A stretch of 41,504 nucleotides of DNA from a virus, in the IMG/VR virus record IMGVR_UViG_3300008217_005059, positions 1 through 41,504 of that record; one strand, given 5' to 3'. The notes beneath the pieces were generated by a model. That model had not been told where the DNA came from and made no database searches. It worked only from the letters and a program-made list of their open reading frames with translations. A program made the translations under genes and the position numbers. Below, piece after piece: positions 1 to 41,504 of the stretch; position 1 is the first letter of the stretch; every line of letters starts with the position of its first letter.

Positions 1-591
1 ATGATTGAAGTGAAGGGCTTAAACAAGCAGTTTGCTGCCAACGTTGTTTACAATGATTACAATAAGGTGTTTAGCAGCCAAAAAGTGTGTATTGATGCAC
101 CCAATGGTCAAGGTAAAACAACGTTGTTGATGATGTTGGCAGAGCTCGAAACGCGCCAAAGTGGGCAGATTTTATTTTCTAAAAAAGCATTAACCGAACC
201 ACATAAACAAGTTGCTATAGCCTCAGACTGTATTGCTTTACCTGACTTTCTTACGGCAAAGCAAATTATTAACTTGTCCGTGAATACGCTGGGTTGTGAT
301 TGGCCAACGACAATAATAAATGGGTTTAATTTCAATGAATTTTTAAATACTTGTTTTGATGCGCTATCGTCAGGTAATCAAAAGAAATGCCAGTTAATTT
401 TAGCGCTTATGCGTGATGCACCTTATTTACTTCTAGACGAACCCAGCGCAGCACTTGATCAAGCCAGTATTCAGTATTTATTAGTACTGCTTGATGAATA
501 TCTAATAGATAAGCCAAATGGGCAAATAGTCATCACCTGCCATGAACCAGCGCCATTTATTGAGCGTGGCTTTGAGTGTATACCGTTATGA
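1..591 (+). CDS. ABC transporter ATP-binding protein
   Basis: A complete small ABC ATPase of 196 aa that should power a membrane transporter. Visible motifs are the Walker A APNGQGKTT (residues 33-41), the signature LSSGNQK (122-128), Walker B YLLLDEP (142-147) and the H-loop histidine in ITCHEP (H181). The length is at the short end for the family and close to CcmA-like single-domain ATPases, but the sequence alone does not give the substrate. The gene overlaps the next by ATGA, so it is translationally coupled to a polytopic membrane protein that is its probable permease. The window starts at its ATG, so promoter and upstream genes cannot be seen. The ABC assignment is secure; the transported substrate is unknown. 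Confidence 0.9.
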   Translation: MIEVKGLNKQFAANVVYNDYNKVFSSQKVCIDAPNGQGKTTLLMMLAELETRQSGQILFSKKALTEPHKQVAIASDCIALPDFLTAKQIINLSVNTLGCDWPTTIINGFNFNEFLNTCFDALSSGNQKKCQLILALMRDAPYLLLDEPSAALDQASIQYLLVLLDEYLIDKPNGQIVITCHEPAPFIERGFECIPL

Positions 592-1700
592 TTGCAAATT
601 TAAAACAATCAATCGGGCAATATCGCTCTTTTATGGATTATCGTTATAAGGCTTACAAAACTGAACTCACGCAATTATTGTTACAACTAAAAAGCTTTGG
701 GTTGTTATTTTTAGTGGTGTTAGGCTCGTCAGTGTTGGGTTTGATATTGCTACTTTTTTTAGGCCTTGGAAAAATTATAGACAGCAGCGCAGCACCCCAA
801 TACGGTGCACAAATGGCTTTATTTTATTTGTTACTACAAAGTGTGATGCTCAGCGCAATGAAGTCAGCAATTAAAAATAGTAACCAGCGGTTATTTCAGC
901 AAACTATTGCACGATCAGTTTGGTTATATTTAGTCGATATTAAACTATTAACGCTCAGTAATGCATGGCTTATAGCCAGTGTATTAATTGCGCTAGATTT
1001 AACACTGTCACAATGGGTTAAAGTACCGCATTTTATTGTATTTATGTTGCTGCAGTTTAGCTTGGGCGTTTTGTGTTTATACAAACCCAGCGAACTGGTA
1101 TATGGTTTTTTATTTAGCACGATATTAGTGTGTGTTCCTATTCATATGCAGCCGCTCACTTATCATATGGGCTTTGCTTTATTGTTTGCGCTGAGCCTTT
1201 TTGTCCCCGTGGTTAATGTTAACAGGCGTATTGCAGTAAGTTCATTATTGGGCTTTTGGTTTTGTTATTTATTAAACCATTGTTGGACACTTGTTTGGCG
1301 CGTGTCGTTACTTTTATGTGTATTCATGGCATCAGCTGCGCTAATAAACGAACGTGCTGATTTAGTACCTATACTTGTGATATTAGCCATGGCTTTTATT
1401 GTACTCTTTAGTAGTTCATTGCAATTTGATTGCGGTAGGGTGTATGAGCAGTATCGATTATTTTTTAAAACATGCGAGCAAGAACGCGCCTTTTATATTA
1501 GCCAGTTTTTACCTAGCATATTGCTGTTTTTATTATCCACAATAAGTTATAGCGTTATTTTTGGTTACACTCATATTGTATTATTTGTCATTGGAAATAT
1601 GTGGTGTGTATTACAGGTTTACCTTGCACAAAAAAAACCAGCGCATTATGCGCTGGTTTGGCTAATTTCAACAGGGTTGCTGCTAGCTTTACTAAATTAG
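588..1700 (+). CDS. polytopic membrane protein, probable ABC permease partner
   Basis: A 370-aa very hydrophobic protein. I chose the ATG at 588, which overlaps the stop of the ATPase gene (ATGA), rather than the GTG 12 bases upstream. After a charged N-terminus of about 30 residues it has some ten to twelve candidate membrane segments across its whole length and no large soluble domain. Its position directly after an ATPase suggests it is the transmembrane half of an ABC system, probably an exporter since no binding-protein gene is present. I do not recognise a named family. The last ~65 bases of the gene also encode the terminator of the convergent fadE gene. Confidence 0.8.
   Translation: MIANLKQSIGQYRSFMDYRYKAYKTELTQLLLQLKSFGLLFLVVLGSSVLGLILLLFLGLGKIIDSSAAPQYGAQMALFYLLLQSVMLSAMKSAIKNSNQRLFQQTIARSVWLYLVDIKLLTLSNAWLIASVLIALDLTLSQWVKVPHFIVFMLLQFSLGVLCLYKPSELVYGFLFSTILVCVPIHMQPLTYHMGFALLFALSLFVPVVNVNRRIAVSSLLGFWFCYLLNHCWTLVWRVSLLLCVFMASAALINERADLVPILVILAMAFIVLFSSSLQFDCGRVYEQYRLFFKTCEQERAFYISQFLPSILLFLLSTISYSVIFGYTHIVLFVIGNMWCVLQVYLAQKKPAHYALVWLISTGLLLALLN
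1630..1659 (-). terminator. Rho-independent terminator of fadE, inside the end of the membrane-protein gene
   Basis: An 11-bp perfect stem (1635-1645 with 1649-1659, 3-nt loop) has eight As on its left flank, which read as a T tract on the minus strand. It therefore ends leftward transcripts from fadE, about 40 bases after its stop. It lies wholly within the coding sequence of the convergent membrane-protein gene. Confidence 0.8.
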
Positions 1701-4163
1701 TTAAGCGGCATCTGCCTTTTTAGATTTAGCTTTGCTATTACGCGCTGCTTTGCCGGCAAGTAAATCGGCAGGGTCAAAGTCGTCAACGTTAATAACGTCT
1801 AAGCGAGCTTGCTCAACAGCTGCTAACTTATCAGCTTCAGCTTGGCTTAAAATGCCGGCTTCTAAGCCCATTTGCGCCACTTTATCAAGTTGGAAGAATG
1901 GCAATTTAACGCCTTTCTCTTTACATACGCGTTCAAATAAAGGCTCTACCTCTAGTACGTCTTTAAGCGTTTGCTCTTGACGACCTACAAGGTTAAGCGG
2001 CTCGTTTGTAAGGTATACATAGCTTGCTAAACGATTACGCGTTTCGCTAGGCACTTGCAGTAATTGCGCTAGCTTATGCTCAAGTTTGTCGGTAGGTTTA
2101 CGGACCGGGCGACCAAACGGGAATAACAATACTTTTAATACGCCACGAAGTGGTGCAGATGGCATATTGTTGATTAAATCAGCAAGCGCACGTTGACAGT
2201 GGTAAAGGTGATCCTGACAGCTCCACTGAACCAGTGCAAAATCTTCTTTTTTACGGCCTTCGTCGTTATAACGTTTAAGCGTTGCAGACACTAAGTAAAG
2301 GTAGCTTAATAAGTCACCTAAGCGTGCTGAAATACGTTCTTTACGTTTAAGTGAACCACCAAATACTGCCATACTTATATCAGACATAAGTGCAAGTGAT
2401 GCACTAAAGCGTGACGCTATACGGTAAAACTCTGCCGTTTCGTCTTTGTACGGTACGCTAGTAAAGCGAGCGCCAGTAAGTGCAAGCCACTTAGTACGTA
2501 CAAGGTTAGACATGGTAAAGCCAATGTGGCCCATTAGCGCTTTATCAAATACGTTAAGCGCTTCTTCGCGGTCTTCAATTTCACACGCACTTAGCTCGGT
2601 AAGTACAAATGGATGACAACGAATAGCACCTTGACCATAAATAATCATATTACGGGTCAAGATGTTTGCACCTTCAACGGTAATGGCAATAGGTGCACCT
2701 TGATAGCCACGACCTAAATAGTTATTTGGCCCAAGCATGATCCCTTTACCGCCTAGCACGTCCATTGCATGAATGGTCGACTCGCGCATTTGCTCAGTAA
2801 GGTGATATTTAATAATAGCTGAAACAACCGATGGTTTTTCACCTAAATCTACGGCCCCCGTAGACATGCTAACTGCTGCATCAGAGCTGTAAGCGTAACC
2901 TGCAAGTTTAGCCAGTGACTCTTCAACACCTTCCATTTTACCAATTGGTAAGCGAAACTGACGACGAATACGGCTGTATGCACCTGTTGCTGTTGCAATT
3001 GTTTTAATGCCACCGGCAGAGTTTGACGGCAATGTAATTGCACGGCCCACCGATAAACATTCAACCAGCATACGCCAGCCTTGGCCAGCCATTTCTGGGC
3101 CACCAATAATGTAATCCAGGGGTACAAATATGTCTTTACCGCGAGTAGGGCCATTTTGGAACGGCACATTAAGCGGGAAGTGACGGCGTCCAATTTCAAC
3201 ACCAGGCGTGTTAGTTGGAATAAGTGCACAGGTAATGCCCGGCTCTTTGTTGTCGCTTAGTAAACCATCTGGATCTTGTAGTTTAAAGGCAAGACCAAGT
3301 ACAGTGGCCACAGGAGCAAGGGTAATGTAACGCTTGTTCCATGTAAGGCTTACACCCACCACTTCTTCGCCATTCCATTGCCCTTTACATACTACACCGT
3401 AGTCTGGAATTGAGCTTGCATCAGAACCTGCCTCTGGCGAAGTAAGAGCAAAACATGGAATTTCTTGACCACTTGCTAAACGCGGTAAGTAATGATTTTT
3501 TTGATCTTCAGTACCGTAGTGCTGTAATAACTCACCCGGGCCTAACGAGTTAGGTACACCAACAATTGACGAAAGCAACGTTGATTTACTGGTTAGTTTT
3601 TGCAGTACACACGATTGTGCAAATGCAGAGAATTCTAAGCCGCCGTATTCCTTTTTAATGATCATGGCAAAGAATTTATTATCTTTTAAATATTGCCATA
3701 CGTCCTGAGGTAAATCAGTTAGCTCATGCGTAGCTTCCCAATCGTCCAACATACTACATACAACTTCAACAGGGCCGTCGATAAATGCCTGCTCTTCAAT
3801 AGTAAGTTTTGGAACTGGATACTGGTGAAGCTTTTTCCAATCTGGGTTACCACAAAATAAATCAGCTTCCCACCAAGTTGTACCGGCATCAATAGCTGAC
3901 TTTTCGGTGTCAGACATGCTCGGTGTAACTTTTTTGAAGACCTTGAAAATAGGCTTGATAATATATTGCTGACGAATGCCAGTAACAGAAAGAGGCACTG
4001 CGATGATTAAAAAAATCACCCAGCTAATTAAACCAAAAGCACCAGCAAAGGTACCAATTAATAATGTTGCGGCAGAAACACCAAGTGCTGTGTTCCAACT
4101 CGCTCTGTGGTAAAGCGCAATGCTGAGCAGTGCGATTAAACCGAGTGTAAATATGAGTGTCAT
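1701..4163 (-). CDS. fadE: acyl-CoA dehydrogenase FadE
   Basis: 820 aa, matching the unusually long gammaproteobacterial FadE (E. coli about 814 aa). It carries out the first step of fatty-acid beta-oxidation, the FAD-dependent formation of trans-2-enoyl-CoA. The N-terminus has two or three hydrophobic segments (residues ~1-65) that should anchor it at the inner membrane. The acyl-CoA dehydrogenase core follows, with [12 protein letters not shown] typical of the flavin/substrate region and the [19 protein letters not shown] region typical of the C-terminal helical domain. The C-terminus is a Lys/Ala-rich tail. Start chosen at ATG 4163, with AAGGAA a few bases upstream. A FadR-like operator overlaps the promoter. 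The gene is a host gene bordering the prophage. Confidence 0.95.
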
Positions 4164-4180
4164 TGCTAATTCCTTAATAG

Positions 4181-4191
4181 AGGTCAGACCA
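4181..4191 (-). promoter_or_regulatory. FadR-like operator of fadE
   Basis: The sequence AGGTCAGACCA matches the FadR core consensus TGGTCNGACCA at 10 of 11 positions. It lies 18-28 bases upstream of the fadE start and just downstream of the predicted -10, where a bound repressor would block initiation. In gammaproteobacteria FadR represses fad genes until long-chain acyl-CoA releases it. Binding here is inferred from the match only. Confidence 0.6.
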
Positions 4192-4199
4192 CCTCGTTT

Positions 4200-4228
4200 A
4201 GAGTAGCGCTAGTAACGCTAAGTTTCAA
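4200..4228 (-). promoter_or_regulatory. predicted fadE sigma-70 promoter
   Basis: On the minus strand there is a -35 TTGAAA (4223-4228), a 17-bp spacer and a weak -10 TACTCT (4200-4205). Initiation would fall at the FadR-like site. The -10 is poor, as expected for a regulated promoter. Confidence 0.45.
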
Positions 4229-4617
4229 GTACATTACTTAGATTAAAGTGTAGTTATCGGTACGATTATTACAATACGTTGTATGTTATACGAACAGTTT
4301 AACGGTAATGGTTTATTTTGGCTTATCATAAAAAATATAAGCGTTAAAAAAATCAATTAATCTAGTAGTAATATAAGTTTAATTAAGTAAATATACTTAT
4401 GATGATCAGTGTACGCTTATTAAAAATAGAACGATATTCTATGTTTAGCTTTTTAAAGGTTTATTTATTTTATGTGTGAATTACTTGGCATGTCCGTTTT
4501 TTAGCATTTATGCTGTTTCAAGCTGTAGCAAAGCCCTTTAAGCATAAGGAATGTAAAGGCTAAAGCTGTTTATTTTGTCTCGTTCTGTTATTGTTATCTT
4601 TAGCTAAACTGATACCA
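4229..4617. other. AT-rich gene-free interval between fadE and the prophage
   Basis: No open reading frame with a credible start is present, and I could not find a tRNA or tmRNA cloverleaf. It contains one imperfect hairpin, AGCCCTTTA paired with TAAAGGCT near 4530-4562, without a T tract. The host-prophage junction is expected near the right end of this interval. Confidence 0.5.
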
Positions 4618-4647
4618 AAACTGTGACCCGTGTGTTGGTCACAGTTT
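4618..4647. repeat. 11-bp perfect inverted repeat, candidate attL core
   Basis: AAACTGTGACC (4618-4628) and GGTCACAGTTT (4637-4647) are exact reverse complements around an 8-bp centre. Arm and spacer sizes fit the crossover core of a tyrosine recombinase, and the site is 13 bases upstream of the integrase start, where an attachment site usually lies. It could instead be an operator for the integrase gene. The matching attR would be beyond the window. Confidence 0.45.
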
Positions 4648-4660
4648 CAAAAGAGCAAAG

Positions 4661-5893
4661 ATGAACTTTACAGACAAATCAATAAAAGCACTTAAAGCAA
4701 AAGAAAAACGCTACGTATTAACTGAGTCGGGCAATTATGGCGAGGGGCGCTTACAAATAAGAGTGAGTGAATCGGGCGCTGTAACGTTTCGGGTTCAGTA
4801 TCACATAAACGGCAAGCGTAAAGTAATAGGCCTTGGTAATTACCCAATTGTTGACCTTAAAAAAGCGCGTAGTAAGCATGCAAAAATATCAGCATTGTTA
4901 AGTGACAATATCGACCCGCAAGAGCACCGCTTACAAAACGAAAAAGCCAAGTTTGAATCAGCAGCTAAAAAAACAATGCACCAAATGCTTGATGATTTTA
5001 ACGTATACATAAGCACTCGCTGGGCAGCATCAACAATCGACCGCACCGAAAAACTAATAAAGCGAAACCTCACCCCATATATAGCACCCGACTTAATGCC
5101 CGACGAGTTCACAATAGATATGGCCCGCGACATTATTTACCGTGTTTATAACCGTGGCGCTAAAGAGCAAGCGCGACTGGTTCGCAGTGTACTAATGAGC
5201 ATATTAAAATTTGCCATAGATTTTGATAACTCGCCAGAGCAATATAAAAAGCCAAACCTCTACGATATTAAAACAAACTTCATAAGAGACATTAATTTTG
5301 AAACACCCAAAAATAAAGGCGAACGCTGGCTAAACGAAGATGAGCTAAAAAAAGTATGGAATGCCGACGACCTACCTTATTACACCCACCAATACATAAA
5401 ACTGGCATTATTACTTGGTGGGCAACGAGTAAATGAAGTTTACGGCTCTTGCGTTAGTGACTTTGACTTAAAAAGCAAAACATTCACCATTCCAGCCAGT
5501 AGAATAAAAGTACAACAGCGGGGCGATCACATAGTGCCACTATGCGATACCGCAATACCAATCATCAAAGAGTTAATGCAGCAAAGCGGTAAAGCAGGGC
5601 AAATGTTCCCGCATCGCGACAACCCAACAGCCACCGCACACGTATCAACATTAAGAATGGCAATATTAAGATGGTGCGAAAAGCACAGCATAAAGCCATT
5701 TAACCCACGCGACCTGCGCCGAACGTGTAAAACACTGATGGGTAAAGCGGGTATAAGTAAAGCCAATCGCGACATACTGCAGCAGCACCATAAGTTTGAC
5801 GTATCAAGCGTGCACTACGACAGATACGACTACATGAAAGAAAAGCGCCAAAGTATAGAAGTGTGGGAGAGGTTTATAAAAGCAGTTATTTAA
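4661..5893 (+). CDS. int: phage tyrosine integrase
   Basis: 410 aa, a usual length for P4/P2-type integrases with an N-terminal DUF4102-like arm-binding domain (residues ~1-85), a SAM-like core-binding domain (~95-205) and a catalytic domain. Visible catalytic positions are R256 in GGQRVNE, the R-D-L-R block at 350-353 (the usual His of HxxR is Arg here, as in some members), the HH before KFDV, and the nucleophile Y386 in VHYDRYDY. It should integrate and, with a directionality factor, excise the prophage. It reads away from the host boundary and toward the rest of the phage. The AlpA-like protein at 10621 is a candidate excisionase partner. Confidence 0.95.
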   Translation: MNFTDKSIKALKAKEKRYVLTESGNYGEGRLQIRVSESGAVTFRVQYHINGKRKVIGLGNYPIVDLKKARSKHAKISALLSDNIDPQEHRLQNEKAKFESAAKKTMHQMLDDFNVYISTRWAASTIDRTEKLIKRNLTPYIAPDLMPDEFTIDMARDIIYRVYNRGAKEQARLVRSVLMSILKFAIDFDNSPEQYKKPNLYDIKTNFIRDINFETPKNKGERWLNEDELKKVWNADDLPYYTHQYIKLALLLGGQRVNEVYGSCVSDFDLKSKTFTIPASRIKVQQRGDHIVPLCDTAIPIIKELMQQSGKAGQMFPHRDNPTATAHVSTLRMAILRWCEKHSIKPFNPRDLRRTCKTLMGKAGISKANRDILQQHHKFDVSSVHYDRYDYMKEKRQSIEVWERFIKAVI

Positions 5894-5934
5894 GACAGGG
5901 CAAGACGGTTTAAGTCTAAATTAACAGGTGAGTA

Positions 5935-5987
5935 TTGACATAACCGCCAATAGCTTTATTATATTATAGTGCATACAAAATTATGCA
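5935..5987 (+). promoter_or_regulatory. promoter with overlapping inverted-repeat operator for the small protein/GNAT pair
   Basis: TTGACA (5935-5940), a 16-bp spacer and TATTAT (5957-5962) form a strong sigma-70 promoter. TGCATA-6-TATGCA (5970-5987) is a perfect inverted repeat placed at the expected transcription start. That is the layout of an autoregulated toxin-antitoxin promoter. The binding protein is inferred, perhaps the 58-aa product. Confidence 0.55.
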
Positions 5988-6029
5988 TACAGCATAAAAG
6001 GTTATCAAAACGGCATTAAGGAGCTTGTT

Positions 6030-6206
6030 ATGGCTACCACGTCATTTGAAAAAAACTTTGTAGTAACAGACCAAAACGCAATTAAAGCGTTTAAAGAAAA
6101 CTGCAAAAAAGCCCATAAAGTTACAACTAACAACCGTAACCATGAGGCAGATAGAGTAAAAGGAATAGCGTTATTAAGACAGCGGTTGTCCAGCTCTCAG
6201 AGCTAA
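6030..6206 (+). CDS. 58-aa small protein, possible antitoxin of the adjacent GNAT
   Basis: Starts at ATG 6030 after AAGGAGC, a strong ribosome-binding site. The 58-aa product begins MATTSFEKNFVV and is basic in the middle. I know no named family, but short proteins of this look are common directly before GNAT genes on plasmids and phages. It shares an overlap of about 30 bases with the GNAT reading frame and has an autoregulatory-looking promoter. This fits a type II antitoxin, but no recognisable ribbon-helix-helix or HTH is obvious, so the antitoxin role is inference from context. Confidence 0.6.
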   Translation: MATTSFEKNFVVTDQNAIKAFKENCKKAHKVTTNNRNHEADRVKGIALLRQRLSSSQS

Positions 6207-6766
6207 TAAAGGAGTTTGATGCACCCCAACTACATCAGCTCCTTTCTGGTTTTTGCAGTACAAAAAATACAGATGTTGAAGCATTCTTAACCGACCAAAA
6301 CAAAGCAATTCGCCTTGAAAATTCCTCCAAATCACGCACCTATTTAATATTAAATGATGAAAGCGGTGAAATACTTGCCTATTTTTCATTGTCGATTAAA
6401 GAAGTATCTTTAAACCAAAATAACGAAACTAAAATAAGCAAAGGCCTGCGGAGAAAGCTTGATGGAATTTGTAAAAATAGTGAGCGTGTAAATGCCTACC
6501 TTATAGGTCAGATAGGTAAAAATGACTCAGTAATTGATAATCAAATAAACCTACCTTATATCCTTGAAGAAGCCTACACGATTATAGACAAAGCAAACCA
6601 GCTTGTGGGTGGCCGCGTAATAATACTAGAGTGCGAAAAAGCTGAAAAATTAGTATCGCTATATCAAGCCAATGGGTTTAATGTTCTTATTGATAATCCA
6701 GCCGAGCGGCTAATAACCATGTATATTTGCGTAGTTGATTCAATAAAACTGAGGGAAGAAGAATGA
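6173..6766 (+). CDS. GNAT-fold acetyltransferase-like protein with non-standard start, possible toxin
   Basis: The frame is open from 6155 to the TGA at 6766, but the first ATG/GTG/TTG is the TTG at 6389, which would cut off the conserved N-terminal half. The upstream residues (QLLSGFCSTKN..., SRTYLILND..GEILAYFSL) look like the beta1-alpha1-beta2-beta3 part of a GNAT. The rest (GRVIILECE, LVSLYQANGFNVL) is the typical C-terminal GNAT half. I propose ATT 6173, with AGGA 8 bases upstream, giving 197 aa. ATA 6206, overlapping the previous stop, and frameshifted fusion to the upstream gene are alternatives. Acetyltransferase function is a family inference; a tRNA-acetylating toxin role is possible but unproven. 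Confidence 0.65.
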   Translation: MKTAVVQLSELIKEFDAPQLHQLLSGFCSTKNTDVEAFLTDQNKAIRLENSSKSRTYLILNDESGEILAYFSLSIKEVSLNQNNETKISKGLRRKLDGICKNSERVNAYLIGQIGKNDSVIDNQINLPYILEEAYTIIDKANQLVGGRVIILECEKAEKLVSLYQANGFNVLIDNPAERLITMYICVVDSIKLREEE

Positions 6767-6784
6767 AAAGACAAGATGATTACG

Positions 6785-6807
6785 AGCCCGTTTAGTACGG
6801 GCTTTTT
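6785..6807 (+). terminator. Rho-independent terminator after the GNAT gene
   Basis: AGCCCGT (6785-6791) pairs with ACGGGCT (6797-6803) around a 5-nt loop, followed by TTTTT. It ends the rightward accessory operon just before a leftward gene. It is nearly identical to the terminator at 19322-19344. Confidence 0.85.
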
Positions 6808-6812
6808 AATGC

Positions 6813-7124
6813 CTACAAATCAGCGGTATCATGCAAAGAATCTAAAAATAGCGTGGCGTTTACGGTTTGGTGAATAAAGCACTCGGAGCATACAAGCGTA
6901 AAAACAGGAACGTTAGCGGTGTCTATTTTATAGCTAGCAGAAAAGCAGTCTATGGGCAGTTCATGCACACCAATTAACGCGTTTTCATTACCCAAAAATT
7001 TAAGCTCGCCTGTTTTGCACACAGGGCAAATAGCCCCGTTAGTTATTTTATTAAAAAAAGGCGCGGCATGATCAGCATGCACCGCTAAATAATTATGTTG
7101 TTTACCCACGCTTAACTTGCCCAA
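6813..7124 (-). CDS. zinc-ribbon protein of unknown function
   Basis: 103 aa, read leftward and ending just beyond the GNAT terminator. It holds two Cys pairs, CPVC (residues ~34-37) and CSEC (~79-82), that should bind one zinc ion. The spacer between them includes a predicted beta-rich stretch. There is no signal peptide or membrane segment. The location between integrase and repressor is where P2-like phages carry accessory cargo. No family recognised; a DNA-binding or adaptor role would be a guess. Confidence 0.6.
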   Translation of the reverse strand: MGKLSVGKQHNYLAVHADHAAPFFNKITNGAICPVCKTGELKFLGNENALIGVHELPIDCFSASYKIDTANVPVFTLVCSECFIHQTVNATLFLDSLHDTADL

Positions 7125-7242
7125 TCAATCTAGTTACTTCACCGCAGTATAGCATTAGCTGTATAAATACACAGGTTGTTAAAACCTGAACGAAAACTTA
7201 ACCTGTATCTTTGCAACATTATGGAAAATATAAGGAAAGGGC

Positions 7243-8502
7243 ATGATATTAAAAGTACTGGGCTGGTTTTTTGGAATAAGCTTTTTAGTTAGCGGTATAA
7301 GCAGCTTGTTTACTGGCGATGTAATTACCGGATTAATTTTATTGCTGGCTACAGCTATATGCTTGCCGCCATTGCTAAACAAAATCAACGCAGCCACAAA
7401 AGACAAGGTAGAGCTTACCCAAGGTAAGGCAGTAATAGCAGGTATTGTATTGCTGTTTATTGCAGTGGCATTTGCCACGCCACCCCCGCCACTTACTCCA
7501 GAGCAAAAAGCGGTCAAGGCTGAGCAGGAAAAAACTGAAAAAATAAAACAAGCTCAGCAAGCAAGAATTAAAAAAGAAATGGACGACCGCAAGTTAGCGA
7601 CGGAACGCGCTGCAAATAAGGTTAAAACCATAAACTATACAGTAATAGGTGAGCGCGATTTTAGCTTTAATGGTCGCGATAGGTTTGGCGTGTTTGTATA
7701 TGCGCCAGAGGCAAAAACAAAATTAGAACGCGCGGCAGTAGTAAAGCAAGCTGCAATTGATCTGCAAAAAAGAACAAACGCAGACTTTACGGATGCAACA
7801 CTTGAGGTAGCTGATTTTAGCTATCAGCAAGGCAACGTATTAGCAATGGCTGACTATGCACCAGACGGCTGTGGGGTTAGCGGTGAAGACTGTACAGGAG
7901 AAAAGTTTAAAATAGAGGTTTCAGATGCGCAAGTTACGGCCTTGCAAATAGATGTGCTCAGGGAGTGGGAAAAACTAAAAGGGCAGTACCGAGGCAGTAA
8001 AGGGTACTTGAACCTAGAGGATGAAGCTAAAATGACAGCTGTTATTGCTAAAAAACTTGGCATAGCAATTGGCGATACTAAAACGCCTTACACAGGAATG
8101 TTAATAAAAATTAGCGAAGACGAGCTAAAAGGCATAAATAAAATTAATGCCGTGATGATTAAAGGCGCAGCACTGGAAGAGCCAGAAAAAAATAACCCTA
8201 GCTGGTATGAGCCAGGTAATTCAGGCTTGATTGATGAAAGAGCGGCTGAATGGCATAAAGCAACTTACAAGCAACAAGTATCGGTTTGCGCTGACTATGT
8301 GGCGCACTTAAAGCAAATAGACAGGCTTAACGCGGCTATAGCTGACAGCATAAACACCAAAGACGATGTAAAGCAGTTTGCAGTTGCGCTTGCAGAAGGT
8401 ATGAATATAGGACTTAAAGACAGCCCACACAAAACAGGGAAAAACCCACTAATTAGCGAGGCTATGGCCGTAGCAGTAGTCGCCTCAGGCTGGACTAAAT
8501 AA
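7243..8502 (+). CDS. membrane-anchored protein of unknown function (DUF4875-like middle region)
   Basis: 419 aa with two N-terminal membrane segments (about residues 3-45 and 61-79), a charged helical linker (~85-125) and a soluble C-terminal part. Residues ~130-220 (TVIGERDFSFNGRDRFGVFV onwards) resemble DUF4875. The last ~180 residues contain a hydrophilic helical region ending in a hydrophobic segment. It has its own spacing from neighbours and a terminator behind it, so it is probably a lysogenic conversion (moron) gene expressed from the prophage. The start ATG 7243 follows AAGGAAAGGGC. Function unknown; superinfection exclusion or defence are possible guesses from the membrane location only. 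Confidence 0.7.
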   Translation: MILKVLGWFFGISFLVSGISSLFTGDVITGLILLLATAICLPPLLNKINAATKDKVELTQGKAVIAGIVLLFIAVAFATPPPPLTPEQKAVKAEQEKTEKIKQAQQARIKKEMDDRKLATERAANKVKTINYTVIGERDFSFNGRDRFGVFVYAPEAKTKLERAAVVKQAAIDLQKRTNADFTDATLEVADFSYQQGNVLAMADYAPDGCGVSGEDCTGEKFKIEVSDAQVTALQIDVLREWEKLKGQYRGSKGYLNLEDEAKMTAVIAKKLGIAIGDTKTPYTGMLIKISEDELKGINKINAVMIKGAALEEPEKNNPSWYEPGNSGLIDERAAEWHKATYKQQVSVCADYVAHLKQIDRLNAAIADSINTKDDVKQFAVALAEGMNIGLKDSPHKTGKNPLISEAMAVAVVASGWTK

Positions 8503-8515
8503 AACATAGTGAGTT

Positions 8516-8544
8516 AAAAAAGCCCGCCCAGCGCGGGCTTTTTT
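8516..8544. terminator. bidirectional terminator between the moron gene and the repressor gene
   Basis: AGCCCGC (8521-8527) pairs with GCGGGCT (8533-8539), with As before and Ts after the stem, so it can act in both directions. It lies between two convergent genes. Confidence 0.85.
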
Positions 8545-8563
8545 GTGGCTGGTGTTTAGTTAA

Positions 8564-9481
8564 TTAAAACGATTTGCCAGCAAACACCACTTTACCAACC
8601 AAGGTGCAATTGCCGTTTATTGGTATTAATTGCTCAGGCCAGTTGGGGTTGGCGGCTTTTAAAAACTTTTGGCCGCTTTCAATAATTAGCTGTTTAAAGG
8701 TCGCTTCGTTATTATCGTCTAGGCGGGCTACTACGTAAGAACCGTGGATGCATTCGGCTTCAGGGTCTACAAAAATTAAATCCCCGTCAAAAAACTTCGG
8801 TTCCATACTCACGCCTTGGACTTTTAGTGCAAACGTTTTATCGCTCGAATTAACCGGGCACATATAACGTTCAGCGTCATACTCTCTTACTTCATTAATT
8901 TCTGACCATGCGCCAGCTTGCACCCAGCTGATAAGCGGTACAGTTGATTTGATTATTGGGCCTGGCACAACGTTTGATTCTAGATTTTCGCTATGGTTTT
9001 CGTTTATATATGAATGCCATGACTCAGCAAATTCATATGATTTTTTATCAGGTACACCAGAAACGCCTGAATAGAAAAACCAATCAGATAAATAATTGAA
9101 ATCAGGATCCCTAAGTATTTTTTCGATTACTGATAAACCGAGAACGGAATGACCGTGTTCGATTTCATTCAGTGTAGATGGTGAAATATCTAGCTTTTCT
9201 GCAAATTCATCTTGAGTAAAATTATTTTTTATCCTTAATAAACGTATTTTTTCACCGTATTCAATTTGGTTTTTCGACTCACTTTCAACTCTTCCGAAAA
9301 GCAAGTATTCAGGAGTGGATTGAAGAGCGTTTGCAAGTGCTTCAACATTTCGAGGGTTTCTAGTTGTGCCATCCTCTATTTTTTGTAGTGATTGCTGAAT
9401 GATCCCTGCTTTCTCAGCAAGCTGGGCTTGAGTTAAACCCAATTCTTTTCTTCTTTTTTTTATTCTTTTTCCAATACACAT
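8564..9481 (-). CDS. CI-like phage repressor with two HTH domains and a LexA-type peptidase
   Basis: 305 aa. Residues ~4-60 and ~74-128 are two successive HTH_3 (Cro/C1-type) domains (LTQAQLAEKAG and FTQDEFAEKLD mark the two helix-turn-helices). A linker then leads to an S24/LexA-like domain with the self-cleavage site A189-G190, catalytic S225 in GVSMEP and K263 in ATFKQLI. It should maintain lysogeny by repressing the rightward early promoter and be inactivated by RecA-stimulated self-cleavage after DNA damage. The usual repressor of this class has one HTH, so the tandem arrangement is odd. It starts at ATG 9481 with AAGGA upstream and faces the Cro-like gene across a 148-bp operator region. 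Confidence 0.9.
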   Translation of the reverse strand: MCIGKRIKKRRKELGLTQAQLAEKAGIIQQSLQKIEDGTTRNPRNVEALANALQSTPEYLLFGRVESESKNQIEYGEKIRLLRIKNNFTQDEFAEKLDISPSTLNEIEHGHSVLGLSVIEKILRDPDFNYLSDWFFYSGVSGVPDKKSYEFAESWHSYINENHSENLESNVVPGPIIKSTVPLISWVQAGAWSEINEVREYDAERYMCPVNSSDKTFALKVQGVSMEPKFFDGDLIFVDPEAECIHGSYVVARLDDNNEATFKQLIIESGQKFLKAANPNWPEQLIPINGNCTLVGKVVFAGKSF

Positions 9482-9523
9482 AAATATCCTTATTACTTAT
9501 AAAACAATGAAATACATAAAATA

Positions 9524-9616
9524 AACAGTACAAGAGTTACTATTTGCGACAGTATTACTGTTTTTAGCGGTGTTGACAAACTGTTATTGTCAGTATTTAA
9601 TACTGTTATAAACAGT
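9524..9616 (+). promoter_or_regulatory. lysogeny operator region with early rightward promoter
   Basis: The rightward promoter has TTGACA (9573-9578), a 17-bp spacer and TTTAAT (9596-9601). Around it are repeated AACAGT/ACTGTT half-sites: 9524-9529, ACAGT-ATT-ACTGT at 9549-9561, ACTGTT..GTCAGT at 9580-9594, and the perfect ACTGTT-ATA-AACAGT at 9602-9616. CAGTATT-T-AATACTG (9591-9605) links the last two. These are the likely binding sites of the repressor and the Cro-like protein; which protein takes which site cannot be read. Confidence 0.75.
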
Positions 9617-9629
9617 TTGGAGCTTGGAA

Positions 9630-9854
9630 ATGAAAGATTCTCACATTGAAAAAGCGGTAAAAATTATTGGGGGGCAAACAAAGCTCGGCAAAGAGCTTGG
9701 TGTGTCTCAAGGTTCTGTTTGGGATTGGATTAATAAATTCGGCCAAGCCCCAGCGAAATACATCCCGCGTATTTCTGAACTAACCAACGGTGAAGTATCG
9801 GTAAACGATTTACTCGCCGATCACCAAAAAACAAACAAGGACGATGCAGCATGA
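9630..9854 (+). CDS. Cro/YdaS-like regulator
   Basis: 74 aa. A single HTH (residues ~4-60) of the Cro/YdaS class: IGGQTKLGKELGVSQGSVWDW contains the two helices. It is the first gene rightward from the switch, divergent from the repressor, which is the cro position. I chose ATG 9630, with TTGGAG eight bases upstream, over the in-frame TTG two codons earlier. It should turn off repressor synthesis and favour lytic growth. ATGA overlap with the next gene shows operon coupling. Confidence 0.85.
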   Translation: MKDSHIEKAVKIIGGQTKLGKELGVSQGSVWDWINKFGQAPAKYIPRISELTNGEVSVNDLLADHQKTNKDDAA

Positions 9855-10234
9855 TTAATGACATGTTTACTGGATTAGGCATCACAGAAGAGTTGGCAAA
9901 AGAAAATTTAGCCCGCAGAAAAAAAGAAAATAAAGAGGCGACTTCTTTAGATGTTGACGCACAGGCGGTTGAGTTTTTTGCACAGCGTAAAGAAAAATAC
10001 AAGGCGGAGCTTGCCATTATACACACCATGAGAAGTGCTACACACCTAACGCCGATTGACTTAGCGGCCATTGCGTTAGGTGTTGCGGTTAAATTTGTGC
10101 GCGCTGAGGCAAGAAAAGGGAAGAGTGTAAATGATACGGCGGCTCTTTTAGCTGATGTATTTGAAGAAGCCGCACGGCACGAGGATGTAATTGAGCACCC
10201 AAGTGCAATTAAAAAAGCATTAGCGCTTATTTAG
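9851..10234 (+). CDS. hypothetical early protein
   Basis: 127 aa, overlapping the Cro-like gene by ATGA. Mostly helical and charged: the first half is Lys/Glu-rich, the second half (from TPIDLAAIALGVAVKFV) is more hydrophobic. No HTH clear enough to call. Position second in the early operon would suit a CII-like or replication-regulatory role, but nothing in the sequence proves this. Confidence 0.65.
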   Translation: MINDMFTGLGITEELAKENLARRKKENKEATSLDVDAQAVEFFAQRKEKYKAELAIIHTMRSATHLTPIDLAAIALGVAVKFVRAEARKGKSVNDTAALLADVFEEAARHEDVIEHPSAIKKALALI

Positions 10235-10523
10235 CCTCTTGTTTTGCAAGGCGCTCGTGAGGGTCTTGAACGAGGTTTGTATAAACAGTGTTTGCCCCTT
10301 TAATTGTTAAGTAATACGCGTTTTTTTGGTCGGCTGGGGCGATAAAGCCACTAAGAATTAGTTGTTTTAAGGTGGATTCGTACACCGATGGTGTGATGTA
10401 CGGCGATTTGTTAACAAATTCAGCCTGTTCAAGTATGTCTTGTTCAGGGAATTGTTTAAACAGTACAGCCATTAGGTTTTTAGACAGGTTATTGAATAAT
10501 TTAATTTTATCAATTTCCGACAT
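10227..10523 (-). CDS. small winged-helix-like protein
   Basis: 98 aa read against the early operon. I chose the ATG at 10523, preceded by GAGG eight bases upstream; an in-frame extension to 10577 would run over the shared inverted repeat and lacks a ribosome-binding site. Residues ~45-90 (PSVYESTLKQLILSGFIA and YYLTIKGANTVY) look like a winged helix with the last helix and wing. It ends overlapping the previous rightward gene by eight bases. It may control the divergent AlpA-like gene with which it shares a palindromic upstream region. Function inferred only. Confidence 0.6.
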   Translation of the reverse strand: MSEIDKIKLFNNLSKNLMAVLFKQFPEQDILEQAEFVNKSPYITPSVYESTLKQLILSGFIAPADQKNAYYLTIKGANTVYTNLVQDPHERLAKQEAK

Positions 10524-10529
10524 AGGTTT

Positions 10530-10589
10530 TTCCTCTTTGTTTTGGTTTGTGAATATTTCGCACTTGCAACATACCAAAACAGAGAGGGA
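10530..10589. promoter_or_regulatory. divergent control region with 17-bp-arm inverted repeat
   Basis: Arms 10530-10546 and 10573-10589 match at 15 of 17 positions as inverted repeats; the inner GTTTTGGT/ACCAAAAC is exact. The centre is 26 bp. Both flanking genes therefore carry the same ACCAAAACA-AGAGG leader upstream of their starts. It is a good candidate operator for one of the two flanking regulators. Confidence 0.55.
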
Positions 10590-10620
10590 TTTTATAGAAA
10601 TAGAAAAGGGAAGGTGTGAT

Positions 10621-10890
10621 ATGAGCCAGTCAAATGTAGCCGATCACTACCGCCGCAATTTACGCGGTGAAGTGATTACGATTAATGACCGTTATTTACG
10701 CCCAGCCGATGTGGCAGAAAAGTGTGGTATTCACCGTTCAACAATTTACCGCTTAATGGAAAGCGGCCAGTTTCCTAAATCGCACAAGGCATCAAGCGGC
10801 CGTGTGGTTTGGGTTGAAGCTGATATTGAAGAATGGATGCGCTTAGGCGCTGAAATGTTTAAAGAATTTTACGGGCAACAAGCAAGCTAG
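10621..10890 (+). CDS. AlpA-like transcriptional regulator/excisionase
   Basis: 89 aa with a MerR/AlpA-type helix-turn-helix: YLRPADVAEKCGIHRSTIYR (residues ~23-42), then a basic beta-hairpin and the VVWVEADIEEWM segment typical of AlpA. AlpA proteins activate integrase/excision genes or act as excisionases in P4- and P2-like elements. The reading frame is open far upstream, but the ATG at 10621, behind GGAAGGTG, fits the domain start. It reads opposite to the winged-helix-like gene. Confidence 0.8.
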   Translation: MSQSNVADHYRRNLRGEVITINDRYLRPADVAEKCGIHRSTIYRLMESGQFPKSHKASSGRVVWVEADIEEWMRLGAEMFKEFYGQQAS

Positions 10891-10900
10891 GAGCAAAGCA

Positions 10901-11173
10901 ATGAGCACATACCAAGTATTTAGCAGAGAAACGTTAGCCAACTTTAAAACCTTAGCTGAGCAATGCCGCTATTTATTGAGCTGCAAAATTACAACACGCA
11001 AAGCCATATTTGGTTTAAACCCAGTGCTTCAGGCGCGCGTTGGTGATTTTGACTTGCCGGTTTATTGCAGTGGCGACGAGCACCAAACAATACAAAAAGC
11101 CGTGTATTGGTTAAAAACACAAGCAACTAATTACTTAAAAGCAGCTACCCGCAGCCAGCAAGGAGTTAATTAA
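10901..11173 (+). CDS. hypothetical early protein
   Basis: 90 aa, ten bases after the AlpA-like gene with GGAGCAAAGC before its ATG. Predicted mixed alpha/beta: a central GLNPVLQARVGDFDLPVYC region between two helices. Two or three cysteines but no metal motif. Not recognised. It belongs to the early operon by spacing. Confidence 0.6.
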   Translation: MSTYQVFSRETLANFKTLAEQCRYLLSCKITTRKAIFGLNPVLQARVGDFDLPVYCSGDEHQTIQKAVYWLKTQATNYLKAATRSQQGVN

Positions 11174-11175
11174 TT

Positions 11176-11568
11176 ATGGCAAACACAGCTATTAACTACC
11201 CAAACCAAGCGCCATTAAAAGCCGTAACTGGGCGCCACATACCAAAAGGGCTTGCCGAAATAAAAGCGCTGTTAGGCAGTGAGCGCCACATGCCAGAGTA
11301 CGTGTATACCAAAGTGCTAAGCGAGCAAGAGCGCACATTAGTATGTTTTGCGGCAGGTTTAAAGCGCCACCATTTAGAAAGCGGCTTTGCTAATTTTGAT
11401 GCAGATACTCGCTTAAAAATTCACAAGGCTATTTTGCAAATGGAGCAATTAGTAAAAGCATTTACCGATGCTAACGCCATGGCCCCCGCTAAGTTTTTAC
11501 AAAACGCCCCGCGCGTTGAAGCCAGCACTAACTATTCACATTTAACTATTACAAAGGCGCAAGCATGA
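11176..11568 (+). CDS. hypothetical early protein
   Basis: 130 aa, two bases after the preceding gene and overlapping the methylase gene by ATGA, so it is clearly part of the operon. The middle (LSEQERTLVCFAAGLKRHHL and DADTRLKIHKAILQMEQLVKAF) is helical. It resembles small early proteins of P2-like phages in size and place, but I cannot name it. Confidence 0.6.
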   Translation: MANTAINYPNQAPLKAVTGRHIPKGLAEIKALLGSERHMPEYVYTKVLSEQERTLVCFAAGLKRHHLESGFANFDADTRLKIHKAILQMEQLVKAFTDANAMAPAKFLQNAPRVEASTNYSHLTITKAQA

Positions 11569-12155
11569 GCTCAACTAATCGCGGAACCCAGCGCAATGCG
11601 GATGATTACTACGTCACACCGCATTGGCTAATTGAAGATTTTTTAGCAGCATTTAGTGAAAACTGCCGTTTTAATTTTGACGAAAAAGCATACCCGTTAA
11701 TTTTAGACCCAAGCGCAGGCGGGTGTGAGCAACACCGAATGAGCTATCCAACGGTATTAGAAAAACACGGCTTTGGTGTAAGTAGCTGGGATATTCGCAA
11801 AGATTCACGCGCTAATTTAACAGGCGTTAACTTTTTAAACGTGCCTAGTTATGAATCAATCAAATACGACATGATCATCACCAACCCACCCTTTAACCAA
11901 GCGCAAGCGTTTACCGAACATGCGCTCGAAATGGTTAAAGAGGGCGGTTTAGTGATTATGCTGCAACGCCTTAACTGGCTAGGTAGCCAAAAGCGTAAAC
12001 CCATGTGGCAAAGCTTACCGCTTGCGGCCGTTTATGTTCACAGTAAGCGCCCAGGCTTTGACCCCGCAAAACCAAGTAAAACCGACTCAACCGAATACGC
12101 CCACTTTGTATTTTGCAAAGGCTACGAACTAGCCCCTGAGCTTTTTGTAATTTAA
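11565..12155 (+). CDS. phage DNA adenine methyltransferase-like protein
   Basis: 196 aa. The S-adenosylmethionine motif appears as DPSAGG (residues 48-53) and the catalytic motif IV as NPPF (107-110), the order and NPPF form of N6-adenine methylases. The remaining length is short, with no separate target-recognition domain, and the motif block LVIMLQRLNWLGS fits the central strand. It probably methylates phage DNA against host restriction or for regulation. No cognate restriction gene is next to it. Target sequence unknown. Confidence 0.8.
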   Translation: MSSTNRGTQRNADDYYVTPHWLIEDFLAAFSENCRFNFDEKAYPLILDPSAGGCEQHRMSYPTVLEKHGFGVSSWDIRKDSRANLTGVNFLNVPSYESIKYDMIITNPPFNQAQAFTEHALEMVKEGGLVIMLQRLNWLGSQKRKPMWQSLPLAAVYVHSKRPGFDPAKPSKTDSTEYAHFVFCKGYELAPELFVI

Positions 12156-12187
12156 CGCCCTAAAAAACACCCAAAGGAATACTAAAA

Positions 12188-12487
12188 ATGAACCCTATCA
12201 AAGACCAAGTTATGCCTAAAAACCAGCTATTAGTTAAAAACATTGTTGAACATGCTATCGACCAAGCCAACTTTACTATTAAAAATTTAAGTAAGCGCCC
12301 AACAATTGCCATGTTAATGGAGTGCGAAAACTGCCTAACTGACTTTATGCCAGTGGTCAAACTGGTTGCTGAAGACTACATTGAATACGCGCCAATTTAC
12401 GACCGCCTAAGCGAAACCCTAGACGCAGTACAACGCGGCTGTGATTTTGACCTAATTGAACTTGAATTAGACGGCGGTGCAGCATGA
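12188..12487 (+). CDS. hypothetical early protein
   Basis: 99 aa, acidic in the second half and predicted all-helical. Three cysteines, two in ECENCL, without a second metal pair. Start ATG 12188 follows AAAGGAA with a workable spacing. It overlaps the following zinc-finger gene by ATGA. Not recognised. Confidence 0.6.
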   Translation: MNPIKDQVMPKNQLLVKNIVEHAIDQANFTIKNLSKRPTIAMLMECENCLTDFMPVVKLVAEDYIEYAPIYDRLSETLDAVQRGCDFDLIELELDGGAA

Positions 12488-12663
12488 TTGGCGGTGTAGA
12501 ACCAGCACGCTGTTTTATATGTGAAAGTGAAGAAAACGTTGCGCTGCATGAATTTACTGAAAACGGCATTCAAGGCAAAGCAGAACAGGCCGATTTAAAC
12601 CAGCTTTTACTTTGCGATAGCTGTGCAGAGAACATGCATAAAAAGCAATGCGAGTTTGCATAA
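12484..12663 (+). CDS. 59-aa zinc-finger-like protein
   Basis: A short gene, MIGGVEPARC to QCEFA, starting in an ATGA overlap with the previous gene. Two Cys pairs, CFIC (10-13) and CDSC (44-47), spaced about 30 residues apart, make a probable treble-clef or zinc-ribbon. The coupling and the paired cysteines support it being real. Function unknown. Confidence 0.6.
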   Translation: MIGGVEPARCFICESEENVALHEFTENGIQGKAEQADLNQLLLCDSCAENMHKKQCEFA

Positions 12664-12734
12664 ATGAGCATTGCATTACATGCAGTACAAACAGGTGGTG
12701 AACCAATGGAAATAGAGCTGTAAGGAGAAAGAGT

Positions 12735-13283
12735 ATGAACCACGTAATGCTTGATTTAGAAACTATGGGGCAGGGTAACAACGCTGCCATTGTTGCCATT
12801 GGGGCGGTGTTTTTTGAGCCAACCACGGGCGAAATAGGCGATACTTTTTATAGAAAAATTGATTTAGAAAGTGCCGCTCAATATGGTGAAATTGACCCAA
12901 GCACTGTGCTTTGGTGGTTAAAACAAAGTGATGCCGCCCGCGCTGAAATTACTAGCAATGATACCAGTCATTTGCTTGACGCATTATCTGGTTTTGCAAA
13001 TTGGATATCACAAATAGACAGCTTTAAGAGCCGTGTTGTATGGGGTAATGGCTCAAGCTTTGACAATGTAATTATTGGCAATGCATTCAAAACCGCAAGC
13101 TGGGAAAAGCCGTGGGCGTTTTGGAATGACCGCGATGTTAGAACCGTGGTTGAGTTAGGTCGAACACTTAAAGGGTTTGACCCTAAGCGAGATATGCCAT
13201 TTACAGGCACGGCGCACAACGCATTAGATGATGCTATTCATCAAGCAAAATACGTATCGGCCATTTACAAGGCGCTTGCATAA
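12735..13283 (+). CDS. DEDD-family 3'-5' exonuclease
   Basis: 182 aa. The DEDD set is visible: D7 and E9 in LDLET, D110 in GSSFDN, and H161/D166 in AHNALDD, giving the DEDDh pattern. The overall form is like the RNase T/Rv2179c-like exonucleases found in phages. The role may be in phage DNA or RNA processing during replication. It is directly followed (TAA then ATG) by the replication gene, suggesting a link to replication. Preceded by AAGGAGAAAG, a strong ribosome-binding site. Confidence 0.85.
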   Translation: MNHVMLDLETMGQGNNAAIVAIGAVFFEPTTGEIGDTFYRKIDLESAAQYGEIDPSTVLWWLKQSDAARAEITSNDTSHLLDALSGFANWISQIDSFKSRVVWGNGSSFDNVIIGNAFKTASWEKPWAFWNDRDVRTVVELGRTLKGFDPKRDMPFTGTAHNALDDAIHQAKYVSAIYKALA

Positions 13284-16200
13284 ATGAGCATGTGGCCCAT
13301 TGTAAGCTTTGATGTTGTAACAGCGGTTTTAACCATGGTTAAAGCCGTTGACGACATTGAACACAGAAATTTTTTAATAAGCGGCCTTGGCCGTTTTACT
13401 GCGTACAGCCAATATAAAATGGCTAAGCAATACCTTGCCAAAATTACCCCACCAAGCAACGCCTGGTATAAAGACGAGCCCATAAACCCAAGTGAGCAGG
13501 CCCACATTTGGTTTTATGATGTGCTTAAAAGTGTTGAACACCGCGTAGATGCAACCAACCTAAAAATTAGCGCACCGGCAAAGGCCGCGCTTAAAAAAGT
13601 GCATAACAATAATATTCATAATTACATTGTTAAAGACATTGTAGAAAGCAAGCGCGCGCCAAGCATACAAGCTAGCTTTGTGCGCCAAACTGCAAAAAAC
13701 ATGGAGTTTGCACAAAAGCAGCGCAATGTAAAAAAGCAACAACCTGTAACCAGCCAGAATTTACAGCAGCAGGTTGGCGATCAGGTGTCTAAATCGGCAA
13801 TGTCGGTTATTAACGCAATTGACGATGCTGAAGAAGTAAACTTTATTTACCAATGCCTAAGCAAAGTGCCCAAGCCACTGCAAATGCGAGTGGCTAAGCG
13901 TTTTATTAATAAATACGACACCAACTTAAAAAGTGCGGGTAAAGGTAAAAACGAAACCGACGAACAATATAAAAGCCGCTTGCTAAACATTAGCCGTGGC
14001 CTTTACGACTTTAGCGGTAATAACACGGGTCATAAAAAGCCGCTATTAACGACCAAAGCTATACGTGCCCATTACAAAGCTAACGACTGGTTGCGCCGCA
14101 CGGTTAAAACATTAAAGCCACGCCTAAAAATACTTGAGCAAATAACAAGCGCTATGCCATTGCCGTGGCATATATTGGCTAATGCCGATAAAACTAAAAA
14201 GCATGCAAATGTATTGGCTATGCAATCGGCTGAAATAATTGCCGATATAGCTAAAGAGCAACCCACATGGGATGCCACTGACATTTATCAAAAGGTGAGC
14301 GAGTACGCCGAGCAATTTACTGTGCAGTTACAGTTTGCTGAAAAGGGCGATTACCTGACCGTGCCCGATGCTGAAGTAGCACTGTTAAAAGTGCAAGATC
14401 ATAAGTGGTGGGCACGTAAACTTAAAACGATTCGTAGCCGTTACCTAGAACACCTAGAAATTGCGACTGGTGAAGTAGGCAAAGACCTATTTACTAGCAC
14501 AGATAGAAAAGGTAATAAAAGCACCAAGCGCCAAGGCATAAATGCCTATTGCTCAAAGCAAGCAGTTGCTGAATACACCACCAATAGAGAGCGCGGCCAG
14601 CGCTACCTAGAAAGCCTAGAATTAGTAAACGAGCAAAGCGATGTTATATCGCTAATGAAAGCGGTTGAAGCAGGCGTTGCCAACCCTGAAAACATGCGTA
14701 ACGAGTTAATGCTACGCATACGCGAAACCGAAGAACTAGCCGATGAAATGGGCTACACAGGTGGGTTTTATAACATTACAGCCCCGAGTCGTTTTCATGC
14801 AAACTCAAATAATTGGGATGGCTCAACCCCAAAAGACGCCAGCCTTTATTTAAATAAACTTTACTCACAAGCACGCGCTAAATTAGACCGCCTTGAAATA
14901 CCGTACTTTGGTATTCGTGTAGCCGAGCCACACGCCGACGGTTGCACCCACTGGCACATGCTTTTATGGATGCCAGCGCGTTACTACGACAAGGTTAATC
15001 ATTTACTACGCCGCTACTTTACCCGCGACGACCGCGAGGTATTTTTTCAGCGTTTTAAAAACCGCAAAGCATTACGCGCACGCTATACAAAAGCGCGCCG
15101 TATTTGGGGTTTAAATAAATCAAAAGGTATTTATACCCGCGAACCTAAAAAAGACTACACACCAAGCGGCCCACGTTATACCGCCATTAAAATGTTACCT
15201 GCAAAAGAAGATAAAGACGGCAAAAAAACAGGCGGGGCAGCGGCTTATGTTGCCAAGTACGTAAGTAAAAATATAGATGGCTTTGCACTGGCTAACGAAT
15301 ACGATGCCGAAACTGGCGAAAAGCTAACCCAAGCGGTTAACCCGGTTAAAGCATGGGCCAGCACGTGGGGTATTAGGCAATTTCAGTTTCAAAAATCGCC
15401 CTCTATTACTATTTGGCGCGAGTTGCGCCGGGTGCGTGAAGAAGTGCAGGGCAATGAGCAATTAGAACAAATACGCCAAGCTGCCGATAAGGGCGACTTT
15501 AAAGCCTTTGTTACTTTAATGGGTGGTTTTGGTATTGGCCGCGATGCGCGTTTTAAACCTGCATACCAACATACCGAATACGGAAACCAATACGCAGAAT
15601 TTACTAAAACCCTAAAAGGCGTTGAAGACACCTTTGGGCTTTGCACGTTAGTGACTCGCGTTCATACCTGGTCTAAGCAAGCTATAGGCACTGCAGCTAA
15701 TAACAACACCGCCGTAATTGGTGGGCAGGATGCTAACAACGTCGGCGTAGCCGACCTATCTTGGACTAGTGGGAATAATCGTACGCCTTTAGCTGCAGGG
15801 CATACAGACGCATTATTGCTAGATATGATCGGTTTTACTAAAAAACAGATCGCAAGCGTTAAAAAGGATCTGTTAGCAGGTAAGCGGGTTAAAAATAACG
15901 GCCTTATTTACCTCATAAAAGACGGCCATTTAGTCACATTAGACGAAAAAGCGCAGCAAAAAGAGCAGCGCCAGCACGCTATTGACTACATAGCCAATAG
16001 CGAAGCGCAAAAACACGCCCCAAATAACGAACAAACCACGGTTAAATGTAAAAACAAGCTTAGCGACTTTAGCCCTGCGCAAATAAAAGAGCTAAACCAA
16101 GGCGGCAACGTGATCAGCGGCAACCGCGTGTACTACATGCAAGAGCGCGAACTGCATAGCTTTGAGCAATTAAACATGCAAGCGCCAAAATCGGCTATTA

Positions 16201-16421
16201 AGCCAACCCCAACCGAAAAACATTACGCATATGCCCGTGAGCTTTACGACTTGGCATTTATGTATGCAGAGCTAGACGGGCGCAGCGAACCGTCGAACAC
16301 CCAATTTAAAAAATACCATGCAGACATTATCGGCGATTTAGATTTAGCCCGATTAGTGCTTGCTGGTGAAGCATCAGCAATCAGTGACAACGATTGGTGG
16401 TCACTCGATTTAATGGCGTAG
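13284..16421 (+). CDS. rolling-circle replication initiation endonuclease (P2 gpA-like)
   Basis: 1045 aa, clearly longer than P2 gpA (about 761 aa). The HUH metal site is H556-W-H558 in CTHWHML, and the two catalytic tyrosines are Y655 and Y659 in AAYVAKYVSK, the Y-x3-Y of gpA. It should nick the phage origin, stay attached through tyrosine, and launch rolling-circle replication; in P2 the origin lies inside this gene. The extra N-terminal part contains two copies of a ~40-residue unit (about 14-53 and 172-211) that share A-x-D-D-x-E-x-x-N-F and a later A-K. The C-terminal ~200 residues are charged. It begins one base after the exonuclease stop. Confidence 0.9.
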   Translation: MSMWPIVSFDVVTAVLTMVKAVDDIEHRNFLISGLGRFTAYSQYKMAKQYLAKITPPSNAWYKDEPINPSEQAHIWFYDVLKSVEHRVDATNLKISAPAKAALKKVHNNNIHNYIVKDIVESKRAPSIQASFVRQTAKNMEFAQKQRNVKKQQPVTSQNLQQQVGDQVSKSAMSVINAIDDAEEVNFIYQCLSKVPKPLQMRVAKRFINKYDTNLKSAGKGKNETDEQYKSRLLNISRGLYDFSGNNTGHKKPLLTTKAIRAHYKANDWLRRTVKTLKPRLKILEQITSAMPLPWHILANADKTKKHANVLAMQSAEIIADIAKEQPTWDATDIYQKVSEYAEQFTVQLQFAEKGDYLTVPDAEVALLKVQDHKWWARKLKTIRSRYLEHLEIATGEVGKDLFTSTDRKGNKSTKRQGINAYCSKQAVAEYTTNRERGQRYLESLELVNEQSDVISLMKAVEAGVANPENMRNELMLRIRETEELADEMGYTGGFYNITAPSRFHANSNNWDGSTPKDASLYLNKLYSQARAKLDRLEIPYFGIRVAEPHADGCTHWHMLLWMPARYYDKVNHLLRRYFTRDDREVFFQRFKNRKALRARYTKARRIWGLNKSKGIYTREPKKDYTPSGPRYTAIKMLPAKEDKDGKKTGGAAAYVAKYVSKNIDGFALANEYDAETGEKLTQAVNPVKAWASTWGIRQFQFQKSPSITIWRELRRVREEVQGNEQLEQIRQAADKGDFKAFVTLMGGFGIGRDARFKPAYQHTEYGNQYAEFTKTLKGVEDTFGLCTLVTRVHTWSKQAIGTAANNNTAVIGGQDANNVGVADLSWTSGNNRTPLAAGHTDALLLDMIGFTKKQIASVKKDLLAGKRVKNNGLIYLIKDGHLVTLDEKAQQKEQRQHAIDYIANSEAQKHAPNNEQTTVKCKNKLSDFSPAQIKELNQGGNVISGNRVYYMQERELHSFEQLNMQAPKSAIKPTPTEKHYAYARELYDLAFMYAELDGRSEPSNTQFKKYHADIIGDLDLARLVLAGEASAISDNDWWSLDLMA

Positions 16422-16427
16422 GAGAGC

Positions 16428-16706
16428 ATGATGGATAACTTAGATATTAGATTAGCAATGTTAAACCCAGTAACTAGGTTGCAAATAAAGCAGCTAGAGA
16501 TTAGCAATGGCGATGAAGATATTTTGTTTTGTGTTGCTATGGGCGAAAACACGAGTAGCAAAATAGCAAACAGGCTTGTTGCCAGCGTTCAATCAATAAG
16601 CTTAAGGCTAAAAAAACTAAGAGATAAAGGTTATTTAACGCGAACAGAAGTAAAAGCCGAAAGCGGTGGTTATGAGTTCGAATATAAATGCATTTATAAA
16701 ATATAA
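16428..16706 (+). CDS. small winged-helix (MarR-like) protein
   Basis: 92 aa. Residues ~28-75 form a helix-turn-helix and wing: ENTSSKIANRLVASVQSISL then LRLKKLRDKGYLTRTEV, a typical recognition helix followed by a strand. It may control copy number or late early-genes. Two adjacent ATGs exist; the second (16431) has the better distance from GGAG. Right after the replication gene. Confidence 0.65.
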   Translation: MMDNLDIRLAMLNPVTRLQIKQLEISNGDEDILFCVAMGENTSSKIANRLVASVQSISLRLKKLRDKGYLTRTEVKAESGGYEFEYKCIYKI

Positions 16707-16717
16707 GGCCTAAGAAA

Positions 16718-16981
16718 ATGACTATTCAAATTTCAAAAGTACTCATGCCAAAGGCATGTATTAGTTGCCAGGCGTTTTGCCCAAAGGGGTATGCAGAGGA
16801 TCAGCACAGCCCGTTTATTACTAAATTCGACAAGCCCGCGCCTAAAACCCAATACGGCCAATGCGGTAAAACAGATAAAAGCGTATTTGCCACCGAAATT
16901 TGCACCGGCTACCAGCAAGAACCTAACGCCGATGTATTTGCAGTAACAAACAGACCACAACCAAAACAACAGGAGCAATGA
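16718..16981 (+). CDS. cysteine-rich hypothetical protein
   Basis: 87 aa with C14-x2-C17-x3-C21 (CISCQAFC), a later C in YGQCGK and another in EICTGY, a plausible metal-binding pattern in which the C-terminal Pro/Gln stretch is disordered. Probably a small DNA-associated or zinc protein. Not recognised as a family. ATG 16718 follows AAGGCC. Confidence 0.6.
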   Translation: MTIQISKVLMPKACISCQAFCPKGYAEDQHSPFITKFDKPAPKTQYGQCGKTDKSVFATEICTGYQQEPNADVFAVTNRPQPKQQEQ

Positions 16982-16983
16982 TC

Positions 16984-17313
16984 ATGAGCTGCACATGCAC
17001 ATGTAACGCAAAACACATTTATACAGCCAGAGGGGGCAAGGTTTATAAAAGCGATTTTATAAAGGAAACCTTGCAAGGTTATCGCGTAAAAAATGGAATA
17101 AAGGTTTATGAGCATGTTGTTTATAAAAATAAATTGCGTGTTGGATGGCAATTTGAATGCCAAAAGCCTTTTTATACAGAGCGTTCGTTCTTAAACGAAA
17201 GCGAAGCAATAGAACACGCTGAGCAGCAAATTTTATGTATGGAAACTTACTACGAAGGTAAGTTGAGAAGAATCCAATCGCTAAAGTATCAAATTTCAAA
17301 CCGTAAATTATAA
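16984..17313 (+). CDS. hypothetical protein with Cys-rich N-terminus
   Basis: 109 aa. I chose the ATG at 16984, eight bases after AGGAG, over the ATG at 16978 that overlaps the previous stop but sits too close to the ribosome-binding site. It begins MSCTCTCNAKH, then is Lys/Tyr-rich. Predicted beta strands in the middle and a C-terminal helix. Unknown function. Confidence 0.55.
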   Translation: MSCTCTCNAKHIYTARGGKVYKSDFIKETLQGYRVKNGIKVYEHVVYKNKLRVGWQFECQKPFYTERSFLNESEAIEHAEQQILCMETYYEGKLRRIQSLKYQISNRKL

Positions 17314-17324
17314 AAGGTGATCAT

Positions 17325-17675
17325 ATGAATATCGAATCAATATTTAAAGAGATTAAAGAAGAAAGACTGAATCAAGAAGAAAAGTGGGGGCAGCAGGAGC
17401 ACCCTATGCTCGATCCTGTTTTATTAAAACGCAAAGGGGGTTGTACGCCTTGGCGTATGTGTGAGGAATATGAAATACCAAGCGAATCAAGAGCAAAAAA
17501 CCTCACAGATATTAGAGCAAGAGAAGGGCAGCTAACATACTTTCATATATTACAAGAAGAGGTTTCAGAAGCAGTATGTGCTTTAAATGATTATGAATCT
17601 ATGCGAAAGGAGTTAGTGCAAGTAGCCGCAGTAACAGTCGCAATGATTCAAACCCTTGATCGCAACGGTAGGTGA
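17325..17675 (+). CDS. MazG-like nucleotide pyrophosphohydrolase
   Basis: 116 aa. The C-terminal half has the EEVSEAV (E-E-x-x-E) and KELVQVAAVTVAMIQ helices of the all-alpha MazG/dUTPase-type fold, in which acidic residues bind Mg2+ for cleaving NTPs to NMPs. N-terminal part FKEIKEERLNQEEKWGQQEH is the usual first helix of phage members. Likely housecleaning or alteration of the nucleotide or (p)ppGpp pool during infection; substrate not readable. Confidence 0.7.
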   Translation: MNIESIFKEIKEERLNQEEKWGQQEHPMLDPVLLKRKGGCTPWRMCEEYEIPSESRAKNLTDIRAREGQLTYFHILQEEVSEAVCALNDYESMRKELVQVAAVTVAMIQTLDRNGR

Positions 17676-17679
17676 AATT

Positions 17680-17961
17680 ATGAATGCACATCAAGCAGCC
17701 GAAAGAATGTTACAAACAGGATTGTTTTATACAGCCAGCACATTAGGACACGCTTTTGGCGAGTCGGCTGTAAGTGGAGCGCGCTGCATAAAAAACATTT
17801 GTAACAACGATCGTTACACAGTCGAAATTAAAGAAAGCCCAATTAAGTGCATAAAAGTAACGGCCATTGATGGCCGCAGCGTCACTATTGACCAGTTACA
17901 AAATGCCGCATTGCTATTTAAGCGCCCACGTTTATTGGTTGGGAGTAATAGCCATGTTTAA
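17680..17961 (+). CDS. hypothetical protein, possible winged helix
   Basis: 93 aa from ATG 17680 (AGGTG upstream); the longer frame from 17656 overlaps the MazG-like gene and lacks a ribosome-binding site. Residues ~3-40 (HQAAERMLQTGLFYTASTLGHAFG, then ARCIKNICNNDRYTVEI) look like an HTH followed by a wing. It overlaps the next gene by eight bases. Unknown function. Confidence 0.55.
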   Translation: MNAHQAAERMLQTGLFYTASTLGHAFGESAVSGARCIKNICNNDRYTVEIKESPIKCIKVTAIDGRSVTIDQLQNAALLFKRPRLLVGSNSHV

Positions 17962-18181
17962 CCTAGAGACTGCGTTCGAGAAAAGGGTTTTTTGCGGTAC
18001 CGATATTTTTACCGCGATTAAAGATGGAAGGGTTGTTTTTAATGGCGAGCATCTTAAAGGTGTAACGCTTGTTCATGATCAGCATTTGCTCCCAATGGAG
18101 CTGCTAACTTTTGATAAAGAGCTAAAAAAATTATTAAAAGAGCTAGAAGTTAAATTTCAGGAGAGTTGCAATGCTTTATAA
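17954..18181 (+). CDS. hypothetical small protein
   Basis: 75 aa from ATG 17954, which overlaps the previous stop; the frame is open further upstream but within the preceding gene. Beta-rich first half (VFCGTDIFTAIKDGRVVFNG), helical Lys/Glu-rich end. Overlaps the following 47-aa gene by 11 bases. No family known. Confidence 0.5.
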   Translation: MFNLETAFEKRVFCGTDIFTAIKDGRVVFNGEHLKGVTLVHDQHLLPMELLTFDKELKKLLKELEVKFQESCNAL

Positions 18182-18314
18182 AAATTGGTGGGTTCACAAC
18201 ATTATAGCTCACCCAGTAATGCAAATATTTAATGCATTAGGGCGTTTATTTATTTGGTTGGGTAACGCAGTGCATGACAAAACACTACCAGAAAAAACAA
18301 GTGATAAGGAGTAA
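18171..18314 (+). CDS. 47-aa hydrophobic small phage protein
   Basis: MLYKNWWVHNIIAHPVMQIF onwards, ending TLPEKTSDKE. The pattern WVHNxIAHPxxQ with a later HDKTLP recalls a short protein repeated in many unrelated phage early regions. One amphipathic or membrane-associated helix is likely. It has GGAG before its ATG and overlaps the preceding gene. Function unknown. Confidence 0.55.
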   Translation: MLYKNWWVHNIIAHPVMQIFNALGRLFIWLGNAVHDKTLPEKTSDKE

Positions 18315-18317
18315 CTT

Positions 18318-18704
18318 ATGGCCACAGGTAAAGTAAAAGCGGGTGACGTTTTCAACAATTGGACAGTATTAAACGAAGACCGCCGCAACCGAGGAGTGCA
18401 GCACTTTATGTGTAAATGCGTATGCGGCACCACGCGCGTAGTACGTAAAGATAACTTAGGGCTTGTTCAAGGTTGCGGCTGTGAGCGCAAAGAATACAAA
18501 GCCCGCACTAGCCATGCAAAACCACGCACTAAAAAAGCGCGCATTGTGCAGGCCAAACCAGTAAGCACACCGGCAAAAATAACGCACCGCGAAAACAAAG
18601 AGCCGCGCCCGCACTACCAGCAGCGCAGCAAATCAACCCGCGAGCTATTAGAAGAGCGCTTAGCACAAAAGCAGTTAGAAAAAGAATTAAGCGAATTATG
18701 GTGA
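18318..18704 (+). CDS. zinc-finger phage protein with basic linker
   Basis: 128 aa. Residues ~1-60 follow the common phage pattern 'G..F..W.VL...C.C.CG....V....L..G.GC', with C32-x-C34 (CKCVCG) and C52-x-C54 (GCGC) as metal ligands. The rest is a basic, Lys/Arg/Pro-rich linker and a C-terminal amphipathic helix rich in Leu and Glu. Probably nucleic-acid binding. Start ATG 18318 follows AAGGAG. Confidence 0.65.
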   Translation: MATGKVKAGDVFNNWTVLNEDRRNRGVQHFMCKCVCGTTRVVRKDNLGLVQGCGCERKEYKARTSHAKPRTKKARIVQAKPVSTPAKITHRENKEPRPHYQQRSKSTRELLEERLAQKQLEKELSELW

Positions 18705-18707
18705 TCA

Positions 18708-18863
18708 ATGAAACCAGCCGTTAAACGCCGCAACTGGGTGTACCACTCAGTTGTTAAACCAAACAAAAGCGAGCAACCAAATGAAACAAAAAACAGCATT
18801 GATGTGGGTATTAAGAGGTTTTTACTTACAAGTAGGCTTTACCTTGTCAGCAGCGGTTTATGA
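18708..18863 (+). CDS. 51-aa open frame, uncertain
   Basis: Starts within four bases of the previous stop and reads MKPAVKRRNWVYHS, basic and hydrophilic. Its second half runs in a different frame over the 39-aa ORF at 18781. The tight spacing favours translation, the lack of any known pattern weakens it. One of the two overlapping frames may be spurious. Confidence 0.35.
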   Translation: MKPAVKRRNWVYHSVVKPNKSEQPNETKNSIDVGIKRFLLTSRLYLVSSGL

Positions 18864-18900
18864 GTTAACCAAACTCGCTGCAAACATTTTATTTTATTAA
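18781..18900 (+). CDS. 39-aa predicted membrane peptide
   Basis: MKQKTALMWVLRGFYLQVGF to NILFY: short, basic start and one or two hydrophobic stretches. It is in frame with nothing upstream and ends 18 bases before the next gene. Could be a small inner-membrane peptide of the early operon. Not recognised. Confidence 0.4.
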   Translation: MKQKTALMWVLRGFYLQVGFTLSAAVYELTKLAANILFY

Positions 18901-18918
18901 CCAAAAAGGAAACGCACC

Positions 18919-19296
18919 ATGCACCAACAAAATAAACCACTCGACAAAGGCCGTGTAGCCTGTATTGCTGAAAAATACCAGCAAGGCAACACCACCAAAA
19001 ACCGCTACGCCACATTAGGCCGCGCCACTAAATGGCCAAGCAACAACCAAGGCGGAACCGACAGCGTAGAGATTGAACTCGACACTATGCCAATCAACCA
19101 CCAAGGCCCGTTAAAGCTGTATGTTTTTTGGGAAAGCGAAAACCAAAACGGCCAAGCGCACAACAACCAAAGCCAAAACCACCCAAGCCAAAACCAAGGG
19201 TATGCACCACAGCAATATCAAGGGCAGTATGATCAGCAGCAATACGCACCCCAACAACCAGCACCACAACAACAATATGGCAGGCAGCGCCAGTAA
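18919..19296 (+). CDS. phage protein with Gln/Asn-rich tail, possible ssDNA-binding protein
   Basis: 125 aa. The first ~75 residues (YATLGRATKWPSN, VEIELDTMP, LKLYVFWESE) look like a compact beta domain seen in related marine phages. The last ~50 are almost only Q, N, P, Y, S and G with repeated QQYAPQ units. The plan of a folded domain followed by a Q/G-rich disordered tail resembles SSB proteins, but the acidic SSB tip is missing. Last gene of the early operon, with a terminator right behind it. Confidence 0.55.
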   Translation: MHQQNKPLDKGRVACIAEKYQQGNTTKNRYATLGRATKWPSNNQGGTDSVEIELDTMPINHQGPLKLYVFWESENQNGQAHNNQSQNHPSQNQGYAPQQYQGQYDQQQYAPQQPAPQQQYGRQRQ

Positions 19297-19321
19297 AAAA
19301 TAAAAACAGCACCCACAAAAA

Positions 19322-19344
19322 AGCCCGTTTAATACGGGCTTTTT
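19322..19344 (+). terminator. Rho-independent terminator of the early operon
   Basis: AGCCCGT (19322-19328) pairs with ACGGGCT (19334-19340), followed by TTTT, with As before the stem. It separates the rightward early operon from the leftward Ogr-like gene. Confidence 0.85.
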
Positions 19345-19366
19345 AATGCGTGAAATAAAGTAAAAG

Positions 19367-19612
19367 CTAAAGGCCAACTAATTCCAATTGTTGTTCGCGA
19401 GAAAGATTTTTAATTAACGATGCGGCCAATTGCTGAGTGTTTTTAACGGGCGGATTTAAGAAGTGATCGAACGATTGGGTAATACGGAACGTGGCCCCGC
19501 ATTGTTTTGTATTAGTACACGAGCAATATAAATTAACAACATGCGCACTTTGCTTTTCGCGTGATGTAATTGTTGCTTTAGCTTCGCAATTTGGACATGT
19601 AACCCGCGCCAT
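19367..19612 (-). CDS. ogr: Ogr/Delta-type late gene activator
   Basis: 81 aa from ATG 19612 (the frame also opens at GTG 19621). CPNC (residues ~6-9) and the second cysteines in YCSC..KQCGATF make the single zinc finger of the Ogr/Delta family; SFDHFLNPP matches its conserved end. In P2 and P4 this protein binds upstream of late promoters and contacts RNA polymerase alpha to switch on head, tail and lysis genes. It should activate the leftward Q-P and rightward O operons and the tail operons here. Confidence 0.9.
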   Translation of the reverse strand: MARVTCPNCEAKATITSREKQSAHVVNLYCSCTNTKQCGATFRITQSFDHFLNPPVKNTQQLAASLIKNLSREQQLELVGL

Positions 19613-19621
19613 AATAACCAC

Positions 19622-19955
19622 CCATCGTTAATAAAGACAGCTGTCATTATATACAGTGGTTGGTTGCGTTACAAATAACCATTTAACTATTGCCTGAGAA
19701 TCAACAAGCTAAAAAATTCACTCCTCCTCGCCTTCCGCTTTCGTGCAAAAAATGCGTTTAATTGACACCCCCAGTGACAGGCCATTTTGGGCTAGACCTT
19801 ATAAATAAAGGATCTGAATGACAGTTAAAAAGGATCGTAATGACAAAGGTGTGACAATGTTTGACACAAAGTGACAACAAAAAGATCAAATAGGTGGTTA
19901 TTTACCTAATATTGAAATATCATTAATTTATTATCAGTTAAGTGATAAATAAATT
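19622..19955. other. 334-bp gene-free region between ogr and a PapB-like gene
   Basis: No convincing gene on either strand. It contains the ogr upstream region at its left end, a TGACA repeat cluster in the middle and an AT-rich segment (19900-19955) directly before the next gene. See the separate repeat entry. Confidence 0.6.
19763..19876 (+). repeat. seven direct TGACA repeats, helically phased
   Basis: TGACA occurs at 19763, 19775, 19819, 19841, 19852, 19862 and 19872. Distances are 12, 44, 22, 11, 10 and 10 bases, close to multiples of one helical turn. Two copies sit in a longer repeat, GGATC-NN-AATGACA, 22 bases apart. A tandem binding site for a regulator is likely; iterons are an alternative. 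Confidence 0.6.
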
Positions 19956-20207
19956 ATGAAATATTTACACAAAGGCTCACAAAGCCAAGAGCGGTTAGAT
20001 GCACTTTTATCGTTTGGTAAAAGTACCAGTGAAGATATAAAGGCGGCACTCAGTGATTACTTGGTTCGTGGTATTAGTAAGACCAATGCAGCAGCACTTA
20101 ACTTTGTACCGGCACCAAATTTAACAAGAGCACTTAAGCGCCTTGATGTTGTTGCAGGTAAGGTTGAAGAGGTTAAGGAGCTAGATTGGTCTAGTAGACT
20201 TGGTTAA
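19956..20207 (+). CDS. PapB/FocB-family regulator
   Basis: 83 aa. SQERLDALLSFGKSTSEDIK and the following ALSDYLVRGISKTNAAALNF correspond to the helix-turn-helix of the PapB/FocB family of adhesin regulators, and VEEVKELDW to its conserved end. PapB proteins oligomerise on phased DNA repeats. Its place directly downstream of phased TGACA repeats suggests autoregulation. A PapB-like regulator between the ogr and lysis genes is unusual for P2 itself. The ribosome-binding site is weak. Confidence 0.7.
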   Translation: MKYLHKGSQSQERLDALLSFGKSTSEDIKAALSDYLVRGISKTNAAALNFVPAPNLTRALKRLDVVAGKVEEVKELDWSSRLG

Positions 20208-20261
20208 TTAAAAAAGCTACCTTGTTATACCTATTACTATGCATTAGAAAAGGATTGAGCA

Positions 20262-20606
20262 ATGTTAGATTTTATTAAGTACGTTTTAAATGAATTGGGT
20301 TTAGATGAGCACGCTGAGCCGACAAGAACATCGGTTATGAAATATCACTTTAGGTCCATAGATAAAGATATTCACGTTAATTTTGATTTAATCATAGATG
20401 ATACTTATTTGGAGTTAGCAGAAGAAGATGAAAAAGCATTTCGTGAATTTAGAAGCAAGCAGATATTTGGTGAAAAGCTAGAGAATCTTGAGTCGAGTAT
20501 AAATAAGGCGGTTAAATTATATATGGCAAAAGCAGAATTAACCAAAGGAAACCAGCAGGGCTCAACATTCAGATTAACAATTGATTTGAAACTAGAAGAA
20601 GTTTAA
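20262..20606 (+). CDS. hypothetical protein
   Basis: 114 aa, 54 bases after the PapB-like gene and followed by a terminator. Acidic, with beta-strand segments at each end (YHFRSIDKDIHVNFDLIID, TFRLTIDLKLEEV) around a helical centre. I see no known domain. Together with the PapB-like gene it forms a short rightward unit sitting between early and late regions, possibly cargo. Confidence 0.55.
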   Translation: MLDFIKYVLNELGLDEHAEPTRTSVMKYHFRSIDKDIHVNFDLIIDDTYLELAEEDEKAFREFRSKQIFGEKLENLESSINKAVKLYMAKAELTKGNQQGSTFRLTIDLKLEEV

Positions 20607-20611
20607 ACACC

Positions 20612-20634
20612 AAAGCGCTAGTCACTAGCGCTTT
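20612..20634. terminator. bidirectional terminator at the end of the lysis operon
   Basis: AAAGCGCTA (20612-20620) pairs with TAGCGCTTT (20626-20634) with a 5-nt loop, with A and T runs outside. Its left arm overlaps the stop codon of the leftward holin-like gene, so both convergent units end here. Confidence 0.8.
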
Positions 20635-21076
20635 TATTGCCTTTAGCTTTTCCACCCCAAAATGCTCTAAACAATCGCATTAACCCAAGCGTTGAAACCG
20701 CAATACCTACAATTACAAATTCAAAGTACCAGGGCGCGCCATTGTAGCCCATAGCTTTCCAGCCTTCAGCCATGTACGGCTGCATCACAGGTATAAAGTG
20801 ACAAACAAACAAACCCAAAAAGAATAGAATGATCACTTCATCCATTAAGGTTTTGTCGCGGTTCTTCAGTACCAGCAAGTCATAGTCCGCGTCGTTTTGC
20901 TCGGCTTGCATGCAGCGCCTTGCTTTAGCTTCAAACTGCGCAATTTTAAAATTGTTTTCAGCGCGTGCAACATCGGCCGCCATTTCGGCCGCTATGCGTT
21001 TACGCTCAACGTAGCCACCGGTTAAATCGGCTATTGGGTTTGTGATGAATGAAACCAGTGTTTTAAACCATCCCAT
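20618..21076 (-). CDS. holin-like protein (3TM holin family)
   Basis: 152 aa. N-terminal amphipathic segment, an Ala/Glu/Lys-rich helix (about 25-70, VERKRIAAEMAADVARAENN), then two membrane segments (~82-102 and ~115-135) and a basic tail. This matches Holin_3TMs-like proteins. It should help release the endolysin or disrupt the inner membrane at lysis. Overlaps the next leftward gene by one base. Confidence 0.7.
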   Translation of the reverse strand: MGWFKTLVSFITNPIADLTGGYVERKRIAAEMAADVARAENNFKIAQFEAKARRCMQAEQNDADYDLLVLKNRDKTLMDEVIILFFLGLFVCHFIPVMQPYMAEGWKAMGYNGAPWYFEFVIVGIAVSTLGLMRLFRAFWGGKAKGNKSASD

Positions 21077-21402
21077 TATTTACCACCTCTAATTAATTTA
21101 ATAAAGCCCTTTGGGTCTTTGCTAAACGTTTCAATAAATTTATTGATCCCCTCCAAAATGTGCGGGGCCGCATAAGCGGTTACACCAATAACACCCGTTT
21201 TTAAGCTTTCATCAAATTGCCGCCACTCGCAAAACATAGCCGCCAAGTACGCCGCAAAAACAGCAATTAACACACTCATAAAATAATGAAAAAACGTAAA
21301 CACCTTACGGCTTAAATACATTTGTATAGCCGCCGCCAAAAAGCTCAACATAAGCAACTGCCCCCACTGTTTTATAAATTCAATAATATCTATCCAACTC
21401 AT
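21076..21402 (-). CDS. second putative holin
   Basis: 108 aa with membrane segments at ~16-30 and ~35-60 and a soluble basic C-terminus (KDPKGFIKLIRGGK). Size and gene order suit a phage holin of the Phage_holin_8 type. It is coupled by overlap to the portal gene upstream and the other holin-like gene downstream. An antiholin role for one of the two is possible. Confidence 0.65.
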   Translation of the reverse strand: MSWIDIIEFIKQWGQLLMLSFLAAAIQMYLSRKVFTFFHYFMSVLIAVFAAYLAAMFCEWRQFDESLKTGVIGVTAYAAPHILEGINKFIETFSKDPKGFIKLIRGGK

Positions 21403-22463
21403 GCATCATCCTTTGGCGTTGGGTTAAGGTCAGAATACTCAGGCTCTTTAAACTCAATACGCTGCGCGGCAGGTAAATAATTATTAATGCCTAAAACGTC
21501 TTGCTGCAGTGGCACCACTTCATTGTTGTAATAAGCGCGAGTAATTTTATCTAAATCACCAAAGCCAGGGCTGTCGCCAGACGACTGGCCGCTTAGCGCT
21601 TCTTGCGCGCGGTGCATACTTAGCATGTCGTTAAGCGTAATTTTTTTAATGCGTTCAAATTCGTCTTTAGTTGATATGTCGCCAACGGGCGTTATCTTTA
21701 TCGACTTTTCAGCATCGGCCTTATTACTGCGGAAATTAAAAAACAAACTTCTAAAATTGCCCACGCCTTTGCTATCGCGTATGGCATTCTTTAGTGCTGT
21801 TTCATCGGCATCACTTAAGTTCGGGTCGGCCATTGAGAATATAAAACCCATGTGCGCACCGTTCTTGTAATAGCGGCGCCTAAATAAAGTGGCATCTTCA
21901 TTGAGTAAGGCTGATTGAATACCCCCGTAATACTGCGGTATGCCGTAAATGCCTTGGGCGGGGTCGTACTCTTTTACGTGAATAACTTCACCGGCATTAA
22001 AGTAAATAGGCTCATGGCTGCGGTTACTCAATTGTGCATACACCCCGCGCGTATTGGTATAACGCATAGTGAGTGCAGGCAAGTGGCGCAGCTTAATAAC
22101 TTGCCCAAATGAATTTTTAATAATCTGCAAATAGGCGTTACCACTCCACAGCAAATCAAAGGCAAACTTACTAAGGGCTTGATGGCTTAACAGCGGGTTA
22201 GGCTTATACCATTTTAAAATCATGTTGCGCTTAAAATAGAGTATTGGCCCGTGCTGGGCATTAACGCGCAGCAGTTTTACCAAACCTTGCAAACTAATGG
22301 GTGGTGCATAAACGCCGTTGCTATCACTAAACACACCAACGTAATCGGTTAGCCGGTTATCTAAACACGGCTCAGGGTCACCAAAACTAAACGCATCGGT
22401 AACCGCTGTTCGTTGGTTATAATTAGGCGCATGGCCGTTGCTTACTTTTAATCGTGGTTTCAT
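21399..22463 (-). CDS. Q: portal protein (P2 gpQ-like)
   Basis: 354 aa, the usual P2 gpQ length. FGDPEPCLDNRLTDYVGVF near the start, YYGGIQSALLNEDATLFRRR and the SMHRAQEALSGQ region are typical of the P2 portal family. It forms the dodecameric ring through which DNA enters the head. Leftward, with the large terminase directly upstream, as in P2. Confidence 0.93.
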   Translation of the reverse strand: MKPRLKVSNGHAPNYNQRTAVTDAFSFGDPEPCLDNRLTDYVGVFSDSNGVYAPPISLQGLVKLLRVNAQHGPILYFKRNMILKWYKPNPLLSHQALSKFAFDLLWSGNAYLQIIKNSFGQVIKLRHLPALTMRYTNTRGVYAQLSNRSHEPIYFNAGEVIHVKEYDPAQGIYGIPQYYGGIQSALLNEDATLFRRRYYKNGAHMGFIFSMADPNLSDADETALKNAIRDSKGVGNFRSLFFNFRSNKADAEKSIKITPVGDISTKDEFERIKKITLNDMLSMHRAQEALSGQSSGDSPGFGDLDKITRAYYNNEVVPLQQDVLGINNYLPAAQRIEFKEPEYSDLNPTPKDDA

Positions 22464-24247
22464 TAAGCTGCAATTCCTACAGATGTTTGGCGGCTGTGGG
22501 CATTACCGTCCAATGGTTCAAATTTCATAGCGTGCATAATTGCCCACGCAATATCGGCATGGCCCGTGGTCGCAGTGCGGTTTGTGGCATAGGTTATTTG
22601 GTCGCCAACCACTTTACGGCGAATATTAATAAACGAACTGGCAATATTTACCGCGTCCTGGTCAAACTCAAAGCGGCGGTTTTTAATTACGTTAATGGCC
22701 TTAATAACCAATTGGTTTTTAATAATGGGGTTGTAATGTATTGGCTCAGCATTAGGGTAAAATTTAGTGATCATCTCCCATACGCCATAACCAATGCCCG
22801 TGGTATCAACACCAATGTGTTGCACATTGTATTTTTCGGTGAGTAGTTTTATCTCGCTGGCCATGGCTTCAAAGTCATTACCGCTTAAATCAACGGCTTC
22901 AAGTAGCCTAAACTTTTCGCCAGGCTTCATCGGCGCACTTAAAACAGCAACGCTTGCTTTATCACCAAAGCGCGCAGGGTCAAAACCAATTACCACAGGT
23001 TTGAGTGCAAACGGGCGTTCGCACTCTAAATCAAAATCATCCCATTTAGTGGAGTCGCCAACGCAGGCCATAATTTGTTTAAGGTTAAAGGCACTATGTG
23101 CATCATCAATAAACTTACACATAAACAAGTTATTAAACTCATCCGTGCTGTATTCGTTTTCAAGTACTTCAATATCAATGCGGTCAAAGCCACTTTTGAC
23201 CACGTCGTACACAGTAAGCATTTGCCGCCAAATACCATCGTCACACAGCAAGCCATGCTTTAAGTTTTTATGGCTAACATCAATGGCAAACTCAGGGTCG
23301 TTACAGGCTTTGGTTTTGCGGTACCATTTACCGTTCCAGTGGTCGTAGGCTTCATGACTGGTAACACTTGGCGTACTAAAATACGTAATACGCAAATGCT
23401 TATGCGTTGCCATAGCCTGAGCCAAACCGCGCAACGTTTTATAGTTTGGTATCCAAAACACTTCATCTATATATAAGTCGCCCGACTCCGACTGAGCCGT
23501 ACGCGCATTGGTACTTTTAAATATAAGCTTAACCGTTTTACCGCCGGCTAAATTAAGCACCATGGGCGAGCCAGTTAATTCAATATTAAAATGCTCACGG
23601 CACAGCGCCACAATATTGGCTTTAAATACCTCGGCTTGGTCACGGCTTGCCGATATAAATATTTTATTGCGGCCATTAATAACCGCATCGTAAAACGCTT
23701 CAAACGCAAAGTAAAAAGTAGCCCCAATTTGTCGGGGCTTTAAAATAAAGCGCGCGCGGTAGTCTTGGTTTTCAAACCAATGTTTTTGGTGAGGGTAAAG
23801 CAGTTTATCTTTAAGCTCGTTGAGCATATCAACGGTAATGCCAGAGCAATCATTTTTCTTTTTCTTCTTCGACTTTTTGCCGCCGCTGCCACTATTGCCA
23901 GCGGCCGCATCGTCATTGTTAGCGCGTTGTTTAGGAGCAGGCGCCAGCTTGCTTTTATTAAGTGCACATAATTGGCGCGTGCAAAAGTCTAGCTCTTTAT
24001 ATTCAGCATCGGTTTTATTGTCTTTATCGGCTAACAAATTAATGCGGCGGCTAAACGCCATTTCGGCATTATATGTTGGGCACATGTCTGCCCAGTTCTC
24101 AGCTTCAGACCAACGCCTAATACTGCGCGCACTGGGCATGCCTGCTAAGTCGGCTATTTCTTCATAGGTATAGCCCTCAACAACATACAAATCCTGTGCT
24201 TTTTTGCGTATCTCTGGTCCGTAATTAGCCTTCATAGCGCGCCACAT
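22463..24247 (-). CDS. P: large terminase subunit (P2 gpP-like)
   Basis: 594 aa. N-terminal HTH-like region (GYTYEEIADLAGMPSARSI, ~25-43), a Lys-rich linker (124-131), the ATPase motif KPRQIGATF (170-178), Walker B LYIDE (258-262), and the nuclease start GFDPARFGDKAS near 420. It packages and cuts phage DNA. Two starts are possible: ATG 24247 and ATG 24235; neither has a clear ribosome-binding site, so I kept the longer. Divergent from the scaffold gene. Confidence 0.93.
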   Translation of the reverse strand: MWRAMKANYGPEIRKKAQDLYVVEGYTYEEIADLAGMPSARSIRRWSEAENWADMCPTYNAEMAFSRRINLLADKDNKTDAEYKELDFCTRQLCALNKSKLAPAPKQRANNDDAAAGNSGSGGKKSKKKKKNDCSGITVDMLNELKDKLLYPHQKHWFENQDYRARFILKPRQIGATFYFAFEAFYDAVINGRNKIFISASRDQAEVFKANIVALCREHFNIELTGSPMVLNLAGGKTVKLIFKSTNARTAQSESGDLYIDEVFWIPNYKTLRGLAQAMATHKHLRITYFSTPSVTSHEAYDHWNGKWYRKTKACNDPEFAIDVSHKNLKHGLLCDDGIWRQMLTVYDVVKSGFDRIDIEVLENEYSTDEFNNLFMCKFIDDAHSAFNLKQIMACVGDSTKWDDFDLECERPFALKPVVIGFDPARFGDKASVAVLSAPMKPGEKFRLLEAVDLSGNDFEAMASEIKLLTEKYNVQHIGVDTTGIGYGVWEMITKFYPNAEPIHYNPIIKNQLVIKAINVIKNRRFEFDQDAVNIASSFINIRRKVVGDQITYATNRTATTGHADIAWAIMHAMKFEPLDGNAHSRQTSVGIAA

Positions 24248-24438
24248 TAATTAATCCATGGCGGCAGTGTATTAGTAATAAAGCGCGTAATCTGTCTGTT
24301 AAAAACCTGCCCATTCCTAAAAGCTAAATATAGGAATTTCAAAAAGTTAAACCGTTGGAAAGGTAAAAAAGGAGGGTGCAAACTGCAGTTACTTTAAAGC
24401 GTAAAGCTTAATTAAAAAACATTTAAAAGGTTTGTTAT
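24248..24438. promoter_or_regulatory. divergent late promoter region P/O
   Basis: 191 bp between the leftward P-Q and rightward O-N-M-L units, where P2 has two Ogr-controlled late promoters. It contains a 7-bp inverted repeat ATTCCTA-11-TAGGAAT (24313-24337) and the palindrome AACTGCAGTT (24381-24390). No strong sigma-70 -35 element is apparent, as expected for activator-dependent promoters. The true binding sites are not established. Confidence 0.5.
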
Positions 24439-25320
24439 ATGCCAGGTCAACTACGTACAAAACCATTATCAATTGCCGCCGTTGGCATGACCGTCGACGG
24501 CCGAGAAATCACCGAACAAGACGTAGCCGACATTGTAGAAACCTACAACCCCCGCAAATATGGCGCCCGCATAAACCTAGATCACGAATTCAACTGGTCA
24601 GGCTGGGCCGCTAAAAACCTACACAACGTAGATATACCCGGCATGCTCGGCGACGTAGTAAGCGTAGAAGCATACGAAAACGAAGATGGCATAACGTGCC
24701 TATACGCCGTACTCGCACCCAATCAAGGGTTTGTAGCATTAAACAAAGCCGACCAAGCCGTTTACTTTAGTATCGAAATTAACCGCGACTTCATGGGCAC
24801 TGGCAAAACCTACCTAATCGGCCTTGCTGTAACCGACTATCCAGCAAGCTGCTACACCGACCGAATTCATTTCAGTAGTAAGAGCAAAGCAGACGACACG
24901 GAAGTCTCTTTATTAACCGTTGACTTAGGGTCATGTGAGCCTATCGACACACCTAAAAAACCCTTTTTTAAACGACTATTCGCAAAGGAAGAACCCGACA
25001 TGAAACCAGAAGAATTAGCCACCGCATTAAAAGATGCACTCGGCACACCGCTTGAAGAGTTTGGCCAAAAGCTCGACGGCTTAACAGCAAAGCTTGATTC
25101 ATTCTCAACCACCAAAGTGGAAGACGAAGACGAAACAGCCCCGCCAGTTGAAGAATCAGCCGAGATTACAAAGCTTAAAGAAGAGCTATCAAGCACAAAA
25201 ACAGCACTGGACGAACTAAACGACAAGTTTGCCAAAGCATTAAAAGCACCTGCGGGTGACACAACCAACGCCGACGACGAACCCGAAGGCGACGACGGCA
25301 AATACAGCAACTGTCTGTAA
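24439..25320 (+). CDS. O: capsid scaffolding protein and protease (P2 gpO-like)
   Basis: 293 aa. The serine protease triad fits P2 gpO: D20, H49 in LDHEFNW and S111 in VYFSIEI (P2 D19/H48/S107). The N-terminal ~150 residues are the protease. The C-terminal half is a charged helical scaffold that ends with an acidic tail (TKLEELKDAL-like helix near 190, then GDTTNADDEPEGDD). It shapes the procapsid and cleaves N, L and itself. AAGG precedes ATG 24439. Confidence 0.92.
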   Translation: MPGQLRTKPLSIAAVGMTVDGREITEQDVADIVETYNPRKYGARINLDHEFNWSGWAAKNLHNVDIPGMLGDVVSVEAYENEDGITCLYAVLAPNQGFVALNKADQAVYFSIEINRDFMGTGKTYLIGLAVTDYPASCYTDRIHFSSKSKADDTEVSLLTVDLGSCEPIDTPKKPFFKRLFAKEEPDMKPEELATALKDALGTPLEEFGQKLDGLTAKLDSFSTTKVEDEDETAPPVEESAEITKLKEELSSTKTALDELNDKFAKALKAPAGDTTNADDEPEGDDGKYSNCL

Positions 25321-25363
25321 TTGTCTTCACCCTAACTTAACTTAGTAAAACGCAGGAAAGCAC

Positions 25364-26401
25364 ATGAAAACCAAAACTAAACAGTTATTTGTAGCAGTAC
25401 TCGCAGGCATGGCAAGCAACTACGGTGTTGCATCAATGAGCGAGCAATTTAACGTAGAGCCAACAACCGAGCAGCGCTTATACGATGCAACCTATGAATC
25501 AGCTGAATTTTTACAGATGATCAACACCGCACTGGTAGACGACATTGTAGGCCAATCAGTGATCATGAGTGTAGACGGTGGCGTAACAGGCCGCGCCGGT
25601 GTAGAAACCGACAACACCAAAGAGCGCCAAACACGCGACGTATCAGCACTAAAAAAACGCGAATACCGTTGTTACCCGGTAGAATGTGACATTCACATCA
25701 CATGGAACAAAATGGACCAATGGTCAAAGTTCCCCGACTTTCATCAGCGTTACCGCAACCATGTACGCCAAGCAATTGCACTCGACATTATTAAAATCGG
25801 TTTCAATGGCACATCAGCCGCCGACACAACCGACATTGCAACAAACACCATGCTGCAAGACGTAAACATTGGTTGGTTACAACTATTACGCCGCGATGCG
25901 CCAGAACGTGTAATTACCGAAGGCGCTGTAGCTGGCGAAATTCGCATTGGTGCCGGTGGCGATTACGAAAACCTAGACCAAGCAGTGCACGACGCACTCC
26001 AAGGTATTCCAGTACATAAGCGTGTAAACATGGTGGCCATCATTGGCGACGAGCTATTAGCGAATGACAAAAACAAGCTATACGCCAAGCAAGCACACAC
26101 GCCAAGTGAAAAAACTAAAATCGAATTGCAGCAAGTTATCGACACCTACGGCGGCCTAGCTAGCTATAAAATCCCGTTCTTTCCAGAGCGCGGCATTTTA
26201 ATTACCAGCTTTGAAAACCTAAGCCACTACGTGCAAGCAGGCTCAACCCGCACCCACGTAGAAGACAACGCCAAAAAGAAACGGGTCGAAGACTACCTAT
26301 CGCGCAACGATTGCTACTACGTCGAAGACCTTGAAAAAGCAATGTACTTCGAGTCTGCAAACATCAAGTTACCAAACAGCGCAGGCGACGCCTGGGTATA
26401 A
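25364..26401 (+). CDS. N: major capsid protein (P2 gpN-like)
   Basis: 345 aa, near the P2 gpN length. The N-terminus (MKTKTKQLF, then SEQFNVEPTTEQRLYDA) matches the FxVEPSxxQxL start of P2 N, part of which is cleaved off by gpO during maturation. VIMSVDGGVTGRAGVETDN and the C-terminal YVEDLEKAMYFESANI are also typical. HK97-fold shell subunit. A terminator-like hairpin follows, and no further gene is coupled to it. Confidence 0.93.
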   Translation: MKTKTKQLFVAVLAGMASNYGVASMSEQFNVEPTTEQRLYDATYESAEFLQMINTALVDDIVGQSVIMSVDGGVTGRAGVETDNTKERQTRDVSALKKREYRCYPVECDIHITWNKMDQWSKFPDFHQRYRNHVRQAIALDIIKIGFNGTSAADTTDIATNTMLQDVNIGWLQLLRRDAPERVITEGAVAGEIRIGAGGDYENLDQAVHDALQGIPVHKRVNMVAIIGDELLANDKNKLYAKQAHTPSEKTKIELQQVIDTYGGLASYKIPFFPERGILITSFENLSHYVQAGSTRTHVEDNAKKKRVEDYLSRNDCYYVEDLEKAMYFESANIKLPNSAGDAWV

Positions 26402-26416
26402 GTAACATTCCCAATT

Positions 26417-26455
26417 AGCCGCCCTTTTATCCCTAGTTTCAGGGCGGCTTTTTTT
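26417..26455 (+). terminator. terminator or attenuator between N and M
   Basis: AGCCGCCCT (26417-26425) pairs with AGGGCGGCT (26441-26449) with a 15-nt loop, then seven Ts (26449-26455). It lies 23 bases before the small-terminase gene and should let through only part of the transcripts, giving much capsid protein and less terminase. Confidence 0.75.
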
Positions 26456-26477
26456 AACCAAATAAGAGTGTTTTTAA

Positions 26478-27221
26478 ATGAGCTTAGTCAAAAAATCTTT
26501 AGCCAAAGCAGTAAGCAGTGTACCAACTAGCACTGAAAAGCAAGCGCCAACGGCAGCGGCAACAGCCACTCAAGCCAACGCGCCAGCAAACAACACCGAG
26601 CAAAACGAGTACCCGTTTTTTGCAGCGGCTATCGAGTCAGACTTAGCTCAACTAAAAACATTTACAGATATTAGCGACAAAGCCAGCTACAAGTCAGAGG
26701 CCCTGCAGCGCAATGACTACCTAGGCTACATCAACCGTTACCGCCTAAGCGGACAAAACCACCACAACAAAGTATTGGCATGGGTGTTTATTTGGCTAGT
26801 TGATTTAAAACGCTGGGATGCAGTGTTAGAGCTATTGCCATTACTCATTGAGCAAAAGCAACCACTGCCAACCGCGTTTAATACCAAGCATTGGCCTGCG
26901 TTCGTTATCGACCAACTCTACGACGACGCAAATTACTACCTAACAGAATCAAAGCAGCAAGGCCTGTACGACATCGGCTTTATCCTGCACCGCTTAATTA
27001 ATGTAGTTAAAAGCCAAGACTGGTCTGGGCTTGAAGTGGTCGGCGGTAAGCTTTACGCAATAGCCGCAAAGGTTAACAAAGCACAGCTTAACCTAGGCAA
27101 CGCCCTTTACTTTGCAGAAATGGCCCAATCCATTAACGACAAAGCAGGCGTTAAAACCCTGCTAAAAGAATTGCAAAAAATGATTAAACCAGCGGAGCCA
27201 GAACAGCAAACCGCCAACTAG
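26478..27221 (+). CDS. M: small terminase subunit (P2 gpM-like)
   Basis: 247 aa. A disordered Ala/Pro/Thr-rich start (~10-45) leads into LQRNDYLGYINRYRLSGQNH and the HNKVLAWVFIWLVDL block, characteristic of gpM. It recognises the cos region with gpP. Comes after the N terminator and before a structured gap. Confidence 0.9.
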   Translation: MSLVKKSLAKAVSSVPTSTEKQAPTAAATATQANAPANNTEQNEYPFFAAAIESDLAQLKTFTDISDKASYKSEALQRNDYLGYINRYRLSGQNHHNKVLAWVFIWLVDLKRWDAVLELLPLLIEQKQPLPTAFNTKHWPAFVIDQLYDDANYYLTESKQQGLYDIGFILHRLINVVKSQDWSGLEVVGGKLYAIAAKVNKAQLNLGNALYFAEMAQSINDKAGVKTLLKELQKMIKPAEPEQQTAN

Positions 27222-27232
27222 CTCCAACGCCA

Positions 27233-27294
27233 GCGGGCAACTTAGCACAACGTTAGCATTACTTGCTTAACGCGCGTGACTAAGTGGCGCCCGC
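27233..27294 (+). other. 62-nt nested inverted repeat between M and L
   Basis: Outer arms GCGGGC (27233-27238) and GCCCGC (27289-27294), then ACTTAG (27240-27245) with CTAAGT (27280-27285), separated by small bulges. Inside is CGTTAGC (27251-27257) with GCTTAACG (27265-27272) around a 7-nt loop. No T tract follows, so it is not a simple terminator. Possible RNA regulatory element or protein-binding site; unidentified. Confidence 0.5.
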
Positions 27295-27327
27295 ACCCAA
27301 TTTAACGTGTGTTTTTACAGGTGCAAT

Positions 27328-27765
27328 ATGAACTTAAGCGGTATGCCACAAGCAGATTTACAAAGCATCAATGTTGATGTGCCAGGCAATGGTTATTACC
27401 CAGCGCTCAGCACCGCACACTTTATTGAGCACTACGCAGTTGCCCAAGAATACGCCAGTAAAAGTGATTTACTGGTTGAAAAGCTTACACGCGCACAGGC
27501 CGAAATTAACCAAGAACTGGCCAGCGCAGCGCTCACCAATGGCGAGCTATTAAACGCACAGCAAATAATTTTTTATAACGATGCAGTATACAGCAAAGCC
27601 AAAGCTAATTTACTGGTATCAAAGCTAGGCAGTACGCACCGCGACAGCGCCACAGCACAAAGCCAAACGGCCATTGATAATTATGAATATTGGAAAGGCC
27701 AAAGCATAAACGCCATGCGCCAACTGCAAGGCTTAAGCCCTAACATAACGGTAGAGCTACTATGA
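27328..27765 (+). CDS. L: head completion protein (P2 gpL-like)
   Basis: 145 aa from ATG 27328 (AGGTGC upstream); the frame also opens 21 bases earlier but lacks a start with a ribosome-binding site. PGNGYYPALSTAHFIEHYAV and LLVSKLGSTHRDSA are typical of gpL, which joins the portal to the tail. It ends with ATGA overlap to the next gene. Confidence 0.88.
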   Translation: MNLSGMPQADLQSINVDVPGNGYYPALSTAHFIEHYAVAQEYASKSDLLVEKLTRAQAEINQELASAALTNGELLNAQQIIFYNDAVYSKAKANLLVSKLGSTHRDSATAQSQTAIDNYEYWKGQSINAMRQLQGLSPNITVELL

Positions 27766-28235
27766 GCCAAAGCAAAATAGCATTGCTAACAAAGTACTTA
27801 ATTGATGCGCAGTACCAAGGCAAAAAGCTAGCGTTAGATACTCAGTTTAAAACATCAGTGGAGCAGGGCGTAATAATTCCCGCTAGCAAAAAAATAAATG
27901 GCAATGGTTTATTGGCAGCAAGACTTTATTACTCGTCAGTAATTTCGATTGACCCGTGCTTTGCACCAGTTGAGCTAATAAGCGCATATGTAAGTTTTTG
28001 GCTACAAAACAACGGCACAGGTGACGACTCACAAAATGCAGAGTTCTCAAGCACAATTAATGACGACAACTCATACGAAATTGAAATAGCCATAGCTACA
28101 TTCGAAGAAACGATAGAGCTGATTGAAGTAGAAGGCGGCCCATTCGAATTAGGCGGCAAGGCATACGACTTTGGTGACCAAAGCCTATGGATAGCAGAGC
28201 AGTTTGTATTAACTGGCAGCGTAGACTGTGCTTAA
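27762..28235 (+). CDS. tail completion protein, gpR-like
   Basis: 157 aa, coupled to L by ATGA. Length and place correspond to P2 R. The sequence IDPCFAPVELISAYVSFWL and FELGGKAYDFGDQSLWIAEQF resembles gpR-like proteins of K139-type phages. Should cap the tail for joining to the head. Confidence 0.7.
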   Translation: MSQSKIALLTKYLIDAQYQGKKLALDTQFKTSVEQGVIIPASKKINGNGLLAARLYYSSVISIDPCFAPVELISAYVSFWLQNNGTGDDSQNAEFSSTINDDNSYEIEIAIATFEETIELIEVEGGPFELGGKAYDFGDQSLWIAEQFVLTGSVDCA

Positions 28236-28896
28236 AATAAAGTTTGATAAAGACACTAAAACCGACCAGCTTCAAGCGCTAACGTTGCCAGAAAAAAAGC
28301 GTCGCACAATATTAAGGAACGCTATTAGGAAGTCTAGAGACTTAGCCTACAAACGAGTTAACCAAGGCCGAAACCGTAACGAACAGTCTTGGGCAACTCC
28401 AAAAAAGAAAAATATATTTAAAAAAATAAAGCAAAAAAAAAGCACGTATCTAAAAACAGGCGGCAGCTACGGCGAGATCCATTATAAAAACACTGGCCGA
28501 GGGTTTGCGGGCGCTATAGCAAAAGCTCATGCAGAGGGGTTAGGCGTTACACACACGGCTGAGCAATCAAGAGAGAGTTTAAAAAACAAGCCAGCGCCAA
28601 ACTACAGCGCACCAGCAACCAAGCTGCAAGCAAAAAGATTAATAGAGCTAAAGTATAAAATTTGGAACAAACAAACAAAGCGATACAACGAAGTATCAAC
28701 TCAAAAATACATAATAGACAACTTAACATTTGGTAGAGCTGGTTTTTTAATAAACCTACTAAAAGCAGAAGATAAGGCCACCAAGAAAAAAGAATGGACA
28801 GTAGAAAGGCCAAAGCGCGAGTTACTAGGCAATAGTGAGAAAGGTGCAAGGCTAGTCAGGAAGGGAATCAAACTAGATGTAGCTAAGAAAAGCTAA
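28228..28896 (+). CDS. virion morphogenesis protein (P2 gpS-like)
   Basis: 222 aa starting at GTG 28228 inside the end of the previous gene. Very basic, with RRTILRNAIRKSRDLAYKRV near the start, and the C-terminal GARLVRKGIKLD. The gpS family promotes tail-to-head joining. The next 87 bases before the sheath gene hold no gene. Confidence 0.7.
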   Translation: MLKIKFDKDTKTDQLQALTLPEKKRRTILRNAIRKSRDLAYKRVNQGRNRNEQSWATPKKKNIFKKIKQKKSTYLKTGGSYGEIHYKNTGRGFAGAIAKAHAEGLGVTHTAEQSRESLKNKPAPNYSAPATKLQAKRLIELKYKIWNKQTKRYNEVSTQKYIIDNLTFGRAGFLINLLKAEDKATKKKEWTVERPKRELLGNSEKGARLVRKGIKLDVAKKS

Positions 28897-28983
28897 CTAA
28901 CTAGCAGAGCAAAAAGAGCAAATGAATTTTATTTTAAACAAAGCTATGCAAGTGGCGTAGCGCAAGCAAAAAAAGGAACGACC

Positions 28984-30084
28984 ATGGCACAAGGTAAAGT
29001 ATCCGTTGCCGCCATTCAAACAGGCAGTGGCGCTACAAAACAAGTAGAACGCACCGTATTATTTATAGGCCAAGCGCCCGAAAATAACGGCAAAATTCTA
29101 TCCATAAATGCACAAAGCGACTTTGATGAGTTGTTTGGCGCAGCCGACTCACCATTAAAAACCCAAGTTAAGGCGTGGCAGCGCAACGGCGACGACCTAG
29201 TAAGTGGTTATGCAATAGCGCACGCAATTGACGCCGACGTAATGACGCTTATCGACGAAGCAATGGATCAAGACATCAGTCCAGAAATCATTGTTATTTG
29301 TACGCCAGTCACCGGCAAAGCCGAAGTGGAAAGCCACCAAGCTAAAGCGCTTGAAATTCTATCAAGCCTTGCGCGTCGCGTACGCTTTTTACTTGCCGCA
29401 CCAGGTTTAACAGCCGAGCAAAACTGGTCTGATTTAGTCACCGCATTACAGCCAATTACCGACGGCGTAGTCGCTGATCGCGTAGGTGTAGTGCCATTGC
29501 TATTTGGCGACGAACTAGGCGCAGTAACAGGTCGCTTATGTAAAAGTGCAGTCACTATTGCCGATAGCCCAATGCGAGTGCTAACGGGTGCAATGTCACT
29601 CATGCCGCATCCGGTAGATGCCGCAGGCAAACCGCTAACCAACTCAACCACCGCCGCACTAGACGCACTGCGCTTTAGTTGCACTCAGTTTTACCCAGAC
29701 TTTGACGGCACATATTTTGGCGACGTAAACATGCTAGATGCCGAGGGTGGCGACTTTCAGCAAATCGAAACAGGCCGCATTGTCGATAAAGCCGCACGAG
29801 ACGTGCGCATTATTGCCATTCAAAACATTAAAAACCGCCGCCTAAACAACAGCACCAGCGGTATTGAGTTTGGTAAGCGCATTATGGGCAAACCGCTACG
29901 CGAAATGGCGCGCTCAATTAACATTGGTGCCGACAAGTTCCCGGGCTTAATCGACACGCCAAAAGACGACAGCATCAACCTAACGTTTATGAACGCAACC
30001 ACATTGCAAGTAGTACTCAAGGTTAAGCCAATCAACTCACCCAACACCATCATTGTTGGCATCATGTTAGATAACGCAGAATAG
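28984..30084 (+). CDS. contractile tail sheath protein (DUF2586-like)
   Basis: 366 aa. AQGKVSVAAIQTGSGATKQV and FIGQAPENNGKILSI begin like the K139-type sheath (DUF2586) rather than P2 FI. Domain order: an N-terminal fold, an inserted middle domain (~100-230) and a conserved C-terminal part (NIKNRRLNNSTSGIEFGKRI). Polymerises around the tube and contracts during injection. AAGGAACG precedes the ATG. Next gene is the tube. Confidence 0.85.
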   Translation: MAQGKVSVAAIQTGSGATKQVERTVLFIGQAPENNGKILSINAQSDFDELFGAADSPLKTQVKAWQRNGDDLVSGYAIAHAIDADVMTLIDEAMDQDISPEIIVICTPVTGKAEVESHQAKALEILSSLARRVRFLLAAPGLTAEQNWSDLVTALQPITDGVVADRVGVVPLLFGDELGAVTGRLCKSAVTIADSPMRVLTGAMSLMPHPVDAAGKPLTNSTTAALDALRFSCTQFYPDFDGTYFGDVNMLDAEGGDFQQIETGRIVDKAARDVRIIAIQNIKNRRLNNSTSGIEFGKRIMGKPLREMARSINIGADKFPGLIDTPKDDSINLTFMNATTLQVVLKVKPINSPNTIIVGIMLDNAE

Positions 30085-30094
30085 GAGCGCGAAC

Positions 30095-30544
30095 ATGCAA
30101 AAAGTATTAGGCGGCAAGGACTTCGACATATTCATTGGTAACTCAATGGTTCATGTTATGGAAGCCACAGTAAAAATTACCGACGGCCGCACAGTTAAAA
30201 AAGTGCGTGGCGTGCCAAAAGGCTTTATTGACGGCGATGTAGAAGCCGAAGTAACCCTAAAGCTCGACCACGAAAACTGGCTAATTGTCCAAGCGCAAGC
30301 GGAAAAAGCAGGCAGCTGGAAAGGCATAGAGCCGTTCGACGTAGCCTTTAACGCCGAAGTAGCCGCAGGCAAAAAGAACGTAGAAGCGTTTGGCTGTTTG
30401 CCGCAGCTAGACGAAATCCTAAACATCAAAGCCGACGGCGGCGAAGAAGACACAACATCAATTAAGTGTCCGGTTACCAGCCCCGACTTTGTAAAAATCA
30501 ACGGCGTACCGTACCTAACATCTGACGAAGTGAGAGACTTGTAA
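30095..30544 (+). CDS. tail tube protein (DUF2597-like)
   Basis: 149 aa, ten bases after the sheath gene. LGGKDFDIFIGNSMVHVMEA and KKVRGVPKGFIDGDVEAEVT fit the beta-sandwich tube proteins of K139-like phages (DUF2597). GGAGCGCG precedes ATG 30095. The product forms the inner tail tube. Confidence 0.85.
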   Translation: MQKVLGGKDFDIFIGNSMVHVMEATVKITDGRTVKKVRGVPKGFIDGDVEAEVTLKLDHENWLIVQAQAEKAGSWKGIEPFDVAFNAEVAAGKKNVEAFGCLPQLDEILNIKADGGEEDTTSIKCPVTSPDFVKINGVPYLTSDEVRDL

Positions 30545-31173
30545 TGACCAAAGCCATTCGCAAACTAACTGCCGCAACACTGCTTAGCACTCTAAAGGCC
30601 TGCGGCTACCGCGTGTTCGAGGGAGAATTAAACCTAAACATCATAGGTATTCGCCACAACAACACCCGCGCCAATACCTTTAACGATGTTATTTGTGTGC
30701 TGTATCAGCAAGGCGGCGAATGGCAATTAAAGCAGTACAAAGCAACCACCGACGCCGGCATTTACTGGCGTCAAAACCCAATGAACATAGACGGCACTGC
30801 AGTACTTATTGCAGGGCAGCATAAAAGCTTATGGAAGTTGGGTTATCACCAGGGCAAATACCGCGCCCTCGTGCAGCATAAACCTGTTGTTGTCCTACGC
30901 GACAACGACAAAAACACCGAGTTAGACACGGACGTCACACCCCAAGCAGTGCTTCAGCAAGGTTACTTTGGCATTAACTGCCACCGCGCAAACAGCAAAA
31001 CCACATCAACTCAAGTTGATAAATGGTCAGCTGGTTGCCAAGTGCTAGCTAATCCAAGCGACTTTAACGAGCTTATTGCTTTGTGTGATCAGTCAGCAGC
31101 CAAGTACGGCCCTTATTTTAGCTACACACTGCTAGAGCAAGCAGACATTAAAAAACCAAAAGAGAGTAAATAA
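30544..31173 (+). CDS. probable phage cell-wall enzyme (L,D-transpeptidase-like motif)
   Basis: 209 aa overlapping the tube stop by one base (TAATG). The first part resembles a short wall-binding region. The C-terminal domain has NCHRA (H147) followed 18 residues later by SAGC (C165), close to the H-x14-17-[ST]HGC site of YkuD-type L,D-transpeptidases. Similar proteins in other phages are called endolysin-like or structural protein P5. It may be the endolysin for the two holin-like genes, or a wall-piercing virion part, since it sits among tail genes. Role not proven. Confidence 0.6.
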   Translation: MTKAIRKLTAATLLSTLKACGYRVFEGELNLNIIGIRHNNTRANTFNDVICVLYQQGGEWQLKQYKATTDAGIYWRQNPMNIDGTAVLIAGQHKSLWKLGYHQGKYRALVQHKPVVVLRDNDKNTELDTDVTPQAVLQQGYFGINCHRANSKTTSTQVDKWSAGCQVLANPSDFNELIALCDQSAAKYGPYFSYTLLEQADIKKPKESK

Positions 31174-31175
31174 TC

Positions 31176-31463
31176 ATGGCGTTCGAGAAAAAAATTACAC
31201 TAGAAACACCGGCAGGCGAAATTACATTCAACGTAAACGCAAGCGATTACAACAAATACATTAACGCTACGCAGCCAAACAACAAAGTGCAGCCAGCCAC
31301 TAACTTTGTATTAAACACCGTAGTGCAAGAAGACGCTAAAAAGCTCAAAGACCTAGTGCAACAGCCCGGTGCCGCGCTATTTTTAGTGGGTGCCATTGTT
31401 GAAGAATACCAGCCAGAGTTTAACTTTACGGTAAAAAAATCGAAGACCGAGCCAAGCAAATAG
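31176..31463 (+). CDS. E: tail assembly chaperone, short form (P2 gpE-like)
   Basis: 95 aa. Short beta-rich start (ITLETPAGEITFNVNASDYN) and LVQQPGAALFLVGAIVEEYQP are characteristic of gpE-like chaperones. It should bind the tape measure during tail-length determination. A slippery A AAA AAA at 31433-31439 lets some ribosomes shift -1 and make the long form. Confidence 0.85.
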   Translation: MAFEKKITLETPAGEITFNVNASDYNKYINATQPNNKVQPATNFVLNTVVQEDAKKLKDLVQQPGAALFLVGAIVEEYQPEFNFTVKKSKTEPSK

Positions 31464-31627
31464 GCAAGTCTCGGTTAGATCAGCTACTGGCATACCACGC
31501 TAAGTATTTTAGCGATATGCCAGTAACACAAGAGAGCCTAGCGCAAGCGCTATACCTCGAAACGCAGCAGCAAGAAAACTTTGTAATAGCTGTAAATAAC
31601 GGCATATGCCAAGCACTAAGCGAGTAA
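31176..31627 (+). CDS. tail assembly chaperone, long -1 frameshift form (gpE+E'-like)
   Basis: A -1 shift at 31433-31439 joins the first 88 codons to an open downstream frame (31439-31627), giving 150 aa. The added part reads IEDRAKQIGKSRLDQLLAYHAKYFSDMP onward and stops at 31625-31627, just before the tape measure ATG. P2 E+E' and lambda G/GT use the same trick. The downstream frame has no start codon of its own, which supports frameshifting. Confidence 0.82.
31433..31475 (+). promoter_or_regulatory. -1 programmed frameshift signal
   Basis: Heptamer A AAA AAA (31433-31439) in the reading frame, six-base spacer, then a stem ACCGAG (31446-31451) with CTCGGT (31470-31475). The zero-frame stop TAG (31461-31463) lies in the loop. 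Slippery site, spacer and stem are in standard positions. Confidence 0.85.
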
Positions 31628-31631
31628 ATCA

Positions 31632-34463
31632 ATGGCCACGCTCAGCAAATCAGACAAGCTAACTTATATAATTGGACTAGTAGACAAGGTGACGGGGCCG
31701 GTTAATAAAGTCATGGCTAAAATTAATCAGCTGAGCCAGCAAACAGCCGCCGCGCAAGATCAAATGATGCGCGGCGCAGCCACGGCCGTTGGCGGTGGTT
31801 ACGCACTGGCGCGTTCACTCGCTCCCGCAATTGATCACGTTGCCGCCTTAGGCGAGGTGCAATCTTTGGGCGTTGCCGACGACGCACTGCAAAAGCTAAC
31901 CAAAACATCATACGAATTTGGCTTTCAATTTGGCGGCAACTCTGCCGAATTTGTGCGCAGTGCCTACGATATTCAATCAGCCATTGCCGGACTAACGGGC
32001 GATGAGCTATCAGAATTTACTAAAACATCAAACATACTGGCTACAGCCACAAAAGCCGATGCAGCCACCATTACCAGCTACATGGGCACCATGTATGGCA
32101 TCTTCGAAAAAACAGCCAACAAAATGGGCAAGGCCAATTGGGTAAACCAAATAGCAGGCCAAACCGCCACCGCCGTACAACTTTACAAAACCACCGGTGC
32201 AGAAATGCAAGCGGCGTTTTCAAACCTAGGCGCAACGGCAACAAATATTGGCCTAAGCTCAGCACAACAATTTGCCCTAGTGGGCGAGTTACAGCTAGTT
32301 GCTAAGTCGGGTTCGGTTGCAGGCACGCAAGCCGCATCACTATTACAGGGTATTGGCAAAGCACAAGAGTCGCTAGGCATTCAATTAACCGACGACAACG
32401 GCGACATGCTTGCAATAGACGTAGTGCTAGGGCGTATTAATGAGCGGTTATCATCACTCGGTTCTGTAGCGCGTGGCGATGTGCTAACACAAATATTTGG
32501 CAAGCAAGGCGCAAAAGCAGTCGACGTGCTCAGCACCAAAGTCGATAAATTAAAAGACGGCATAAACGTTTTTGAAAACGTGCAAGACAACTCCAAAGCC
32601 TTGGAGATGGCAAACATCATTGCCAGCCCGTGGGATAGACTAGGCGGCTCATTTAATGCCGCAGCCACCGCAATGGGTAACCGCTTGCTGCCCGTGGTAG
32701 AGCCATTTGTAGAAGTGCTCGCATCAATGTTTGCGGGCATCGTTTCGCTAACCGAAGAATTCCCATTTTTATCAAGCGTAATATCAGTCGCAGTAGTAGG
32801 CGTAGTCGCACTTATGACCGCCTTCGGTATAGCCACCTTTGCCATGGGGCTATATAACTACGCTACAAAAATAGGCATCACGCTTGCTAACGCACAAATT
32901 GTTGTAAACAAGCTTTGGCTTGCTTCAATTTGGGCATTAAAAACGTTGGGCTTTTTATCGCTCATTGCCACCATGGGCGCGGCCGCTATTGCCATGGGTA
33001 CATTTAAAGCGGTTATGCTTGCAGGCCAAGCGGCTACATGGCTATTTAACGCCGCCCTTTGGGCAAACCCGTTAACATGGGTTGTTATAGCGGCCGTTGC
33101 ATTAATCGCCGCTGTTGCCGCACTTATCTATTACTTTGACGACATAACCGCCGCATTTAACGAGTGGGCGCAAAGCTCAATGATCTTTAAGTCGCTAAAG
33201 GTTGCGTTCGACCTAATCACATTGCCGCTGCAGCTAATATGGCTGCTAATAAAAACAATAGCCGCAGGCGTAGTCGATTTTTTTGCACCCGCATTTTCAG
33301 CCATTGGTAGCGTGGTTATGGGTATGGTTAACGCCATAGGCTCAGCGTTTTCGTATGTGTTTAATTTACTGTCCAGCTTTGGCGGCGCCATCACCGGATT
33401 TTTCTCAGGCATAGGGAGTTCTGTATCAGGGTTTTTCACCGGCATTTGGCAAAGCGCAGTCGACATAATTGAATCGCTAATAAATTATTTAACCGAAACG
33501 TTCGGCTTTTTGGGCGAATTTTTCGGCGGCATAGCCAGCGGCATTAGTGGAATATTTGACGGCGTAAGTAGCTTTATTTCAGCCATCGCCGAAAATGGCG
33601 TATTAAACTCGGTTATCTCGTTTTTCTCAGACGACGAGCCTGCAAAAGTATCAAGCAAAGTTGAGCAGGTAACCCAAGCAGTTCAGCCGCAAACAATGGT
33701 TATGCAAAGTGCCGACCAAGCTTACAGCCGCGACTACGGGCAAAGCGTTATCAGCAAAGCAAACGCAACTGCACCACAAGCAAGCCCGCAGTATGTAGCA
33801 CCAAGCAGCACTGTAAATTATGCAGCTCCTAAAGCAACAACAATTATTGAAACTGAAGGAATGCGCAAGCAGGCATTGGCAGAGCAAGCAGCAAACGACC
33901 CTGTTTATTCAGCCCAACCAAAAGTAATGACCGAGCGTGAAGCAGCGCAAGCCGCCTTTAAATTTACTAGCCAGCGCTTGCCTGCAGTGCCAACCGACAG
34001 CACCGCACCGTTAAATTTGCAGGCGCAAGCCCGCAGCCAGGCATTAATAAACAATGCATTCCCAAGCGAGCAAAACAAAGCAGTTACGGTTGCAAATAAC
34101 AATATTACTAACGCGGCAAATTCGCCTGTTTATACCCCCAAGCAACCGCAGCTGGTAAGCGTTAACCAAGGCGCAGCACCAGAGCCAGTATTGCCCAGCG
34201 TAAAAACAGATCGGGTAATTACTAACACAGCCAGCAACAGCGCCGAAAAAGCGCAGCAAATTAGCGCAGAACAACAGGCCACTGCATATAAGCCAAAAGC
34301 ACAAAAGTCGGCTTACTTGCAAAGCCTAACCAACAACAACAGCAACACAAATAACAACAGCAATAGCAGCGACAGCAGCAAGCATATAAGCATTGAAAAC
34401 GTAAACTTTAAATCAGACAACTTAGCGCAAAGCTTTGAACAAATGATGGAGCTGGCAGGTTAA
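31632..34463 (+). CDS. T: tail tape measure protein
   Basis: 943 aa. Starts as a typical phage tape measure, LTYIIGLVDKVTGPVNKVM. The first ~340 residues hold long helical stretches. From ~360 to ~600 come many hydrophobic segments of the kind released into the membrane at injection. The last ~200 residues are Gln/Asn/Ala/Pro-rich and repetitive with an SNNNS-rich section near the end. The length sets the tail length. Overlaps the next gene by one base. Confidence 0.92.
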   Translation: MATLSKSDKLTYIIGLVDKVTGPVNKVMAKINQLSQQTAAAQDQMMRGAATAVGGGYALARSLAPAIDHVAALGEVQSLGVADDALQKLTKTSYEFGFQFGGNSAEFVRSAYDIQSAIAGLTGDELSEFTKTSNILATATKADAATITSYMGTMYGIFEKTANKMGKANWVNQIAGQTATAVQLYKTTGAEMQAAFSNLGATATNIGLSSAQQFALVGELQLVAKSGSVAGTQAASLLQGIGKAQESLGIQLTDDNGDMLAIDVVLGRINERLSSLGSVARGDVLTQIFGKQGAKAVDVLSTKVDKLKDGINVFENVQDNSKALEMANIIASPWDRLGGSFNAAATAMGNRLLPVVEPFVEVLASMFAGIVSLTEEFPFLSSVISVAVVGVVALMTAFGIATFAMGLYNYATKIGITLANAQIVVNKLWLASIWALKTLGFLSLIATMGAAAIAMGTFKAVMLAGQAATWLFNAALWANPLTWVVIAAVALIAAVAALIYYFDDITAAFNEWAQSSMIFKSLKVAFDLITLPLQLIWLLIKTIAAGVVDFFAPAFSAIGSVVMGMVNAIGSAFSYVFNLLSSFGGAITGFFSGIGSSVSGFFTGIWQSAVDIIESLINYLTETFGFLGEFFGGIASGISGIFDGVSSFISAIAENGVLNSVISFFSDDEPAKVSSKVEQVTQAVQPQTMVMQSADQAYSRDYGQSVISKANATAPQASPQYVAPSSTVNYAAPKATTIIETEGMRKQALAEQAANDPVYSAQPKVMTEREAAQAAFKFTSQRLPAVPTDSTAPLNLQAQARSQALINNAFPSEQNKAVTVANNNITNAANSPVYTPKQPQLVSVNQGAAPEPVLPSVKTDRVITNTASNSAEKAQQISAEQQATAYKPKAQKSAYLQSLTNNNSNTNNNSNSSDSSKHISIENVNFKSDNLAQSFEQMMELAG

Positions 34464-34789
34464 TGGAATTTGATATAGCGCTACACATAGACCTAGAGAT
34501 ACAAGACGGCGATTTTGTACTCAACGACTCGTTAAGCCCAAGCACGTTTAAAAAAGCAGACGTAATAAGTCAAGATATAAAGCACCGCATTTTAGAAAGC
34601 GGTTTGCTAACCAAGCTTGTTGGCCTGCGCAACAAAAACGCCATAGCACCAATATTAACCGAACTCGAATTACTAACCGAGCAAGACAATCGCGTAAAGC
34701 CAGGCACAATAAAAGTGCACCGCAACGACGACGGCACATTAAGCATTAACGCACAAACGCGCCAGTATGGGAGCAACAATGAACTTTAA
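34463..34789 (+). CDS. tail/baseplate protein, DUF2590-like
   Basis: 108 aa. MEFDIALHIDLEIQDGDFVL and the ending LSINAQTRQYGS correspond to DUF2590, which precedes the J protein in K139-like phages, the place of P2 W (gp25-like). The stop overlaps the start of the next gene. Probably part of the wedge. Confidence 0.75.
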   Translation: MEFDIALHIDLEIQDGDFVLNDSLSPSTFKKADVISQDIKHRILESGLLTKLVGLRNKNAIAPILTELELLTEQDNRVKPGTIKVHRNDDGTLSINAQTRQYGSNNEL

Positions 34790-35927
34790 AACAATGATGC
34801 AAAATGCAGGCTTGCCAATGGATGAGCAATCAGCAGCAGAGCAATGGCAAGCGCAACTAAAAGAGCAAAACATACAGGTTGCTAATAACTCACCGTTTAG
34901 CCCCTTTTGGCGCACCATTGAAGCGCTGATCACCAAGCCGCTAGTGCAGCTATTAAACTGGGTTGCACAACAGCTAATGCCAAATCTATTTATAATGACC
35001 GCCAACCGCGAATCACTAATAGAAAAGCACGGCCCCGCGCGCAACGTTTTCATTCAGGCGGGCGTAGCGGCTCAAGGCATACTCACGTTCACGCGCCAAA
35101 ACACCACGGGCGAAAGCTCAATTACTGCCGGTGCGCAAATTGCTACCGACGTGCTAGGCGAACAAGTATATAAATTAACGCTAATGCAAGATGTACATTT
35201 TGCAGCAGGCCAAAGCACAGCGTATGCACTGGCAGAAGCACAAAATACAGGTGCTGGATTTAACTTGCCAGCCCATGCTTACCGTTACTTTACGGAACAA
35301 CAAGAAGGGATCACCGTAACCAACAATAATGATTGGTTAATTAAGCCAGGTGCAGACGATGAAAGCACCGAGCATTACCGCCTACGCATACGCAACGTGT
35401 TCGGTACCGCCGCCCGTTGGCACATTAACGCAGTGTACAAACAAATAATTGCAAGCTTTGGCGTGCCAATAGATAACATCTATATTCAAACCGGAGCGCC
35501 ACGCGGCCCAGGCACAGCAAACGCCTACATATACCTAGACATAGGCGCAGTGCCAACCGCTTTGCTGGGGGCAATCAATCAGCACATAAGAACATCAGGG
35601 CACCACGGTTTAGGCGACGACTTTATAGTGTATGCAATGGCAACCACTGGGTTTAATGTAACAGCAACATACAAATTGCACTCGCAAAGCGAAGACATAC
35701 AAAGCGAGTTAACAACATTTATACAAGCCGCATTCAGGCAAAATGCAGCGTACGCACCCACCCGCGTAGCGCATCAATGTGTGTTCAGTGTTAGCCAGCT
35801 GGTTGCAGAGTGCCACGCGCAATTTAGTGAGCTGCAATCAATCAAGTTCGACATTGACGACATAACCGCCGCTAACTGGCTACCCGTGCTTTCATCGCTA
35901 ACAGTAACTAAGGTCGAAAATGGCTAA
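34779..35927 (+). CDS. J: baseplate assembly protein J-like
   Basis: 382 aa from ATG 34779 (GGGAG upstream); the earlier in-frame ATG at 34767 has no ribosome-binding site. ESLIEKHGPARNVFIQAGVA and TTGESSITAGAQIAT are typical of the Baseplate_J family. Builds the baseplate wedges. Overlaps gene I by eight bases. Confidence 0.9.
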   Translation: MNFKTMMQNAGLPMDEQSAAEQWQAQLKEQNIQVANNSPFSPFWRTIEALITKPLVQLLNWVAQQLMPNLFIMTANRESLIEKHGPARNVFIQAGVAAQGILTFTRQNTTGESSITAGAQIATDVLGEQVYKLTLMQDVHFAAGQSTAYALAEAQNTGAGFNLPAHAYRYFTEQQEGITVTNNNDWLIKPGADDESTEHYRLRIRNVFGTAARWHINAVYKQIIASFGVPIDNIYIQTGAPRGPGTANAYIYLDIGAVPTALLGAINQHIRTSGHHGLGDDFIVYAMATTGFNVTATYKLHSQSEDIQSELTTFIQAAFRQNAAYAPTRVAHQCVFSVSQLVAECHAQFSELQSIKFDIDDITAANWLPVLSSLTVTKVENG

Positions 35928-36630
35928 CCAAATAGCAACATGGCTAAACAAAGGCTACGCCGAAAAACTCGTAAAAGCAGCTACAGGGTATTGGAGCAAG
36001 TCGCGCAATTACGTTATGTGGGCTGTGCAGCAAAAAGACGAGCTGCAAAACGAAGAGCCAATTCTCGGCCTGCTAGCGTGGGAGCGACTAACGCAGCGGT
36101 TAAATAGTGAGCCGCTGGATCTCTACCGCAAGCGCGTACAGCACGCATTAGTCAATACAATTGACGCCGGAGAAATAGCAACCATAAAAGATATTTTTAA
36201 CCGGCTGGATCTCCAAGTCATAAATGTGCGCGAGCGAATAGAGGGCCGCGACTGGGATATTATTGCAATAGACATGACCGACTCAGCGCTAGCAAGCGCA
36301 TACGAACTATTGCCAGAGCTAATACAGCTATACGGCCGAACATGCCGCCGGTACGAACTAACAGTGCATAACTTGGCAGCAGTATCGCTAAGCCTTGGCA
36401 TAACGCATGTGCAATGGGATAACAACTACGTTAGCTCAGCAACAAAAATAAACGCAATAACTGGCATTGATCACGGCGTAGCCCACAGCTTTTTAGGGCT
36501 AGACGCACTAACAAGCAACACGCGCCGCCAAGCAATAAACATTGGCGTGCAGCACAACATTACCGCGCACCAGCATTATGGGTTTTTAAGCAAAGACGGC
36601 GGCATAAGCACCGCCAAGGAGCAACTATGA
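35920..36630 (+). CDS. I: tail protein I-like
   Basis: 236 aa. P2 gpI family, with VKAATGYWSKSRNYVMWAV near the start and LYDIAxIxLPELI-type helix ASAYELLPELIQLYGRTCRR. Links the baseplate to the tail fibre. Overlaps the next gene by ATGA. Confidence 0.85.
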   Translation: MANQIATWLNKGYAEKLVKAATGYWSKSRNYVMWAVQQKDELQNEEPILGLLAWERLTQRLNSEPLDLYRKRVQHALVNTIDAGEIATIKDIFNRLDLQVINVRERIEGRDWDIIAIDMTDSALASAYELLPELIQLYGRTCRRYELTVHNLAAVSLSLGITHVQWDNNYVSSATKINAITGIDHGVAHSFLGLDALTSNTRRQAINIGVQHNITAHQHYGFLSKDGGISTAKEQL

Positions 36631-37205
36631 ATCAGGCAATAACCGGCATAATGACCAATGCTGGCAAGGCATACATAACAACAGCAACGCTGCAAAACAA
36701 AGGGCTTGAAGTAACAGAGCTAGTGTTTGCAAACATACCCGGGTTAAACGAGCAAGCAGCCCGCAACCCAAACGAAAAAATGCCGGGCGGCGCACAAATA
36801 GTTTACCGCCGCAACATAGATACGTCGGGGTATGTTGATGCAAACACGGTCGCATGGGCAGTAGTGCTAGAGCAAGACATCGGCGACTTTGACTATAACT
36901 GGATAGGCCTAGTTACGCGCGACGGCACGCTGCTAGCAGTAGATTACTTACCGCTACAGCGCAAGCGACAAGGCGTAAACAACGTGCACAACCGCTCGTT
37001 CGTTTTAAAGTTTGCAGCAGCCGCAGCCCTAGCCCGCATTACCATTCCAGCGCAATCGTGGATGTTCGACTACAGCCCGCAAATTGACGCGCTAACACTG
37101 TTAGCAACCAGCAATGCAACGGCACAAATAAACAACATGCGCCGCACTGTGCGCAATTACTTTTTAAATAAAAACTTCAGCAATTTCAGCAAGGAACTAT
37201 CATGA
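36627..37205 (+). CDS. short tail-fibre collar protein (DUF3751-like N-terminal domain)
   Basis: 192 aa. GIMTNAGKAYITTATLQNKG and GDFDYNWIGLVTRDGTLLAV are the N-terminal domain of phage tail-collar fibre proteins. It stops after this domain plus a helical end and has no repeats or receptor-binding tip. It therefore needs a partner, probably the next gene, with which it overlaps by ATGA. Confidence 0.8.
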   Translation: MNQAITGIMTNAGKAYITTATLQNKGLEVTELVFANIPGLNEQAARNPNEKMPGGAQIVYRRNIDTSGYVDANTVAWAVVLEQDIGDFDYNWIGLVTRDGTLLAVDYLPLQRKRQGVNNVHNRSFVLKFAAAAALARITIPAQSWMFDYSPQIDALTLLATSNATAQINNMRRTVRNYFLNKNFSNFSKELS

Positions 37206-38419
37206 GCGCAGAGCAAATAAACCAGCTAGTAACCGCAGCCGACCAGCTAACAACAGCAATCGAAGGCAAAGCAGCCGAAATCGACAGCAAAACAACGGAG
37301 CTAGACCAGTTCGTAAAGGCCAAGGCGGACGAAATGGCAATCGTTGCATCAGAAGGTTACCGCAACGCAATCGAGCATGCGTCAGGTGGCCGCAATAAAG
37401 TGATCATCGACGACCAGGGCAATCCAAATGTAATGGTGGCAATTGCCCCGTTCACATACGAAGAGTTGGCGGAAAAAATTCAAGAAAAATACAGCGTAGA
37501 CTTAAACCTAGGCACTGGCATTCCAACCATGTTTATGCGCAACGGTGTTCAGCTAGGCGAAGTGTACATTGGTAAATACCTAGCATCAGCAGGAGCAAAT
37601 GGCGGCTGCAGTGTTATCGGTGGCGTACAGCCGCGCACATCAGTTAATTACGACACAGCAAAAGCACTATGCAACAACAAGGGCGACGGCTGGCACATGA
37701 TGAGCATTCACGAATGGGCAGCTATTGCACTGTGGTCTTATGCAAATGGCACAGTGCCGCGCGGCAATACAAACTACGGTCGCAGCCACGAAAACAAATT
37801 AGAAACAGCGCGCCGTGGCGACAACGGCTTGCCAGGCGATTCATCAGGAACAGCCAGAACCGATACCGGTAAAGGCCCTGCAACATGGTCGCACGACCAC
37901 ACCGAATGGGGCATTCAAGACCTAGTGGGTAACGTGTGGGAATGGTTAGACCAAATGATGCTAGACGAAGGGCAGATCATTACTACGCTTGACAACAACC
38001 CAGCAGTAATTGAAGAAAACTGGAACAAGCACACGGCGTTTTTCGATTCGCCAACGGCAAACACAGAAGGCACCGGCAGTGCTGGATCTCCAAAGCTTAG
38101 TAACAGCGTCACAAATCGCAATGGCCCAGTGGGTAATGATGCGCAAGAGCACCCAACGCTAAGCAACGGGCATTTTGCAGCAGTCGAAAAAGCGCTCGAC
38201 TACAGCAAAATAGAGCTACTACGCCGCTTGTTAATCGAGTCAGAGTCAACCACCACGGTTGGTGGTTACATCTACTGTCGAAATTATGGCAATCGTTCCC
38301 CGCGACGTGGCGGCAACTGGAGCAATGGCTCGCTCGCTGGGCTGGGCGCGCTCAGTCTGAGCGATGCGCGTTCGTATGCGAGCAGTGATATCGGTTTTCG
38401 TCCCGCTTTCTTTGCGTAA
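37202..38419 (+). CDS. C-type-lectin/FGE-fold tail-fibre tip protein with variable C-terminus
   Basis: 405 aa. Residues ~1-60 are helical coiled-coil-like, ~65-130 form a connector, and ~135-405 are a formylglycine-generating-enzyme-like C-type lectin fold (GDGWHMMSIHEWAAIALW, IQDLVGNVWEWL). The end RRGGNWSNGS...IGFRPAFFA is the usual C-terminus of DGR target proteins. It is most likely the receptor-binding tip of the tail fibre; a catalytic FGE role is unlikely as it is a phage structural operon gene. The last ~45 codons look like a DGR variable region (see that entry). Confidence 0.82.
   Translation: MSAEQINQLVTAADQLTTAIEGKAAEIDSKTTELDQFVKAKADEMAIVASEGYRNAIEHASGGRNKVIIDDQGNPNVMVAIAPFTYEELAEKIQEKYSVDLNLGTGIPTMFMRNGVQLGEVYIGKYLASAGANGGCSVIGGVQPRTSVNYDTAKALCNNKGDGWHMMSIHEWAAIALWSYANGTVPRGNTNYGRSHENKLETARRGDNGLPGDSSGTARTDTGKGPATWSHDHTEWGIQDLVGNVWEWLDQMMLDEGQIITTLDNNPAVIEENWNKHTAFFDSPTANTEGTGSAGSPKLSNSVTNRNGPVGNDAQEHPTLSNGHFAAVEKALDYSKIELLRRLLIESESTTTVGGYIYCRNYGNRSPRRGGNWSNGSLAGLGALSLSDARSYASSDIGFRPAFFA
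38282..38416 (+). other. candidate DGR variable repeat (VR)
   Basis: Starts near residue 361 (AAT TAT GGC AAT) and runs to the end of the gene. Candidate variable codons AGC (S374), AAT (N375), CTC (L378), AGT (S385), AGC (S387), GAT (D388), TAT (Y392), AGC (S394), AGT (S395), GAT (D396) all end in C or T and can arise from AAC/AAT by replacing A only. The block is adenine-poor and uses ctg/ggg/gcg codons unlike the rest of the operon. The IGFRP end is the invariant end. The template repeat is not in the window. Confidence 0.7.
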
Positions 38420-38439
38420 TTGGTTATTGAAATTTGAAC

Positions 38440-38457
38440 CCCGCGCGATAGCGCGGG
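38440..38457 (+). promoter_or_regulatory. GC-rich hairpin with GATA loop after the VR
   Basis: CCCGCGC (38440-38446) pairs with GCGCGGG (38451-38457) around GATA, a GRNA-type tetraloop. It is 21 bases after the stop codon. No run of Ts follows, so it is not a terminator. DGR targets such as that of phage BPP-1 have such a hairpin/cruciform downstream of VR that helps target recognition. Confidence 0.65.
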
Positions 38458-38485
38458 CATAACTAACAATTTAAAAGGTAGAACT

Positions 38486-38773
38486 ATGTTTACATACATT
38501 TACAAGGGCACAAGCCACAGCAACACAAGCAGCGAATACATGCAATCGCTAGGTATGGACCAAGAGCAAATTGAATCTGTATTAAATCAACAGCAGTTTG
38601 AGCTAAGCCAAAACCTAGTAAAGCGCCAAGCGGCCTACAAAGCCGAATCAGACCCGCTATACATGGAAGCGCAGTTCGAAGGCACGCCAGAGTCACACCA
38701 AAAATGGCAAGACAAAGTAGCCGAAATTAAAGCGCGCTACCCACTACCAGAAAGCACAGCAGAAAATGCATAA
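38486..38773 (+). CDS. small protein after the fibre gene, possible fibre assembly protein
   Basis: 95 aa. FTYIYKGTSHSNTSSEYMQS then MDQEQIESVLNQQQFE looks like the small proteins often found downstream of phage tail-fibre genes. Too short and too different to call an Avd accessory protein of a DGR. ATG 38486 follows AAAAGGTAG. Overlaps the next gene by eight bases. Role inferred from place only. Confidence 0.6.
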   Translation: MFTYIYKGTSHSNTSSEYMQSLGMDQEQIESVLNQQQFELSQNLVKRQAAYKAESDPLYMEAQFEGTPESHQKWQDKVAEIKARYPLPESTAENA

Positions 38774-39395
38774 CATAGCGCTATGCTACCACCAAGCCGC
38801 CGCCCCTTGCTCAATGCAAGAGGGCGCGCAGCTGCTTGCATCGGCAATAAAAGACGACTCGCGCACAGATAAGCCAGCACAATATAACGCGCTGCTTTTA
38901 TCTGTAAGCGCAAATAGCTCAGCAGCACTGGCAAGCTCGCTCAGCACAATAAATGAATACTGCCCAATAGCCGAGTTCATCGCCTGCGCGCAATACGGCC
39001 AAAGCCAAAGCACCCTAAAGGAAACCCAACTTACAACGTATGACGGCCAAAGCGTAGAATGGCAAATAAATACCCTGCAAAACCTATTACCAATTCGTGA
39101 GCAGCTAATAGCGGACGAACTCGCCACAGTAAATAATAGCGGCAAGCAATTAATTACTACCATTGACGATGCATTAACCCAAACCGCAGAACTAAAAACC
39201 GCCCGCGACGAGCGGTTAAATCAAGCACAGTTCACCGCTCAAAGTAGCGCCGTAAATGTGCAATTAATAACAGCAGGTAGCGCAAAACAGCTAGCCGACT
39301 CAGTAGCAAGCAAAGGCAATGATCACAACTACTGGGCGCTCTGCCTATTCGTTGGCGAGCAGGGCGAGCTTAATCAAATTAAAGAGGTATTATGA
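38766..39395 (+). CDS. hypothetical tail-region protein
   Basis: 209 aa, overlapping both neighbours, so clearly in the tail operon. First ~90 residues are Ala/Ser-rich; the centre is helical (NLLPIREQLIADELATVNNS, DALTQTAELKTARDERLNQ); the end is a small beta region (YWALCLFVGEQGELNQIKEVL). Seen as an unnamed gene before the baseplate hub genes in K139-like phages. Not recognised. Confidence 0.55.
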   Translation: MHNIALCYHQAAAPCSMQEGAQLLASAIKDDSRTDKPAQYNALLLSVSANSSAALASSLSTINEYCPIAEFIACAQYGQSQSTLKETQLTTYDGQSVEWQINTLQNLLPIREQLIADELATVNNSGKQLITTIDDALTQTAELKTARDERLNQAQFTAQSSAVNVQLITAGSAKQLADSVASKGNDHNYWALCLFVGEQGELNQIKEVL

Positions 39396-39877
39396 GCATA
39401 GCACTCGACGGCTGGAACGTGCCCGGGTTCGAAACCCGCGTAAACGCAGGCGTAAAATTAGCCGGTGGCGATATGTCAGGCCTTGGCAGCTTTTCACTAA
39501 GTAGCGACCAAGGCGTAAAGTCGGGCACACTAACTGTAAATACTAAAATCCCATTTAACGAAAGCGCTAGCCTGGCATTATTAATAAGCAAAGCCAAGGC
39601 GCTGGATGAAAACGGCGCGCGTATCATTTACACAGTAAATAACGAGCTAGCCGCAGCGTATAAAATACGTAAAGCAAAATTCGATGGCGACATAAGTGCC
39701 AGCGAAATAGAAAACAAAAAAGGTTGGCAAGTAACATTTAAGCTAGTAGAGGTACAATCTGTATCAGAGCGCGAGCAACAGCAGCTAGACGAGCAAGCAA
39801 CCGAAAGCGCCGAGCCGCAAGCAACAACCAGCAACGACGACGTGCAAAATAAATTTAACGAGGTCGAAGGGCCATGA
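39392..39877 (+). CDS. baseplate/hub-associated protein
   Basis: 161 aa with an ATGA overlap on each side. SIALDGWNVPGFETRVNAGV and SDQGVKSGTLTVNTKIPF suggest a beta-rich tail hub-proximal protein that holds the place of P2 U/X between fibre genes and D. The C-terminal ~35 residues are Gln/Glu-rich and probably disordered. Exact identity uncertain. Confidence 0.6.
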   Translation: MSIALDGWNVPGFETRVNAGVKLAGGDMSGLGSFSLSSDQGVKSGTLTVNTKIPFNESASLALLISKAKALDENGARIIYTVNNELAAAYKIRKAKFDGDISASEIENKKGWQVTFKLVEVQSVSEREQQQLDEQATESAEPQATTSNDDVQNKFNEVEGP

Positions 39878-40578
39878 GCACCCGCCTATCTAACACGCTA
39901 ACCATTGGCGGCAACACAGTAACCAATATTGTTAGCAAAACCGTGCAGCTAGACATAGCCAGCACCGGTCGCGCAAAGTTTGAAGTGGTCGCAGAGCAAG
40001 AGCCAAGCGGGTTGGTCGAGCTGCACCTAGGTTACACACTTGATAATATGATCCCGTATTTTCTCGGTGTAATAGAGTCAAAGCACCAAGCCAACGGCCG
40101 CTGGTATTTAACCTGCCGCGAACTGCTAGGCGCGTTAAGTTTTCCCGCCCCGCTTGCTATTCGTCACGCAACAATAAAAGCCGTGCTCGATGAATTGGCA
40201 AAGCTCGGTGTTGAGTTCGTAACACCTGAAAACGCCGAATATTTAAATAAAATAGCACCCGCGTTTTATCACAGCGGCACAGGTGTTGAAGCGCTTAGAC
40301 AAGTAGCTAAAGTGTGGGGCATTAGCGATTTTATATTTCAGCAGCGCCCTGACGGTAAAATATTTGTAGGCAGTTGGCATGACTCCCGCTGGCCGCTCGC
40401 AGCTATCAATGACTTTCCGGAGCACACAATAACCGCTAAAAGCTCAACCACCGGCGAGCTAATCGCTATCCCAAAATTAAGACCAGGCATACAAATAAAC
40501 GGCCGCCACATAACCGAAGTAACACTAATCAACGACAGGATGCACATACGATGGTCAAACAAGCCATTAAACGCCTAA
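39874..40578 (+). CDS. D: baseplate hub protein (P2 gpD-like)
   Basis: 234 aa, shorter than P2 gpD (about 387 aa). STRLSNTLTIGGNTVTNIVS and LDNMIPYFLGVIESKHQANG correspond to the ring domain of hub proteins; the later AVLDELAKLGVEFVTP and EALRQVAKVWGISDFIFQQR fit the hub core. It connects the tail tube and the spike. Overlaps the next gene by 28 bases. Confidence 0.75.
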   Translation: MSTRLSNTLTIGGNTVTNIVSKTVQLDIASTGRAKFEVVAEQEPSGLVELHLGYTLDNMIPYFLGVIESKHQANGRWYLTCRELLGALSFPAPLAIRHATIKAVLDELAKLGVEFVTPENAEYLNKIAPAFYHSGTGVEALRQVAKVWGISDFIFQQRPDGKIFVGSWHDSRWPLAAINDFPEHTITAKSSTTGELIAIPKLRPGIQINGRHITEVTLINDRMHIRWSNKPLNA

Positions 40579-41504
40579 TACAGCGCTACTTTCCAGAGCT
40601 AAGCGAGCGTAAACACCTGCCGCAATTGGCGCGTATTGAAAAAATATATGACCTACCAAGCGGTGGCGCAGCCATTAGCACCGCATTTAGGCCACTAAAA
40701 GCCGCCGACGTACAGCTATTAAACCCGCTAACAGGCGAGCAATTAGCCGTGCCTATCTTTCAGCAAGTCACACTCGGCACAGGACAAGCATCCGACCACG
40801 GATTATTAAACGAACCAGCGCCAGGCATGCATTGTTTAATACAGTATATTGATGGCCTAAACAGCCATGCCGTGATCACCAATTTACTGCCATGGCAAAG
40901 CCTAGTGCCCGAGCACAAACGAACAGATGTAACGCTGCAGCAAAGTAACCGCAGCAAAATACAAGGCAGCGACGGCAACTGGCACACCACAACGGACGGC
41001 GAAATAACCCAAACCAGCGACACAAATAAAACAACAGCACGCAGCAGCGAGCAAAATTACCACGAGCGCAGCGCCAGCATAGCCACGCATGACGTTTTAA
41101 AAATAGACGGCAACCAAGTAACCGAAGTAATGGGTGCATTAAAAACCGTAGTCGGTGAAAAAGCCTTAATCGTCGCACTTGAAGGGTTATTACTTGGCAG
41201 TAAAAAACAGGTAGATATTGAAGCCAGCGAAAACATGAACCTAACCACACTCAAAACCCTACACGCCAAAGCCACCGAACTGGCAAAGGTAGAAGGCAAA
41301 ACAGTGTGGCTAGGTAATAATTCAGTAAACGTGGCTCAAGTACTCCTTGATTTAATTACCCTAGTAAAAGACATAAACCAAAGCCTAGAAAACCACGGCC
41401 ACAAAGACCAAGGCGCAGGCCCACCAATAACCAAAGGCGAATTTACAGGCCATAAATCAACAGCCAGCAGCTTAAAAAGCACACTAGAGCCAATCGTAGA
41501 GTAA
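40551..41504 (+). CDS. V: baseplate spike protein (P2 gpV / Mu gp45-like)
   Basis: 317 aa, starting inside the end of the hub gene and ending exactly with the last base of the window (TAA). N-terminal OB-fold part (IEKIYDLPSGGAAIS to MHCLIQYIDGLNSHAVI) and a C-terminal beta-helix-like repeat part (NRSKIQGSDGNWHTTTDGEI, then KQVDIEASENMNL) make the membrane-piercing tip. Near the end, HGHKDQGAGPP may hold a metal-binding His cluster. The gene is complete. Confidence 0.82.
   Translation: MVKQAIKRLIQRYFPELSERKHLPQLARIEKIYDLPSGGAAISTAFRPLKAADVQLLNPLTGEQLAVPIFQQVTLGTGQASDHGLLNEPAPGMHCLIQYIDGLNSHAVITNLLPWQSLVPEHKRTDVTLQQSNRSKIQGSDGNWHTTTDGEITQTSDTNKTTARSSEQNYHERSASIATHDVLKIDGNQVTEVMGALKTVVGEKALIVALEGLLLGSKKQVDIEASENMNLTTLKTLHAKATELAKVEGKTVWLGNNSVNVAQVLLDLITLVKDINQSLENHGHKDQGAGPPITKGEFTGHKSTASSLKSTLEPIVE

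Follow-up and report, generated by a model that had tools for sequence, protein, structure and literature searches.

The antireceptor gene of the Pseudoalteromonas prophage analysed here ends in a sequence that was written by a retroelement, and the record that carries the gene holds no such element. For practical purposes it is certain that the 117-nt stretch at 38291-38407 is a variable repeat (VR) of retroelement origin. The DGR behind it is of the published VHML/ACA1 type, and this kind of system is already known. We consider it probable that the VR was written recently and is now an orphan, having been split from its Avd-TR-RT cassette by loss and recombination.

The antireceptor gene and its variable repeat

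The window (the whole 41,504-nt stretch of DNA analysed) is a fragment of a P2/HP1-like, K139-type Pseudoalteromonas prophage with bacterial flank at its left side. It has the inverted portal/large terminase arrangement, contractile sheath, P2-like baseplate, integrase and CI-like repressor of a P2/HP1-like temperate myophage. The left host flank carries acyl-CoA dehydrogenase and DUF6136 genes and shares 96% identity with a single Pseudoalteromonas genome, the genus being assigned by way of strain FUC4 (G034), and ACA1 DNA aligns to 65% of the window's tail end with 83% identity. The relevant features are as follows.

36627-37205 (+), gene for a tail-fibre hub attachment protein, directly upstream of the antireceptor gene (PHROG 13714 tail fiber, E=5e-75; counterpart of ACA1 gp41 by gene order)
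37202-38419 (+), gene for the antireceptor, a DGR variable protein of 405 aa with an FGE-sulfatase-type C-type-lectin fold (PF03781, PHROG 2889, PDB 5vf4_A)
38291-38407 (+), VR of 117 nt, counterpart of the template repeat (TR) at L006:11636-11752, with A-site-biased differences from the consensus TR
38408-38439 (+), last part of the gene with the invariant spacer that follows the VR, on the initiation-of-mutagenic-homing side, TTCTTTGCGTAATTGGTTATTGAAATTTGAAC, identical among relatives
38440-38457 (+), hairpin/cruciform CCCGCGC-GATA-GCGCGGG with a 7-bp stem and a GRNA-type loop, a DGR target-recognition element (from covariation and the rule in PMC3240598)
38458-38485 (+), empty cassette slot, holding only CATAACTAACAATTTAAAAGGTAGAACT (ribosome-binding site of the next gene) where L006 and L008 hold Avd-TR-RT (from junction comparison)
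38486-38773 (+), gene of 95 aa, 3' of the cassette in relatives and counterpart of ACA1 gp45

The antireceptor gene is the last tail/fibre gene of the prophage. Its product matches PF03781 (E=2e-6) and PHROG 2889 (E=4e-155), and residues 49-404 resemble PDB 5vf4_A (E=6e-47), a DGR variable protein of Nostoc. The homologous protein of ACA1 is annotated as antireceptor, and the antireceptors of VHML and VP58.5 are also alike. The protein ends in ...DIGFRPAFFA, and the VR occupies the 3' end of this C-type-lectin-type gene, as it does in DGR targets.

The TR used for comparison was external to the window, being a consensus from the reverse transcriptase (RT) gene of relatives L006 and L008. The VR differs from it mainly at template adenines, with changes at 10 of 26 A sites and at 2 of 91 non-A sites (Fisher p=2.9e-6). 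Both non-A changes sit at the 5' edge, at TR index 7 and 13; the T to G change at index 13 is also seen in other VRs, that of ACA1 included, and from index 14 onward the VR agrees with the L008 TR at every non-A site. A content drops from 32% in the gene body to 14% in the VR, and homologues vary at the proposed variable codons.

Much of what the first-pass annotation had proposed from the letters alone is borne out by these results. It had described a candidate DGR variable protein shaped by adenine-specific mutagenic homing, which the A-site-biased VR of this C-type-lectin gene confirms against the TR of relatives; the placing of this gene as the last fibre gene of a K139-type Pseudoalteromonas prophage agrees with gene order and with the phage module matches; and the abrupt switch to A-poor sequence is found in the base composition. 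A comparison across relatives, which it had recommended, showed homologues differing at the proposed codons, with A-only variation. Its figure of ten or more altered AAY codons was slightly too high, since the window VR departs from 8 of the TR's 11 AAY codons, with the third base kept in 11/11. Likewise, the block that it had delimited at 38282-38416 was correctly located, but the mutated part is slightly narrower.

The spacer that follows the VR (38408-38439) is identical in the window, L001-L008, L031, L034 and L035, and the hairpin starts 33 nt past the VR end. Across relatives the bases of the hairpin stem change with pairing kept, and the loop is G-R-N-A in all. DGR targets are recognised by a GC-rich hairpin with a 7-10 bp stem and a 4-nt GRNA loop at 4-34 bp from the VR, and both the pairing stem and the GRNA-type loop are required in BPP-1 (PMC3240598); the window hairpin agrees with this rule. 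In the cassette-free L031, L035 and L016 a different inverted repeat with a loop of 5 nt, GCGCGAT...ATCGCGC, stands in place of the GRNA hairpin; it is terminator-like and probably not a homing target.

The cassette slot in the window and its relatives

Directly 3' of the same gene, L006, L008 and ACA1 have an Avd-TR-RT cassette, about 1.6 kb long. In L006 and L008 the first part of the RT gene is the TR, a copy of the VR that is rich in adenine and in frame, and the cassette proteins match RVT_1 (E=3e-21) and bAvd (E=3e-32). The 41.5-kb record contains no near-copy of the TR (VR and RT queries match only the VR itself), no DGR-type RT (no PF00078; RT query P0002 matches the VR only), and neither an Avd ORF nor room for one between 38419 and 38486. 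Cassette DNA from L006 matches the window at its two ends and the VR only. The record certainly lacks the cassette, and the prophage as a whole likely does too. As the whole Avd-TR-RT cassette is absent from the slot, the VR is probably an orphan, although an RT might lie elsewhere in the host cell, of which the record covers only a prophage fragment.

The search was extended to Pseudoalteromonas as a whole, where, with a positive control that worked, the VR gene was found in 3 of 109 genomes and the RT in 0 of 109; nor was a DGR RT found in three sequenced host genomes of orphan-VR phages. Other RTs were rejected as DGR RTs. The RT of FUC4 (G034) has a C-terminal region that is TIR-like by eye, those of P. 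arctica (G035) match RT query P0002 at only about 30% and come without a TR, and that of the P2-like phage KS5 is not DGR-like according to its authors. The FUC4 RT (L040, G034:C14) has 531 aa and is perhaps a defence RT, its TIR likeness being judged by eye.

These results bear on what the first-pass annotation had expected of the phage as it stands today. The working diversifier that it implied is not supported, RT, TR and Avd all being absent from the record. A template repeat, to be sought in the same genome, came instead from close relatives. The annotation had named two observations that would speak against its reading: the lack of both a near-copy and an RT, which is the case for this record, and identical residues at the proposed codons of homologues, which is not. 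Host-receptor switching, the purpose that it suggested, fits a DGR-written VR, but in the window phage such switching would at present be an inherited result and probably no current ability.

Slot states are scattered over the phage family. The slot holds a full cassette in L006, L008, ACA1 and ACA2, and is empty, with one shared junction, in the window, L001, L003, L004, L005, L007, L034 and L054. Avd is kept in L002 and L030, with a reverse-strand ORF in place of TR and RT, whereas L153 has Avd and TR with 66 nt in place of about 600 nt of the RT core, and the RT of proACA1-A is frameshifted (PMC10612066). Other cassette-free forms, with a different 3' end, are found in L009-L011, L016, L031 and L035, while the VRs of L012-L015, L017, L018, L022, L027 and L028 are more distant and eroded and have no intact target hairpin; older orphan VRs gain non-A changes and lose the hairpin. 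Target-bearing records without an intact mutator outnumber intact-cassette records in this family.

Two of the damaged forms have further peculiarities. The reverse-strand ORF (L002:11661-12323, and in the same place in L030) has a weak HNH_3 match, below the cut-off (E=2e-4), and might be a homing endonuclease that has invaded the slot. The TR of L153 (L153:10552-10668) differs from the TR consensus at seven A sites and one other, all within index 42-95, and resembles a template that has received a copy of VR-type sequence. The TRs of L075 and L132 look eroded at adenines too.

The DGR of ACA1, ACA2 and proACA1-A (PMC10612066) resembles the window in its homologous antireceptor (74% identity), gene order and GATA-loop hairpin, and resembles L006 and L008 in having the TR as an N-terminal extension of the RT, with about 6-7 non-A sites differing between their TR and that of ACA1. 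However, ACA1 and ACA2 carry the Avd-TR-RT cassette (with the RT frameshift in proACA1-A) and the window carries none. In the Vibrio phages VHML and VP58.5 the variable protein is 62% identical to that of the window and an RT comes next in the same place, VP58.5 also having Avd at the matching place; their hairpin has a GGTA loop, and they differ from the window in the presence of a cassette and in phage backbone. In the Bordetella BPP-1 DGR (Mtd, Avd, Brt), too, a tail receptor-binding gene ends in an adenine-specific VR and a GRNA-loop hairpin comes next, but the TR of that DGR is separate and non-coding, and the system is active and experimentally proven, whereas the window is without RT. 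Remote or trans-acting DGR targets have a VR that does not adjoin the RT, the RT lying elsewhere in the same genome. The window is like them in that its VR is apart from an RT, but no such RT turned up in the host genomes of the window phage's relatives.

How target and cassette probably came apart

We propose that an Avd/RT DGR of the VHML/ACA1 type, whose RT gene opens with an in-frame TR, wrote the antireceptor VR. Forms of the slot in which the cassette is present, damaged or missing would have been swapped among related prophages by homologous recombination, presumably with exchange points at the conserved VR 3' end and hairpin and at the ribosome-binding site of the next gene. Such swapping would explain why phages with the empty junction carry unrelated VRs. 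The receptor specificity of the window phage would then be the product of past mutagenic homing, now inherited unchanged.

Seven empty-junction phages were compared pairwise, L005 being left out as a mosaic. In every pair, 13-20 of the 26 A sites of the VR differ, as would be expected of independent draws; in the same phages the mean difference at non-A sites of the VR is 2.3/80, and the flanks differ by roughly 3-20% per 50-nt tile. The VR is also fresher than the gene that carries it, with 4-fold site differences at 187/1118 (17%) in the gene body, compared with L008, and at 2/137 (1.5%) in the VR, compared with the TR (nominal p=4e-8, the rows being related). The gene-body tree requires 5 changes to account for the empty state and the downstream tree requires 6, numbers that shuffled labels give as well. 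Most forks of these flank trees are weakly supported (2/12 and 5/14 starred), and the well-supported branches alone force 1 and 4 changes, respectively.

A single loss followed by vertical descent is ruled out, because VRs behind the shared junction differ like independent draws and because the slot states are dispersed over the two flank trees. A clean microhomology deletion from the L006 arrangement is also rejected, the empty junction having the extra bases TAACA. The junction alone fits both a loss and an ancestral empty slot, the empty junction being no clean subset of the L006 sequence. Slot exchange between phages, together with repeated damage, is the best account of the pattern of VRs and trees.

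Several distinct damaged states exist (empty; Avd with the HNH-like ORF; the internal RT deletion of L153; the frameshift of proACA1-A), so cassette loss recurs. The slots could accordingly have been emptied by many separate and recent deletions in situ, each freezing the VR then present. We hold this to be unlikely, because eight phages have one identical junction, which is no simple deletion of L006 sequence and which repeated independent events would not readily give.

Fixed specificity or rewriting in trans

Judged from the sequences, the best reading is that the tropism of the window phage would be fixed unless machinery acts in trans. Near-identical pairs without a cassette have identical VRs in 6/6 cases, a small sample of 3 clusters in which within-cluster pairs are not independent. 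Near-identical pairs with a cassette differ at 11-19 of 26 A sites in 5/7 cases, the VRs being identical in the other two. The VRs of L009-L011 are identical although this cluster retains both hairpin and homing site, so that having an intact target was not enough by itself to keep them varying.

One alternative is that orphan VRs are still diversified in trans, with the Avd-TR-RT of a co-infecting or co-resident phage, related or even foreign, writing those that retain homing site and hairpin. Both are intact in the window and in six other orphans with the same junction (L054 has a mismatch in its stem, at one place), and transplanted targets that carry IMH and hairpin are acted on by the BPP-1 machinery (PMC3240598). 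Moreover, the cassette-free L005 has a mosaic VR (L005:4669-4785) that partly matches a foreign TR. Its index 53-107 follows, at template-distinguishing sites, the TR type of L088 and L108, which are phages with another DGR, and the L005-specific differences from that TR fall at TR adenines in this interval. From index 40 on, 10/20 A sites are changed relative to the L088/L108 TR, with a site at 45 that fits neither template. Up to index 44 the informative sites are of the window clade, except the index-13 change and site 32, which again fits neither, and the homing site is that of the window clade. IMG genome 2802429360 labels two records, one with an L108-type DGR and the window-clade L153 with its broken RT, so both kinds appear to occur together in a single host.

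The L005 mosaic could have come from homing in trans or from short-tract recombination, and recombination between VRs explains it equally well. Identity of VRs among near-identical orphans (L009-L011 with hairpin and homing site among them), the three sequenced orphan host genomes in which no DGR RT was found, and the non-A changes and hairpin loss of older orphans all argue against continued rewriting, which we regard as quite improbable. Receptor-binding tips are generally known to evolve fast, but ordinary divergent selection without a retroelement can be dismissed almost entirely, because the changes are at template-A positions, third bases and 4-fold sites are unchanged, relatives have the template inside the RT gene, and the target hairpin is present.

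As far as the literature that we searched shows, the orphan-target state favoured here, its frequency in a phage family and the exchange of slots are undescribed; our searches found no described orphan VRs, an absence that is no proof. DGR surveys start from the RT, and targets without an RT are therefore invisible to them; targets remote from the RT are already known to be missed by RT-anchored surveys (PMC8144416). With cassette-bearing and cassette-free relatives, nature supplies a comparison between diversifying and fixed antireceptors on phage backbones that are otherwise alike. The authors of the ACA1 study (PMC10612066) left open whether a DGR repays its cost, and this prophage family offers a ready test of that question and of whether mutators act across phages. 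If they do, the mutator would be a shared good, with Avd-TR-RT cassettes circulating apart from their targets.

Follow-up and report, generated by a model that had tools for sequence, protein, structure and literature searches.

Hairpins placed just past the variable repeat (VR) are an established component of the targets of diversity-generating retroelements (DGRs). According to Guo et al. (2011, PMC3240598), such hairpins have a GC-rich stem of 7-10 bp and a 4-nt GRNA loop on the sense strand, lie 4-34 bp past VR and are required for efficient retrohoming, and the hairpins collected in Fig. 5 of that report include that of VHML, a relative in terms of the antireceptor described below. The hairpins of BPP-1 and of the phage set of Guo et al. 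resemble the one analysed here in the GC stem, the GRNA loop, the place past VR and a stem sequence that is free as long as it is paired, and differ from it in that the accessory variability determinant (avd), the template repeat (TR) and the reverse transcriptase (RT) do not adjoin the present hairpin (PMC3240598). The same distinction applies to the Pseudoalteromonas phages ACA1 and ACA2 (PMC10612066) and the Vibrio phages VHML and VP58.5, which share with our locus the homologous antireceptor, the VR, the hairpin distance and the gene order, but retain the avd-TR-RT cassette. Searching the main text of the ACA paper (PMC10612066) turned up no reference to a hairpin.

Two described systems separate the target from its cassette. 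In the BPP-1 deltaATR phage, avd-TR-brt was deleted and complemented by avd, TR and brt supplied from a plasmid (PMC3240598), leaving, as at our locus, VR and hairpin without a cassette. The present arrangement differs in being natural and common to several phages, and in that its helper is inferred and was not seen beside an RT-less target; with these differences, the locus is by analogy the natural counterpart of that laboratory phage. In Thiohalocapsa PB-PSB1, incomplete or remote DGR loci were inferred to be active in trans, and its cassette-less targets likewise have a VR equal to the TR at all non-adenine bases (PMC10907252), although there the helper resides in the same cellular genome, whereas here it would be another phage. 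No published case of RT-less phages diversified in trans was recognised in a literature covered mainly by titles and abstracts.

Structure and position of the hairpin

The stretch of DNA analysed, hereafter the window, is an IMG/VR virus record 41,504 bases long. Its left end is host DNA, in which positions 1701-4163 have matches of up to 96% among genomes of the genus to which Pseudoalteromonas sp. FUC4 belongs, and to the right of it lies a prophage that encodes a tyrosine integrase (4661-5893), a GPA-type replication protein and tail genes of HP1/ACA1 type. Early prophage genes at 7243-8502 and 11565-12155 gave a DUF4875 protein and a weak methyltransferase-like match. The features surrounding the hairpin are listed in Table 1; the antireceptor, which is the variable protein, is 74% identical to that of ACA1, 62% to that of VHML and 90-93% to those of the nearest IMG/VR loci.

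Table 1. Features of the window around the hairpin
Feature	Position	Strand	Remarks
Antireceptor (variable protein), FGE-sulfatase family	37202..38419	+	Pfam PF03781, E 2e-6; homologue of ACA1 gp42 and VHML ORF35
VR, 100-nt core compared with TR	38308..38407	+	Adenine-only differences from the TR of L009
Spacer of 32 nt from VR end to hairpin, stop codon included	38408..38439	+	28-43 nt in RT-carrying targets
DGR target-site hairpin (very probable)	38440..38457	+	7-bp G-C stem, GATA loop at 38447-38450
Scar/leader at the avd-TR-RT site of RT-carrying relatives	38458..38485	+	Ends with the gp45 ribosome-binding region
gp45 homologue; the gene after RT in ACA1 and VHML	38486..38773	+	84.6% identity to ACA1 gp45
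gp46 homologue, tail gene, HP1 orf33-like	38766..39395	+	84% identity to ACA1 gp46; ACA1 annotation

The hairpin arms, CCCGCGC (38440-38446) and GCGCGGG (38451-38457), form 7 bp that are 100% G-C, and the next possible pair, A38439/C38458, is unpaired. The hairpin starts 21 bases downstream of the antireceptor stop codon (38417-38419) and 33 nt past the VR end, with 32 nt in between, in an intergenic gap of 66 nt, and gp45 begins 29 nt past it. The stem (7 bp, G-C), the loop (GATA), the distance (33 nt) and the presence of a VR before it all agree with the definition of Guo et al., and the VR 3′ end, CGTCCCGCT, is probably the IMH (initiation of mutagenic homing) end. The bases 3′ of the hairpin (CATAACTAACAATTT) are free of a T tract, and nothing was listed at this place by the terminator scan. 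The sequence check thus bore out the initial annotation, which had described a 7-bp all-GC stem with a GATA loop, 21 bases past the gene and lacking a T tract.

On both strands of the window, this was the only perfect stem of at least 7 bp with a GRNA loop, and a search of the window for the 18-mer that allowed 3 mismatches returned, besides the hairpin, only its own reverse complement (0.02 expected). Folding of the whole 121-nt region was unremarkable (z -0.8); only the local hairpin stood out. Among 108 Pseudoalteromonas genomes, the 18-mer with at most 1 mismatch occurred twice, both times behind a homologue of the antireceptor gene, that is, the VR gene, and no occurrence elsewhere was found.

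The variable repeat compared with template repeats

Over its final 100 nt, the window VR differed from the TR of L009, an RT-carrying relative, at 9 of 22 adenines and at none of the 78 other bases (Fisher p 2.6e-7), although the divergence between the window and L009 was 13.3% in the neighbouring 300 nt of the antireceptor gene. These adenine-only differences independently back the VR call of the initial annotation, and the DGR that last rewrote this VR was, we infer, of the L007/L009 type. Upstream of the 100-nt core, the window VR already departs from the TR at non-adenines, so the rewritten tract starts within the repeat. In this 5′ part, a CTA (Leu) codon of the TR reads CGA (Arg) in the VRs of the window, L005, L006, L045 and L047, a non-adenine change near the 5′ limit of rewriting that extends to RT-carrying loci.

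Hairpins next to targets with a complete DGR

In relatives carrying RT, VRs were paired with TRs by an ungapped comparison that tolerated mismatches at TR adenines. One collection step retained 80 of 287 loci; RT was found in 115 loci, rows were obtained for 109 and a usable VR/TR pair for 105, L094, L137, L143 and L196 having been dropped before this total, and the removal of duplicates left 83 distinct targets. Between TR and VR of these 83 targets, 1036 of 2135 adenines differed against 44 of 7449 other bases, a bias that the pairing method itself favours.

A hairpin was scored when it had a GRNA loop and a stem of at least 6 bp within 80 nt past VR. By this criterion, 77 of the 83 distinct targets carried one, starting 28-43 nt from VR, whereas the controls gave 0/81 after TR, 4/863 at other gene ends and 20/8300 in shuffles. 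Because the loop had been fixed in this search, it was repeated with any loop of 3-8 nt, and the best hairpin had a 4-nt GRNA loop in 73/83 targets and in 0/81 cases after TR. Moreover, the stems covaried: over 34 distinct stems, 225 of 238 cells were Watson-Crick, compared with a mean of 138 and a maximum of 158 after shuffling. The six targets in which no hairpin was scored, among which L166 misses by a single mismatch, indicate that hairpins of such kind are not universal.

The element in the window is therefore very probably a DGR target-site hairpin of the kind described by Guo et al., as had been proposed from the window sequence, and by analogy it presumably acts as in BPP-1. The conservation of hairpin, loop and VR distance near other DGR targets, which the initial annotation had named as its check, was found in these 77 targets and in the any-loop search. 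Against a DGR reading of the hairpin stands the residual activity that BPP-1 retains without it (PMC12875486). The case named as refuting, that of DGR-less prophages with the same hairpin at unrelated fibre genes, was not encountered: related DGR-less prophages do carry the same hairpin, but it follows the same VR gene in the loci inspected.

Loss of the cassette and the shared scar

In ACA1, VHML, VP58.5 and L007/L009 the order is antireceptor-hairpin-avd-TR-RT-gp45. In the window, tblastn with avd and RT of ACA1 matched nothing except the VR itself, the RVT_1 profile had no match in the window record, and no second VR copy that could be a TR was present within the record. RT, TR and avd, whose absence the initial annotation of the hairpin leaves unmentioned, were accordingly all lacking when the record was assessed for a complete DGR; this record is a virus fragment that finishes at the end of gpV, at 41504, and a cassette beyond this point or elsewhere in the host genome could still exist.

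The same scar was found in 7 further loci (L002, L004, L005, L006, L008, L050 and L087). In the resulting 8 loci, window included, all VRs are different and 7 hairpins are perfect, and the segment from the VR end to the gp45 start differs from that of the window by one base in L002, L004-L006, L008 and L050, and by three in L087. A scar of another type was found in L010-L012. In the whole genome of Pseudoalteromonas sp. FUC4, which holds L050, the ACA1 RT query gave no match besides the VR itself; in that of L051 it gave, besides the VR, only RTs of 26-29% identity, and neither a DGR RT nor a TR. RT of this type was likewise not found in the 108 Pseudoalteromonas genomes, in which the best partial match was 47%.

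At L003:11661-12323 and at the same place in L031, a reverse-strand HNH-like gene, whose match to Pfam HNH_3 is below the cut-off, replaces TR and RT while avd is kept. The VRs of these two loci differ from each other, and the antireceptor of L031 (10001-11199) matches as two overlapping pieces, which suggests a copy with a frame change.

Hairpin retention and freshness of the VR in RT-less loci

By the same criterion, hairpins were retained in 77/83 RT-carrying targets and in 13/25 RT-less or avd-only targets (p 1.5e-5), and this less frequent retention supports a hairpin function tied to the DGR. The comparison omitted the near-identical copies L011, L012, L015, L016 and L029, as well as L030 (a fragment) and L094, and included both L013 and L014, which are mutually close. 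Altered hairpins were seen in the RT-less loci L087 (a C.A mismatch), L113 (a GTTA loop) and L018 (a shortened stem), and no GRNA hairpin was present in L013-L017, L019, L028, L032, L051 and others. Past the VR of L017, L032 and L051, another GC-rich hairpin (GCGCGAT...ATCGCGC), followed by a T-containing sequence, occupies the place of the GRNA hairpin.

Pairwise comparison of the scar-sharing loci revealed differences of 5-15% in the 300 nt upstream and of 8-19% in gp45, whereas only 0-5 of the 78 non-A sites of the VR differed when L006 was set aside, and the 79-nt segment between VR end and gp45 had 0-3 differences. The ratio of VR to flank divergence was 0.11 in the window and 0.7-1.4 in the majority of RT-less lineages whose hairpin is altered or lost, and the latter values indicate that the non-A sites of a VR are not conserved by themselves. 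As exceptions, the VRs of L032, L051 and L053 are fresh although no GRNA hairpin follows them, and the ratios of L028 and L087 are also low. Across RT-less loci, the association between hairpin state and VR freshness gave p 0.059, or 0.007 with L006 scored against a foreign TR, a choice made post hoc; L032, L051 and L053 oppose the trend, and most hairpin-less loci have no close TR for this comparison.

A VR tract of foreign origin

In L006, an RT-less locus known from a single metagenomic contig (metagenome 3300036466), the final 71 nt of the VR (4715-4785) have no non-A mismatch to a foreign TR, that of L147/L167, versus 13 non-A mismatches to the TR of its own family. None of the other VRs in the set of 94 showed such a foreign-TR match. 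When adenines were treated as wildcards, 65 nt of the tract were found in 5 viral contigs, namely 4 RT-carrying phages, twice in each, and L006, once. A DGR of the own type (L094) and one of the foreign type (L167) are both borne under source id 2802429360, which we take to be one isolate genome.

Alternative explanations

Taken together, the 18-bp inverted repeat is very probably the cis-acting target-recognition hairpin, or cruciform, of a DGR VR. If the analogy with BPP-1 holds, mutagenised cDNA copied from a TR would enter where VR ends on its 3′ side, a site that the GRNA-loop hairpin immediately beyond would render an efficient recipient. In the window, VR and hairpin form an orphan target, with avd, TR and RT missing between hairpin and gp45. 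Explanations outside DGR biology fit less well. The 66-nt intergenic location, together with the other GC-rich hairpins at the same place in L032, L051 and L017, would suit an RNA-level element between antireceptor and gp45, such as a terminator, a processing signal or a device for translational control, but the GRNA loop and the 28-43 nt spacing go with VRs and not with TRs, tail genes on the same strand continue downstream, and neither a T tract nor a terminator call was obtained, so that an RNA-level role is very unlikely and an intrinsic terminator in particular is ruled out by the last two results. Short palindromes are frequent in bacterial genomes, and the repeat might thus have been a chance or generic one; this has a negligible probability, being contradicted by the two occurrences in 108 genomes, both behind the antireceptor gene, and by the shuffle and gene-end controls.

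Two readings that both accept the DGR nature of the hairpin are given equal weight. It is quite possible, if short of probable, that the orphan target is active, the DGR of a co-resident phage supplying Avd, RT and TR RNA and the hairpin letting the VR serve as recipient. Eight loci share one scar and yet each has its own VR; the VR non-A sites of these loci (L006 apart) are far closer than their flanks and gp45; the low ratio of the window is set against the mostly high ones of lineages with a lost or altered hairpin; and the L006 tract equals a foreign TR at all non-A bases. Retrohoming in trans also works in the laboratory for BPP-1 deltaATR (PMC3240598) and was inferred between loci within one genome (PMC10907252). 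On the other hand, no genome uniting an RT-less target with a matching DGR was found, searching the complete L050 and L051 genomes gave neither DGR RT nor TR, no close RT appeared in the 108 Pseudoalteromonas genomes, L006 is one metagenomic contig, the VRs of L032, L051 and L053 are fresh without a GRNA hairpin, and fresh VRs could be imported by homologous recombination with RT-carrying relatives. An equally plausible reading is that of a recent relic, in which the VR would have been rewritten in cis before the loss, or VR and hairpin recombined in from RT-carrying relatives, the hairpin now being idle. Antireceptor distances of RT-less and RT-carrying phages are intermingled in a mosaic-like manner, the segment from the VR end to the hairpin is identical in the RT-carrying L007/L009 and in the scar-sharing RT-less loci except L087, which makes a crossover possible, hairpins have decayed in RT-less lineages (L087, L113 and L018, with others replaced), and the L050 and L051 genomes have no DGR in trans. 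The relic reading is opposed by the near invariance of the scar region, whose flanks are about 10% different, and by L006, where an exchange would have to fall within some 7-8 nt of common sequence at the 5′ edge and 5-9 nt at the 3′ edge, as read from the sequences. Shared stretches of this size are short for RecA. They are near the cited minimum for retrohoming, 8 nt (PMC3240598). The short shared edges of L006 thus favour use in trans, whereas the lack of a genome with both helper and target and the intermingled antireceptor distances favour a relic or recombination.

Significance

As an element, the hairpin is a further member of an already known class; what is new is its retention after DGR loss, with fresh VRs and one VR of foreign-TR type. 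These loci may tentatively represent phages of a kind that relies on borrowed hypermutation machinery, having shed avd-TR-RT and kept VR and hairpin as an address, so that co-resident DGRs, including those of other lineages, would rewrite the receptor-binding protein in trans, and L006 would be the imprint of one such event. If trans-acting DGRs do serve orphan targets, phages would share tail-fibre hypermutation as a resource that some of them can exploit at no cost of their own. Surveys that start from RT miss orphan targets, and Roux et al. (2021) state that their own approach would not detect remote targets (PMC8144416). The hairpin combined with the adenine-only comparison offers a route to finding them, and an RT-less lysogen with an RT-carrying helper phage would offer a natural setting in which to test retrohoming in trans and DGR/hairpin compatibility.

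Variation among template repeats

Some templates also vary among themselves. Eight positions, 7 of which are adenines, separate the L094 TR (around 10569-10668) from that of L009, a pattern that would be expected if this template had itself undergone rewriting or conversion, and the L094 hairpin has a GACA loop. Between the TRs of L129 and L133, 5 of 6 differences have A in the former and G in the latter, so that the L133 template, too, has lost adenines.
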